NCBI GenBank assembly: GCA_963920635.1
Contig: OY987302.1
Location: 38,939,500 to 39,003,499 of the forward strand
Source: Pseudeuparius sepicola
Lineage: Eukaryota; Arthropoda; Insecta; Coleoptera; Anthribidae
DNA length: 64,000 nucleotides
Reading direction: 5' to 3'
This document shows positions 1 to 64,000 of this stretch, one piece after another. A model generated the notes under the pieces. It had not been told where the DNA came from. It was given only the letters and a program-made list of their open reading frames with translations, and searched no databases. Position numbers and translations under genes: made by a program. Position 1 is the stretch's first letter. Every line of letters begins with the position of its first letter.

Positions 1-11
1 GATGCCCAATC

Positions 12-22
12 CAGTGGCGTAG
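12..22 (+). repeat. hAT-type terminus (CAGTGGCGTAG)
   Basis: The same eleven bases form the ends of the hAT element at 31151-32948. Only this end lies in the window, so the element, if present, extends into the sequence to its right as a relic. No partner end was found nearby. Confidence 0.3.
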
Positions 23-265
23 TCAGAATTGTTATTAAAATATGACCAATATGATTTGTTCAATTTTGCCACAAAAAATATGTCATAGTAGGCCTCATTT
101 ATTATCCTTTTACTTCTAGTTAAATATTGTATGTCATTCTCTGTTGTTAAAACAAATATCTAAACAAAACATGAAAATAGAATCATAAACCTGTAAATGT
201 AACATATCTACTAATTTTGTTTTCATCCAAATTTCTCAGTTAATTTTTATAAATATGTCATATAC

Positions 266-466
266 CTGATCTGAGCCGAATGGACCTCCAGACACGATTC
301 CCTTGCGAACCCAGTAATGGAAAGCTGCTCCTGGAAATCCTCCATTGCATCCCATACCACAAGTGTAACAACATGATACTAAGTCGTCTGCAGAGAATCT
401 GAAGTTGATTTTGCCGTTGGAATGAATACAGACTCTGTCTGACATGACTTCTACTGCTCCAAATGC
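266..466 (-). CDS. CtsB: cathepsin B-like cysteine protease, exon 3 (partial gene)
   Basis: This exon encodes 67 residues just after the catalytic cysteine of a papain-family (C1A) cathepsin B. It starts AFGAVEVMSDRVCIHSNG and continues with the cysteine-rich signature SCCYTCGMGCNGGFPGAAF typical of cathepsin B. The splice sites are visible: acceptor AG at 467-468 (read on the minus strand) and donor GT directly after the codon for Q at 266. Both borders are phase 0, so it joins exon 2, which ends GSCGSCW, without a shift. The occluding loop and the active-site His and Asn lie in later exons to the left of the window. The enzyme would be a lysosomal or secreted (in many insects, gut digestive) protease. 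Which paralogue it is cannot be decided. The ATG inside this exon is internal, not a start. Confidence 0.93.
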
Positions 467-1291
467 CTATAAATCAATAAAGATTAGTTACCAATCTGAG
501 GAAATTCGAGTATTAAAATTTTAAACAATTAATTATTGGATATTTGCGAGAATACTCTCTCAAAGTTTCTACGTGTCTTTTATCATTTTTGATAAAGATC
601 TCTAACTCTAAAACATCACAGAATTCTTCTTTCAAAAACATGTTTTTAAACTGTAACCAGTGACAGCTACAGCAACAAAATTTTAGACTAATCTGACAGG
701 TAAAAAGAAATATTGAACTTATACAGCCTACTTGATTGTCAGTTTTATTATCATGGCTCACTTTATTTGTCATAAATTTGGTTTTATTGTTTGGCCTTCT
801 CGGATCGAACATCAGACACTGACAATGAGACCATGTACTAGTATGATGGAGCTTCCCTGATAAATATCTCGGAAACGGTTGGAGATAAATAGGTCATATT
901 GTCATATATCGTTGGATTCAGAATTAAAAAGGAATCCTATACCTAATGTTTGAATGAAATGTGTAATTTGCAATATAGAGAAAAGCACTTTCATTTGCGC
1001 TATAACCGGAAGACTCAACGCCGGAAGTTATTTAAAAAACTAAACATTCAGGAATACTACTTAAAGGTTCTCTAATGGTTGTGTAAGTAATTTTTTTATT
1101 TTGCAAAAAATGTTTCTTTGCGATAACTTTTTTACCGACCCCCGTATACAAAATCCGAGTACACCTTCGAATTCCCCTTAATTTTTACTACAATCTCATT
1201 TTTTTGAATGACCATTTTCTGTTAACCTGTCTCCAAGTAACACACTTTTTACAAGCTTTTATTTAACTTCACCTGTTAGTATGTATGCATG
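467..1291 (-). other. part of cathepsin B intron 2, no gene seen
   Basis: AT-rich intronic sequence. The short open frames here have no recognisable motif, and I see no repeat pair within it. Confidence 0.6.
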
Positions 1292-1767
1292 TACAGGGTG
1301 TTCCCGTATATTTTGACCCACCCCTAGAGCCTTTATTTTTCTAGAAAAAAATTACTTAAATTAAAGTTGTAGGGTTTTTTTCTGAACCGCTAGGATCTGT
1401 TCCTAGATAAAACAAATGAGCGTCGCAAATTTGTGAAAAAATATAAAATTCCTTTTTTTAACGGAACACCCTGTATATTTGTGGATTTTTGAATTGCACG
1501 TATTTTTCCGATTCCAACAATATAAATATGTTATATGTTTGCTCTAAGCATTCGCATGATATTCCAAATTGTAGATAAATACAATTTTTATATTTAATCA
1601 AGGTTGCTATGGAAAGTCATTTCATCTTAGACAAGAGCATTCCTGTAAATCCATTATTTTTGGGACAATACACCTTGGTACCCTACAACTTTCATTTAAG
1701 TAATTTTTTTCTAACTCGAAAAATAAAGGCTCTAGGGGTGGGTCAAAATATACGGGAACACCCTGTA
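1292..1767. mobile_element. MITE family A, copy 1 (TACAGGGTGTTCCCG ends)
   Basis: A 476-bp non-coding element whose ends are inverted repeats: TACAGGGTGTTCCCGTATAT followed by TTGACCCACCCCTAGAGCC on the left, and the reverse complement on the right. The inverted arms extend further inward. Flanking and terminal TA suggests Tc1/mariner-type mobilisation (inference). Further copies lie at 28596-28971 (cut short), 36341-36811 and 44297-44761. The open frame inside it is an artefact. Confidence 0.85.
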
Positions 1768-1907
1768 CCTATGTGTGGGTCGAATCTTGCAAGCTGAATA
1801 ATTAGAACCACTTCCTGACATCCGATTGAGCTGAAATTTTGCGTACACCTTTAGTTGCCGTGATAATATAATATACAATACTCAATATTGTAATCCCTAC
1901 TTTCAAA

Positions 1908-2290
1908 ATGGCCGCCGCTCCAAGATGGCGGATGATGTATTTTTTGTCAACCTCCTTAATATGGGTATCAAATGAAAGAGCGTGAAAAGTAGAAAACGAT
2001 AAAGTTAGTGACATCACACTAAATTCAATATGGCCGCCGCTCCAAGATGGCGGATGATGTATTTTTGTCAACCTCCTTAATATGGGTATCAAATGAAAGA
2101 GCGTGAAAAGTAGAAAACGATAAAGTTAGTGACATCACACTAAATTCAATATGGCCGCCGCTCCAAAATGGCGGATGATGTATTTTTTGTCAACCCCCTT
2201 AATATGGGTATCAAATGAAAGGGCTTGAAAAGTAGAAAACGATAACTTTAGTGACCTCACACTAAATTCAATATTACCGCAGCTCCAAAG
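1908..2290. repeat. tandem repeat, about 121 bp x about 3.2
   Basis: Units begin at about 1908, 2030, 2151 and 2271, so the period is 120-122 bp. Each contains ATGGCCGCCGCTCCAAGATG followed by GCGGATGATGTATTTTT, with the last unit diverged. The remainder of the unit includes GGGTATCAAATGAAAGAGCG and a GTGACATCACACTAAATTC stretch. It lies inside cathepsin B intron 2. It is too regular and too long in period to be a coding repeat, and its frames are not conserved. Confidence 0.9.
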
Positions 2291-2373
2291 GTGGCGGACT
2301 ACCTATTTGATACCCAACATGGGTATCAAATGAGAGCAGGGCTCGACGGGTAGAAAACAATAGGATGAATGGC

Positions 2374-2719
2374 TTTTAAAAACAAGCTTTTATTTAAGCC
2401 ATGTACTAAAACAAATAAAATAAGTTTAGGTTTTCGTTAAGAAAATTCAATTCCAAATTGCGACAAGTTTTTGCAAATTGAAAAGCTTGTCGCGCGAATT
2501 GTAAAGAAAAAAATGCATACTTTGGCAAATAGGCACTTGCTTATCTACCAATCACTGCCCAATAAAATTAATTGGTTCCTACTTCCATCAACATTTCGCG
2601 CGACAAGCTTTTCAATTTGCAAAAACTTGTCGCAATTTGGAATTGAATTATCTTAACGAAAACATAAACTTATTTCATTCGTTTTAGTACATGGCTTAAA
2701 TAAAAGCTTGTTTTTAAAA
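2374..2719. mobile_element. foldback element with about 130-bp arms
   Basis: The left arm (TTTTAAAAACAAGCTTTT, then AATTCCAAATTGCGACAAG) is matched by its reverse complement on the right, leaving a short unique centre. Both arms carry GCGACAAG/CTTGTCGC blocks. There is no coding potential. It is probably a non-autonomous DNA transposon. Confidence 0.8.
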
Positions 2720-2721
2720 TA

Positions 2722-3447
2722 GTTATTTATGTACCAAGGCACTGAAGTTCAACTTTTTATTACTCATGTGGAATTTAGTTGCCAAGGCCTCTGGCCGAGG
2801 CAAATATACCACATGAGCCATAAAAAGAACTTCAGTGCCGAGGTACAAATTATATATATTTTCTTGAAATCGGCATTAAAATGTCCCAAAAGCGTCATTA
2901 AAAGCACAGAAATCGTACAATAATGTAGCCCATTATTGTACGATTTTTTCAATAAGTAGGCCTTGGTGACGCGGAGAAATCGCCCGTCAAAAGTGACCAA
3001 ATATTCAAAACCCGGCCGATAAAGGCTCATTTAACTTTTCGTACACATTGCGAAATTGTTTCCTATAGAAGCGCAATCCTTCAGTATACATATTTTAGTA
3101 AATTTGAAAATCAATAGATTTGTTGTGTAGGCTGCACAAGAAGCAGCAGTTTGGTTTTTCTGTCAGAAGGTGCCGTACATCATTATACTTGTCCTAGGTA
3201 GAGCGATCAGTAAAGTCAAGCAACGCCGCGCGTAGTCGGTTCGTGGACGGGTGATCCCTTATTATTATTTTCTTGCCTAATAAAACATTTTTTTTTCCGA
3301 TTTCAAGAAAAATATAATATGTACCTCGGCACTGAAGTTCTTTTTATGACTCATGTGGTTTATTTGCCTCGGCCAGAGGCCTCAGCAACTAAACTCCACA
3401 TGAGTCATAAAAAGTGGAACTTCAGTGCCTTGGTACATAAATAACTA
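2722..3447. repeat. nested inverted repeat cluster, part 1
   Basis: The block at 2722-2850 (ATGTACCAAGGCACTGAAG ... CTTCAGTGCCGAGGTAC) is itself a hairpin. It returns inverted at about 3318-3440, making a foldback of about 725 bp. Inside is a segment with CTTGAAATCGGCATTAAAA and a TTGTACGATTTTTTCAATAA block that also occurs at 3720-3760 and 62640-62880. This is a dispersed repeat family with no coding capacity. Confidence 0.75.
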
Positions 3448-4200
3448 TTTTTTAAAATCGGAAAAAAAAACTGTTTTATTAGGCAAGAAAATAATCATAA
3501 GGGATCACCCGTCCATGAACCAAATGCGCGCGGCTTTGCTTGACTTTGACGATCGCTCTACCTAGGTCAAGTAAGATAAGTCTTCGAACAGACAAACCAA
3601 ATTGCTGCCTGTTGTGCAGCCTCCACAGCAAATCTCTTGATATTCAAACCTACTTTATTGGCCGGGTTTTTTGACGGGCGATGGCTCCGCGTCTGACATT
3701 TGATGTTTACATCTCGCCAAGGCCTACTTATTGAAAAAATCGTACAATAATGGACTACTTCAGTGCCAATTTCTGAGCTTTTAATGACGATTTTGGGACA
3801 CTTCACTGCCGATTTCCCGAAATAGTTATTTATGTACAAAGGCACTGAAGTTCAACTTTTTATTACTCATGTGGAATTGTGTCGTCTTCGAACAGTCAAA
3901 CCAAATTGCTCCCTGTTGTGCAGCAAATCTCTGATATTCAAACCTACTAAAATATTTATACTGAAAGATTGCGCTAATATAGGTAACAATTTCGCAATGT
4001 GTACGAAAAGTTAAATGGGCCTTTTTTGGCCGGGTTTTGAATATTTGGTCACTTTTGACTCGCGATGGATCAGCGTCTGACGTTTGATGTTTACATTTCT
4101 ACTTATTGAAAAAACGTACGATAATGGGCTACTTTAATGCCGATTTCTTAGCTTTTAATGACGATTTTGGGACACTTTAATGCCGATTTCAAGAAAAGGT
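3448..4200. repeat. nested inverted repeat cluster, part 2
   Basis: A second, diverged set of the blocks seen just upstream, mostly in opposite orientation: GGATCACCCGTCCATGAAC mirrors the start of the first set, and CACTGAAGTTCAACTTTTTA recurs at about 3842. It looks like a rearranged copy of the same repeat family. Confidence 0.65.
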
Positions 4201-4666
4201 TTTTTTTTTATTTTTAATTTTATTCCGCTTGTATGGGCCACCCTGTACCTATGATTGTTTGTTCAATTAAAAAAATATATTTCCGAAGAATTTTGGTATT
4301 TCGGTGTTTTTTGTGATTATCATTTGGGAATTTGGAATTTGTGCGTATGAGTCCATTTTAAATATATGATGAACGTCTGGACGAGTTGCAAGTTGCAATA
4401 ATACTCTGAATATTTAGAAATGGACTTTAAATAATGTTTGTTTGGAATAATATTTAACGTATCTGACTATATCGGCGTATTATTGCCAACGTATTAGGTA
4501 TGTAGATTATGTCCACACAATCGCTTTGAAAGTATGAATATAGCGAAAGTTAAAATCAACATTTACTGGAAATAAACGAAACAGATGCCAGCATAGGTTT
4601 TCATAATTTACGCGCAGCGAAAGAGTGCGTCTGGGGAGTGGGGGGACCAAAAAGTAGTGGGGAATA
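4201..4666. other. intronic spacer, no gene seen
   Basis: AT-rich intron sequence that becomes purine/G-rich just before the LINE (about 4610-4666). Nothing recognisable except the single target-site copy that follows. Confidence 0.5.
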
Positions 4667-4680
4667 AGCCAGTACACTCC
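4667..4680. repeat. target-site duplication of the LOA-type LINE, left copy
   Basis: AAGCCAGTACACTC occurs here and again at 9886-9899 just after the 3' tail of the LINE. This 14-bp direct repeat (13 if one A belongs to the tail) marks the insertion site. Confidence 0.9.
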
Positions 4681-5194
4681 CGTGCGGGGTTTTCGGGTTC
4701 TCCCATCGGGCGCCTCGCAGGTGGTGGATAGGGAACGCCCTCCTAGCAGAGGGCACCAGGGAAATTAAATACCCTGGGGCGAACCAAAACCGGGTATTGG
4801 GAACAGCAGCGCTGAGAGGGGCGTCAGATCTATGGATGGCGGGGGTCAACCGGACTCACGTCCGGGGTCACCTGGCATCCTGGGGTCGACCGCCTCTCGT
4901 GGATGCCTGCCCAATACATACCGTAGTCGACAGGTCGGTGGTTGTAGAGGAAGTGCCAGTCGGCTATGGAGGCTTGCCTTAACCAGCCGGCCAAGTGGTT
5001 GGGAGCCACAATAAAACTCCCCCCAAGTCAAGGTGGAACAGCATAAGCAGAGGACTGCGTGGCTAAGGGGAAGCTTAGTCGCTATTATGCGGACTCCGGG
5101 TACTTTGGCGATCTCCCGGTTTTAATAGTCTTCCTGTGGAAAGCGGGGATCTGCTGCAGGCGACCGACATTCCCTTGCTACTCGTGGGACGAAC

Positions 5195-6306
5195 ATGGAA
5201 TCGAGTAAACAAGAAGAGAAGGAAGAAAAAAACAAGAAAAAAAAGAAAAAAAATAGGAAACCTCGCTGAACCCATGGAACAGGCAGAAAATCCTGACCAG
5301 AGGGCAGAGGAAGAACTGCTGAAAAGCAGCGACGAAGAGATCGGAAAATCTCTCCTACCAATGCCATTGTCAACGGGGGATAAAGGACCAAAGAGGCTTC
5401 GGTCTGATGGGACCACCCCAGAAAAACCAGATCCTAAGCGGACCAAGAAAGAAGGGCAACCAACTGCGGGCCCTTCAACTTCCGTGAAGTCCAAAAGACC
5501 TACCTTCAGTCAGATGGCAGGAGGTATCAAGGTCGGGATACTAGCGGAAAAATATCCAGAGGAACTTCTCACAGTGGATCAACAGAAGTCCATACAAGAA
5601 GCGATTCTCGAAAAGATTCTAGCCAACAAGCAAGGGGCCACTGTAAAGCCGAGCTTCTACAGCTACCACAACAGGCCAGGATGGCTAGCTCTCCTCTGTG
5701 CCGATGAGAACACCGTCGGGTGGCTCAGGGACACTACGAGGGAACATTGGCCCATGGGAGTGGGCCAATCTTAGGATGGTATCCGAGGCTGAACTGCCTC
5801 ATACAGAAGTCCTAGTTGCCTATTTCCCAGGAAGTGAGGACTACTCGAACGACAAGATTCTCAAGCTGTTAGAGGCCCAAAATGAAGGAATCGCAGCAAC
5901 AAACTGGAGGGTGCTTAGGAGATCATCCAGCGGCCCCACAGTAGAACTGACCCTCTCAGTAGATCACCAATCGGTGGAGGCTCTGAGCAAAAGAGGCAAC
6001 AAGGTGAACTACAGATTTGGCCAAACTCAAGTAAGGCCAAAAGCTAGTAAGCCAAAGACCTCAAGCAAAGGTTCCCAGGAAAGGGCACAACCAGGTCCCT
6101 CTGGAATCAAACAGAGACAGGGCACGCAGAAACCAAGTGGCTCAGCAAAAGTAGCAGATAAAGGCAAACAAGAGCCTAAGAAATCAGCTAGTCAGCCAAT
6201 TCCGCCTAAAGGCAAAAAGCCTAAGGAGGATGAAAAGAAGGCTGTTGGAGGCAAGCCAAGGGGCCAACCAGAAAGCCCCAAGGATACCTCCAAAAATGTC
6301 GAGTAA
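5195..6306 (+). pseudogene. LINE ORF1 (Gag-like), frameshifted
   Basis: ORF1 of the LOA-type element, the RNA-binding partner of the ORF2 protein. The likely start is the ATG at 5195 (MESSKQEEKEEKNKKKK). The long A-rich lysine tract that follows has slipped frame, because the main body continues in another frame from MEQAENPDQRAEEELL at 5274. A conserved-looking core (KVGILAEKYPEELLTVDQQ, then SFYSYHNRPGWLALLCADEN) resembles the DUF4780-type ORF1 of insect LINEs. A second single-base shift near 5745-5765 moves the frame, after which EAELPHTEVLVAYFPGSEDY and a lysine/proline-rich tail follow. The stop TAA at 6304 overlaps the ORF2 start ATG at 6296 by 11 bases, a usual arrangement in these LINEs. 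Confidence 0.8.
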
Positions 6307-9300
6307 TATTCGATGCCTGCAGATAAATCTCCAGCACTCAAAAGCCGCCTCGAGTGTGCTTAGCAGGAGATTTATCAAGGGCAATTTCGGAATTGGGCTA
6401 ATCCAAGAGCCCTGGATCAGTAGAGGACGAGTGTGTGGACTCCCATCAAAATCGTGTAAGTTACTGTATAGCACCGTACACGATAAACCAAGAGCAGCAA
6501 TACTGCTCTGCAATAATGTAAACTTCTTTTCCATTTCAGAATTTACAACAAGAGACTTGGTGGCCATAGAGGCGGAAGTCCCAACTGAGGGGGGCAAGAG
6601 GCGTATTATTATAGCCTCGGCCTATTTCCCCGGTGACGAGTCTCAAGCACCACCAGAGGAAGTTAAGCGCCTCATCACCTGGTGCAAGAAAAAGAACAAG
6701 CAGTACATTTTGGGCTGCGATGCGAATGCACACCACACAATGTGGGGCAGCTCGAATATCAACCCCAGATGTGAGTACCTACTTGAATTTTTGTCGGCTA
6801 ATAACATAGACATAATCAACAAAGGTAATACCCCTACTTTTATGAATGCAATCAGGAAAGAAGTTTTAGACATAACTCTAGCTAGTTCATTTATAACAGA
6901 ATCAATCAAAAAATGGCATGTTTCTGAGGAGGCCTCAATGTCGGATCATATGCACATACGATTTGACATAGAGGCTGCGGTCATATGCATCGAAGAACGT
7001 AGGAATCCTAGACTAACCGACTGGGTCCTTTACAAGGAACACATAAGGTCGGAAGTCGAGGGAAATACCTACTCCATCGAAAGCGTAGAGGAACTGGAAA
7101 GAGCCTCTGTTAATTTAAATAACCTAATAATATCGTCATTTGAGGACAACTGCCCGGTAACACAAAAGACTACATCCAGAGATGTGGAACAGGGTGGAAC
7201 AGGGAACTTGGCAGACTTAAGGCCAAGACAAGAAAATTATTCAACAGAGCTAAAAGCTCAGGGAATTGGGATGAGTACAGAACATCCCTAACAGAATACA
7301 ACAAAGAATTGAGAAAGTCTAAAAGAAGGACTTGGAGACAGTTCTGTGAGGGGATTGATAAACTAGCCCCAGCAGTACGACTTCAAAAGGTCCTATCAAA
7401 AGATCACTCAAGTGGTATAGGCCTACTTAAAAAGCCTGATAACAAATTCACTCAAGATAGACAGGAAAGCCTAGAGGTTCTATTACAAACTCACTTTCCT
7501 GGCTCCACAATTTTAGAAGGAAATCAGGCACAGGCTTCTCTGGAAGAGGCTGTACATCGCCCAAACAGAAGTCAAAAAAGCCTAGCGAAAAAGATTTTTA
7601 ACTCTAACAAAATCAGATGGGCCATAAATAGCTTTAAACCCTACAAATCACCAGGCAAGGATGGAATTTTTCCAGCTCTGCTTCAAAACAGCATCGATGA
7701 GCTCCTACCAGCGTTAGGAGCTATATTCAAAGCTAGCTTTAACTTTGAATACATTCCAAGTCTGTGGAGAGAGGCTAAGGTGGTGTTCATTCCAAAGACA
7801 GGAAGGCGTCCATCTGAAGACCCCAAGTCTTACCGACCCATTAGCCTCACATCCTTCCTCCTGAAAACAATGGAGAAACTAATTGATCTGCACATTAGAA
7901 GCGAAATCTTATCCGAGAAGAAACTTCATGTGAACCAATTTGCCTACCAGCCCGGCAAATCGACAATCAGCGCTCTGAATTGTCTAACAATGGACATTGA
8001 AAAGACACTAATGGCAAAAGAAATCGCTCTCTGTGCATTTATAGACATAGAAGGGGCTTTTGATAACACCTCATATGAATCCATAAAAAGCACCTGTGAA
8101 AGAAGAGGAATGAAATCTTCCATAATAAACTGGATACAATCCACATTGCCAAGCAGGGTTGTCACAACTGAAATCGGAGATTACTCGGTCACCGCTACCA
8201 CGGTAAAAGGCTGTCCCCAGGGGGGGGGGGGTTCTATCGCCTCTGCTGTGGTCACTGGTGGTCGACGACCTGTTGAAGGAACTGACAAACTCTGGCGTTG
8301 GTGTCCAAGGTTACGCAGACGACCTGGTCATTACAGTGAAAGGCAAGCATGAAGGCGTCATTTCCAACCTAATGCAAAATGCCCTTAACATTATCAGCAA
8401 CTGGAGCCATGAAGAGGGGCTTAATGTCAATCCAAGCAAGACGGTTCTAGTTCCGTTTACAAAAAGAAGGAAGCTCAACCGGAAAGCACCCACGCTAAAC
8501 AACAAAGAACTTACATTTTCCAGTGAAGTGAAATATCTAGGAGTCATACTAGACTCCAAACTTTCCTGGAACCAACATCTACAAAAAACCATTGCCAAAG
8601 CGACAGCGGCTTTATGGTCATGCCGCGCGCTATTTGGCAAATCATGGGGATTAAAACCAAAAATGATCCTATGGTCCTACTTTACTGTCGTAAGGCCGAT
8701 CATCACATATGCCTCCCTTATATGGTGGCCAAAAACAAAGGAAAAAGGGGCGCAAGGCAAGTTGCAGAAAATGCAACGGCTGGCTTGTCTGGGTATCACA
8801 GGGGCCTTAAGTACATGCCCCACAGTTGCAATGGAGGTAATGCTTGACCTCACTCCGCTATACATTTTTGTGCAAGAAGAGGCAACAAAAAGTGCCTCGC
8901 AACTTTACCAAGACAACAAATTGAAAGCAGGGGACCTTATTGGTCACCTAAAAATACTGGACACTGTCCAACTACAATCCTTGACAATGCCAAAGGACTA
9001 CATGCAGAAGAAATACGACTTTGAACTATCGTTTGAAGTGGTCATCCAAGACACCATCCATCTTCCAGGCAGAACTTCAAGCCATAAATGTATGTGCTCA
9101 CGAGTGTATCAACAGACGCATCAAGGGGGCAAGAATATACATCTTATCAGACAGTCAGGCAGCATTGAAAGCTCTAAAGTCTTATACTTATGAGTCTAAG
9201 GTTGCCTGGGAATGTAAAACACATCTAAAGCAACTGGCTATAGGCAACAGATTGACCTTAATGTGGGTGCCAGGGCATGAAGGTGTTCATGGGAATGAAA

Positions 9301-9788
9301 TTGCTGATAGCCTCGCTAGAGAAGGGGCTAAGGCTCCATTTTACGGTCCTGAATCATTCTGTGGCATAAATAAAAGCCACCTATTGACAGAGATCAAAAC
9401 ATGGGAAAAGGAACAAAAGGAAGCCTACTGGAGTAACACTCCGGGATAAAGACAAGCGAAAAGATTTTTGACCTATTCGCCTCAGAACGCCAAAAAGCTT
9501 CTCACTCTAAACAAGAATGAATTAAGACTCATCACAGGTCTCCTGACTGGACACTGCCCTTTAAGATATCATCTTAAAAAAATGGGAAAAACAGACAATG
9601 GACTATGCAGATTTTGCAACGAACGGGATGAGACTAGCGAGCACATACTGTGTGAGTGTCCCCTCTTAATTCGAAACAGACTTAAATACTTCGAAAGGAT
9701 CAATATAAATCCAAATGAAATTGGCAACTTAGCCCCAAGGAAAATACTAAGCTTCGTCAAAAGCCTAGGTGACCTTGGAATTTATTAG
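6296..9788 (+). pseudogene. LINE ORF2: endonuclease, reverse transcriptase, RNase H (degenerate)
   Basis: ORF2 performs target-primed reverse transcription. The endonuclease begins MSSNIRCLQINLQHSKAAS, with LIQEPW, GCDANAHHTMWGS and SDHMHIRF. A perfect 10-bp tandem duplication (GTGGAACAGG twice, 7184-7203) breaks the frame before the RT. The RT shows FIDIEGAFDN, GCPQGG and YADDLVI. The frame is lost again in a run of 12 G at 8220-8231, directly after the codons for GCPQ. In the RNase H, LSDSQAALKAL and VPGHEGVHGNEIADSLA are present, but the first catalytic strand (usually TDGS) is missing between about 9036 and 9054. A TAA at 9447 interrupts the frame before the C-terminal CRFCNERDETSEHILCEC zinc motif. 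Confidence 0.88.
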
Positions 9789-9885
9789 AGCAGGGTCATT
9801 CACAAAAGATCTAATTAGGTCGCAGTGAAGAAAGGCCGTAAGGGCAAAAAAACGACCCCTAAGAAATCTACAATCTACAATCTAC

Positions 9886-9899
9886 AAGCCAGTACACTC
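9886..9899. repeat. target-site duplication of the LOA-type LINE, right copy
   Basis: Second copy of AAGCCAGTACACTC, directly after the (ATCTACA)3 tail of the element. Confidence 0.9.
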
Positions 9900-11076
9900 T
9901 CTCTCTTAACCTACTAAGATATGATGTTGATCTGTGAACTATAATGCTGTGATTTTTTATACCAGATTTAAACTATTTTTGTGATTCAAATTTCTAAAAA
10001 ACTTCGCCCAAGGCACATTTTAGTAAATAAACACCAAATATGATAGGAACACACGTAGTCATAAGGGTCGCAAAAGATGTATAGGAAATATGTCGTATTT
10101 TTACTTTCACGTGACAGTAAGGAGTGTTGATGTCAATAATTAAAATGTAGGCATTTTAGTTAAAAGTAACAAAAACTAATTTTGTACCATTTTTTATATT
10201 TTCTATTAAAGGAAAAATGCTACATTTTGGTTATTTTGCCAATAGATATGGGCGAGGTTATGGCCCCGCATAATTATTTCATGCTCATAATTTGTTACAA
10301 CGAATTTTTGCCATTCATTTACAATATTTTCATTGAAAATTTGAAGAATTTGCAATTCGTTTAAACTTTAGTAGGTATTATGTAACCTAGAAAATTTGAC
10401 GACCATGTCCTTGCCGCGTAATTTTTTGAAAATAAAAATAAAATTTGCCATTAATTTAAACCGTTTGACCTTGAAAATGTCAAAAATTTTCGCTTGTGGC
10501 CCAATTTTATTTTAAATTTTAGCCATAACCTTCTTTCCCATCGACAAAGTGTAGCTATGGCCCTGTTCGTTTTATTATTTTGAATATTTTAGCTAAGTAA
10601 ACAAAGATTTTTGGTTAGGGCTTGCTATGATTCTATTAATATTTCCTTATCATTGACTTCAATAAACTCTACCACTGAGGGTTTCACACAATAGGTAGGT
10701 ATAAAAAATTTACAACAAAGTAAAGCAATTTTGGAGAATAATTAAAATAATCCTTTCTTTATCATAAAATATTATCATAGGACTGAGGTGTAGGGAGGAA
10801 ATTTTTATTACAATAATTAAGAATTATGAATTGCAGAGACGCTGATCGCTGACATTTTTCATTATAATTTCAAATTCAGGGGTAAAATGTATTTTATCTT
10901 TTATCCCTTTTTAATTATTACTATTATTACTCACGAAATTTCATAACTACGATAACAGCCTCTGACTAGCATGTGACCAATTCCTTCTTATCTGTTTTTG
11001 TAGTGTTTAACATTTATAAATAGGAACTGTTTCATGAAAACCAAACGATAAATATTTGCGTATATTATTTATTTAC
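9900..11076 (-). other. remainder of cathepsin B intron 2, no gene seen
   Basis: AT-rich intron sequence between the LINE and exon 2. The few open frames have no recognisable motifs. Confidence 0.6.
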
Positions 11077-11212
11077 CCAACATGATCCGCATGATCCTTG
11101 ATCTCTTATCTCTTGTATTGTCGGACAATGTGGCCACTGTTGCCGAGAATCAAAATTTTCTGGAAGCTGGATACCCTCCAGTTGATGCTCTTCTACAGGA
11201 GGAAGGTAGTTC
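11077..11212 (-). CDS. CtsB: cathepsin B-like cysteine protease, exon 2 (catalytic Cys)
   Basis: This exon is too short to stand out as an ORF. It encodes the end of the propeptide and the start of the mature enzyme: NYLPPVEEH, then [17 protein letters not shown], then [10 protein letters not shown] with the catalytic cysteine. Its first base completes the Arg codon begun in exon 1 (AG|G). The acceptor TTTTAG and donor TTGG|GTAAAT are good. Its length of 136 nt (1 + 45 codons) keeps frame with both neighbours. It ends exactly before the AFGA of exon 3, so intron 2 spans about 10.6 kb. Confidence 0.93.
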
Positions 11213-11321
11213 CTAAAATACAAAAATAAACAGAATCGATGTGGTTATCATAATAATTATTGTAAAATAAAAAAATTAAGGCATAAATAACATTATCGAA
11301 GTTAGAATTTATAATATCCAC

Positions 11322-11518
11322 CTGTGCTCTGGTAGTACTCCCATAAGCCGTTTTATATAAGAAAGAGATGTGTTCCCGTTAAAATTTCTGCCTGCTTTCC
11401 ATGTAGTTGCTTTTTTATTGATGGATTCAATAAATTCGTCAGATAGTGGATGGTGTTCAGTGGCATTCACCGTCAACATACATAACAAAATCAGTGAACA
11501 AATGATTGGAGACTTCAT
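11322..11518 (-). CDS. CtsB: cathepsin B-like cysteine protease, exon 1 (signal peptide and propeptide)
   Basis: The exon begins with a clear signal peptide (MKSPIICSLILLCMLTVNA) for entry to the secretory pathway. A cathepsin B propeptide follows: LSDEFIESINKKATTWKAG, then RLMGVLPEH. The propeptide keeps the zymogen inactive until it is removed. The reading frame runs into intron 1 after CAC AG, where the donor is GTGGAT. The split Arg codon is completed by exon 2, and this short intron is 109 bp. The ATG at 11518 is preceded by only six bases and then a splice acceptor, so a separate non-coding first exon is likely. Its position is not visible. Confidence 0.92.
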
Positions 11519-11535
11519 GGTTACCTGAGAAAATA
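11519..11535 (-). promoter_or_regulatory. splice acceptor just upstream of the cathepsin B start codon
   Basis: Read on the minus strand, a pyrimidine-rich TATTTTCTCAG is followed by GTAACC and then the ATG. This indicates an intron in the 5' UTR whose acceptor lies six bases before the start codon. The upstream exon and promoter would be to the right and may be separated by the transposon-rich sequence there. This is inferred from the splice signal only. Confidence 0.55.
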
Positions 11536-12135
11536 AAAAGAAAATACCAACGATATTTTTAATTTAAATCAATTAATTTTAATAATATAATATTATAATA
11601 TAATATTAATTTTAACTAATTGCATTAAGAAAATTTACCCAATTTTAGGAGCAAAAATGATAAACAAAAATGAGTTATTCATGTGAAATATAGCAAAAGC
11701 CACGACTAGCGGCGCACCTGGTATCTTCTTCAGTCCTTGCTCGGCAGGCCTGCCAAAATCCAGTAGAGTCGCGAATTTCGCGAAAAGTTCGATGATCAGT
11801 TTATTTAGACAAATACATTTAGGTTCCTACGTGTATATATTATGGCCATGGCCGTGCGCGGTTTTCAAAGTGTATTGGTTAGTAACCAATACACCAGAGA
11901 CCAGACAGAAACCAGTGGATATTGTCTGGTCTCTTTGACCTTCAAAGAGTTGAAAGTATGCTTTTAAAAAGTAAACAAAAATCATTACAATATGTACACT
12001 GTGTCTGGTTTTTCATATTAACACTCCTAAAAATCTAAGTCTAACACATAAAAACAATTTAAATTAATATTGTGAGCCACCTCAACTCATATGAACTTAC
12101 TGTCTGGAAGGCTTTTCTATTTTTTAGACTTAATT

Positions 12136-12346
12136 CGTGGACTGACGTATTTATAAAGACTTCTCACGGCTATAGCTTTATGTCCTGGAAAACAGATGGC
12201 TCTGATGGCTAACAATGTATTCTGCATTGTATTTTATCTCCGGAAAGCGCATGGTGAGCCAAAAATGTGTCAGACGTGACAGCCGTGAGCAGTCTTTAAT
12301 AATATCACAGATTACGTTATCTGTGATAATATTATATAAGTCAACG
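12136..12346. mobile_element. MITE family B, copy 1 (CGT(T/G)GAC ... GTCAACG)
   Basis: A 211-bp element sharing nearly all its left part with 37719-37906 (TATTTATAAAGACTTCTCAC, CCTGGAAAACAGATGGCTC, and so on). The ends are CGTGGACTGACG and AAGTCAACG. It is flanked by CTTAATT at 12129-12135 and 12347-12353, a 7-bp direct repeat. It is non-coding and of unknown superfamily. The 7-bp duplication contains TTAA in both copies. Confidence 0.8.
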
Positions 12347-12469
12347 CTTAATTCGTTTATAGTGTCTCAAGCGGTTTTGATAGAGGTAATCGATTTTTGA
12401 CCCTTATAAAATAAAAAAATCAAAAAATTCAGCAATTAATTTCAGTTGGCACAGAGAAGAATATCTTGT

Positions 12470-12660
12470 ATGTTTTTTATCGGATCTTTGCACATCAACA
12501 CTGTGACACTCGTTCGATGCATTTAAAATTTCTACTTTGATCAACTTTGACTCCCTGCAGAATGAAACTTCCTGTATATTTTTTGTTTAAATTTGGTATG
12601 TGGGGGTATTTGTGTACCTCGAATAACTCTGTAACATTGTACATAAAAATGTTTTTCCAG
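12470..12660 (+). repeat. dispersed repeat shared with 25950-26125
   Basis: Blocks such as CATTTAAAATTTCTACTTTG, CCCTGCAGAATGAAACTTCC and TGTATATTTTTTGTTTAAAT recur in diverged form near 26035-26110. It is non-coding. Part of this unit (GGATC...CATCAACACT) is also echoed, inverted, near 45330-45390. Confidence 0.55.
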
Positions 12661-13077
12661 AAATGCATCCCTCTAAAAAATCGCAAAAGACAAGACTTTC
12701 CTGGCAATGCCGAACCAATACTTACTTCACAAACTACGAACTTCCAGAGATCTATAAAAAAAAAATTGTCCTCTTCAATTCCCGCAGCCTACTTAGATTT
12801 GTAGGGGTGTTAATACGAGAAACGAGACACACTGTATAATTGAAACGAAAAGCCCTATGTTAGGGTAAGCTGTGCATTTTGATTTCAAGATTGAATATTC
12901 TGCTCACCAAAAACACGTAAGTACCTACCTTACAATTAATCACCCTAATCCCAAAAAATAAAAAAGATATTTGCTACTGCACAGGGAGTGGACACATTTT
13001 TGCAATAGGCAAAGTAAGGCAAAGTAAGCGAGAAGCCAAGTAATTGGAGCAGTATGCTCATTTTTTATGAATAATAA
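12661..13077. other. spacer, no gene seen
   Basis: AT-rich sequence between the repeat and the BEL/Pao remnant. Nothing recognisable. Confidence 0.5.
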
Positions 13078-14116
13078 TATGTCCACCGTGATGTTTTCTG
13101 ATCTCTCCATCCATTTGGATCTCTGGAAAAGAGTATGGGGATACTCTTGTCCAAAAATCTTGGTGCATTCTGATTAGCAACGACGTGTATCGAACAAAGA
13201 TCCACTTTATAAAGCAAGCTTAAGGTATTTAAGGCGTAAGTGCGGTTAGATCATTGGGATCTCTGCTAATTTTACTTGGGGGCCGCGAATTGAGGACAGC
13301 TTCAATCTGGATCAAAACTGTATATAGTTCCTCGAAGGTAGGTGAGTATCTGATCCCCGAGGACTGTAGAAAGATGTCCCTTGATGGCCTTGATGCTTTT
13401 AATGCCCGCTTCCCACAATCTGCCAAAGTGTGGTGCGGAAGGCGGGTTAAAGTGTCACTTTAAGTTTTCCAAATGAGCAGCTTGTTGAAAGCATTGGGAA
13501 ATTTATTTGGCAGCATCAACAAAGTTGGTACCATGATCAAAGTGAATATCGAGACAACGACCTCTCCTCGCTATAAAGCGCCGAAAACCAGATAGAAAGA
13601 CATCTGTCGATAAATCAGATATCAATTCTAAATGAAGGGCTTTAGTGTTGCAACAAACAAACAGGCAGATAATATAATAAGCTTTGGTGGTTTCGATCCA
13701 CGGGTCTTGTCTAGGGTAATGAGGTAACGTCCCCCAAAATCCACACCAACACAATAAAAAGTTTTTATTTGGGACATTCTATATTCAGGAAGATCGGCCA
13801 TTTTGGTGCAGGCCAGACGGGGATTTACGCGGAAATATTTATATAACAGCCATGGAAATAAGGCCGAATAGCGCGTTTACAGGAAATAATCCAAAACTAA
13901 AACCTAAACAATGCAAACTATAAGCAGTTATAGGTGAAGGAGTTTCTGATAAAACTGTTGGATAATCAAAGGGGTTAAAAGATGATCCGTTGGAAGAAGA
14001 ATGGGATACTTTTGATCACAGCACAAATGAGCTTGTGCTAGGCGACCGCTCAACCTCAAAATACCAGTTTCATCTAAGAGGACAAAGAGTCTTACAACAA
14101 CGTCAGCTTCTGGCAA
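13078..14116 (-). pseudogene. BEL/Pao retrotransposon integrase remnant
   Basis: Three minus-strand frames add up to a BEL/Pao integrase. First the zinc-binding N-terminal part (DETGILRLSGRLAQAHL, DQKYPILLPTDH). Then the catalytic core (KAYYIICLFVCCNTKALHLE, LISDLSTDVFL, RRFIARRGRC, then a DHGTNF version of the usual DNGTNF). Then the downstream part ([30 protein letters not shown]) and a decayed C-terminus (HQDFWTRV, then KHHGGHI where ITVGD is usual). Stops and shifts separate the blocks. The matching RT/RNase H lies at 15560-16300 on the same strand, so both come from one decayed element. No LTRs were identified. Confidence 0.82.
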
Positions 14117-14240
14117 TATTCTCTACATCCAGGCGCGGGTGGGCGGGCATGGGGGGCCATGGCCCCCCCTCTAATAAAATGAAATAATAATAATAAATAA
14201 AAAATAGATACGAATATTATTAGTAATATTATCTAACCTA

Positions 14241-15077
14241 CAGTGTCCACGGATTGAGTTCACATAAAGTGTAAATAACAAAAAAAAATTCGAGTTGAAA
14301 TTTTAGCTTCTGGAGATTAGCGCTGCTTGGTTTGAAACTAATTTGTGACATAATTTTACTTTCGAAAAATCACTTTGGATATCATGAAGAAACTAATTTG
14401 ACACATCAGTAAAGTGCTCTTTTTGTAGTTTTTAAGGCAAAATGTTATTAAGGAAACTTGTTCAAAATGAAAAACTGAGTAGGTTTACGAAATTTCGAAA
14501 ATCTATTCCTATATACCTACTTATTTTGATTTGTTGGCATTTTCCGACTTTTTTTAGAAAAATTTATTTTGTGTAGTTTTCACATCAAAATGTTATTGAG
14601 AAAACTTGTTATCAATGAAAAACTGGATAAGTGTGAAAAATTCCAACAGCCAACAGCCTAGGTCTACTTTGTACGTTTTAATTTTTTAGCAGAAAAAAAT
14701 CAAAGTCGACTTAGGCTTTTGAAAATTTTCACACCTATCCAGTTTTTCAACAAGTTTTTTTTATAAACATTTTGATGTAAAAATTGCACAAAATGCAATT
14801 TTTTTAAAAAAAGTGTGAAAAATGCCAAAAGATCAAATAATAGGCCTAGACTTTCGAAATTTCGCAACGCCGTAAAAAAACCTACAAAAAAAGGCACTCT
14901 ACTGAGGTGGAAAATTAGTTTCTTTATAATTTCCAAGGCATACGTGATTTTCCGAAAATAAAATTATCTAACAAATTAATCTAAAACCAAGGAGGGTTGA
15001 TCCCCAGAAGCTCAAATTTCAACTCGAAAATTTGCTGTTATTTACACCTTATGTGAACTCAATCTGTGGATACACTG
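14241..15077. mobile_element. mariner-like foldback element splitting the BEL/Pao remnant
   Basis: An 837-bp palindromic element. The left end CAGTGTCCACGGATTGAGTT continues into CACATAAAGTGTAAATAAC; the right end is its reverse complement (GTTATTTACACCTTATGTG ... CACTG). The arms remain similar for several hundred bases. TA flanks both ends, the usual target of Tc1/mariner elements. It carries no transposase. Its position between the two BEL/Pao pol blocks suggests it inserted into that retrotransposon. Confidence 0.8.
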
Positions 15078-15559
15078 TATATAACAAACGCACATGCAAA
15101 AAAATTTTGTTTACATACTTTTTATTTAAAATACATATTTTTTGTTTTTGTTATTTTTGTGAGGAATATAATTTTTTTTGTGATATCGCCTTTTTATTTT
15201 TTAGTTTTGTTGTTATAGTAGGTACTTAAAAACCGCCTAAAAGAGTACATATCCAGGTATGCCCCCCCCCCTTCGCAAATGGATATGACCGCGCCTGCCT
15301 ACATCTTCGGCAAATGAAGTGAATTGGACACGCTTTACAAGCATGAAGTTCATGTGTGAAAACTCTAGTTACTTTATGGGTAGGATTTTTTAAATTATAT
15401 TATAGAGAATAAGCGATTATTCTTTTGAATCTTAGACAACAAAGAAAACTAAATAAGCAAGGCATTTAAAAAATTATCCATATCTTCAGGAACAACAAGC
15501 AAGATCAAGTTACTTGTTCTTGGGATATCAGAGTTGTTTCACCAAATGAAGAAGTATTT

Positions 15560-16300
15560 TTATGATTGGCCAAGATTTTGAGTCGAGGCCTTTCTTATCT
15601 ATTAATTGCGAGAAAAGAAGACCTCTTGAAGTGCAGTCAGCCAGGATTATATTTGCTAGTAACATGGCGCCAGCATTCTGCCAGAATTATTTCTTGGATA
15701 TGAAAATATTGTGGAATTGTAGATGTAAAAGAGAGCTCCTTACAAACTCTTCTAAATGGGCTACCAACACAGCAGCCCACAACTCTAAACGAGGCAAGGA
15801 CACCATTTTAGAGGAACTACCTTTGACTTGGCTCAAACAAGTGAAATTTTCATATTTCCATGTAAATCTTTACAAAAAAAAAAATGGATCACTGCTGCAT
15901 ATCCAAGTTTGCTAGTATCACTAAAAGCGTAAAGTTCCAATGCTTGGAATTTTTCACACAGAATATGACGTTTTTTGTTAAGCGAAGAAAGTAATAGGAA
16001 TTCAGCCCTGTACATCTCACATATTTTTGTAGTATAGGTTGAAACGGTAGGATATTGTAGAAAAATTAATCTTGAGTGGGACGCCAACGAAGGCCTAAAA
16101 AACAAAGTTAGCATATTTGTCAAAAGAAAACTAGGTTTCCTGGAGATTTTCAGGAATGATTTCCATAAACTTAGAAAAATTACTTCACCATTCTTGAAGA
16201 ACAAATTGCTCTTCATTGAAGATCGAAACAAGTTAATTTTTTGTTTGTGGACCTTCAGATAAAGAGTCACACCCAGGTACGATGTCACTGACGTAGACAT
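15560..16300 (-). pseudogene. BEL/Pao retrotransposon RT/RNase H remnant
   Basis: A minus-strand frame ends with LYAFSDTSKLGYAAVIHFFF, the BEL/Pao RNase H signature (usually FSDAS...GYAAV). It is followed in a shifted frame by KMVSLPRLELWAAVLVAHL, matching the usual LPRLELCAAVLLARL. The upstream part is too decayed to name domains. Order and strand fit the integrase block at 13078-14116. Confidence 0.7.
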
Positions 16301-19145
16301 CGTTTGGGCTGTTCTTCATTGGCAAGCTGACATCTTGCACAGGTTCTTTTACAGAAAATCTGCAGACGATTCTTTAATAATGTTGGTGTTGTGGAACAAC
16401 GTTCACCTGCCGACACATCTGTTTTATAGCAGACGTGAAAACTACTGTATGTACAGGGTGTCCCAAACTCGAAGCCCCAGGGTTATTATAGGCAAACAAA
16501 AACAGCCACTAAAAATTTGACTTCTGGGTTTCTTGTAGGACCACTCAAGGTTGCTTTTGGGCCAAAAAGATAAGTTTTAGGAATTTCCCAGGACCATACC
16601 TACTGTTTCTCTTTATATTTGGAAAGAACACGTTTTTCTGCTAAACTTTCGTAAATATTTTTTTTGATACCTTGTTTCATTAAAAAGTTAATGCGTATTA
16701 TTTGTAAAAATATGAAAAAGATGCCATGGTATTTTTTAATGAAAATCGAGTTGGCCACGACTTATGAAGGTATGTTTTTGACAGAAACAATTGACAGATG
16801 CTCTGACAGATGTATGATGGAAAAAGTATTAAAATTTTATTATTAGTTATAAAAATATAACTGTATGAACGCCTTTTTAAGTAAAACTGTTATTGGTGCT
16901 ATTTTTTCTATTAAATCATCATTATTCCGAGATGGAATTTTGTAAACAAGGTTTTTCTGGATTGTAGGATTGTTAATTGTAAGAAATAAATCAATTTTGC
17001 ACAAAAGATGTCCTTCGGTGTTTGTTAATAATACGTAAAGTAGAACATAATTGTTCCAAAGAGACAGCAAATTTTGATTATATTATTTTGTTCGTAAAAT
17101 TTACTCTTTTGAATAATTTAATACATTGCAGTTTGAAAAATTTTACACGCCGAACATTCTTTGGCGAAAATTTACACTTAGATTCAGAATATCGTGTGAA
17201 GCAACTTTCCTTAATAACGTTTTTCAAAAACCCGCACCCAAATATCTTTTTTGGTAATTATTTGCTGTAGTTATATTTCTCATAAACTCATAACTGAACA
17301 TTACTTTTGAGAAGAACTTTATAATATTATTAACAACATCATTAAACCATTAACATTACAGAATACCTAATTAAGTCGCAACACAAAGGCATCCAAGAAT
17401 GTTCATAAAAAACAACAAAACGATTAACGATAATGTAAAAATGTGTAGGTAAATAGAACACATTAAATATAAATCCATACCTAAATTCATTCTAATTGTA
17501 TTTGAAAGCGAACTGCTATTATTTCTTTGAATTTTGTAATAAACCCTTGATTTACTATACTCCTACAATAATATTATACAAAATTAACTACTTAGTTGTG
17601 ATCCAGAAAATATGGTTTTGTTATTTAAATGACCGCAATATTTAATAATAATAATTGGTGTAATTTGACTCTAGCATTGTATTGGTAGGTACCACAAATT
17701 TAAGTATTGTGAGGTTGGGCATTATTATTAATTATACTAGGGTTATTTCTTTGTTGTAATATCCGATTTTTTGACAGATTGTTGGCTTTGTAAATAGTAA
17801 ATAGGTTAGGTCATCACATCCTTCGCTATTGTCGAATCGTTAAATTTAATAAGCTTTACAAACACCTTCGTTTCGTAAATATTTTTTGTTTTTATGTAGG
17901 CACTGACGTCTAGTCGGCTTACTTACCCTGCAATAATTCTAAAAACGTAAACCTAACGTCGCTGGTTTCACAATATATCCTTAACTATAGTTCAGCTTAT
18001 AAATAAATTACACCACATACCTTATTATTAACAACTAGACTACGGTTCGACATTGACTGGTGTCTCCAAATAATGAACTTGCGCATTCATGACTAATCTC
18101 AAATTATGAGAACAAACAATTTAGCACTAAACAATAAATGTTTAGTTATCTACTCGGAGCTTATAATTTTAATTCCTATATTGAATTGAAATACGCCATG
18201 CCATCTATCGGTTCCTATTCCAATTCCAGTTGCTGAGTGAAATTGTAATGATATTTTAATATTTGAGCGTTAGGTGAGAGTCAACGATTTTACCATTATA
18301 CTAGCAGGAAGTTGATAAACCGAAAATGATTATTTACTTATGTTGATAAGCTAATATATCTAATGGTAAGGTATCAGAAGGTTAAATATTTTACTAAGGG
18401 TAAGCAACAACAACAACAGAACAAAGATTCGCAAAACTTTAGTTTCACTTCTAAATATAAATAAATATGGTTCGTACAACACAAATTCCGTTGCACGTCA
18501 TCAATAACAATTAATGACGAAAATTGTGTTACCAACGTTTTATATGAAAACATATGTGATTTTGTGTCTTGATATTTGAATTTGGCCTAGTATTATGTTG
18601 GTACCGCTGTTAACGCTACGGGCGACGTTGCCGAATTTACAACCGCCAGAGCCCGAGTTATAAGTTATAACCTCGTGGACGCGCACGTGAACGTATCCAC
18701 GCGTTTTGCATTGTTTACCGGCTTGGTGTACGTTTTTCGAGGTTTTGCTATACTTAATTTGCGACCGAGTAAAACAACTGTTCTTTTAAGAACAAAGTTA
18801 GTAATAATTTTGAGGATATTGGGCTTGTAAAATGTGGTTTTAAAATATGGTGAATGCGACGGTTATTGTTTATATCTTTATTTATCACGATACGGCAACG
18901 CTGCGTCCCTATGACGAGTCTTTTCCAATGCCGTATACGATGACGTGCATCGGAATTTGTTTTGTACGAACCATAGGTAGATGATCTACCTATGATCCGT
19001 GACTATAATCCATTGATAGTTAGTCACTGCTATGATATAACTCTACCCACAATTTTGCAAAAATAAACAAATTTATGTTCACTAATAAGACTATTTAAAA
19101 GGTTATTCTAGAATGGTTTTGCCTACTATGTACTTGTACTTGTTT
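16301..19145. other. long AT-rich spacer
   Basis: No convincing gene. At 16451 there is one repeat end (TACAGGGTGTCCCAAACTCG) whose inverted partner I did not find. Around 18600-18960 the sequence becomes CpG-rich (GCGACCGAG, GACGCGCACGTGAACG), which could be a promoter or first non-coding exon. That is speculation. Confidence 0.4.
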
Positions 19146-19658
19146 ACAGGGTGTTTTACAACTAATCCGCCAAATTTTAACCACATATGTAGATGATGAA
19201 AATAGTCCATTATCTTGCAGTGGAGAGAAGATCGAATAAATGCAATTTGTCTCACTTCAAGAGAAATTTTATTTATTTATTTACCTGAAGTTTTACATAA
19301 GAAGTCGATTTGTCAAAAAATGTAATAAAAGTCCAACAGAAAACGAGATAAAAAATAATAAAATTTCTAACAGACCATGAACTTCTTTCTACAAAAGCAG
19401 TTCAAATTTTGAACTAGTGCGCCGAAATTGGATTCGAGTCCAATTTTGCGTTTAAGAGGGTTTAAGCGTTGACTGAAGGTTTTTAAGTCAATGGAGACAA
19501 TGTTGAACAGCTTTTGTAGAAAGATGTGCTTGTTGGAAACTTTATTATCTGTTATCTCGTTTTATGTTGGATTTTTGTTACATTTTTTGGCAAATCGACT
19601 TCTTATTGTAACACTGTATATGTGGCTAAATTTGGCGGATAAGTTGTTGAACATCCAT
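19146..19658. mobile_element. foldback element (CAGGGTGTTTTACAAC end)
   Basis: The left arm ACAGGGTGTTTTACAACTAA ... CGCCAAATTT is mirrored on the right by AAATTTGGCGGATAAGTTGT. Further inside, AAGAAGTCGATTTG pairs with CAAATCGACTTCTT and CTTTCTACAAAAGC pairs with GCTTTTGTAGAAAG. About 510 bp and non-coding; the open frame at 19491 runs through the right arm and is an artefact. Confidence 0.75.
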
Positions 19659-21047
19659 AGGTATTTGTTTTTTGGTCTCTCTGTAAAAAGTTTATTAATT
19701 TATTATTGCGCGATTTGACCCGGCTTTTTTTTATATTTGTAGAGCTTGATAAACTGCATTTTTTGAGCAAAAATGACCTCTTTCATGATGCAAAATACAA
19801 GACCTTCCTTGCCAGTTTGCTTCTTCTTCTTTTGCCAATTTTAATAAATATCATTCGCGATTTCTTAGAAAAAATCTGTTCGCCCCACTGGATTCACCAA
19901 ACCTCAAAACGGTCTGTACTAAATTTAAAAAATTAAGTTAAAATTTAAAAATATTTTTTTAAACATTTAGTAATTTTATTAATGGAATTTTAATATTTTC
20001 TTATTTTCTTTTGTTCGGCATTAGCATAAGACCAATATTAAGATCATTGAGTTGTTGAAGTTTCTAATTTTATTTATTTTCTTATTTCTAACTATAAAAT
20101 TTTGAAAATAAATACATACATATCTACATAATAATATGTGTACTTTTAGTTTTTCTATAAAATCGTTACTATACTTGAATTTTTTTGGTAAAATTTGAGG
20201 GGTACTGATCCCAGGGGCGTGCACAGATTTTTCTAAAAAATCGCTAATGTGATTTATTAAAATATTCCTCCTAGAAACTGGCATAGTAGGCCTTGGATAT
20301 TGTATGAAAAAGACCATTTTTGCTTAAAAATGCAGGTTGTCAAGCTTTTCAATTAAAAAAAACCGGGTAAAATTGTATTATTAATACACTTTTTACAGGG
20401 TGACCCGAAACGAAATGGAACTGTGTTTTTAAATATTTGTATCAAATTAACAGATTCGAATTTGGCATTACAAAAAAATTCACAAAATGGGCGAAAATTT
20501 GGGGTTGAATCTGTGTTCTTCTATTGAAGAGAAATTTAAATTGGACATCTCATAGATATCTTCACTGGATACCCAACGCATTTTACACTTTTCACAGACA
20601 AAATCTACTTCCTAAGTAGATATTCCGTGGTTTTTTTCATGTTTTCATTTCATTGTAAATAATAATTTTAACTACTATCTTGCTCGGGATATTTATAATT
20701 TATTTGGTTTGAGCACAGAATAAATAGCGCTACTCGCTAGTGGGCTATATTTATATTCTGTGGTTTGAGCGAGCACAGGCTTTAAACTTTTATTTTTGGT
20801 GAAAGCGCCGGTACAATCGTTCTGCACCAAACAAAAAGAGAACAGCTGCTCTAATCCATAATGTAAGGGCAAATTTCAATACTTCCCGCAAATTCGGACA
20901 AAAATTGGTTTATGCAACAAGCATATAGTATATAGTAGTTCGTATAAGTTAATTCACTATATTAAGGTAGGATTAATTTTTTAAATTATTTTTGTTTGTT
21001 TTTAAACCAAGAAGTAAGTTACAATAACTCTAGCAATAACTATACAG
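19659..21047. other. AT-rich spacer, no gene seen
   Basis: One isolated repeat end occurs at about 20395 (TACAGGGTGACCCGAAACG). No recognisable coding sequence. Confidence 0.45.
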
Positions 21048-22400
21048 AATTTATTAAATTGTGAGCGAAACATCTCCCTTTGTCAAATAACCATGTTCCG
21101 ATTTTATGGATAGTTTTTAGTTGTTCAGGAAGCAAGTTGTAGACTTTGGAGCCAAATGGGCACATCTTTGCCCAATTGTTTTCTTGGTACGAGGAACATT
21201 AACACCAACTAACTTAGCTCGCGTGTTGTGCACATGTTTAAGAGGATTCAGTAATATATTTTTTTTCATAAATGTTAGCTGTTAATATATTTTGGAGATA
21301 TAGTTGTCTCGCATCAAACATTTTCGATTCAATATACAAATTTTCGCTGGGGTATTGTTCTTCCGTCAATTTTTGAACGATGTTTAGATTTTCCAAATAA
21401 CATTTTTTCACTCCACCCCAAGCAATGATACCATATTTTATTTGAGATTGTATAAATGCATGATATAGGATATTCAAATATTTTATATTTAGGCATTCCT
21501 TTAGATATCGAAAACGTCCAACAAAACTGCGAACTTTTTTAACAATGTCTTGTATGTGCAGATTCCATCGAAGATGAGGGTCAATTTTTATGCCAAGGTA
21601 TTTTACCGATGTATCTTCTTGTATTACGAGGTCATTAGCAATATGGAGTGGACCCATCTTTGGCAAGTTACTTGCGTAGGAGGTGAAGCAAATATATTTA
21701 GTTTTGTTGATGTTTAATGACAATTTATTATGTTTAAACCAATTTGAAATTTTCTCAAAATCCTCCTCTACAAGTTTCATTTGACCGCTCCAAGAATCTT
21801 CTACATAAAAAATAGCTGTGTCGTCTGCGTAGCTTATAATGTTTAGTTTCTATTTCTAGTAAATTGTTCATGTAAAATAATGAAAAGTAACGGACCCAGC
21901 ACAATTGTTCCCTGTGGTACTCCGCACGTAACTTGTAGAGGGAGACTCATTTGATCTTCTAATTTCACTATTTGTGTTCTATTACTCAGGTAACTTTTAA
22001 AAGGTCATAAGGTATTCCCCGAATGCCCATTTGTTCTAACTTCTCTAAAAGCTTTTTATGGCACACTGTATCAAACGCTTTGCTTAGATCGATGAAAACA
22101 CTTATTGCTGGTTTTACATTATCAAGGGCAATGTATGTGTGAAATTAACTTTAGTGTCTTCTGTTGATCTGTGTTCCCTAAAACCATATTGATTATCAGA
22201 GAGTAATTTGTGGGAGTCTAAGAAATGCGTCAATCTTTGCTTCAGTATTTTTTCATATATTTTTGCTATATTTGAAATTAGAGAAATTGGTCTATAGTTA
22301 TTCGGTTCACATTTGTCTCCAGCTTTAAAGAGTGGTTTAATAATTCCAGTTTTATTTTTATAATTTATTTTTATAATTCCAGTTTTCAGCCTTTCGCGAA
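21048..22400 (-). pseudogene. CR1/Jockey-group LINE reverse transcriptase fragment
   Basis: A 5'-truncated minus-strand RT. In order: DNQYGFREHRSTEDTKVNFT, VFIDLSKAFDTVCHKKLLEK (catalytic Asp), CGVPQGTIVLGPLLFI, ISYADDTAIFY (catalytic YADD), then an open frame KLVEEDFEKISNWFKHNKLS ... VKYLGIKIDPHLRWN ... SQIKYGIIAWGG. A shifted C-terminal piece (CPFGSKVYNLLPEQLK) ends near 21050. Frameshifts separate the blocks. The endonuclease is missing, as is usual for 5'-truncated LINE copies. CR1/Jockey group is my assignment from motif style; the exact clade is open. Confidence 0.82.
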
Positions 22401-22636
22401 ACTGTAATTAAGGATTAAGTATGCTATTTGAAATTAGTTTGAGTTTCGGCACGGATCCCATCGTATCCTCGCTGGCGCCTCAGGATATAAAAATGCTCGG
22501 TAAATAATGGCTCACTTCTCAACCTAAGTGTATAATATACTATTACCTACTTATAGAGAGTAGTTTTTTATTATACTTCTTTCAAAACACCTAATTTTCA
22601 TATTCGTATTAGTGATAGTAATAATGAAAAATAGGC

Positions 22637-22769
22637 TTTTTTCTACACGCGTGCGGTACACTTTTCCGCACGCATTTTAGTTTAGAAAGTGTTGCTTTTC
22701 CGCACGCTTGTAGAAAAAATAGTGTTCCTAATTCTTGCGGAAAAGTGGCACTTTCCGCACTTGTTAGGA
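22637..22769. repeat. two adjacent hairpins with TTTTCCGCAC motifs
   Basis: TTTTTTCTACACGCGTGCGG pairs with CCGCACGCTTGTAGAAAAAA (22700-22719). Directly after, TTCCTAATTCTTGCGGAAAA pairs with the block ending CCGCACTTGTTAGGAA. Such compact palindromes are probably small MITEs; a related GTGCGGAAAG stretch occurs near 35740. Confidence 0.55.
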
Positions 22770-23177
22770 AATATACTATTTCAGGTTAGCGCAAGGAAAC
22801 AACATTCGGAAAAAGCTTTCCCGATCTCCGATTCTTTCCATGTACTGAATAAAAATACCGAATATATGTGAAATTGAAATATACAACAAAGCAAACTACA
22901 GTTAGGAAGGTCTATAACATGCTATCTGATATTTAACAGGGACCTATTTTAATTCGTAAGTGTTTGAAAATGTAGATAGATTTTTGCATTATTTTTTGAT
23001 GTTTTATCTGACACAGACCAAAGAAAATACTACTACCATAGTATTTTCTTTGCATAGACTAACTTAAAACATATCACCTTTGCACGACTTCACGTGTTCG
23101 GCTTTGCCTCACACTAGAATTTGTCACATGTGCACGGAAATATTCTTATTTCCACTAATGAAATTATTTAGTGTATT

Positions 23178-23520
23178 CTAATAATAATAATAATAACATA
23201 ACTTTATTTAGCAAGATGCTATACAACATACATTTTTATAATAAATTACCACCACCAAACTTCTCAAATAAGGGACAGACATACTTATTAGATTTAATTT
23301 TATATATAAATAATAAAGTTCTGTATTCTAAAAATTTTTCAACACTCATCCAATTTAATTTATCCATCATATCTATAATTCTGCTATACCGATCCCATCC
23401 TAAAATTATCCTCATAGCCCTATTTTGTAATACCTGCATTCTATTGATATCAGATTTATTCAGTACTACAATAAGTAAAATGAGGCAGTATGACAGAATT
23501 ATAAATTAATTTTCTTGTCC
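23178..23520 (-). pseudogene. 3' end of a LINE with AATAAAG and (TTA)n tail
   Basis: Minus-strand C-terminal RT tail: VILPHFTYC, then MQVLQNRAMRIILGWDRYSR and LNWMSVEKFLEYRTLLFIYK, motifs seen at the C-terminus of many CR1/Jockey-group ORF2 proteins. A short 3' UTR with AATAAAG and a (TTA)n tail (TAA repeats at 23179-23196 on the plus strand) follows. Its 5' side is cut at about 23520, next to the foldback element at 23536. Confidence 0.75.
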
Positions 23521-23881
23521 ACTCACTCGCATATAGCGGGTGGCCCATTTAAAACAGTCCACCTGAAATATTTTCAATGGAAATGGTTTTTCCGGAAAAC
23601 CCCGAGACAGGTCGATTTTGCTTTCATGGGGGACATCTTTTGACCGTAAATTCATGGCTGTATGGGCATCCCCTTAAACGGGGTGGCAACCCCTTCAAGA
23701 ATCTTAAATGGCCCGGGGGGTCAAGCGGCACATCATTGGATAGGTAAACAGAATGAATATTTAGTGTCCCCATTATAATTTTAAAAGAAATGGCTTGTAG
23801 CATATGGGACAAAATGCTTTGGTAATTGGCAACACCAAACTAGTTTCCAATATCTAATGGAAATTGTGTATGGGTCTTTCG

Positions 23882-23952
23882 GAGGTGTGCAGACCACGAC
23901 AGGTACCTGTTTCGGGCTTGTTGGCCCTCATCAGGCAGACGTAGCGCACCTC
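23882..23952 (-). ncRNA. type I hammerhead self-cleaving ribozyme, copy 1
   Basis: On the minus strand the full core is present: CUGAUGA, stem II GGGC/GCCC closed by CAACAA, GAAA, stem III CAGGUACCUG, then UC at the predicted cleavage point (between 23898 and 23897). Stem I is formed by four pairs next to the core, an internal loop on both sides, and GAGGTG/CACCTC at the outside. Stem III is short and its ten bases are a perfect palindrome, which favours a dimeric fold as in known animal hammerheads. Identical in copies 2 and 3. Confidence 0.85.
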
Positions 23953-24410
23953 AGCCGAAAAGACCCAAACACGTTGGCTTAGTGGAAAAGGAACTAGTAT
24001 AATGCGGTGAGCATTTACCATCCAACGCCATCTAGCTGGTACTGCCAAAACCAAAGCAATGTGAGTGTGTATATATCGACCGGTCGATCGACATATAAAA
24101 AGAACTCGGCAAAGCGGCGCGGTGCGGTGGAAAAAAACCAGAAGAAGCATACATACGGGGGCCAAGAAACTCGTTTGATTCATCACCGAGTATCTTCTAA
24201 TATATAGAAATCAACAAGGATCGAATCGTGAGTTTCAATCCTCGTGTGCTTACGTCTATAGCCAAACGATGATTAAACAGAATGAATATTTAGTGTCCCC
24301 ATTATAATTTTAAAAGAAGTGGCTTGTGGCATATGGGACAAAATGCTTTGGTAATTGGCAACACCAAACTAGTTTCCAATATCTAATGGAAATTGTGTAT
24401 GGGTCTTTCG

Positions 24411-24481
24411 GAGGTGTGCAGACCACGACAGGTACCTGTTTCGGGCTTGTTGGCCCTCATCAGGCAGACGTAGCGCACCTC
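24411..24481 (-). ncRNA. type I hammerhead self-cleaving ribozyme, copy 2
   Basis: Same core, stems and loops as copy 1, exactly 529 bp further on and in the same orientation. Predicted cleavage lies between 24427 and 24426. Cleavage of a minus-strand transcript at copies 1 and 2 would release a 529-nt RNA, which could be circularised. Confidence 0.85.
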
Positions 24482-24791
24482 AGCCGAAAAGACCCAAACA
24501 CGTTGGCTTAGTGGAAAAGGAACTAGTATAATGCGGTGAGCATTTACCATCCAACGCCATCTAGCTGGTACTGCCAAAACCAAAGTATGTATGCTTCTTC
24601 TGGTTTTTTTTTTCCACCGCGCCGCGCCGCTTTGCCGAGTTCTTTTTATATGTCGATCGACCGGTCGATATATACACACTCACATTGCTTTGGTTTTGGC
24701 AGTACCAGCTAGATGGCGTTGGATGGTAAATGCTCACCGCATTATACTAGTTCCTTTTCCACTAAGCCAACGTGTTTGGGTCTTTTCGGCT

Positions 24792-24862
24792 GAGGTGCGC
24801 TACGTCTGCCTGATGAGGGCCAACAAGCCCGAAACAGGTACCTGTCGTGGTCTGCACACCTC
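24792..24862 (+). ncRNA. type I hammerhead self-cleaving ribozyme, copy 3 (inverted)
   Basis: Plus-strand copy. Outer stem I 24792-24797 pairs with 24857-24862 and inner stem I 24806-24809 pairs with 24847-24850. CUGAUGA is at 24810-24816, stem II 24817-24820/24827-24830, GAAA 24831-24834, stem III 24835-24844, and cleavage follows C24846. Being inverted relative to copies 1 and 2, it cannot release the same unit from a single transcript. Confidence 0.85.
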
Positions 24863-25559
24863 CGAAAGACCCATACACAATTTCCATTAGATATTGGAAA
24901 CTAGTTTGGTGTTGCCAATGACCAAAGCATTTTGTCCCATATGCCACAAGCCATTGGATAGGTATTTACATTGCTCTTTACAAACATGCTGAAATTTTAT
25001 TTTTTTGAGTTAACATTAATGTAAAAAAAGCAATGAATATGTCGGTGCAATAAATCGAAAAAACACTTCAAAACAGAACTAAACTGCAAAAAATAAGGCT
25101 TATCAGAGAAGTCGGGGCAAGCTGACGGGTTTTATTAGAATTTTAAAGGTAGTCGCAACAAAACAGCTGATAATAACAAATAAACAGATTTCACTTCTTA
25201 GACAATTCTGGTTAGTAAAATATCGGAAGACGACTACCTTTAAAATTCTAATAAAACCCGTCACCTTGCCACGACTTCTCTGATAAGCCTTAGTTTTTGC
25301 AGTTCAATTCTGTTTTGAAGTGTTTTTTCGATTTATTGCACCGATACATTCATTGCTTTTTTTGCATTAATGTTAACTCAAAAAAAATAAAATTTCAGCA
25401 TGTTTGTGTAAAGAGCAATGAAATACCTATCCAATGATGTGCCACTTGACCCCCCGTGCCATTTAAGATTCTTGAGGGATGACCATTTCCATTGAAAATA
25501 TTTCAGGTGGACTGTTTTAAATGGGCCACCCCGTATACTCTCATATATACATATATATT

Positions 25560-25765
25560 CTCAAATATGCATTTAAATGATTTGTCGCCAGTTGAGTTTT
25601 ATTTTTGGGGAATGGTTAAGAGTAAAGTGTACAACAGTCGACCAAATAATTTGGATGAACTCAAGGGAGAGAATTATACGAGCGTGCAATGAAATTACTA
25701 GAAAGAGGGTAGAGAATAAATGTTTGAGGATCGATGGAGGTCTTGTGGAAAAATCAGCAATTTAG
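25560..25765 (+). pseudogene. IS630-Tc1-mariner transposase C-terminal fragment
   Basis: A short frame reads DLSPVEFYFWGMVKSKVYNS, matching the DL(N/T)P.DFF.WG..K..VY end of the DDE domain of insect Tc1/mariner relatives. It then continues, after a frameshift, with RIIRACNEITRKRVENKC and RIDGGLVEK. Catalytic residues upstream are absent. It lies right next to the end of the foldback element. Confidence 0.65.
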
Positions 25766-28177
25766 AAACCAAAGTTTTTCTATTAAAATTGTTTTATTTA
25801 TCATGTTAGTGTAATTTTGAAAATAATATTACTTTCTTGTTTCTTAATGTTTTTTCAATAATTCCAGAGTAGATACTCTTGACCCGTATAAAGTTCCAAA
25901 ATATTCAGTATTTTGGAATGGCCCAGAGAAAAATACCCTGTACATTTTTGTATTGGATCCGTGCTCATCAACACTTTGAGTGGTCCTGTTGACCATTCAA
26001 CTGTTCTGAACGGATTCCATGGCACAGTTGCCAGATGCCTTTAAAATTCCTATTTTGCTTAACTTTGGCCCTCTGCAGAATGGAACTCCTTGTATATTTT
26101 TTTGTCCAAATTAGGAATGTGGCGGTTTTGGGGTATAAGATTTTAAATTAAAAAATCGCTAAATGATTGTCGACATTTTTAGTAGAAAAAATTACAAGTA
26201 GACCTTGAAAATTGGGATTAAAATTAAACTCTGAAAATTTTCACCAACTTAGAGTTTTTTGCGACCCATTTAAAATGGAATATATACTACTATTCCTTTA
26301 TTATTTTTTTATTTTTAGAGAAGTTGATAAGAATTTAATCAGTCCTGTGGTAAACGAATTATTTGTCATTAATGCCCTGTAAATCATTAGAGATACAACA
26401 AATTTGGTAAGGAAGAGTTGATCACAATTTGATTCCATAAAACTTTTATTAAGGTATTTTTTTTGTAAAAAAGACCACTCTCTAGCATGCGGATTTTTTT
26501 TTTCATATAATGCAATGTACCTAACTCGTGAAGTATTAGAAATGGAAACATTTTTATGGAGAAAAGTTGTTCCGAATTTGGGTGGCATTAATTATATTAT
26601 TTAATCATAAATCACCTCATTGTCTGTATAGAATTAGATGGCAATGAATTAATTAAATAAGTTTATATCTTCAGTAACATCAATCCCTGAATCTTTTTCA
26701 ATAACATTAAACCGTGTCCGTGTATCCCCAGCTGCTGAATAGCTTTCCACTAATTGCTACTTGTACTATTTCCTCGTTGATATGCTTTTTTTTCGAGCTT
26801 TACGGAAGCGGTGACAAAGTTTCTTAATTGTTTGAAGTACAGCCATCTGCTCTGCTGAATACATCCGACTCTACAGCAGTTAATACAGATTTTTTTAAAA
26901 TTTAGAGCGCCGTTACAGGATTTGCGAGGAGGGACTGTAGGGGAGGGGGGCGTAGATAAACTTTATCTTTGGGTGAGGGTCACAAATATAAAAAAGAAAT
27001 TGAATTTTTGTGGTAAAAAATTGCTCTGCAGACAATTTTATTTCAAATATTGAAGGTCAAACAGTTTAAATTAATGAAAAAAAAAATCGAAGCAAAAAAT
27101 ATTACTGTCAACTGGTGGTCATTTTTTCTTTGGTAACTATGATGGGCCCATAATCCTTTGTAGCCAAGAAGTTCCTATTTTTTCTTTTAAAGAACCAGTG
27201 TCTCCAGTAGAAATGTGTATTTGGTGCAAGCCTATAAAAATCATTGTTTTTTTTTTTAAAGCCGGTATACAAAAGAGGCAGAGATGTGTCTTTATTAAAA
27301 TGCGGCGTGCACGAAATTTTTAGAAATATGAAGGACAAGTGTAAATGAGGCATAGAAAATTACACATTTTTACATGAAGATTTTCCACTTTATATTCAAT
27401 CAATGAATTAATGTATATTCTTAATTTACGACATTTTCAATAGGAACACTTAGAAATTTTCATTTTGTCCAAAAATCAAAGGGGGGCGTTTGCTCCGTTG
27501 CCCCTATGTAACGACGCCCACACCTAAGCATTGTTACGAAGTCGCAATTAGGTTCTCAAGATTTTGAAATAATTTTCCTCTTGTAAAAATCACACACATC
27601 AAGTACAGCGTGTCCCAAGGAACAATCCCATCCCCTCCTTAACTCTTTAATTTTTTTAGATAGAAACAACTTTTGAAGCAAAATTTTTTTGTTACCTATT
27701 CTAAGATTATGCAGGGTCATTTTTAAAAGTGTAGCAAACCAAATATACATTTTTTTATGGGGAACCCCTTATATGTAAGTATATTTCCAGTTTTTTTAAA
27801 TCTACTCGTCGTTATGTTTAAGAAGGTATAAAACTTTATACCAGTATATTTTATCGTTTTTGGAATATTTAAATTTTCAAATTTTATACCTGCTAAAAAA
27901 ATTATTTAACTTCCATTTGTGGATCTCGTGATAAAGCTAGATGATCAATGTATAACAAACAATGTTTGACGTAACCAAGGGAATTTGATATTAAAATTGT
28001 ATAATGATACTAGAAAATGTTGTTAACAATAAAAATCGTGAAATGATGATTTACAATAGGGAAATGAATTATATACAAGTCGTTGAATGAAACTTGACAA
28101 TGGTTTAAGTTACGTTAAAGTTAAATTGACTGGCACTGACTCTACTGAGTAGGATTTAAAGTTCCAAAAAGCTCAAC
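25766..28177. other. AT-rich spacer with repeat fragments
   Basis: Contains the second copy of the 12470 repeat (about 25950-26125). A G-rich stretch at about 26925-26960 (GGGGAGGGGGGCGTAGA) faces a C-rich one near 27485-27525, perhaps the two ends of a decayed hAT element (GCGCCGTTACAGG and GGCGTCGTTACATAGG, weakly alike). An isolated repeat end sits at 27604. No convincing gene. Confidence 0.4.
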
Positions 28178-28971
28178 GCGTCGCGTTGTTACGGCCAGCT
28201 AATAGCAACAAACGCACTCCGCGCAGCCCCACTTCCCCGCGGACGCAGTCTTTCGGTGCGACTAGTGTATGCTAATTATGTTTGCTCCAACCGTTTTTAC
28301 TGATACTGCGTATCTCGGAAACGAAACATTTGCGGTTAAATTGAATATGAGGAAAAATGTAAAAATAGTATCCTTAAAATGTTCACAATCATTTTGAACA
28401 AACTCAAGGTCCATGTTTCCATATTTTGCCCTGGACCGGTAATATAAGTCTTAGCTTTTTTGTCTGGATGATTATAAAATGACCGTTAACGTTATAGGGG
28501 GTGCTATTTTCAAAAATTAATTTCTCATACTCTCTTTAACCGCAAACGTATGAATGCCCTGTAATGTAAAAACAGCTGTAAGACACGTTAGCATGTACAG
28601 GGTGTTCCCGTATATTTTGACCCAGCCCTAGAGCCTTTATTTTTCGAGTTACAAAAAAATTACTTAAATGAAAGTTGTAGGGTACCAAGGTGTAAAAATA
28701 ATGGATTGACAGGAATGGTCTTGCCTAAGTTGAAATGTTTTTCCATGGCAACCTTGATTAAATATAAAGATCGTATTTATCTGCAATTTGGAATATCATG
28801 CGAATGCTTAGCGCAAACATATAACATATTTATATTGTTGGAATCGGAAAAATGCGGGCAATTCAAAAATCCACAAATATACAGGGCGTTCCATTAAAAA
28901 AAGTAAGTTTATATTTTTTCATAAATTTGCGACGCTCATTTGTTTTATCTAGTAACAGATCATAGCGGTTC
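28178..28971. repeat. 794-bp duplicated segment, copy 1
   Basis: Aligns without a gap to 35923-36716 (constant offset 7745) and appears identical by eye. The left part is GC-rich (GCGTCGCGTTGTTACGGCC ... CCCCGCGGACGCAGTC); the right part is a truncated MITE family A copy starting at 28596. It is flanked by GTTCCAAAAAGCTCAA at 28161-28176 and again at 28968-28983, a direct repeat of 12 to 16 bp (four bases may be shared with the element). This suggests copy 1 is the inserted daughter. No protein is encoded; the identical 63-codon frames come from the MITE. Confidence 0.88.
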
Positions 28972-28983
28972 CAAAAAGCTCAA

Positions 28984-31142
28984 ATTAATATAACCAAAGT
29001 TCTGCACCTTTCTGAGGTTAAACACCTTACTTGAAAGTTTGCTCCTTACGAACTTCCGAGATTGTCCTCCGCTGAAGTCTACGAGGCTGACCCAAACCAG
29101 GTTCTACAGGCCGAAAGCTGCGTTACGAGCCTTGGATGTTTGCTAGCTTGATCTCAGGGTTTTGACCTTAGTTCAGCAGACCCTGTCTCCCTTGCTGGTT
29201 TGTGGACAGTCAGCGGGGTTGTCGACGTGTTGTTCGATGAGGCGTTGGTCCTCGTGCAGTTTGAGCGTGTTGGGAAAATTCAGAACGTATTAGACAGCGC
29301 CAATATATTCAGGCAGTCAGTGATTTAAAAGGTTTGTGCACAAAGAAATGTCCAAAAATATATTACTGAATAAGTATAAAAAATCGACTTAAGTTTTAAG
29401 GTAGTACACTAATTAATAAACCCCGAATGTATCTTCCAGAATATACCCTGTATAATAACACTTAATTGACTGGATGGCGACTTAAAATCAACGACAAAAA
29501 AATTACTTAATTTAAAGAAAGATATCCCGAGCTTAGAACCCAAACAAAAACCGACAATAAGAGGTCATGAAATTATGAATTTATGATTTAGGAATTAAGT
29601 TTACAAAACAACAAAACGTTTAGCTATCTATCAGCTCAAACGCTGCTCTTTCCGATGTAAATTAAGAAAATGACGGTGATAATTTGGAGGTAAACGATAA
29701 TTAAGACAACGATGAAATTACTAGAAAAGATAAAAGAAGAGGTCTCCGTCAGGCTTGGTAATATTGAGTGCAACTTTATCGATACGATGGATAGACAAGG
29801 ATATGATAAATCTTACTTTTGAGCAAAACAGGACTGGAAGGCAGCCACGGTTATTCTTCCTTTTATATTTGCAATTAAGCTGGGAGAAATCTCCGAAAAG
29901 AATAAACGTGCCTGGGGCAAGCCACAGGTGAGTTTCAACAAAGAAGGAAAATTAACCAAAATTATAAAAATAATTTTAAATGAAACTCACCTACTTGTAC
30001 TTGTGTCCACCTTTCCTGTGCCCTGCTCAAAAATCAACAGGTTTTCCAAAAAAACCACGGCGTCACGTTGCCCTTGAACGCCAAGATGGCCACCTTGTTC
30101 CAAAATTTTCCAAAAACTCCAGGCGCGCCAATTCAGATTTCACATGAAAACAGAAAAATACGGTTTTATTCCGTTGCACCAAACTATAAATCACAATATA
30201 TGCACTCAATATCTCCGAATGGAGATAACCGGAAGACGATAAAAGTAGATAATTAAATCGAGACACACAACCTTCCTGCTATCACCAATACCTGCCGGGA
30301 CACTTCTCGCTAAAGATTGCAATCTGAAAAAAGGGGCGAGACGGCTCTCGCACGTAGTTTTGAAGCTCCGGCATTATAAAAAATACAACGTAGCACAGCC
30401 AATCACGACGTCGCATTTGTCGAGGTCATCTGGCCATCTGATCATAGAGCAAACCAAAAACTTCGTATGTTAAAATAAAATTTCACGATGGCTTCCCACA
30501 TAGGGCGTGGGACCAGACTCGCAGAAAATATTTGCTCTGAACTGAACAAGTGACATCAACAAATACGTAGCGAATTACTTGCTAATCACAATCACCTTAG
30601 TGCTAAATGTGGGAACGTTACTTCTCATTAGAGGAGTGAGGTAAATGGTGATCTCAGGTTAGTAGTAAAAAAAATATTCTACCTATAATGTTGTTTCAAA
30701 ATCACATTAATAGTAGACGATAAAAAAATATTCTACCTATTGTTGTTTCAAAACTTATTAAAAGTAACATCAATTTTCTTTCAAACTCTTTCGCCCGTTG
30801 ACGTTGTAAATTACATCAGTAATAGTATCGAACACATCCCACGCACGCACCCACGCATGCACCCCCAAACGTGTGCACAATATGACGTAGTTGGTAACAT
30901 TTAATTTGATAATTAATTGTATTAAATTGCTGCCTTTTTCTTTTACGTCAATAAAATAATACAAAATTCTAGCAATATTGACGAAAATTCCTTTGATTTG
31001 ACATTACAAGGTCTTCTAAAAAATAAATACGTCGGACGATCGCATTTTTTAATAATTTGATATGCCAAGCCATATTTTTCCCTATAATATTGCTACGCGC
31101 TACGCCCCTGAAATATTTTAAAAATATCCATATCCCTGTATG
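28984..31142. other. spacer with unexplained moderately GC-rich stretch
   Basis: About 29030-29280 is less AT-rich than its surroundings (CCTCCGCTGAAGTCTACGAG, GTGTTGTTCGATGAGGCG) but gives no recognisable frame. A small hairpin (GGTGAGTTTCAAC with GAAACTCACC) lies at about 29928-29992. Nothing else recognised. Confidence 0.4.
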
Positions 31143-31490
31143 TTACTTGTCAGTGGCGTAGCAAGACTTTGTCGGGCCCGTAAGCAAATAATCCCATGGG
31201 CCCCCCACAAACGGCAAACCCCAAACAAAATTCTAATGAGAAAAAAAAAGGCAACTCAAATTTTGGAAAAATCAGTTTATTAAAAAAACACGAATATAAG
31301 TAATCAGTAATCCATTCCATAAACAACAGCACAGCTTATTTGAAAGTAACTAATTTTACTTACAGGAACAAAAGACTAAAAGCTTCAGTCAACGTAAGGA
31401 ACAGCTTGTTTAAAAAAAATAGTCGTATTTGGGTGACTACTTATTTGTCTTATTTTATATGGTTGACTGGCGTATTAATACATATGTCAG

Positions 31491-31682
31491 TCAACGCATA
31501 TATATTTTGGCTAAAATCAATAGATCATGCAAAAGAGTTTGTGACATTGTAGTTCGGAGGTAAGTTTTTGTCACTTGAAGCTTACTAAATGATCCCTCGG
31601 CTGTAGCCACTGAAATTGGTAATGTTAAGAAAAAAAGATAACATATCAGAACTGCATATTTCTCTAGTAACACTTTTTCCAC
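31491..31682 (-). pseudogene. hAT transposase C-terminal dimerisation region
   Basis: The frame reads LTLPISVATAEGSFSKLQVT and KTYLRTTMSQTLLHDLLILA, the hATC signature (usually LP.S.A.AERSFS.L...K..LR..M...RL..L..L). The arginine of the AERSFS motif is replaced by Gly. It is the last part of the transposase in the surrounding hAT element. Confidence 0.82.
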
Positions 31683-32602
31683 AAATGCATTATAGTCCTC
31701 TATACGGCAGAATGCGTGCGACGTAAGGGGGAAGAACTCGTAAATATTATAGAATTAGTCACAGTTCACGGGCGTAGCTCAATTTTATGTAACTCACTGA
31801 CTTAATTTTCATATAATATTGTTATTTAATTTATAGCTAATATTATTCTTAACGGTGATGCCTTAGACTATGGAGGAAGGCAAACCCTTATAACATTGGC
31901 AATTATTTCTTGTGCTTGAGAATGCAACGTTCTTCCGTGTTTACTCATTTTGCACACGTTAACTCCGGAACATATGAAACGCCACTGAGCTCTCTGAGCC
32001 CGCGGCCAAACTTGCCAGCGGATTAAAAAGTGAGCGATGTTTGGTAGCCCAAATACGTAGTTAACTTTACGTACCTACTATAGAAACAGTCACAAAACGC
32101 GTTGGCTAACTGGTTTTGTCGCGCGGCTCCCTGGCAGAAGTGCTTTGTAGATGCGACGATGTTGAAAAAAATATAATAGGTGTTTTAACACACCGCGTTA
32201 AAAATAAATTATAAACAAAAATGAGTAAGTGATCACGTGATGCGAGCTTTATTTTTTCGATATAACAGAGTTCAGAAATTCGGCTTCAATAAGCTAAAAC
32301 TTATATTTGCCAATAAATAACGACTACTCGTATAGGAAAACTCGCAACGCTGCCCGAATTCTTTCATGCGTTGAACTATAACTAGTATATTTTCATTATT
32401 ATCATTCTTCACAATTGAGATCATGTCTACAAACTGCATAGTAAATTATTCCGATAGCAATTTTGGATACTTGCTGGATAGTTCTCGTGAACGTTCTATT
32501 TATTGCCTCGTTTTCAGTCATGTTCAGAAAAGCCTTGGAAATTAGAAAACCAAAAAGTTCTGCTATATAAAATCAAAGGTTTTAAATCTGTTGAGCAGCT
32601 GC

Positions 32603-32797
32603 TCATTTACAACATCCAATGTGTAAAAAAATTACAGAGACCCTAAAACTATCTTCGCGTGTTTCAAAACTATGATCCACCGCCAACTCGTCAAAATGCT
32701 TTTTGATTCGAACCTGACGCTTATTCTGGAATTCAGTGGTGACATTCCATTTCTTTGCTAAAATTTCAGCTTCGTGTTTAATTTCATTATGCGACAT
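32603..32797 (-). pseudogene. hAT transposase central fragment
   Basis: The frame HEAEILAKKWNVTTEFQNKR and VRIKKHFDELAVDHSFE resembles the middle part of ZNF862/ZMYM-like hAT transposases (A..LA.KW.I...F..KR.R..KK.FDEL). Same strand and element as the C-terminal remnant. The intervening catalytic region is not readable. Confidence 0.65.
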
Positions 32798-33439
32798 TTC
32801 TCAAGTTTGTTTTTGCTTTTGAAAGAGCAGCTACTGCTTCCCTTAAATTAAAGTTTGGCGTCTGCAATAACTTTGACGGCATGGGCCTCTCACGGGCCTT
32901 GGGCCCGTAAGCGTTGCTTACTCCCGCTATATGATAGCTACGCCACTGTTACTTGTATACTGTATGTTACTTGTATAGTATGTTTCCACCTTGTTTCTTT
33001 TTCTGAGTCATAGAATATTATATCCTTATTTATACAGAGACTTATATTTTTATACAGGGTTAACTATCACTTAGTACAAAAATTTTTATGGCAGATAAAG
33101 AAAAATTAGACTTGCTAAAATAAATTTTCAAAAATTTTCTAACATTTGTCTTAAGCCTAAAAAATTTTTTTTTCAAATTGTATTAAACCCCTCAAAAAAC
33201 GCCGCCTATGGACGCCCGCGCGACATGTCTAAAAATTTCGCATATGTCAATAGCGCGGCGTTGCCACGTCTATCAATTTATCCGAGGATTCACCACAAAA
33301 TTTCGATTTCCTTTTAAAAACGATTACTTTCTAAGGAACATGTAGAATGCCTATGAAACACCTACCTTACTGACATTTCCAGGATTCTTTGCACCATTTT
33401 CTGTTTTCTTGCTTTTTTACATTAAAAGTCACACAACAC

Positions 33440-33745
33440 AACATTCACATTTTTTAAATCTGTTGGGGATCTCTTGGTTTCCCTCTGCTATTCCTTTTGT
33501 TTGAAGCGAGGTACTCAGCCTGACGACCACGACGAGGTAGATCCCCTCCGCCAGGAAAACCCCGAAGGGTAACCGAAAAATCACAACTGCACTAGCACAC
33601 ATTGCACAAATGCACATGCAAAGCACTACAGTAGCTGTTCAAAGAGGCCGCCGTTAACTTCGATGCACAAATTCACTCGGTTAACTAAAGAAGTCCGGAT
33701 ACGTGCAAAAAGTCCATGATTATTCCGGATTTGAACGTTTTTTAT
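33440..33745 (-). pseudogene. IS630-Tc1-mariner-type transposase tail
   Basis: The C-terminal frame reads RNNHGLFARIRTSLVNRVNL then CIEVNGGLFEQLL and a stop. The same tail in diverged form follows the DDE region at 58410-58830 (NPGLFARICGSLTNRI). A shared 3' region, including GATCTCTTGGTTTCCCTC, also matches 58245-58265. The part upstream of the tail has been replaced by a palindromic element. Confidence 0.65.
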
Positions 33746-34128
33746 TTCTTGTTGGTTTTTGGCTTGTTGGGTAGGGCGGGGAATCGTTGAACAATAATTT
33801 TTTAGAGTGAAGAGTGAGGTTAGCCCACCGAACATTCGGTTACCCACATATTAAACACGCAGGTTAGGTGCGGTCACAAAACGTGATTTGGTCGATTTGA
33901 TTCACAATCCGTTCCATCTGAAATTTTCTTTGGGATCGCACATGAACGGTGCAAAACTAGCGCATGCGTTCTTTAAGGGTTATCATCTTGTTCATGTACA
34001 GTTCTGTGACGGTACGTAAATTCGAGTTGGAACAAATGATCCCAAAGAAAATTTCAGATGGAACGGAAAAATTGTTCAACGATTCCCCGCCCTACCCAAC
34101 AAGCCAAAAACCAACAAGAAATAAAAAA
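33742..34128. repeat. palindrome inside the 2-kb transposon
   Basis: TTTATTTCTTGTTGGTTTTT ... GCGGGGAATCGTTGAACAA on the left is mirrored by TTGTTCAACGATTCCCCGC ... AAAAACCAACAAGAAATAAA on the right. Internally, TCCATCTGAAATTTTCTTTG is mirrored by CAAAGAAAATTTCAGATGGA. It is non-coding. Confidence 0.75.
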
Positions 34129-35015
34129 CACGATCCCAGCCATCGATTTAAACCTATCTACGTAAAAACAAAAATATGAGGTTAATGTTTATCTCTGTCA
34201 CACGACCATACACTGCGCATGTCAGTACACGCGGTTATTGCTTTAGACCAGGCACCGTTTTTATCGTACAAGGACGATACACAAATGATCCATAAATCGG
34301 CTGGAACAGTGCGTGTATCGTCCCGTGTCGGTAGGTACATAATTCAGTTGGAACAGCCAGTGGGGTAGTGCGCATGCGCTGAACGTGCTTGAGCACGGTT
34401 ATTGGCCCTGTTGGAACAAACCTTGTATGTACAGTTAGTTGCCTAGCTAGTAAGTTGTGAAATGACGCGGAGCAGTCGAAAAAACGTTTCATAGACTCGA
34501 CCGGGCCGATACGTCGCTTAATTCATACCGCCGAGGCTTCAGAACAATAAATCCTTTATCTATGCTTCAGAAGAGGTTAGATGGTGGACAAGAATTCATC
34601 AGAGGAGCTCCGGGGGTATTAAGGGAGACGGCTTGTGGTGTCGCGGTACTCAGCTTTCCGCGAGACTAGGAACCGGTCCGGATACGAGCTAAGGTAAGGG
34701 GAATCTAATAGCGCTGCATCTGTACAGATTCAAATCGATTGTTATTTATGTATTTTTTAAATTTGTTTGAGTAAAAAGGTATTTTCACCGTTCCTAAATC
34801 AACGGCAACACCGCGGAAAATCACGTCAGCTGTCAGTACTTTCAGAAGCCAAATTGGATGACGTCATTAAAGGAGGGGATTTACAGGGAAAATAGGGGTC
34901 TTTACCCGTTTTTTTAAAGATCGTAAAAAAAATCTAAAAATATTTTTCTAGGTTTTCTTAAGCCACCCTGCGCACGTGGTAAAAATTTTTGTACTAAGTC
35001 ATAGTTAACCCTGTA

Positions 35016-35922
35016 TATTATGGTGATCCACATAACATTCTTTACTTCTTTATTTTTCAAGTTAAAGGAAACAATGTAGAGACACAAGTTTTTGGATCTT
35101 TGGTGGGCTTTCCAAGGCCTTCTTGAAATTGTTACAGGGTGTTAGCATGTATATTCTATACAGTATTACACGAGTAGAGTGAATAAGGGGGATAACCGAG
35201 GGGATAAGTTTTTTATTTTACATTTCACGAAAAATGGCACACTTGATTAAAAGTTTTGCAAGGAATGTTCAGAAAAATAAAAAACATAAAATGTCATAAT
35301 AATAAACTAAGTACCTTTATTTTTAATCTTTCGAAATAGGGTCAGAGTCACTAACAATTAACTAATTAAACTACTAATTAAAAATTACAACTGAATTGCT
35401 ATTTCCCATTATTTGTAGTAAAATCGGCCCACTTTAACCAATTACATTTACAAAAATTTAGAGCGAATAAATTAACCTATATCTTTCATGGCAACCTCAT
35501 TATTCCCTCTTATTCACAACAGTAATAGTTTCTCTATGGCAATCTCATTTTAAATACAAGCTTAACTACTTACCAAGTAAGTGTACGTTTTTTTTTTCTG
35601 TAAAATGTAAAATAAGAAAGTTTCCCTCTTTTTCACTCTAACGGTGGAAATATCTATAGTACGCGCAGCGGTGAGGAAAGTAAAAGGGGTGGAGATCCGC
35701 CCGTGGGCAGAACTAACGCCGACGGAATCAAAAGCGTGCGGAAAGATTACTTTTTGACAAGAAGTAAATAAATTGTTAGTTTACTTAAATTTTCATATGC
35801 GGAAATAATTGGTGGAAAAATGTGATATGATATTGCGCTTGGCTATGTATTGTATACGCTGAACGACTTATGATCCCGAAAATACTACCAAGTTTTCAAA
35901 ACTATAAATAATGAAACGCGCT
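35016..35922. other. spacer, no gene seen
   Basis: AT-rich sequence with no recognised coding motif. Confidence 0.45.
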
Positions 35923-36716
35923 GCGTCGCGTTGTTACGGCCAGCTAATAGCAACAAACGCACTCCGCGCAGCCCCACTTCCCCGCGGACGCAGTCTTTCG
36001 GTGCGACTAGTGTATGCTAATTATGTTTGCTCCAACCGTTTTTACTGATACTGCGTATCTCGGAAACGAAACATTTGCGGTTAAATTGAATATGAGGAAA
36101 AATGTAAAAATAGTATCCTTAAAATGTTCACAATCATTTTGAACAAACTCAAGGTCCATGTTTCCATATTTTGCCCTGGACCGGTAATATAAGTCTTAGC
36201 TTTTTTGTCTGGATGATTATAAAATGACCGTTAACGTTATAGGGGGTGCTATTTTCAAAAATTAATTTCTCATACTCTCTTTAACCGCAAACGTATGAAT
36301 GCCCTGTAATGTAAAAACAGCTGTAAGACACGTTAGCATGTACAGGGTGTTCCCGTATATTTTGACCCAGCCCTAGAGCCTTTATTTTTCGAGTTACAAA
36401 AAAATTACTTAAATGAAAGTTGTAGGGTACCAAGGTGTAAAAATAATGGATTGACAGGAATGGTCTTGCCTAAGTTGAAATGTTTTTCCATGGCAACCTT
36501 GATTAAATATAAAGATCGTATTTATCTGCAATTTGGAATATCATGCGAATGCTTAGCGCAAACATATAACATATTTATATTGTTGGAATCGGAAAAATGC
36601 GGGCAATTCAAAAATCCACAAATATACAGGGCGTTCCATTAAAAAAAGTAAGTTTATATTTTTTCATAAATTTGCGACGCTCATTTGTTTTATCTAGTAA
36701 CAGATCATAGCGGTTC
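35923..36716. repeat. 794-bp duplicated segment, copy 2 (probable source)
   Basis: Gap-free match to 28178-28971. Here the MITE family A part is complete and continues beyond the duplicated segment to its right end at 36811. Copy 1 stops in the middle of the MITE, so copy 2 is the more complete locus. Confidence 0.88.
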
Positions 36717-36811
36717 AGAAAAAACCCTACAACTTTCATTTAAGTAATTTTTTTCTAACTCGAAAAATAAAGGGTCTAGGGATGGGTCAAAATATACGGG
36801 AACACCCTGTA
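36341..36811. mobile_element. MITE family A, copy 2
   Basis: Both inverted ends are present (TACAGGGTGTTCCCGTATAT and its mirror). It is longer than, but clearly homologous to, 1292-1767. Confidence 0.85.
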
Positions 36812-37439
36812 CATAGTCCAACATCGCTGATATCGAGATGAAGGGTAAAGCATAACAAACATAAAAGTTTGGTTTGTATAGCTTTGAGGAACACTCCGTA
36901 TCAATTTCAATAAGGCCATGGAAAAGCCCACCAAAAATCCTAAAACTTTTGTCTCTACATTATGTGGATCACTCTGGACTTATTCAAAATTTGGTCGAAA
37001 TTATCTGCACAATATATGTATAGTTCAGTCAATAAATGGTAATCAAGGAGGGTTCTAAGTGTAAAGTTTTGGTGTAATTGTTTTTAGTGCTTTATTTTAT
37101 GTTTTTTGTGATGCTGAACACGAATCTGAAGTTGTCCAACAACAATTTTCGCGGCAAATATGAAAAGTCATTAAAAAACCACTAAAAATAATGTTTTTTA
37201 GTGATTTTCGGCTTATAACTTGCAAAGCAAGCTATTTACACCAAAAGTCGTGCTACAGTAAAATAAAGAGGAGAAAATTGCCTACAATTAATGTCTCTTA
37301 ACATTTTTTTTTGTACATCATATGGTTTCCACGCAAAAGAGAGTTGAAATATCAGGGAAATAGGTCATTTTTGGCAAATAGCAATAAATAAATAAATAAA
37401 TGAAACGCAACTTCTTTTTAACTGAATTATTTTACCTGT

Positions 37440-37995
37440 AGTTCCTTGCCTTACAGAACAAAATCACATTTGGCGTCCCTAACTCCTACCAAGGTTGCAG
37501 CACAGCAACATTCTTTGAGACTATACTTTCAAGTACAACAATGGCTTGGAAATAAAAAGGTCCTGAGCAATGAGGTTGGAAGAAAACCAAATGGGGTCTG
37601 CAGCAAGTAGGTACCAATGCTCCAGCTCCCAGCACCTGAAGCAGTTTTAAAACTTATTTCTTGCAAATGCGTGAAGACCTGTCAGACTAAATGTGGATGC
37701 AAAAAAGCAGGCCTTAACCGTTGACTGACGTATTTATAAAGACTTCTCACGGCTATAGTTTTATGTCCTGGAAAACAGATGGCTCTGATGGCTAACAATG
37801 TATTCTGCATTGTATTTTATCTCCGGAAAGCGCATGGTGAGCCAAAAATGTGTCAGACGTGACAGCCGACAGCAGTGAACAATCTTTAAAAATATATCAG
37901 TCAACGCCTTAACTGTTCTAATATGTGTCCGAAATGCAAGAACAGCTGTAACATACCCGTTGCAGAAATTGAAGAGTTCCCAGAATCACTTGAAG
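37440..37995 (+). pseudogene. cysteine-rich coding remnant interrupted by a MITE
   Basis: Decayed frames give AAQQHSLRLYFQVQQWLGNK, then WGWKKTKWGLQ, then APEAVLKLISCKCVKTCQTK and CGCKKAGLN. After a 188-bp MITE the frame resumes as CSNMCPKCKNSCNIPVAEIE. Removing the MITE and one copy of its 7-bp duplication restores the Cys pattern without a shift. I recognise this tail (QVQ.WLGN ... CKC...C...CGC+K.GL.C) as a repeated element-associated sequence in insect genomes, but cannot name a protein family with confidence. Confidence 0.5.
37719..37906. mobile_element. MITE family B, copy 2
   Basis: 188 bp with ends CGTTGACTGACG and CAGTCAACG, flanked by CCTTAAC at 37712-37718 and 37907-37913. Nearly the same sequence as 12136-12346 apart from the right part. 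Confidence 0.85.
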
Positions 37996-37999
37996 GTAT

Positions 38000-38700
38000 T
38001 ATAACTATGCAATGATAATTCTATCCCACCTTTATTTCTTCACCCACTATTTATTTGTGTGTTCAAAATATGTTACTAAATAGGTATTCATAATATGTAT
38101 TCAATAAATTGCAATCATTTGGAATTAAGTCAAGGATTATTTGTTTCAGGTGCAGAAGAACTATGGAAGGCTGCCTTGGAGAAACCATGGAAGCCGTGTC
38201 TAAGGGGGGTCATATACATAAATGTAGGGTTAGGTCACCTAAGAGCAGCCCCTAAGAGTACGCACTGGCATTTTTTATCAGTTCCAATGCTATTCGGATA
38301 GAGGTCGCTATTCAGTGTAGACGCCTTCAATTGACAACAAGTTTGGATTATAGTCGCGTGGTGGCGTGGTGCTCCGTAAAAGATTCGACGAATTACAGGC
38401 AATTAACCAATTTTATACATATTTTTATAATTTTTTGGCATCTTCGCTATAAGGAGTATCTTACCCTGTGAATGCTTAACTATATTGTTCGACTGTGCAT
38501 CTTAAAAAGGCTTTAGATAGGCATGTTTCGCACTGCTTACGATGTGTAATTATGGTTGCCTGTTTTAATTAAATAGATTATTCAATCATCGCTGACATGT
38601 CCGCAAGAGTACGCGCGCACAAACAGGTCTATTAAAAAAGGAATTAAAAAGGGGCTGCCACTTGTTGAAAAAACTAGAAAATCTCAATTAGCCTATAGTA
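38000..38700. other. interior of foldback element, no gene seen
   Basis: AT-rich sequence with one less AT-rich piece near 38150-38240. No recognised motif. Confidence 0.4.
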
Positions 38701-39064
38701 GAATAATATTTACATACATGAAATAAAAAAAGTTTCTTGATGTTTCAACACTCTTTTGCAAGGAAAACATACGATGTAGAAAAAAATGTTGAGAATGACA
38801 AATTGTAGATAATTTTTCCTCTTTATTTTACTCCATTTGCACTTTTTGTTTAAGTAGTTTGTTCCGCCAGTTATAAAATGAAAACCACTAAAAAACATTA
38901 TTTTTAGAGTTTTTTTATGGTTTCTGATATTTGCCTGGAAACTTTTTGTTGGACAACTTCAGATTCGTGTTCAGTACCCCAAAAAAAAAACATAAAAAAA
39001 AAACATTAAAAACAATTACCTACACCAAAACTTTCCACTTTAAACTACCGGTTGACTGAACTAA

Positions 39065-39801
39065 TACTTATTTAAATAGACTTTAAATTTAGCTGTCACT
39101 TGCAATATGTAGAAAAATAGCGTATAGTGTTTCCGCTAATTAAGGCATATTGAAGTGATTAAATTAATAACGACCCGCAACCAGCAATAGCCTTCCAATA
39201 AGGACAATTTTTCGTTGCACCGCACCACTAAATCAGTTCTGTCAGAGACAATTCTAAGACATAAAATGTATTGTCTTCATTACCAACTAAACAAAAGTTC
39301 AGCTCTGGATATACCTAAAACCACAGTTTATAAGTATGGTTCGCTCAGGAACTGCGAGAACAGGGATTCGTGCGAAGCACGTAGAGAAAGAGGACGCACG
39401 CATAAAAATCAGCGGAGTATTAACACTGATACCTGAAAGACAGGCAACAAATCATTGATGGGCAGTCCATGAGGCACCTGGCCACTTAATTGACCAATGC
39501 TGCTTTCCAAGATTACATCAAGGCACGCCTATGGCGCACACTTAATGAGATATTTGCGTTTGGTATTTACTCGTTTTATTTCATTTCATCCTTCATTATT
39601 ATCGAATCACTGGCGTTGGTAACTCTCTCGATTTTAATACGCTAACAAATAAAATAATGTCGTCAGAGTTGATTTTTTTGAGTCCCACGTTGTAGAGAAA
39701 CTTGTACGTGTTATTGTTAATTTTAGGAAAGCATCACATACCATATTATATTTATGATATTACTGTACCTACTATACACCAACGAAATATGGTATGGTAT
39801 A
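39065..39801. other. spacer, no gene seen
   Basis: No recognised coding motif or repeat partner. Confidence 0.4.
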
Positions 39802-40539
39802 CAGAGCTGGGTCAATTACAATTAAAAACTGACCAATTACAATTCCAATTACTTTTGTAGGAATGTAATTAGATCCAATTACAATTCCTTTGATATTTTG
39901 AAATGTAATTGAATTACAATTACTTGTATTTGGAATTGGAATTGATGTATACAATTACTTTTTCAATTACTTCTTGTTTGCTTTATTTTCTATTAAATTT
40001 GTGGACACCAAAATAAGGTAGGTACTTACCTAGTTACTTAAAACACCATAACTGATAACTTAACTATATTAAGTATTATTTGTTGCAAAAAAAGCTCTGA
40101 TGGTATAAATCAGAGCTGGGCAAGTAATTAGGCAAAAGTAATTGAACTGTCAATTAATTCCTTTTCATGGAATTGTACTTAGTTGGAATTACTTTTGAAA
40201 TAGAGACAGTAATTGTAATTTAATATCAAGTACTTTTTGAAAAGGAATTGTACTTGTAATTTAAAATCAATTACTTCTGAGAATTGCAATTCCTTTTTAA
40301 AATTCCTTTAATGCAATTACTGTTTCAATTACAATTACTTTTCCAATTACAATTACTTGTCCAATTACAATTACTTTTTCAATTACAATTACTAACACAA
40401 TCTCCTCTTGCGGTGGATTGATTTTGGAAATATTGCAACGTTGTTTAGGCCAACCTGGCCAACAAAATGCAATGCAAAATAAATGCGTCATTACTGACAA
40501 AGTCCGCAATAATTAGAAAAGTTTTTTTTTAAATATAAT

Positions 40540-40675
40540 CGTATTCTTCCATCGTCAGCACCAGTCGAGAGACTATTTTCGTTTGCGACAATTGTGAATG
40601 CCCCCCAAAAGGTATGCTCTAACTGATAATAATTTTGAAATGTTGGTAATAATGAAAGCTAACAAAATTTCTTAA
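40540..40675 (+). pseudogene. hAT transposase C-terminal remnant
   Basis: Reading RILPSSAPVERLFSFATIVN then APQK, and after a one-base shift LTDNNFEMLVIMKANKIS and a stop. This is the hATC signature (S.A.VER.FS.A......R..L.......L..LK.N). It is in the plus orientation within the CAGAGCTGGG element, of which it is the likely transposase relic. Confidence 0.75.
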
Positions 40676-40922
40676 CAAAGAGGCCTGTTTTTTATTTTTC
40701 TTATATCTCTTGTAAAGCCCATATATGGCACGGCCTTAAGATTTTTTTGTATACATTTTAAAAGATTTATTTTATTTCTCTATTCATGTAGCCGTTTATT
40801 TTCAGTTTTATTTTCATAGAAACTGAGCTGTGACTCTGTGAGGCCATTGTGTTTTTAGACATAGGTATTACTATATTTATACTGTTATCTACTGAATGTA
40901 ATTCGTTGTGTTCATTAAAATA

Positions 40923-41702
40923 GTGTACAGGGTGGGCCAAATTGGACACTTTTAAAACACTTTTAAAAGGAACTCCTGTTTTTAACGGAGATAGACGAAA
41001 ACTGATATCGGTGGCTGAAGTTCATTTTGTATGATCAACTTAATGGAGAAAACCGCAAATCTCTATCTTGTCACCGTTCTTGAGCTTCAGGGTGTTTTTC
41101 GAAGATGTGCGTTTTCGAAAAGTGACCTTAACTTTTTTCAGGATGAAAATTTTGTGTTTCTGTAAAAACATTTCTAAAGTACTTTTTCACGTAGCTACTA
41201 CATTTTTTTTCAAGTCAATGGTTTAAGAGTTACTAATGAAAATTTTTTTTTAAAATGGAACACCCTGTATATTTTTGCATTTTTTAATAGAGCAAAAAAT
41301 TAACATTCCAAAAATATATAACACTTAATGATTTACTTAAGTAGTTATCAATTACTAATAGCTTTTATGAAGAATTTTTTCATTTTTCATCAGTAACTCT
41401 TAAACCATTGACTTGAAAAAAAATGTAGTAGCAGCGTTGGATTCTACGTGAAAAAGTACTTTAGAAATGTTTTTACAGAAACACAAAATTTTCATCCTGA
41501 AAAAAGTTACGGCCACTTTTCGAAAACGCACATATTCGAAAAACGCTCTGTAACTCAAGAACGGTGACAGATATCGATTTGCGATTTTCGCCATTAATTT
41601 TATCATAAAAATGAGCCTCATACACCGATATCAGCCTTCGCCTATTTCCATTAAAAATAGAAGTTTCCCTTTAAAAGTGTCCAATTTGGCCCACCCTGTA
41701 CA
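40923..41702. mobile_element. foldback element (TACAGGGTGGGCCAAATTGG ends)
   Basis: About 780 bp, with ends TACAGGGTGGGCCAAATTGG/ACACTTTTAAA and the reverse complement. The arms are similar almost to the centre (AACCATTGACTTGAAAAAAA is mirrored). Terminal TA. It is nested in the hAT-type composite. Confidence 0.85.
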
Positions 41703-42674
41703 TTTTATTTATTTTAATTTGAATATTTGCCATTTACAAAGACTAGAATATTTTTGCATCGCAGAACAAATAATGCTTAATATAGTTAAGTTATCAGTTA
41801 TGCTTTTTTAAGTAACTAGGTAAGTACCTACCTTATTTTGGTGAATACAAATTTAATAGAAAATAAAGCAAACAAGAAGTAATTGAAAAAGTAATTGTTT
41901 ATATCAGTTCCAATTCCAAATACAAGTAATTGTAATTGTAATTCAATTACATTTCAAAATATCAAAGGAATTGTAATTGTATCTAATTACATTCCTACAA
42001 AAGTAATTGGAATTGTAATTGGTCAGTTTTTAATTGTAATTGACCCAGCTCTGGTATAAATGAAGTCACTTGGAACAGCATAAAAACGTTTGGGCGGCGT
42101 TTGCTTTGTAAAACAAGACCGAGTCTTAATAATATTATACAAATTTTATTTAAATGTTCTAAAAAATAATAAAATAAACTTTGAAATAATTCAAACCCAA
42201 TAATTTGGTTCCACACAAAAATCTATACCTACACAAAACCAAAATCCGTAAAGCGCAATCCTTATTTCCGTCATCGGGGCGCCATCTATGAAATAAATGT
42301 ACGGGAGAAGCTTGTTTAGTTTTGGCTTCTGCTTGCAAAAAACTGGTTGGCCTAGAGCATTTTTCCTCGGATGTAGGTAGGTGTCTAGAGCTCGACTTTT
42401 GAGCCGACTTTGAATGCCCAAAACAGCATCTCAATCTTTGATATCTTATATTAGAAGATAGGACGTTTCTCATAATGTCTAGTAACTTTTTTGTTCCTTT
42501 TTTTTCATTTATGTAAAAAAACAATTTCGAGAAAAGTTGAATGCCGCACACCGCATCCTGATAGAGTTTGACAGATAGAGGGCGTTAATCTTTTTTTGAG
42601 TTTCTTAAACGTGCCATAACTTCTTCGTTTTTGAATAGGTATTTCCGATTTCGGTAAAAATATTTTTGCGCGTA

Positions 42675-43879
42675 TACAGGGTGAGTCATTAATAATGGCA
42701 CATAGTGCAACAGCATATATTTTGAGCCAAAATATTATAATTGAGGCTAATATGTTTTATAGAAATGTCGTTTGTTTAAGAGATACAGGGCATACATTGA
42801 AGATTGTTTATTGAAATCGCATTTCATTTCGCTACATCTCCTAACATAATCAAACTGCTGAACTAAAATTTGGCACTGCTATGTTTTTGGGGAGGGAGAA
42901 TAAGCTGAAAGTATCAATTTTTACCTATCTCACAGAGGCGCCACTTGCGCTGTTTTTGGATCGTGCTTTGACTCGTAACTTTTTTGAGGTTATCTTTTTG
43001 GTCTTGCAGATCCATCATTTTAGTGCACCTTTTCATTTTGCAACAACAAGGTACCCTTGTTTTATAACTATAACCACAGACTAACGAGTAATAAGCTATT
43101 TATTCTGTGCTATAACGATCAAATCAACCGTTTACGTCGAAATTGCCAAAACGTGCCCTAAAACTGTGGACTTCAATATTCGAAAAATAAAATGTTCACC
43201 TACTGCTTTCAAATATTGCACAACGAGAAAAAAACCTATATGAAGAATGTCAAAAAAATGTTCACTTTCAAAATGGAACGGATTGAAACCCGGCAAAATT
43301 TGGACACCCTATTTCAAGAAATAGAATGTGTTTCGATCAGTATTCATTTGGCATTTTTTCTTCATTTACAATGTACAGTTGATCTGTAATATTTGTAAAC
43401 AGTAGGTGAAAATTTTTATTTTTCGAATATTGAAAGTCAACTGGTGTTTTGGGGCACGTTTTGGCAATTTCAAAGCAAACGGTTGATTCGATCGTTACGA
43501 AACAAGAGTACCTCTTTGTTGCAGAATGAAAAGATGCACTAAAATGATTGACCTGCAGGACCAAAAAGATAACCTCAAAAAAGTTAGAGTAAAAGCAAGA
43601 TCCAAAAACAGCGCAAGTGGCGCCTTCTGTGAAATACGGCGAGATTGACATTTTTAGCTTATTTTCCATCCCCAAGAACATATCAGTGCCAAATTTAAGT
43701 GTAGCAGCTTGATTATGTTGGGGGATGTAGCCAAAATCAAATTTCAAAAAACAAATTTTAACGCCCTGTCTCTCTTAAACAAACAACATTTATATAAGGC
43801 ATATTAGTCTTAATCGTAATATTTTGGCCCAAAATATATGCGGTTGCACTATGTGCCATTACTAATGACTCACCCTGTA
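42675..43879. mobile_element. foldback element (TACAGGGTGAGTCATTAATA ends)
   Basis: 1.2 kb with inverted ends TACAGGGTGAGTCATTAATA/ATGGCACATAGTGCAACAG and the mirror. The arms are similar over most of their length; open frames on both strands inside are palindrome artefacts. Terminal TA. Confidence 0.85.
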
Positions 43880-44296
43880 TAGAATTAATTGATGTAGAGA
43901 GGTATTCTTCCTCGAAAATATTCACAAACACGTTTAAGAAACGCAATAAAAAGAAAAACGCGCTGTATCTCAAAAACGAATCGAGACATCGAGATATATC
44001 CGGATGCGGTTTGTGGCATTCAAATTTTCTCGAAAAACCAGCACTTAGCTCCTTCTGCTTACCTTTCGATACCCTACGAGAAACGAGAAACCCCCCAAAA
44101 GCGTCCAATTTGGGATGCTCCGTACAAACCGCGTAGACTCTGCAAATATAGAGATCAATTATTTGAAGATGAAATCATTATTTAAGCACCAAAATATGTA
44201 CAATGTACAGGGAGATCATTTTTAGACGCCCAGCCTCTTTTGGTGGAAAACAGTCCAAGATATGGAGATATTATATATGGGAGATTATATAGGGTG

Positions 44297-44761
44297 TACA
44301 GGGTGTTCCCGTATATTTTGACCCATTCCTACAGCCTCTATTTGTCGAGTTAGAAAAGAATTACTTAAATGAAAGTTATAGGGTACCAAGGTGTATTGTC
44401 CCAAAAATAATGGATTGACAGGAATGCCCTTGCCTAAATCGAAATGTTTTTCCATGGCAACCTTGATTAAATAGAAAGATCATATTTATCTGCAATTTGG
44501 AATATCATGCGAATGCTTAGAGCAAACATATTGTTGGAATCGGAAAAATGCGTGCAATTCAAAAATCCACAAATATACAGGGTGTTACATTAAAAAAGTA
44601 AGTTTATATTTTTTCATAAATTTGCGACGCTCATTTGTTTTATCTAGTAACAGATCCTAGCGGTTCAGAAAAACCCCTATAACTTTCATTTAAGTAATTT
44701 TTTTCTAACTCGAAAAATATAGACTCTAGGGGTGGGTCCAAATATACGGGAACACCCTGTA
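44297..44761. mobile_element. MITE family A, copy 3
   Basis: 465 bp, with both ends TACAGGGTGTTCCCGTATAT and the mirror. The interior matches 1292-1767 and 36341-36811. Confidence 0.85.
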
Positions 44762-45658
44762 CAAAGGAACAAATTTGCCCATTTAGCGACTCTGACAATA
44801 CAACGCTAGGCGTCGCGACGCCAACATTTTTCCCCACCAACATAACCCTTTTGTTACATCGTTCGAAAGCCCTAATTTTTCTGAACATTTTTCATTAATA
44901 TCATTTTTCTTTATTATATTTCGTTAAAAAGTTATTATTCAAAAAACATTGAAATATTAATTTTTGTTAATCGCAAATGAAGTAGCGTTTTCAATGATTT
45001 TATTTTTGGGGATATTCCCCCGACCCTTTATTTGAAAGATCTTCAAACCGCGTCTTTTGGTCTTATTATGGTTGTCAACATACAAATCCGGGACCGGCTT
45101 CACGTTTTTTATAGGTACCTCCAATTTTCACCAAAGGCATTTAGCGATTTTTTTGTTTAAAATCGGAGACCCCAGCGTTAATAAGGACACCATAGAAAAA
45201 TATACATGATGTTATGTTCTACAGGGACCCAAAATTTAGAAAAATAGAAATTTTAAAGGATTCTGGCTGGTCAAGAGTCAAGTGTGAAGTATGCCATGGA
45301 ATTACCTCAAAATAGTAACTGACTATTCAACTGTTGAATAGTCAACAGGACCGCACAGGGTATTGGTATTGATATGCAAAGATCCAATAACAAATTTACA
45401 ACCTGTATTTTCTCTGTGCCAACTCAAAGTACTAAATTTTTTAAAACTTTACCTATACGGAACGAGAGCGATAAAAATCGATTAGGTGTATCAAAATTGC
45501 CGCAGAAATTATAAACGAACTACGTCTAAAATAACCAAGATATAACCAAGATTATGAGAGCCCAGAGACAACTCGCAGTATAGTGCAAATAAGTCAAGCG
45601 GATGTAGCTAACCAACTTGTTTTTATTAAAGTTAATTTTAGTTTTATACCCAGATATA
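44762..45658. other. spacer, no gene seen
   Basis: AT-rich sequence. A block near 45320-45390 (ACTGTTGAATAGTCAACAGG) is a short palindrome related to the dispersed repeat at 25950. Confidence 0.4.
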
Positions 45659-45720
45659 ATAATAATAATAATAGGACTTTATTCCAGTATACAGGATAAA
45701 CACAAAAAAAAAACACAAAT
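45659..45720 (-). repeat. LINE 3' end with AATAAAG and (TTA)n tail
   Basis: On the minus strand GGAATAAAGTCC is followed by a run of TTA units. This matches the layout at the ends of the LINEs at 23178 and 56099. No coding part of this copy is recognisable. Confidence 0.45.
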
Positions 45721-45859
45721 ATAATAATATAGACTGGAAAAGCCGAAGATCAAGTTTAGAGGTAAAAAAAAAAAACGTACTTGTTTTTCATCATAATTCT
45801 TTCATTAGAAAGTACAAATTTAGGTTTAAGCGAATCGGTTGATTTTGTTCAAACATTTT

Positions 45860-46186
45860 CCGCTAAATGTAGAAAGGTTCCCGGTGATGTAGGTATTAAA
45901 GTTAGAAAAAAATTAGATGCTCTACTGTAGAAAACAATCAAGGGTTCAAATCTTTAATGTCAGTAAAGAGTATTTTTGATGGTAATAAATCATCCAACGA
46001 AGTTGCACCTTGGCCTTGTACCTTATTACCCAAATTAAAATATATATTGTCCTATTACATCGGCAGATGTTGAGAGAAGCTTTTCTATATATAAACATAT
46101 TTTTACCGACAGAAGGCAAAGATTTTTATCGGAAAACTTTGAAAAGTACTTAATCATAAATTCCTACTACACAATTTCAAATTAAA
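45860..46186 (+). pseudogene. hAT transposase C-terminal remnant, second family
   Basis: Reading VPGDVGIKVRKKLDALL, then after shifts SVKSIFDGNKSSNEVAPWPC and LLPKLKYIL, then PITSADVERSFSIYKHIFTD and RRQRFLSENFEKYLII with a stop. The (P)ITSADVERSFS...LTDRR...ENLEKY pattern is typical of one insect hAT group. At least two frameshifts and a stop are present; it is too broken to have appeared as one frame. Confidence 0.78.
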
Positions 46187-46394
46187 ATGTTTTCATAATT
46201 CTGCTTTAATATAGGTATTTTACGAAGTATTTCATGTATTTGTTTTTCTTTCATTTTTCTTAAAATAAACCCTTTCTCTAAAATCAGTTTTGGTGTTTTT
46301 TAAGGTATTTGTACATGTAATAGAAATGCATATTATTGCATATTTGGCCAAATAAATGCATATTATTGCATATTTTAAATAAAAATGATGCATA

Positions 46395-47116
46395 TACAGG
46401 GTGAGTCACATCTAAAGGCAGAGCCGAAAACACAAGGTAGAATTCACTAAAATAAGCACATACGCATAATAAACATTAGCTCAAAAACGCTTGGTTCTCC
46501 ATATGCAGCGTGTTGAAACTTTTAACATATATTTTTTAATTTCTTTCGAGCCCGTTTAGGAATTACAACAAAATTTAATACCTACATATTATGGGTTGTC
46601 ATTTTGTGCAATAATTTGGCCCTGTTCAGATGAGCAGCGGCGGATACAAATAATTTTATTTTAAATGCCAGCTTAATCACCTTGGCACTAGTTTAAAAAA
46701 TCCAAAGTTACGAAGAAACTGTACCAGAAATAAAAAATACCAAGAGGCGCTTTTTGTTCCAAATTGAATGGGCTCTCCAAAAAAAGGCAAAATTTTTGGT
46801 TTTGCACAGGACTGTATTCATTCTTTTACAATTATTTAGAGTAACTATTTGTATCTACGCCGCTGGTCATCTGAATGAGGCCAAATTATTGCACAAAATG
46901 GCAACCTACCGATGCATAATGTGTACCAAATTTGGTTGAAATTATTAAACTGGATCGAAATTTTTTTTAAAAATATGTTATTTTTGGAAAATTTTCAACA
47001 CGCTGTATATGGAGAACCAAGCGTTTTTGAGCTAATGTTTATTAAGCGTATGTGCTTATTGTAGCGAGTTCTACCTTGTGCTTTCGGCTCTGCCTTTAGA
47101 TGTGACTCACCCTGTA
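46395..47116. mobile_element. foldback element (TACAGGGTGAGTCACATCTA ends)
   Basis: 722 bp. The ends TACAGGGTGAGTCACATCTA/AAGGCAGAGCCGAAAACAC and their mirror are near perfect, and the arms extend inward (AACGCTTGGTTCTCCATAT is mirrored). Terminal TA. It is non-coding. Confidence 0.88.
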
Positions 47117-47270
47117 TATGCGCACATTTCGATTGAAATAATTAAATGCATATATTCCACCCTTTACTTATCAGAAAGACGTTTTTATGCAGCGCCAGCC
47201 GGAGTTTTGCAAATTGACTTGTCGGTATGAAGACATAATTAAATTTGGAAACTCAATTGTTCCTTATTCC

Positions 47271-48356
47271 TTACTGCATTAGTTCTGTGTCACCATCACT
47301 ATTATCCTCATCTAAACCTAAACTTATTATCAGTGGTTGAACATTTGTACGCATACACATATAAGAATTTTCCACCTTAATTACATGTTGTGTAGAGTTT
47401 TTCCAAATGTCCGCAGAGATGTTACTTACTACGTTCTTTATTAATTCTATTACGGATATATTTAATGTGGGAGAAATATTATTTCTTCTAATATTTGATT
47501 CTAATTGGTGCTATTTTAACTCAATGGGGTTAAAAATACAGTAGAAAGGGGGAAGACGCAACACTACATGTCCAATTTCAGCTGCAAGTTTGTCACATTA
47601 CAATAACGCTATTTTCTGGTATATTTTTCAAAAGACGATGTTCAAACCAATCTTCAAACAGTTTTGCGTCAGTGTCTTGGTGGTAATCTAAGGAAGAGAC
47701 TGCTATGTTTTTAGCTGAAAGCAAAAGACAGTTCGGAACAAACCCATTTTCTGAACCTGCATGAATTATCGTAATTCTTTTGCCTTCATTTGAAGGGGCC
47801 CTGGTTGGTTTGACAGTTTTGTGAAAAATCAACCCATCCTTTTTTTGCAGTGTCATGGGTATCAAACCAAGTTTCGTCTATGTAGATAATTGGGCGATTT
47901 TCTGCTCTATATTGTGTAATAGCTGTTAGATATTGATAACGCCATTCTCGTAAACGTTGAGATTCCATTAAAATTTGTCCCAATTAAATCCCATTTTGAG
48001 CAGCATTTTTCTAAGGGTCGTAATACCACAAGAAATGTTTGTTTCGTCGTTGATCAGCCTCTTCTTTAGGGAAACCAAGGTGGGTACAGATTGTTCTTCA
48101 TACATTTGGTAAATCTTTCTTCTTAATAAATCCACATCATACTCGTCAATACTTCTTATTGTGCCGGAGTCACTGCGCTTTTTTTGGGAATAATAGGTTT
48201 TAATATTATGTCCCTTACCGAAGTTAGAGGAGTATTTGTTAAGGCAGATGTCTTTGCTAAAGCATCTCTGGAATTATGGCCTCTTGCCAACAACGATTGA
48301 TACACATTTTTAATTATTTCTTTAGCATCAAGGGCAAAATGCTTTCTTCTGAACAT
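47271..48356 (-). pseudogene. IS630/Tc1-type DDE transposase, nearly full length, frameshifted
   Basis: The likely start is MFRRKHFALDAKEIIKNVYQ. A helix-turn-helix N-terminus, a winged-helix-like part (TIRSIDEYDVDLLRRKIYQM, then CGITTLRKMLLKMGFNW), and a DDE core follow. The core shows IIYIDETWFDTHDT (first Asp), then KPTRAPSNEGKRITIIHAGS and PENSVIVM. The second Asp region (usually MDNASYHS) is deleted there. RLPPFYCIFNPIEL carries the last catalytic Glu, and a C-terminal tail ends at the TAA. Frameshifts lie in an A7 run near 48183, near 47975 and near 47830. Many insects carry this transposase family. No inverted ends were identified. Confidence 0.85.
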
Positions 48357-50620
48357 GACACTAGATGACCCACTATCAGCACAAAGCACCACAACGCCAC
48401 ACTATAACACTAATACAACGCTGATACAATTAGCTATATTTATAAGTATAAAAAAAATACCTGCTTAAAATTGTATTTATATTATGAATTACGGTTCCTA
48501 CCCTGTAGGAAATTCCAGGCATTTTATGGTAAAAGGGATAATGACCGTTTTATGGTAGGCAAAAGATCAACGGTATAAATGCGTACGTACTATACCAAAA
48601 TACCTTTGCTTGCTATTAAATTCGTTGTAACAGACACATTTGCAGGTTTTTATTTTATAAAAGATTCTGCAACATTGAAGTTTTTAACATTAAAACATCC
48701 TGTGCATTTTCTCGTCATGTGGCGCCGCAGTGGCGATCGCTTGAATCAGCGCTATGCACATGTCTTTAATATAGTGGTGGTGGTCCAGTTATGGAAGGTA
48801 GTTCGTTTCACATATAAAGGTGGCTCAGAAAACGCTTAGCGAAAAGCAAAAGTAGATTTTGCTGTTTAATAATGCGATAAGCACCGAAGTTGTTTTGGTG
48901 CCTGAAGTTTGACTCTCCGAAGTACTCTGTAGAAATTTCGTGTAGTTATTGCAAGTTGGCCGAACCGCTGCAACACCGTCCATTAAATTCCGGTATAAAT
49001 TACCAGATCGGAGGGGAGAGGGTGTCGGCCGGGAGGCCATAGGCCCTCCGTACCCCCCGCCCCTCCATAATCCCGTAATCCGCGGTGTTCCCGACCGACT
49101 TGGTTGTTATTTCCCCGGCTAATCCTCGGGACAGCTGGCGGCGACAATGCGCCTCACCTGGGAGGATATGCACGCATGGTCTTCCCGCTAATCTCCACTT
49201 AAAAATTAGGCCGGTCCCGCTGCGGCTGGCCTCTCTTTGTTAGGATGGGTAGATGATGGCTTTATTTAGGGGGGTGCACTTCTGACTAGTGGGGTATGTT
49301 GGTGGTTTGGATAGAGCTTACGGGCAAATAATTATGTGGTGGAGCTCGATCATGATAATTTTTGTTTTATTTTGTTACATTTTGTTACCAGCTAAAAATA
49401 AAATATTTGAAAGTTTGAAGTATGTCTTATTATAAAATATAATGTAATTATGATAACATTCCATGGCTGACTATGTGAAAATTAAAAAAAAAATCACAAA
49501 ATTGACCATAGCTCTTTTATTTTTTATAATAACTATGCCGAGTATTATATCTTTGAAAGCTCATAAAATAGCCGATTTGATAAGGCCACTGCCAACTATG
49601 ATTTAGGTACTGTTAAAAAAACACAAGTTTATGTCATATTTCAAAAATCACAAACAACAAAAAAACGGGATTCGATTATCTTATTAAGTCCGAAATTATC
49701 TACAATTTTTCTTTATAATCAGAAATAAGGGAGCTACAGAGATCTGATGAAACAGCAAAAAATCACTCTTTATTATATTACAATGACCGGCAGAATATAC
49801 GCAACACATAGATATTTTTTTTCCTGCTCCCTCCCCCGAAAGTACACTTTACATACTCGCCAACAGGTCCGAAAGTGAAAGTCAAAAAGTATTGCTTAGC
49901 AACCCTTACGCAGCAAGGACCTTAAAACCATTAATAAAATATATGTGGCAACGCGAATCTTGCGTCAATTTTAATAGGTTTCACAACAATCGTTTTACAA
50001 ACTGGTTTTGATCATAAAGAACACGAATTATACCAAAGAAAAATTAATAATATCACTGTTTCTCTTGCGTCAAATAAGAGCCGCATAAAAGAAGAAATTT
50101 GACAGGCACCTTGCTACCAGTAGGGTGAGAGTACGCGATTAGTAATTCGTAGATCCAGCGTTCAAATCCCATACAAAGCTCAACATATTTTATATATTTT
50201 TTATTATCGCTGCATTCTGCCTCTTATATTTATCACTGATTATCATTTTCAGTAACTGAACAAAGCAGTGTGCACCCAGAAAATACGATTGGGGGGGGGG
50301 GGGGGGCAACTTAAAAAGTTTGAAGTATTGCATACAAAATATTTTATGATTAAAAGCAATTTCCAGGCCAGGTCTCGGATTGGGAAAATAATTGCCGAGA
50401 GTCGCACAGAGGACAGTACATCTACGATACCACCCTCGAGAAGTATGGGAGGTCTAGGGGGCACCTAGGGGGAGCGAGGCCCCCTGCTCCCCTAGGTGCG
50501 CGACTGGAACAAAGGTTATTTTGAAGATCAATATTACTCACAATCTACCCCATATGTCTTTAGAGCTTTATTCAAAGTACCTGAAATTGTCGGTAGCAGG
50601 AAAAATGTAATACATTGCAC

Positions 50621-50717
50621 GATGCGTAAGCTCTTTTTTGGCCTCGGAGGTTATTAAGGACCGAGGCAACGCTCGCGTTGCCTCGGTCTTTAAACAACCT
50701 CCTCTTACTTACGCATC
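50621..50717. repeat. short hairpin MITE
   Basis: GATGCGTAAG at the left pairs with CTTACGCATC at the right. The middle is a strong hairpin: CCGAGGCAACG, loop CTCG, CGTTGCCTCGG. 97 bp. Confidence 0.65.
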
Positions 50718-51337
50718 TGGCCTGTAAAAAACTATTATTTTGCGCCGAAATAAAAAACTGACTGAAACCAAAATAAGGTCTTGAAATCGTCATGCAGATA
50801 TCGCGGCAAACTTAAGTTCGACACAAGAGTAAAGCACCCGTATTTTGCGTCGTAGAGAAAAATGTGTAAGAGAAAGTTGTTTCCAATGAAAAAGCATATT
50901 ATGTATACCTAAATACTAAATCATGGCCTTCTATTAAAAAATTCACAGACCTCTCATCTTACGCAAGTACCTTAAGGGTATTGAAAATATCAGATACAAA
51001 TACAGATAAATACTAATACAGATAAATACTAAATCATGGCCTTCTATTAAAACATTCACAGACCTCGCATCTTACGCAAGAAAATACCAGATACAAATAA
51101 TCGAGCAAATAATTTTATTTTACACTGATTTTTATAATAATAGTTACAGTAAATAAATTTTACACATTCGCTGCAAGTGCACTTATGGCGAATTTTCAAC
51201 TAGAAAAACAGGAAAATTTTGTATTTTTTTAATTTAATAGAAATATCATACCAATAAAACATATACCTACATATATTTTGTTTAGCATGATATATCATGT
51301 TAACAAAAGGTATTACATAACATATTATAACATTTAG

Positions 51338-51491
51338 GCCTGGTTCATACAGCTTCTTTATCTTTTAATTTTTCTTTATCTTTAAGAAACATTAAATGTC
51401 ATTGGTCAGTTCAAATCAAGGGACAAATGCCATTGGTTATTTCTTAAAGATAAAGTAAAATTAAAAGATAAAGAAGCTGCATGAACCAGGC
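51338..51491. repeat. hairpin MITE (GCCTGGTTCATACAGC ends)
   Basis: GCCTGGTTCATACAGCTTCT continuing TTATCTTTTAAT is mirrored by ATTAAAAGATAAAGAAGCTG/CATGAACCAGGC. About 154 bp and non-coding. Confidence 0.75.
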
Positions 51492-53061
51492 TTAAAACAT
51501 TTTACTAAACATTAAAACGTAAACTATCAAATTTGATTAAACATATTCATATTATCATATTTCATCCAATAATTAAAACCTTAATTAAAAACTTCAATAA
51601 ATATTTCGAAAACAGTTTAATTTAGATGTACTTAGATCATCATTCCTAAAATAATGTAAAGTTTATGGCGGAGTTTAAAAATGTAATTATATATACATAA
51701 CACATGGTTTTCTACAAAAAATACTTAAGTCCGTTGTTGTGAAGCATGGACACTAAGTATTTTGCGTAACGCAACAACAAACTGCTTGTTCGACATATTT
51801 TCTGGGTTTTTACATATTCCTTATTAATAGCCACGGTCAGTAGGTATAAACGCGAATGAGTTGAAAAATTGTTAGAACTTGGTGGTGGAAAATTTCCTTC
51901 ACGGGCAAATGAAAAAACTGAAACTAAAATTATTATAAAAATTAAAAAAATATATATATAAGGCCATGATTTTGTATTTATGTATAATTTGTCATTGCAA
52001 ACAACTTTCTCTTATATTCTCTACGACACAAAATAGGGGTACTTTGATCTTGCGCTGTTTTAAGTTTTTGACTCGCCATCGTATAACTCTCATTTTTGCA
52101 TGTTGTTAATAAAATAAAAAAATATATATATATATTGCGACTATTGCAACAACCTAGAGAAACTTTTCCTTCGTAAATTCAAGGATTGAATCTGAAACCA
52201 TTCCTAACATCCCTTTCGGAATACTGCTTAAAGGTTAAATTTTTATTATTTAATTTCTTCTTCTGGACATGCTTTACTTTATGGAATCTATAAATTGGAA
52301 AGTGGGCACCGTATGATTGACGTATATTAAAATTTAGAGCGAGCAAAGGCTGAGAGGATTAGAGGATTCAACTCAACTACTAGAAGGTATATAGCAATAT
52401 ACCTAAAAAAAATATGGTTGGTAGATGATAACGTTGAGTCGATTAGTCAGGTACATCCTTTATCGTATTGCACCTAGAGAGAAATACCAGCTATAGTCAT
52501 GTTTCAAGGTAGATCGTTTTTCAATATAACTCTAGACCTTAAATATTAACTGAATTTAATTGAAGCAGGTTATCATCATGAATGCTAGTAAGGTCAAGCT
52601 AATTTTCTTATAGAAAACAAACAGACACTCCCAAAGCTTTTACTGTGTCATCTCTATATGTACAGCAGAACTATGTTTCCCTAACCTATACCAATAGTGT
52701 TAGTAAGGGCTACCAGAAATGTCAAGTGGCGTCAGTGTTGACACAGCGCGAAAACGATCGTAATAAAACACTATTTTTTGACAAACTCTTACTAAAAACT
52801 ATAAATTTGTACGCAATCATTATGCGAAGATGAACAGAAAAAGTTATTAGGCAAAACTTGTAATAATCGGTTTTTTCAAAAAATGCACCGTTATTTGCGT
52901 ATTGTCTCGGTCCCGTATTAAATATACCGGGTAATTCAGTCAGGATGTAAAAAATTTGAACCACAGGTGGAGAAAAATTAGCGTATATCTAATATGAATC
53001 AAAAATTTAAAAAAAATCTAAAATCAACCAAAAAATAAGAACATATTTTCAGAAGTGCATT

Positions 53062-53079
53062 TAATAATAATAATAATAA
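53062..53079. repeat. (TAA)6 microsatellite, left of the R4/Dong-type LINE
   Basis: Six TAA units directly before the LINE. An equal run of six units follows the element at 56078-56095. Confidence 0.85.
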
Positions 53080-56077
53080 CAGGGTGACAGGGCGCTGATG
53101 AGGCGGGCCCCTGTTGCACAAACAGCTACAGCCCAACAACAACACGAACATCTACAACATGGGAGCCAAACGAGAACTAGGGTTCCACCCACCGAAGGTG
53201 CTGCGCGGGAACTTCAGCCAGCGTTCACAGAGGCGGGATTACAACGACGACGCATGAAATGGACTGTGTCCATGAATGAATCGATTATGCGTATTTTTTA
53301 CAGGGTGACAAACTTAGGACAAGAGATGATCGGCTACCGACAACAACTGCATGCCGAGTTCTGCAGGGAGTTTCCACACATGCAAGTGTCTGAACAAAGA
53401 GTGTCAGATCAGTATCGAACTATTCTAAGAAATAACCGAATTCCAGAAACGCGACTTAACGCTATCAAACGGGAAGTTGAGCTAGAGATCCACATAGGGT
53501 TTCTACCGTGCTTTTAATTCTAGCGCCGATGCCACAAATGCGAGTTACCCTAGCAGAGAACAGGTCGACGGTTTCTGGAGAAATCAACTTGCCACACCAG
53601 GTCCATACAATGTCAGTGCAAGTTGGATCAGCGAAGAACGCGAGATGGGCCGGAACTATAGCCAGATGCAACACGAGCAATTCACAACCGCTGAGGTCTC
53701 CGATGTCATCAAGAATTCCCAGAACTGGAAGGCACCAGGTCCAGATCATCTCCAAAATTATTGGATTAAGAAGTTGTGGTGCACGCATGAACAGATAACT
53801 ACCTTAATTAATGAAGTCTTGTTCGATCCTCTGAAAATGCCATTATTTCTTACACAGGGTGCAACCTACCTGTTACCAAAAGACCAGCGGAATACGGATA
53901 ACCCTGCCAAGTACCGCCCAATAACCTGCTTGCCTACGCTGTACAAGATAATCACATCTTGCCTTACGCAGCGAATATATGCTCACTGCGAGCGGAACAA
54001 CATCATTGCAATGCAGCAGAAGGGCTGCTCGAAGGGCGCAATGGGATGCAAAGAGCAACTCATCATAGACTCTGTCATCTGCAACCAGGCTCATTCCAAG
54101 CAACGAAACCTCCACATGGCTTATGTGGACTACAGAAAAGCATTTGATTCCGTACCTCACGACTGGCTCACAGGTATCTTAAAGCTGTATAAAATAGATC
54201 ATCATACAGTTTCCTTTTTAGAACACGTTATGACAACCTGGCGCACTAAGATACAACTCAGAACCGCAGACAGTAACATCGAGACCGACACAATCAACAT
54301 CCGAAGAGGGATTTTCCAAGGAGATTCACTCAGTCCACTGTGGTTCTGCATGGCGATGAACCCTCTATCACATCGGTTGAACTCTACAAAATATGGCTTC
54401 GCTATCAAAAGCAACAACGCAGAAGCGATCAAGTTGAATCACCTATTATATATGGATGATTTAAAACTGATCGCAGCAACCAAAAACCAACTAACGCAAA
54501 TGCTTAAAATTGTAGAGGAGTTCTCCAGGGACATCGGAATGCTGTTTGGACTGGACAAGTGCCGCACCCTTAATATCCGGGGAAAGCTCGAACAAAGCGC
54601 ACACGAGATGCAGGACGGCCAGGAGATCGAAGCAATGAGCAAGGAAGATACATACAAGTATCTCGGGATGAAACAAGCTCAAAGGATAGACCATCGAACA
54701 ATGAAGACTGATTTAACGAATGAATTCATCAAGAGAGTAAGACAAGTAGTGCGAACTGATCTTAACAGCAGGAATTTGTTTAAGGCCCTGAACACGTATG
54801 CGTGCTCTGTACTCAGCTATTCGTTCGGAATAGTGAATTGGACCAACACGGACATCAACAACCTGCAACGAAAAGTTAGGACACTACTGACAAAAGCTCA
54901 TAAACATCATCCCCGTAGCGCCGTAGAAAGAACAACTCTGCCACGTCAACTAGGAGGAAGAGGATTGGCAGATCTCAGCAAGCAATTGGACCAACAAATA
55001 TTAAAGCTGCGTAATTATTTCTACAGGCAAGCCAACAGCTCCACACTACATAGGGCTATATGCGGAGCAGACGTCTCAACACCGCTACGTCTGACGGAAC
55101 ACGAGCGTCAAAATCACCACCGAACCGACAACGATAAACTACAGAGGTGGTTGGGGAAGCCGCTGCACGGGAGGCATCCTAACGAGGTTAACCAGGAACA
55201 TGTCGACAAGTTAGCGTCGAACTATTGGCTGACCTCGGGACGAATGTTCCCCGAGACGGAAGGCTTCCTACTGGCCATACAAGATCAGGTTATACCAGCT
55301 CGCAACTACCTAAAATTCATTGTAGGAGATGCATCGGTAGTGGATGACAGATGCAGATACGGGTGCCCAACTTCAGAAACAATCCAGCACATAACAGGAG
55401 GATGTCAGATGTTCGCATCAACGGAATATAAGGAACGACACGATTCGGTTGCCAAGATCTTGCACCAGGAACTGGCGGAAAAGCTACTGCTTGTGCAGGC
55501 AGAGAGGGTCCCATATTACAGCTACACACCGGAGCCTGTTCTTGAGAACAGCAACTACAAGATGTACTGGGATCGTACAGTTCTGACAGATCAACGAGTT
55601 GCCCATAACAGACCGGACCTTATAATAGTTGATAAAATTTCTAGGCAGACAACTCTGATTGATGTTGCCATCCCGAACAACAACAACCTGCGTGTGAAGC
55701 AAGTCGAGAAGATCGCGAAGTACAGAGATTTAGAAGAACGAATCAGAAGGCAATGGGAAATGGAGAACGTCCAGACGATTCCAATCATCATGTCAACAAG
55801 TGGTGTTATACCAAAAAGTTTGCTGAGAAACATCAAGGAGCTGGGTCTAACTGATAGTCTTTACAGGTCCATGCAGAAAGCGGTACTACTTGCGACAGCC
55901 CGAACCGTTAGGAAATTCATGGGGAATGCGGGATCGTCCAACAACGTCAATGTCACCTAGGGCCCGATAACATGGCAAGGGTCTCGTCCGAGCCAGATCC
56001 TTTTGGTATCCGGGATACCCGGGATCTGAGTGAATGTTCCCCGTAGAGGGAGTGCGAATGCCTTTTGGCTAAGTCGA
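53080..56077 (+). mobile_element. R4/Dong-type site-specific LINE inserted in a TAA repeat
   Basis: A 3.0-kb element of the early-branching LINE type: one ORF with central RT and C-terminal restriction-like endonuclease, a short 5' leader and about 115 bp of 3' UTR. It lies precisely between two (TAA)6 runs. Dong-type elements are known to target TAA repeats. Only one frameshift is apparent, so the copy is young. A missing zinc-finger region at the N-terminus may mean slight 5' truncation. Confidence 0.85.
53098..55960 (+). pseudogene. R4/Dong-type LINE polyprotein (RT and restriction-like endonuclease), one frameshift
   Basis: The N-terminal part (about 140 codons) contains RRRMKWTVSMNESIMRIFYR and FPHMQVSEQRVSDQYRTI, a DNA-binding-like region seen in this clade. 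A single extra T near 53500-53503 breaks the frame; the next frame is open from 53498, through the ATG at 53645, to the stop. In that last open part (771 codons) the RT has KAPGPDHLQ, MAYVDYRKAFDSVPHDW (about residue 160), GIFQGDSLSPLWF and LLYMDDLKLI (about 270; YMDD instead of YADD). CRYGCPTSETIQHITGGC (about 570) is the CCHC motif. RPDLIIVDK and LIDVAIPNNNN (about 660) belong to the PD-(D/E)XK endonuclease that cuts the target. Confidence 0.85.
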
Positions 56078-56095
56078 TAATAATAATAATAATAA
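56078..56095. repeat. (TAA)6 microsatellite, also the 3' tail of the CR1/L2-type LINE
   Basis: Six TAA units. Read on the minus strand they are the (TTA)n tail that follows AATAAAGG of the LINE at 56099-57880. Confidence 0.8.
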
Positions 56096-56098
56096 ATA

Positions 56099-57880
56099 GC
56101 CTTTATTGTTTGCTTACCAAAATTACAAGATAAATTGAAAGACGGTGGCGACATCCAACTAAAAGCTGCTCTATATAACCACCATAAGAAAATAAATAAA
56201 TAAGCAGTACTCGTAAATACAATATCTCTGTCAAGTCAGTCGTTAAGAGACAAAAAAAAATAAACTTAGTGCAATCTGTTAGATTCAACATATTTTTTAA
56301 TCAACTTGTCAAAGGCGCTCGGGTTAGACGCAGATCTAAAGTGTCGTGGACGGGCACTGAACGTTTTTATGGCGTTGTAAGTAAACGATTTTTCAAATTG
56401 CTTTGTTAGCGACGTTTAGGAATAGAGAAGGTGTGGCAATTGCGGGTATTGAGGGCATGGCGGTCGGAATTTTTGATAAGCTTTAAGTACAAATAATCTG
56501 GCTGAGAGGTAACGCTAAGCGAATACACGAATTTAGCCATTTGAATGAAAAATCTTTCTTCCTAGTTAAACGATCCAGATCGTTTAAAAGCATCGGAGAT
56601 GTGATCAAATTTTCTGATGCCAAAAGAAAATCTTATACAAGCATTTTGGACCATTTGTAGAGAATGTTTTTCCTTGGCAGTCAGAGTGGGCCAGTATACT
56701 AAAAGGCAATAACTTAAATGTGAAAGAATATTACTCTCACACAGTCTGAATTTGATTGGGGTCAAGAATATCTTTGTGCAAGTAAAATAATTTGAGTAGA
56801 CCAAAACATTTTCCTATAAGTTTACGCGTGTGCATCTCAAATTTTTGCATCAAAAATTTTTGCATGATTTTGTTTTGCCTAACTGGGTGTTATTAAGTTT
56901 TAAGCTAAAGTGTTCATCAGTCTCCAATAAGAGTCTGTCTTTTCCCATTATGAGAAACTGGGTTTTACTATCGTTCAGCAATAATCGGTGAGAACCCGCA
57001 TAGGAATTAAGTGCAGCTAAATCACTGTTGAGTTTGAGTATCGCGGAAAAGCGGTCATTGTACCTAGTCAAAAGAAAGATATATTTGTGTGTCATCTGCA
57101 TATTGATGCGAGGAGCAATACTTTAAAGAAAAGGGAAGATCCGCCGTATAAAGAGAAAACAGCAAAGGACCTAAAATACTGCCCTGTGGGACACCGCAAC
57201 TCAAATGAACCAAATCTGAACTTCCACTACTCAGCGTGACCCGCTGGGAACGACCTTCTAAGTAATTCCTAAATAATAACAACGCAGAACTATCCAGACC
57301 GAAGTATTCAAGCTTTTTCAAAATAATAAAATAATGGCGTAGTCCACTGTATCAAACGCCTTGCTGAAATCTAGCACCACCAGACACGTGTTTTTCTTTG
57401 CGTCGTAAGCCCTATATAAATCATCGAAAACGTCGAGCAAGGTGTGCTGTGCTTATGTCGGAAGCCAGAATGTGTACGAGGAATGATGTTATTGGCCAAG
57501 GCAAAATTGTTCAGTTGTAAGTAAACAACCTTCTCCAGTATCTTGGACATAGTGGGCAAAATGCTAATAGGACGATAGTGGGACATTTGAGTAGGGTTTT
57601 TATTTTTAGGTACTGGGTGAACATTAGCCTGTTTCCACAATTTAGGTACAACCATGGTTTCTAGACAGAAATTGACAATGTAAGCAATGTGATCAGAAAG
57701 ATAAGGGACCAGATACAATAACATTTTAGCATTAATTCCATCAGGGCCGGTGGCATTTGATTTCAACTTTAAGATGATGTTCTCCACTGTCCTACCAGTT
57801 ATGGAAGTAAAACAAAAACCAGGAGTGTTCTTCAAAAATGGCTTGTTCATGTAAGAATTCAGTCTTAAAGAATGGTTTAC
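56099..57880 (-). pseudogene. CR1/L2-type LINE, 5'-truncated reverse transcriptase
   Basis: Minus-strand RT in several frames: KSNATGPDGINAKMLLYLVP, ANVHPVPKNKNPTQMSHYRP, ISILPTMSKILEKVV, HSGFRHKHST, then VVLDFSKAFDTVDYA (catalytic Asp), CGVPQGSILGPLLFSLYTAD, HQYADDTQIYLSF (catalytic YADD), LLLNDSKTQFLIMG and a C-terminal part with LSHLSYCLLVYWPTL and MVQNACIRFSFGI. The endonuclease is missing. Frameshifts occur near 57430, 57310 and 57085 and again before 56804. It ends with AATAAAGG and a (TTA)n tail. The YADDTQIYLSF style points to CR1/L2. Confidence 0.82.
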
Positions 57881-58244
57881 GTCGCGGCTTAGGAATGTTG
57901 ATCTCAGCCGAAACCCCTAATTAATGGCGCTACTGACTGGCCGCGCTATTTGATATCGCGCGGAGGTCCGCATCTCCCGGTGCGCAGTTGCCAGTAGTAT
58001 AAACATATCGTAAATTTGCTTGTTTTTACTTTTACCCAGAAATCTGAAAAAATTCGAAATATTGAGAAAACCGATAATTTTTCTGGAGTTTTTAAATTTT
58101 TGGGAAACAATTTTCTGATGTGACGATAAATACAGTAACGTCTAAGTTAATTTATTACCTTTTTGATTTTCCAATGTCAATCCATTGTTTCTTTTTTTAA
58201 AAAATACCAAAAATACGTTTTACAGTAATTAGTGCATTGTGTAG
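57881..58244. other. spacer, no gene seen
   Basis: Short stretch between the LINE and the transposase relic. Nothing recognised. Confidence 0.4.
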
Positions 58245-58830
58245 GGACCTCTTGGTTTCCCTCAGCCGAGGCAAGTTGTTTACGGCGTGGTACTGAGCCC
58301 TGAGCCCGAGCCCGACGATCACGACCAGGTGGAAACCTCACGCTGGCAATACTGCGAAAGACTGCAGTAGCAAATTCAACACAAACCTAAGCACAAAATG
58401 TAAAACAGGCACCAAAATGCACTGGAGAAGCGGTTCGAAAATACCACCACAAGTTATAATTCTGTTCGTAAGCGATCCACAAATACGTGCAAATAATCCG
58501 GGATTAATGATGATTTGATCGACAGCTTCTTCAGTTCACGTAACTCTTGCTTACTCTCAACTTCAGTTTCGCACACGATGGATTTCACGTACCCCAAACA
58601 CAAAAGTCCATTGGATTCAAGTGCGGGGATCGCGCTGGCCATGGTACAGGCCCTCCTCTACCAATCCAGCGACCCGGACAGTGCTGGTCCAAAAATCCCC
58701 GGACTGGCCCTGCAAAATGTGCTGGGGCCCCATCGTGCATGAACCACATGTCGCGGAGAAAGACAAGTGGCAGGTGGCAGTCCACATGTCATATTAGTAT
58801 CATGCGCTCTTCGGTTGGTGCCATCACCAT
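58245..58830 (-). pseudogene. IS630-Tc1-mariner-type transposase, DDE part to C-terminus
   Basis: The minus-strand frame has LRDMWFMHDGAPAHF (second catalytic Asp), WIGRGGPVPWPARSPHLNPM and DFCVWG (last catalytic position, Asp in DF...WG). After a shift come GYVKSIVCETEVESKQELRE, then NPGLFARICGSLTNRI and GGIFEPLL. The N-terminal half, including the first catalytic Asp, is absent. The region after the stop shares GGACCTCTTGGTTTCCCTC with the relic at 33440-33745, so both are the same element family. Confidence 0.78.
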
Positions 58831-61330
58831 CTAGGGTCCTGGTGTCATAAAAATTTGCCCCTCTATCGTATAAGAAATCTGTAACTACCCTAGTGTGTAA
58901 GAAAGTGCCGAATGACTGCAGAGTGCACTGCTGCTGCTTTTATCACTAGATGGCGCTAAGTTAACAGTCCATGTATTATATATTTCTTATTGAATTTTGA
59001 TTCATGCAAACGTATTAAATTAACAAACTGATACATTCTAACGTTATATAGTTTTTGATTAATTACACATTTTCAAAAACCACTAGATGTGCAGTGTATA
59101 ATACTTCAGAGCCATCTATGAGGCGTTGCCGACAAAACTTGTTTTACAGATTTCTGTATACGCGTGACTTCCCCTAGTTGTTACAGATTTCTGTATACAA
59201 AAATCTGTAAGAACCTTTGCAGCTCAGCAAGAGTTAGAAAAGAGTATCACTAGCGGCCACTGCACTAACCATTCAACTGAGTGAACGCGTGAAGGCGTGA
59301 ACCCGTGGACGTCAACAACGTTAGCACAGATAAGACGTTAGTCAGCAGGCTAAGGTTTACCAAAAACGGACAATATGCAAAACAGATAAACACTGTTAGA
59401 GTTTAAGTGTTACTGGTGGTAATTTTCTTGTGTAATTTAAAAACTATGATTATTCATTCTGTGTGCGGAAACTTCTCATGTAAATGCAAATGATTGTGGT
59501 GTGATTAAAACATTTTCTCAACGTGTTTCAAGTGCTATAACGCTTGCCATTTGACGAATCAAGCTTGAGAACCCCGATACTGCCGATAAAAAATAAGTAG
59601 GTATTTATTATTTCTTCAGATTAAAACTTTCAATAATAAGGTTGAACACTGACAATGAAATTCGGCAACATCGCTCACCTCAGATGTTTCCTTAGAATCA
59701 GGTGCGTCGAGTTTGGCGGGTGTTGTTTGATTTGTCCCACGATTTAAACTTCTCCATAAAAAAATCGCATTTTCCTTTTTGTTGAGCCTCCCTCATTGTG
59801 TGGTTAAATTTTTTTACATCATGATTGAATCACCCTGTATTCACCTTAATTTAAAATCTGTAGAGAATATTAGGAAGTAAAAGTTCGATCTAATTGTGGG
59901 AAAATCAAATATAGTATAAAACCATTGTTAATATAATATAAAACCTTTGTACCACCGAAAATTAGTAGCTACTGCCTTTGAGTGTGAAAGGGAACTTCTA
60001 CACTCAAAGGTCCTGTCCCCCAAGGAAATAAGATCGATAAGTGTAGTTGTGTTCGTTTGCATACCTATTCTTATAAGGAACGAAAACGTATTTATCTAAG
60101 AACGCTCCTAGCAGGTTCACCGTTAAAGTATGTATATCTGTATATGTAGAACAAATTTGCATGTAAGCCCTTAGTTTAATACTGATATAGATACCAGTTT
60201 GCTTGCAAGCAATTTTCGATTTATGCAGTTTAAAACCTTCAAGGAATTTCTTCTCTTAGGCAGATGTATTGAAATAACTATTTACTGAGTCCCCTATATA
60301 CACATCCAAGTTTTAGGAAGTATGATTTAAAAGTGTAACGAATTCTTAATGTATTCGTTATCAAAATAATAATATCGATATAGAACAGATGCTTATACAA
60401 TTGAACCATTTTCCTGCTTTTACATACGCAAATATTCCAGGTGTCCTTTATTTCGGTACAGAAAGGTGAGAAAGGACCTTTTTTAATATATTTCACATTG
60501 ATCGTTTTATAAACTAAATTTTATTAGAATAATAAAACACTAATTATCGGGTATAGAAAACAATAGCATGTATAATTTTGCGCTCGGGTTAAACCACCCT
60601 ACACTAGATCGGGGTTCAACTCCCACACAAAGCAACCGATTATCATTTGTAGTACTTGAAGTACTTGAACAATGATTATTACTCACAATCTGCTTAATTA
60701 CTATAATACAACGATAAAGAGAGGTCCGACCGGAGGAATATCTGGGTGTCATTTTGAACCCTGAATCAATGCAGCAGGTAGGAGGTATTTTAAAATGGTA
60801 TACAGAAGCATTCTGTAGAATTAAATGCTTGAGATTTTATACACAAGGCGAAATAGGAATTAAAGAAAATTAAGTATTTTATATTTGATATTTTATTTGT
60901 TGTAGATTTTTTTCTAAATTATATACCTAATTCCGCTCGCGTTAACCTACTTGTTGTTGCGACCGATTCTTCATGTTCTAATATTTCTTCCATAGCATTG
61001 ACTATCTATTTATATGCTAAGTACTTTCTATATTTCTATTTCCAGAATCCGCAAGATTTTTGGTGGCGTGGTTACTGCTTTTAGCTAAAGTAGTCAACCA
61101 TTTTCATAGATGTCTTTTTTTGGGCACCTAAAATTTTGGAAACCTAAAACATGAAGACTTCAAAACATTATAGCGAATATAAGCTAACTGATTTGTTCTG
61201 ATCATCGAATTGATAAGTACGGTGATAAGGTGTACTTTTTAACTTTTATTTATTTTAACTGACTTCTTAATTTTAAAATTCAATCCAATAAGAAAAACAT
61301 CTAAGAGAGGTAACTTTTACATATATAACA
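58831..61330. other. long spacer
   Basis: No convincing gene. GGGGTTCAACTCCCAC at about 60610-60625 resembles a tRNA B box, comparable to 50165-50175, perhaps SINE remnants. The block TTACAGATTTCTGTATAC occurs twice near 59142 and 59180. Confidence 0.4.
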
Positions 61331-61423
61331 GATATCACGAACGATGATCATCGCGTCAGAATGGTCGACAATGTAATTTCCATTGTCAACCATTGTGACG
61401 CAGGGATCATCGTTCGAGATATC
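61331..61423. repeat. 93-bp palindrome
   Basis: GATATCACGAACGATGATC with GTCAGAATGGTCGACAATG on the left is mirrored by CATTGTCAACCATTGTGACG and GATCATCGTTCGAGATATC. The arms are about 43 bp with few mismatches. Confidence 0.75.
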
Positions 61424-61440
61424 CACTATTAGTACATTGT

Positions 61441-61554
61441 GTACCTAGTAGGAAAAGCTGAACATTCCCGGACGACCGTAAAGATTGCCTGTCGAGGCGT
61501 AAGCCGAGACTGGCAATACGGAGTCGGGGAATGTGGCTTTTCCTACGAGGTATA
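61441..61554. repeat. 114-bp palindrome
   Basis: GTACCTAGTAGGAAAAGC with ACATTCCC is mirrored by GGGGAATGTGGCTTTTCCTA/CGAGGTATAC. The inside carries ATTGCCTGTC/GACTGGCAAT. It lies only about 250 bp upstream of the recombinase gene start. Confidence 0.7.
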
Positions 61555-61805
61555 CATACTATTTTTCCGAAAATCAAAAATTACTCAAAGAACATAAATT
61601 ATTACAATCAACTAAAATTTTGAAATAAGCATTATTAATTTTATTCACAAATAAAGGATGCCATGAAATATTTGTTTTGTAACTATGGAAACAAAGTAAT
61701 ATTGAATTGTCAAACTTGACGCATGAAAAGTTTATTTTTGGCGTTTCCCATAGTGTTTTCCGCGTTTTCGAACGTTCTAAAAAGCAAAAGTAAAAGTATA
61801 AAGTG

Positions 61806-62225
61806 ATGAGTGATGATGACTGTTCCATTTCTGGAACCCCCCCAGAACTCACGGAAGCAGTAAATACTGCCTCCTTGGATTTGTTGCCAACAAAATCCAG
61901 AGAAAAATTTAACTATGCATACAATCGTTTTATGGAATATCGTAAGAATAAAAATGCAAGTTCATTCTCAGAAAATGTTGTAATGGCATACTTCTTGGAG
62001 CTTGGTTCCAAGATGAAATCTTCTACTTTGTGGGCGAACTATTCAATGTTGAAGGCAACCCTTGCAATTAGACATGATGTGGATATATCTAAATATCCAA
62101 AACTTCGTTCATTATTGAAACGGCAGGCAGAAGCCTATAGGCCAAAAAAATCCAAGATTTTAACTAAAGAACAAATCAACAAATTTATCCAGGAAGCTTC
62201 ACATAAAGAATATTTAATGATTAAG
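61806..62225 (+). CDS. Crypton-like tyrosine recombinase-related gene, exon 1
   Basis: Encodes 140 residues from MSDDDCSISGTPPELTEAVN to KEYLMIK. The middle part (SREKFNYAYNRFMEYRKNKN, SENVVMAYFLELGSKMKSST, LWANYSMLKATLAIRHDVDI, KYPKLRSLLKRQAEAYRPKK, LTKEQINKFIQEA) is the helical core-binding domain of a family related to tyrosine recombinases (Crypton / DUF3504 type), abundant in insect genomes. The start is the ATG at 61806; a GTG just before it is not needed. The donor GTAGGT follows in phase 0. The frame is fully open, so the copy is young or under selection. Confidence 0.75.
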
Positions 62226-62284
62226 GTAGGTCACAAAACTTCAATTTTTATTCGGATTATTTACATATTTATTTATTGTTGTAG

Positions 62285-62476
62285 GTTGCTGTAATATTTG
62301 GTATTTCTGGAGCTTGTAGAATGGACGAGTTAGTTAAAATGACCTTACAAGATGTAGAAGACCTACAATCTAAGCTTTTAGTTGGCATACCAGACTCTAA
62401 AACGAATACATCAAGATCATTTGTAGTAAAAATTGTTTTCGAAAAACTTGTTCTCAATAATTTTTTTAGTTTATAA
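62285..62476 (+). CDS. Crypton-like tyrosine recombinase-related gene, exon 2 (truncated)
   Basis: After a 59-bp intron ending TTGTTGTAG the frame continues VAVIFGISGACRMDELVKMT and LQDVEDLQSKLLVGIPDSKT. GACRMDEL holds the first catalytic Arg position of tyrosine recombinases. After NTSRSFVV the homology fades (KIVFEKLVLNN) and a TAA follows, so the His and Tyr parts of the catalytic domain are missing. A perfect 13-bp-arm palindrome begins four bases after the stop. The gene is therefore truncated or continues by a splice I cannot see. Confidence 0.65.
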   Translation, partial: VAVIFGISGACRMDELVKMTLQDVEDLQSKLLVGIPDSKTNTSRSFVVKIVFEKLVLNNFFSL

Positions 62477-62479
62477 ATA

Positions 62480-62508
62480 ACTGTAAGGAAATAATATTTC
62501 CTTACAGT
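62480..62508. repeat. perfect palindrome ACTGTAAGGAAAT/ATTTCCTTACAGT
   Basis: Two perfect 13-bp arms separated by three bases. The AAGGAAATATT motif returns at about 62564. It sits where homology of the recombinase gene ends. Confidence 0.7.
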
Positions 62509-62635
62509 ACAAAAATAAATATTTCCTAACAGTTACTTTCCGTTGCCTGGCAACGACTAAGTGCAAGGAAATATTGACTTTTTCTTTCAAAAATGTTATC
62601 AAAAATGTCAATATTTCTGATTGATTTTCGGAAAA

Positions 62636-62890
62636 AAATATTTTTTCTTGAAATCGGCAGTAAAGTGTCCCAAAATAGTCATTACAAGCTCAGAAATCGG
62701 CACTGAAGTAACCCATTATTGTACGATTTTTTCAATAAGTAGGCCTTGGCGAGATGTAAACATCAAACGTCAGACGCGGAGCCATCGCCCGTCAAAAGTG
62801 ACCAAATATTCAAAACCTGGCCAATAAAGGCCCATTTAACTATTCGTAGACATTGCGAAATTGTTACCTATAGCAGCGCAATCTATCAGT
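62636..62890. repeat. dispersed repeat, copy of the block at 2855-3090
   Basis: TTCTTGAAATCGGCAGTAAA, TTGTACGATTTTTTCAATAA, GTAGGCCTTGG and CGCCCGTCAAAAGTGACCAA all match the block in the cathepsin intron, with an ATGTAAACATCAAACGTCAG part also seen near 3700 and 4080. It is non-coding. Confidence 0.75.
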
Positions 62891-64000
62891 ATAAATATTT
62901 TAGTATTTTATTTATATTAATATATAAATGAAGGCTTTTATTAGACTAGTTATAATTTTCTGGCTAGCAAGCTCACTCGGCAATAAACATTATGGTCATG
63001 ATCTTCGTTGATAGTAAGGCCTTATTGAATATGCACCTGTAACAAGTAAGTATTATTTTATTAGCCAACATTAGCCATCCTTTTTGAGAATACGCTGCCC
63101 AAGTTACTCTCGATGAAATGTTTACTGCAAATGCGAGTACTTAAAGACGGTATTTATAATTTTTTTAATTATAATATTATTTTTATTTTGTATTGTAACT
63201 TTATGTAGGTATATTAAATTTTTTGGAAAGCAGCAAATTTCAAAAACGAATGAAAATAAATCCCGCTCTTATTTGGGCCCCAATAGGTGCATATATAAAT
63301 ACACAAAAAGAGTTTACCATTTTTGCGATCTACAAATATTACCCGACAGGAGGAAAATGATGGTTGACCATATATATTTCTTACCACAGTTGAAAATAAT
63401 ATGTTAAATTTAACATTTTTTTGATGTTCCATCTGGTCCACACACAAAAATATGTAAAATGACTGATGTACGTGTCTGTCAAATTTTACGTTATGCGTTG
63501 TGTAGAAAATGATAACTGAAAGTGTTATATCATTTTGAAGTATTATTGTCTGTCAACTTATACATACAGATTTGTGAAAATAAAAGTTAAATTGACATTA
63601 AAGTTTTGTGGTATTTACGATGGTAGTGTGTCATATTGAAACTTTCCATATTCAAATTAACAAGTCAGGTAATGTTAATTAGACATTTGTCATTATTTAT
63701 ATTAACAAAAGCGTGAGTTGAAGTAACATCTAGGCATATTATATGTTAAATAGAGGAAAAACGACAGATTTTTAACATTTGATCTAAAGTTAAAAATACA
63801 CATATAAATAGTACTTTTAACATAAGATTAATAGTAAATAAATATATTACGTAATAATTACATTATTATATACAGTGTGTCCACATTAAGGACTTACCAC
63901 CCTTGTAAAATTTTTATTTGATGGTCGATTTTGATAAAAGTTTTTTTATAATGCGCATTCAATGAGTAGGTAACTTTATTCTTGGGTTGTAATCATATAA
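62891..64000. other. AT-rich spacer to window end, no gene seen
   Basis: No recognised coding motif. One possible repeat end (TACAGTGTGTCCACATTAAG, mariner-type) starts at 63872 and would extend past the window. Confidence 0.4.

Follow-up and report, generated by a model that had tools for sequence, protein, structure and literature searches.

Background

Type I hammerhead ribozymes have been described in two kinds of animal element, canonical forms in non-coding retrozymes and minimal forms in Penelope elements (PMC7229834, PMC7761336). The circular RNAs of animal retrozymes measure 170-400 nt, with 150-450 bp in the genome, and the same authors allow that circles produced by ribozymes may range from 150 nt to more than 1000 nt (PMC7229834). 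Animal retrozymes must borrow the enzyme that moves them, and Penelope elements are a strong candidate only (PMC7229834, PMC7761336). According to the proposal of one review, retrozymes are Penelope elements that have undergone reduction (PMC11722881).

Penelope inserts carry one inverted and two direct pseudo-LTRs (pLTRs), a short target duplication and an optional 3' tail, and pLTRs alone can carry unrelated sequence (PMC3846280). In Pen2a of Adineta vaga, two direct pLTRs surround the open reading frame (ORF), the adjacent inverted pLTR is 37 bp shorter, and a tail of 31 bp and a duplication of 9 bp are found (PMC3846280). In Anolis, reverse transcription of Penelope has two internal starts, 30-40 bp apart, the tail being the stretch between them. 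It most often begins 111-118 bp into the ORF, and the hammerhead cut lies 26 bp into it, which by subtraction places the starts 85-92 nt past the cut. The enzyme cuts and extends both DNA strands, and the pLTRs bear type I hammerheads a short distance upstream of where reverse transcription starts (PMC11167929).

Hammerhead-bearing repeats of other kinds are also on record. The satellite pDo500 of Dolichopoda cave crickets consists of repeats some 500 bp long, and is abundant, making up about 5% of one genome (PMC2837043, PMC2808323). Plant LTR retrozymes carry type III hammerheads, 4-bp target duplications, a tRNA primer site and a polypurine tract (PMC4918200). Interspersed hammerhead repeats are described in Aedes aegypti (PMC3088659).

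Results

Three hammerhead motifs

The window, i.e. the whole stretch of 64,000 nt from the beetle Pseudeuparius sepicola that was analysed, contains three type I hammerhead motifs, all real, complete and identical (Table 1). This is what a reading of the sequence alone had claimed, and it is borne out by two kinds of search. The Rfam model RF02275 (Hammerhead_HH9) aligned end to end, positions 1-77 of 77, at all three sites, with 29.7 bits and an E-value per site of 8.3e-5 in a 2.3-kb scan and 0.0023 in a scan of the whole window. The covariance-model check suggested by that reading thus returned full-length alignments, at a score below the curated cut-off of 52 bits for this family; in the whole window, no Rfam match reaches any gathering score. 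Since, at other places in the window, two microRNA-precursor families obtain lower E-values, probably through chance, the E-value of HH9 alone is not decisive.

The core alone, as a loose pattern lacking the stems, does not exceed chance expectation (3 matches against 2.66). When the core is combined with stems I, II and III, in a descriptor composed after the finding had already been seen, exactly these three sites are selected, and none of 200 dinucleotide shuffles contains a match, on which ground a chance motif was rejected. Exact and near-exact core patterns matched 0 stretches in viral and prokaryotic contig collections, which are uninformative on insects.

Each copy is composed of CUGAUGA, a 4-bp stem II (GGGC/GCCC, with the six-base loop CAACAA), GAAA, stem III, U16.1, C17, where cleavage is expected, and a stem I in two parts. 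Every invariant core residue and helices I-III are present, helix I being open-ended, as in type I. The layout drawn from sequence alone holds for the core, stem II and the division of stem I, and needs amending at two points. For stem III, the best drawing is a helix of 4 bp (A-U, C-G, A-U, G-C) closed by GUAC. The proximal part of stem I is weak: of its six positions, four form pairs adjoining the core, two of them G-U, and are followed by a U-U mismatch and by one further pair.

Table 1. Coordinates of the features identified in the window.
Feature	Position	Strand	Evidence or remark
Whole insertion	23747..24951	- (element sense of direct copies)	13-bp direct repeats at ends; empty site in other foldback arm
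Target-site duplication, left copy, CATTGGATAGGTA	23734..23746	.	repeat comparison
Target-site duplication, right copy	24952..24964	.	repeat comparison
Direct copy 1 of repeated part, pLTR-like, with 3' tail	23747..24056	-	sense 3' end at unit position 151-153
Middle segment between direct copies, 217 bp	24057..24273	-	no coding capacity found
Direct copy 2, 312 bp, without further 5' sequence	24274..24585	-	310/312 identical to copy 1
Inverted copy, 366 bp, without 3' tail, head to head with copy 2	24586..24951	+	sense 3' end at unit position 105-109
Hammerhead ribozyme 1	23875..23953	-	predicted cut after 23898 (- strand); Rfam alignment and descriptor
Hammerhead ribozyme 2	24404..24482	-	predicted cut after 24427 (- strand); Rfam alignment and descriptor
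Hammerhead ribozyme 3, within inverted copy	24791..24869	+	predicted cut after 24846; Rfam alignment and descriptor
Older foldback (MITE-like) DNA element that took the insertion	23532..25537	.	repeat and arm alignment
Foldback outer arms	23532-23587 / 25482-25537
Foldback further arms	23692-23746 / 25424-25478 and 24992-25155 / 25231-25394
Empty site: lone undisturbed copy of target sequence in other foldback arm	25424..25436	-	arm alignment
R2-like LINE, open frame of 820 aa	53498-55957	+	RVT_1; best solved relatives are R2 proteins
Frame-broken LINE	5079-9449	+	DUF4780, endonuclease (Exo_endo_phos_2), RVT_1 and RNase H pieces in successive frames
Retroelement fragment, Pao-type peptidase match	15836-16315	-	Pfam, below cut-off
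Retroelement fragment, RVT_1	21241-21849	-	Pfam
Retroelement fragment, RVT_1	57374-57916	-	Pfam, below cut-off
Tandem repeat, 122-bp unit, 3.3 copies, CAAGATGGCGG-like words	1902-2298
Cluster of short tandem repeats on CAATTA-like words	39877-40393

Folding and expected activity

The 74-nt motif folds better than 200 out of 200 shuffles (z -3.6), and its minimum-energy fold is not the hammerhead. RNAfold, whose energy models leave out tertiary (loop-loop) contacts, assigns -30.5 to the competing fold versus -18.1 to the hammerhead fold, or -23.3 with its helices enforced. The sequence CAGGUACCUG is a 10-base palindrome, and neighbouring ribozymes in a tandem RNA could therefore pair as a dimer. 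In the Aedes aegypti repeats, where helix III is likewise palindromic and able to form a 10-bp stem in a dimer, the ribozyme was tested without in vitro cleavage, the monomer failing to cleave (PMC3088659). Predicted self-cleavage of the three hammerheads is plausible. The predicted 529-nt circle would be very stable, at -169 kcal/mol (z -6.6 against 60 shuffles).

Structure of the insert

The hammerheads lie within one real insertion event, at 23747-24951, whose motifs, copies, ends, target duplication and empty site can be read directly from the DNA. The interval singled out earlier coincides exactly with the insert, CATTGGATAGGTA being found on both sides, directly at the repeat ends, and a third time, in reverse orientation, at the empty site. 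Because the junction bases TA and CATT are common to element and target, the true duplication measures 7-13 bp. Overlooked in the sequence-only reading were the duplication of the target site, the nested position of the insert and the significance of the inverted copy.

The insert is made up, in order, of the inverted copy, a truncated direct copy, a 217-bp middle and a direct copy. The tandem spacing of 529 bp is exact, as had been stated, since 23745-24056 and 24274-24585 are identical at 310 of 312 positions. The inverted copy matches copy 1 at 360 of 363 aligned positions, with one 3-base gap, and copy 2 at 265 of 266; it also contains part of the middle (24057-24156). Read-through transcripts of such a locus would fold into a long duplex, with arms of 359 nt (98% complementary) and 266 nt (reported as 100%, with one mismatch in a gapped alignment). 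That the locus is now a source of hairpin RNA feeding small-RNA silencing is nonetheless hardly credible as an explanation, since any head-to-head insertion of the Penelope type shares this property, which is a consequence more than an origin.

The 529-nt unit has a G+C content of 43%, i.e. below 50%. Of the frames from ATG to stop in the circular unit, the longest, in the sense orientation, encodes 109 aa; a search for its relatives returned one candidate and none at E<=1, and a coding remnant in the unit was rejected on this basis. The sequence TGGCTTAGTGG at 23975-23985 (+), which recurs in the other copies and lies antisense to the ribozymes, is by eye an apparent match to the Pol III A-box word TGGCNNAGTGG (PMC8969392); no B box was seen, again by eye, at the usual distance. 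ARAGORN found no tRNA genes.

The empty site

The insert interrupts a foldback (MITE-like) element, the other arm of which preserves the uninterrupted target. When the flanks are joined with one 13-base copy and compared to that arm, 234 of 245 positions are identical, with four gapped bases; the joined flanks run through the 13 bases without interruption, the closest gap, of a single base, lying three bases past them. The foldback arms diverge more (11/245) than the insert copies do among themselves. An insertion nested in the foldback element, and younger than it, fits these alignments, unless gene conversion intervened. The arms begin with GGGTGGCCCATTTAAAAC, their flanks are TA-rich, and the left arm has a stretch of ~100 bp that is missing from the right one.

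These data bear on the possibility that a fragment of a pDo500-like hammerhead satellite was rearranged at the DNA level, without transposition. The unit size is near that of the roughly 500-bp cave cricket repeats, and only 1.6 direct copies are found here, tandem arrays elsewhere being possible; a clean target duplication and an empty site, however, point to one insertion event. This origin is highly improbable, and was rejected because of the empty site.

Two cDNAs and their probable template

When the unit is numbered from the predicted cut, the cDNA on the left flank starts at 151-153, extends over 841 nt (1.6 units) and ends at 371, and that on the right flank begins at 105-109 and extends as far as about 270. 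The outer ends of the insert are both sense 3' ends of the unit, lying 105-109 and 151-153 nt past the cleavage site and 42-48 nt apart; neither falls at the cleavage site. At 24585/24586, the two cDNAs abut in head-to-head orientation. The cleavage junction is crossed twice by the first cDNA and once by the second, and the template would therefore have been not a cleaved linear monomer, which was rejected for this reason, but an uncut multimer or a ligated circle.

No poly-A tail is found at either outer end, the sense 3' ends reading CTGTTTA and CACAAGCCATT, and the 3' poly-A or simple-repeat tail of LINEs is missing from the insert. This weighs against a retrozyme inserted by an ordinary LINE, through target priming and twin priming with 5' inversion. 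LINE-type reverse transcriptases are present in the window, inversions and 13-bp duplications suit LINEs, and Nematostella hammerhead repeats with 15-bp duplications have been compared with LINEs (PMC4918200). Against these points, both ends start within the same 48-nt stretch of the unit, and the inverted and direct copies overlap by about 268 nt, which a single linear one-unit template does not give. Insertion by a LINE is accordingly judged quite unlikely.

Other features of the window

The Pfam scan covered all 17 ORFs of at least 130 aa in the window. Five of them match RVT_1, one below the Pfam cut-off, and none of the five is shown to be Penelope; GIY-YIG is matched by none of the 17. 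The statement that the window holds neither a reverse transcriptase nor GIY-YIG must therefore be withdrawn for the former, and stands for the latter as regards these 17 ORFs. Among the best 120 of 2623 relatives of the R2-like protein, the closest are 65-69% identical over 86-99% of the query, and those named by organism are insects, at 41-48% identity. In viral contigs, six stretches fit a pattern for this protein and none was confirmed. Sub-threshold Rfam matches to plant-type microRNA precursors, at 2474-2619 (-), 3242-3518 (+) and 51338-51491 (-), are probably arms of foldback transposons.

Discussion

Comparison with retrozymes and hammerhead satellites

The insert is retrozyme-like in kind, as the sequence-only reading proposed. 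It shares with the metazoan non-LTR retrozymes of PMC7229834, as characterised there, a type I hammerhead, tandem copies, a G+C content below 50%, a stable predicted circle, an insert that is non-coding as far as found, and a target duplication longer than 4 bp. The hammerhead is canonical, and LTR, PBS and PPT are lacking, with the qualification that there are only 1.6 direct copies, that these are pLTR-like, and that PBS and PPT were judged by reading. It differs from those retrozymes in its inverted copy, its tail and its 529-nt unit. That the unit exceeds the 170-400 nt of animal retrozymes had been noted, correctly; the size is not unprecedented, given the roughly 500-bp repeats described for pDo500. 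The word 'inverted' is absent from the main text of PMC7229834, and no passage on inverted copies at retrozyme insertions was found in those parts of the retrozyme literature that are cited here, although the pattern may still be published.

The likeness to pDo500, by description, consists of an insect host and a hammerhead repeat of ~500 bp; unlike that abundant satellite, the element is seen here as a single nested insertion. The Aedes aegypti repeats resemble it, again by description, in being interspersed and in having a helix III and loop that can pair as a 10-bp palindrome, comparable to CAGGUACCUG; the anatomy of their inserts is not described in the text of PMC3088659 drawn upon here. 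Plant LTR retrozymes (PMC4918200) also have hammerhead-bearing direct repeats flanking a short non-coding middle. The insert differs from them in its type I hammerhead, its 7-13 bp duplication and its inverted copy, and has neither the type III hammerhead nor the 4-bp duplication of that class.

Comparison with Penelope elements

The anatomy of the insertion agrees with that of Penelope: direct pLTRs, an inverted copy, a short target duplication and a 3' tail. The blueprint, and the nesting in another transposon, are shared with elements of A. vaga (PMC3846280) and with Poseidon PAc of Anolis (PMC11167929), within the accounts given there. As in A. vaga, the tail is present on the direct and missing from the inverted copy, and the duplication is at or slightly above the 8-10 bp reported for that species (PMC3846280). 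The order of sites and their similar distances recall Anolis: the cut is followed, after about 107 nt, by one start and, after a further 42-48 nt, by the second.

The differences concern the element itself. An autonomous Penelope holds an ORF for a telomerase-like reverse transcriptase and GIY-YIG between its repeats, whereas only 217 bp separate the direct copies here, and no coding sequence for either domain was found in the insert. Its hammerhead has a 4-bp helix III and a full HH9 alignment, including both loop regions, unlike the minimal type I form of Penelope, which is without helix III or loop contacts.

These differences also bear on whether the insert is an internally deleted copy of an autonomous Penelope of the host, the repeats being its pLTRs and the 217-bp middle a coding residue. 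The mechanism of insertion would be unchanged, and the element would count as what is left of a Penelope, instead of forming a retrozyme family of its own. The insertion blueprint shared with Penelope agrees with such an origin, as do the type I hammerheads upstream of the start in Penelope pLTRs (PMC11167929), the capacity of pLTRs alone to move unrelated sequence (PMC3846280) and the derivation of retrozymes from reduced Penelope elements that the review proposes (PMC11722881). The lack of a coding remnant, the longest frame being of 109 aa with no relative at E<=1, and the canonical hammerhead, not of the minimal Penelope kind, speak against it, and make a Penelope remnant unlikely.

Proposed mechanism

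From this one locus, the insert is best explained as a non-autonomous, non-coding hammerhead retroelement of the metazoan retrozyme type, with a 529-nt unit, that was probably inserted in trans by a Penelope-like reverse transcriptase/endonuclease. Retrozyme and Penelope had been opposed in the sequence-only reading; the retrozyme kind is retained, and the opposition is not, since the anatomy of the insertion suggests both. We infer the identity of the enzyme, the circular or multimeric template and the activity of the ribozymes.

Hammerhead cutting and ligation by the host would produce a 529-nt circle, a tandem transcript being the alternative template. A Penelope-like enzyme would bind the circle or the tandem RNA, and make a staggered break at the target. 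Reverse transcription would then be primed by each DNA end at an internal position of the RNA, the two positions lying some 105 and 150 nt past the ribozyme cut, yielding one cDNA of 841 nt (1.6 units) and another of about 366-370 nt. The two would be joined head to head at 24585/24586, and fill-in would leave the target duplication.

If two starts were placed at random on a 529-nt circle, they would lie no more than 48 nt apart in 18% of cases, and the tail match alone is weak; a narrower spacing band gives 5%, but was picked after the fact. As the spacing of the ends alone gives this 18%, the argument for Penelope rests on the whole pattern, i.e. inverted copy, tail difference, absence of poly-A, internal ends and short duplication. 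Inverted 5' parts and target duplications are also produced by LINE twin priming.

Implications

The element is most suitably classed among the animal retrozymes, as a new member of large size whose mode of insertion conforms to the Penelope blueprint. Hammerhead elements of this kind are already known, and the anatomy of the insertion is the informative part. As the locus shows, a unit of 529 nt is possible in a hammerhead element, and the template of the insertion kept its cleavage junctions closed. By pairing the Penelope blueprint with a clean empty site, it turns the candidate mover of the literature into an answerable question, which may be put to any genome with this hammerhead family: are the same two internal starts used, and is there a resident Penelope that has them?

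As a tentative reading, the insert may have preserved the moment at which an enzyme of the Penelope type moved a retrozyme, each of the two DNA ends having primed synthesis at one of the two fixed internal starts of the enzyme on an uncut, probably circular, RNA. If true, this would name the motor of metazoan retrozymes, which is only proposed in the literature, and the start sites would be a cis-acting signal common to retrozymes and Penelope elements.
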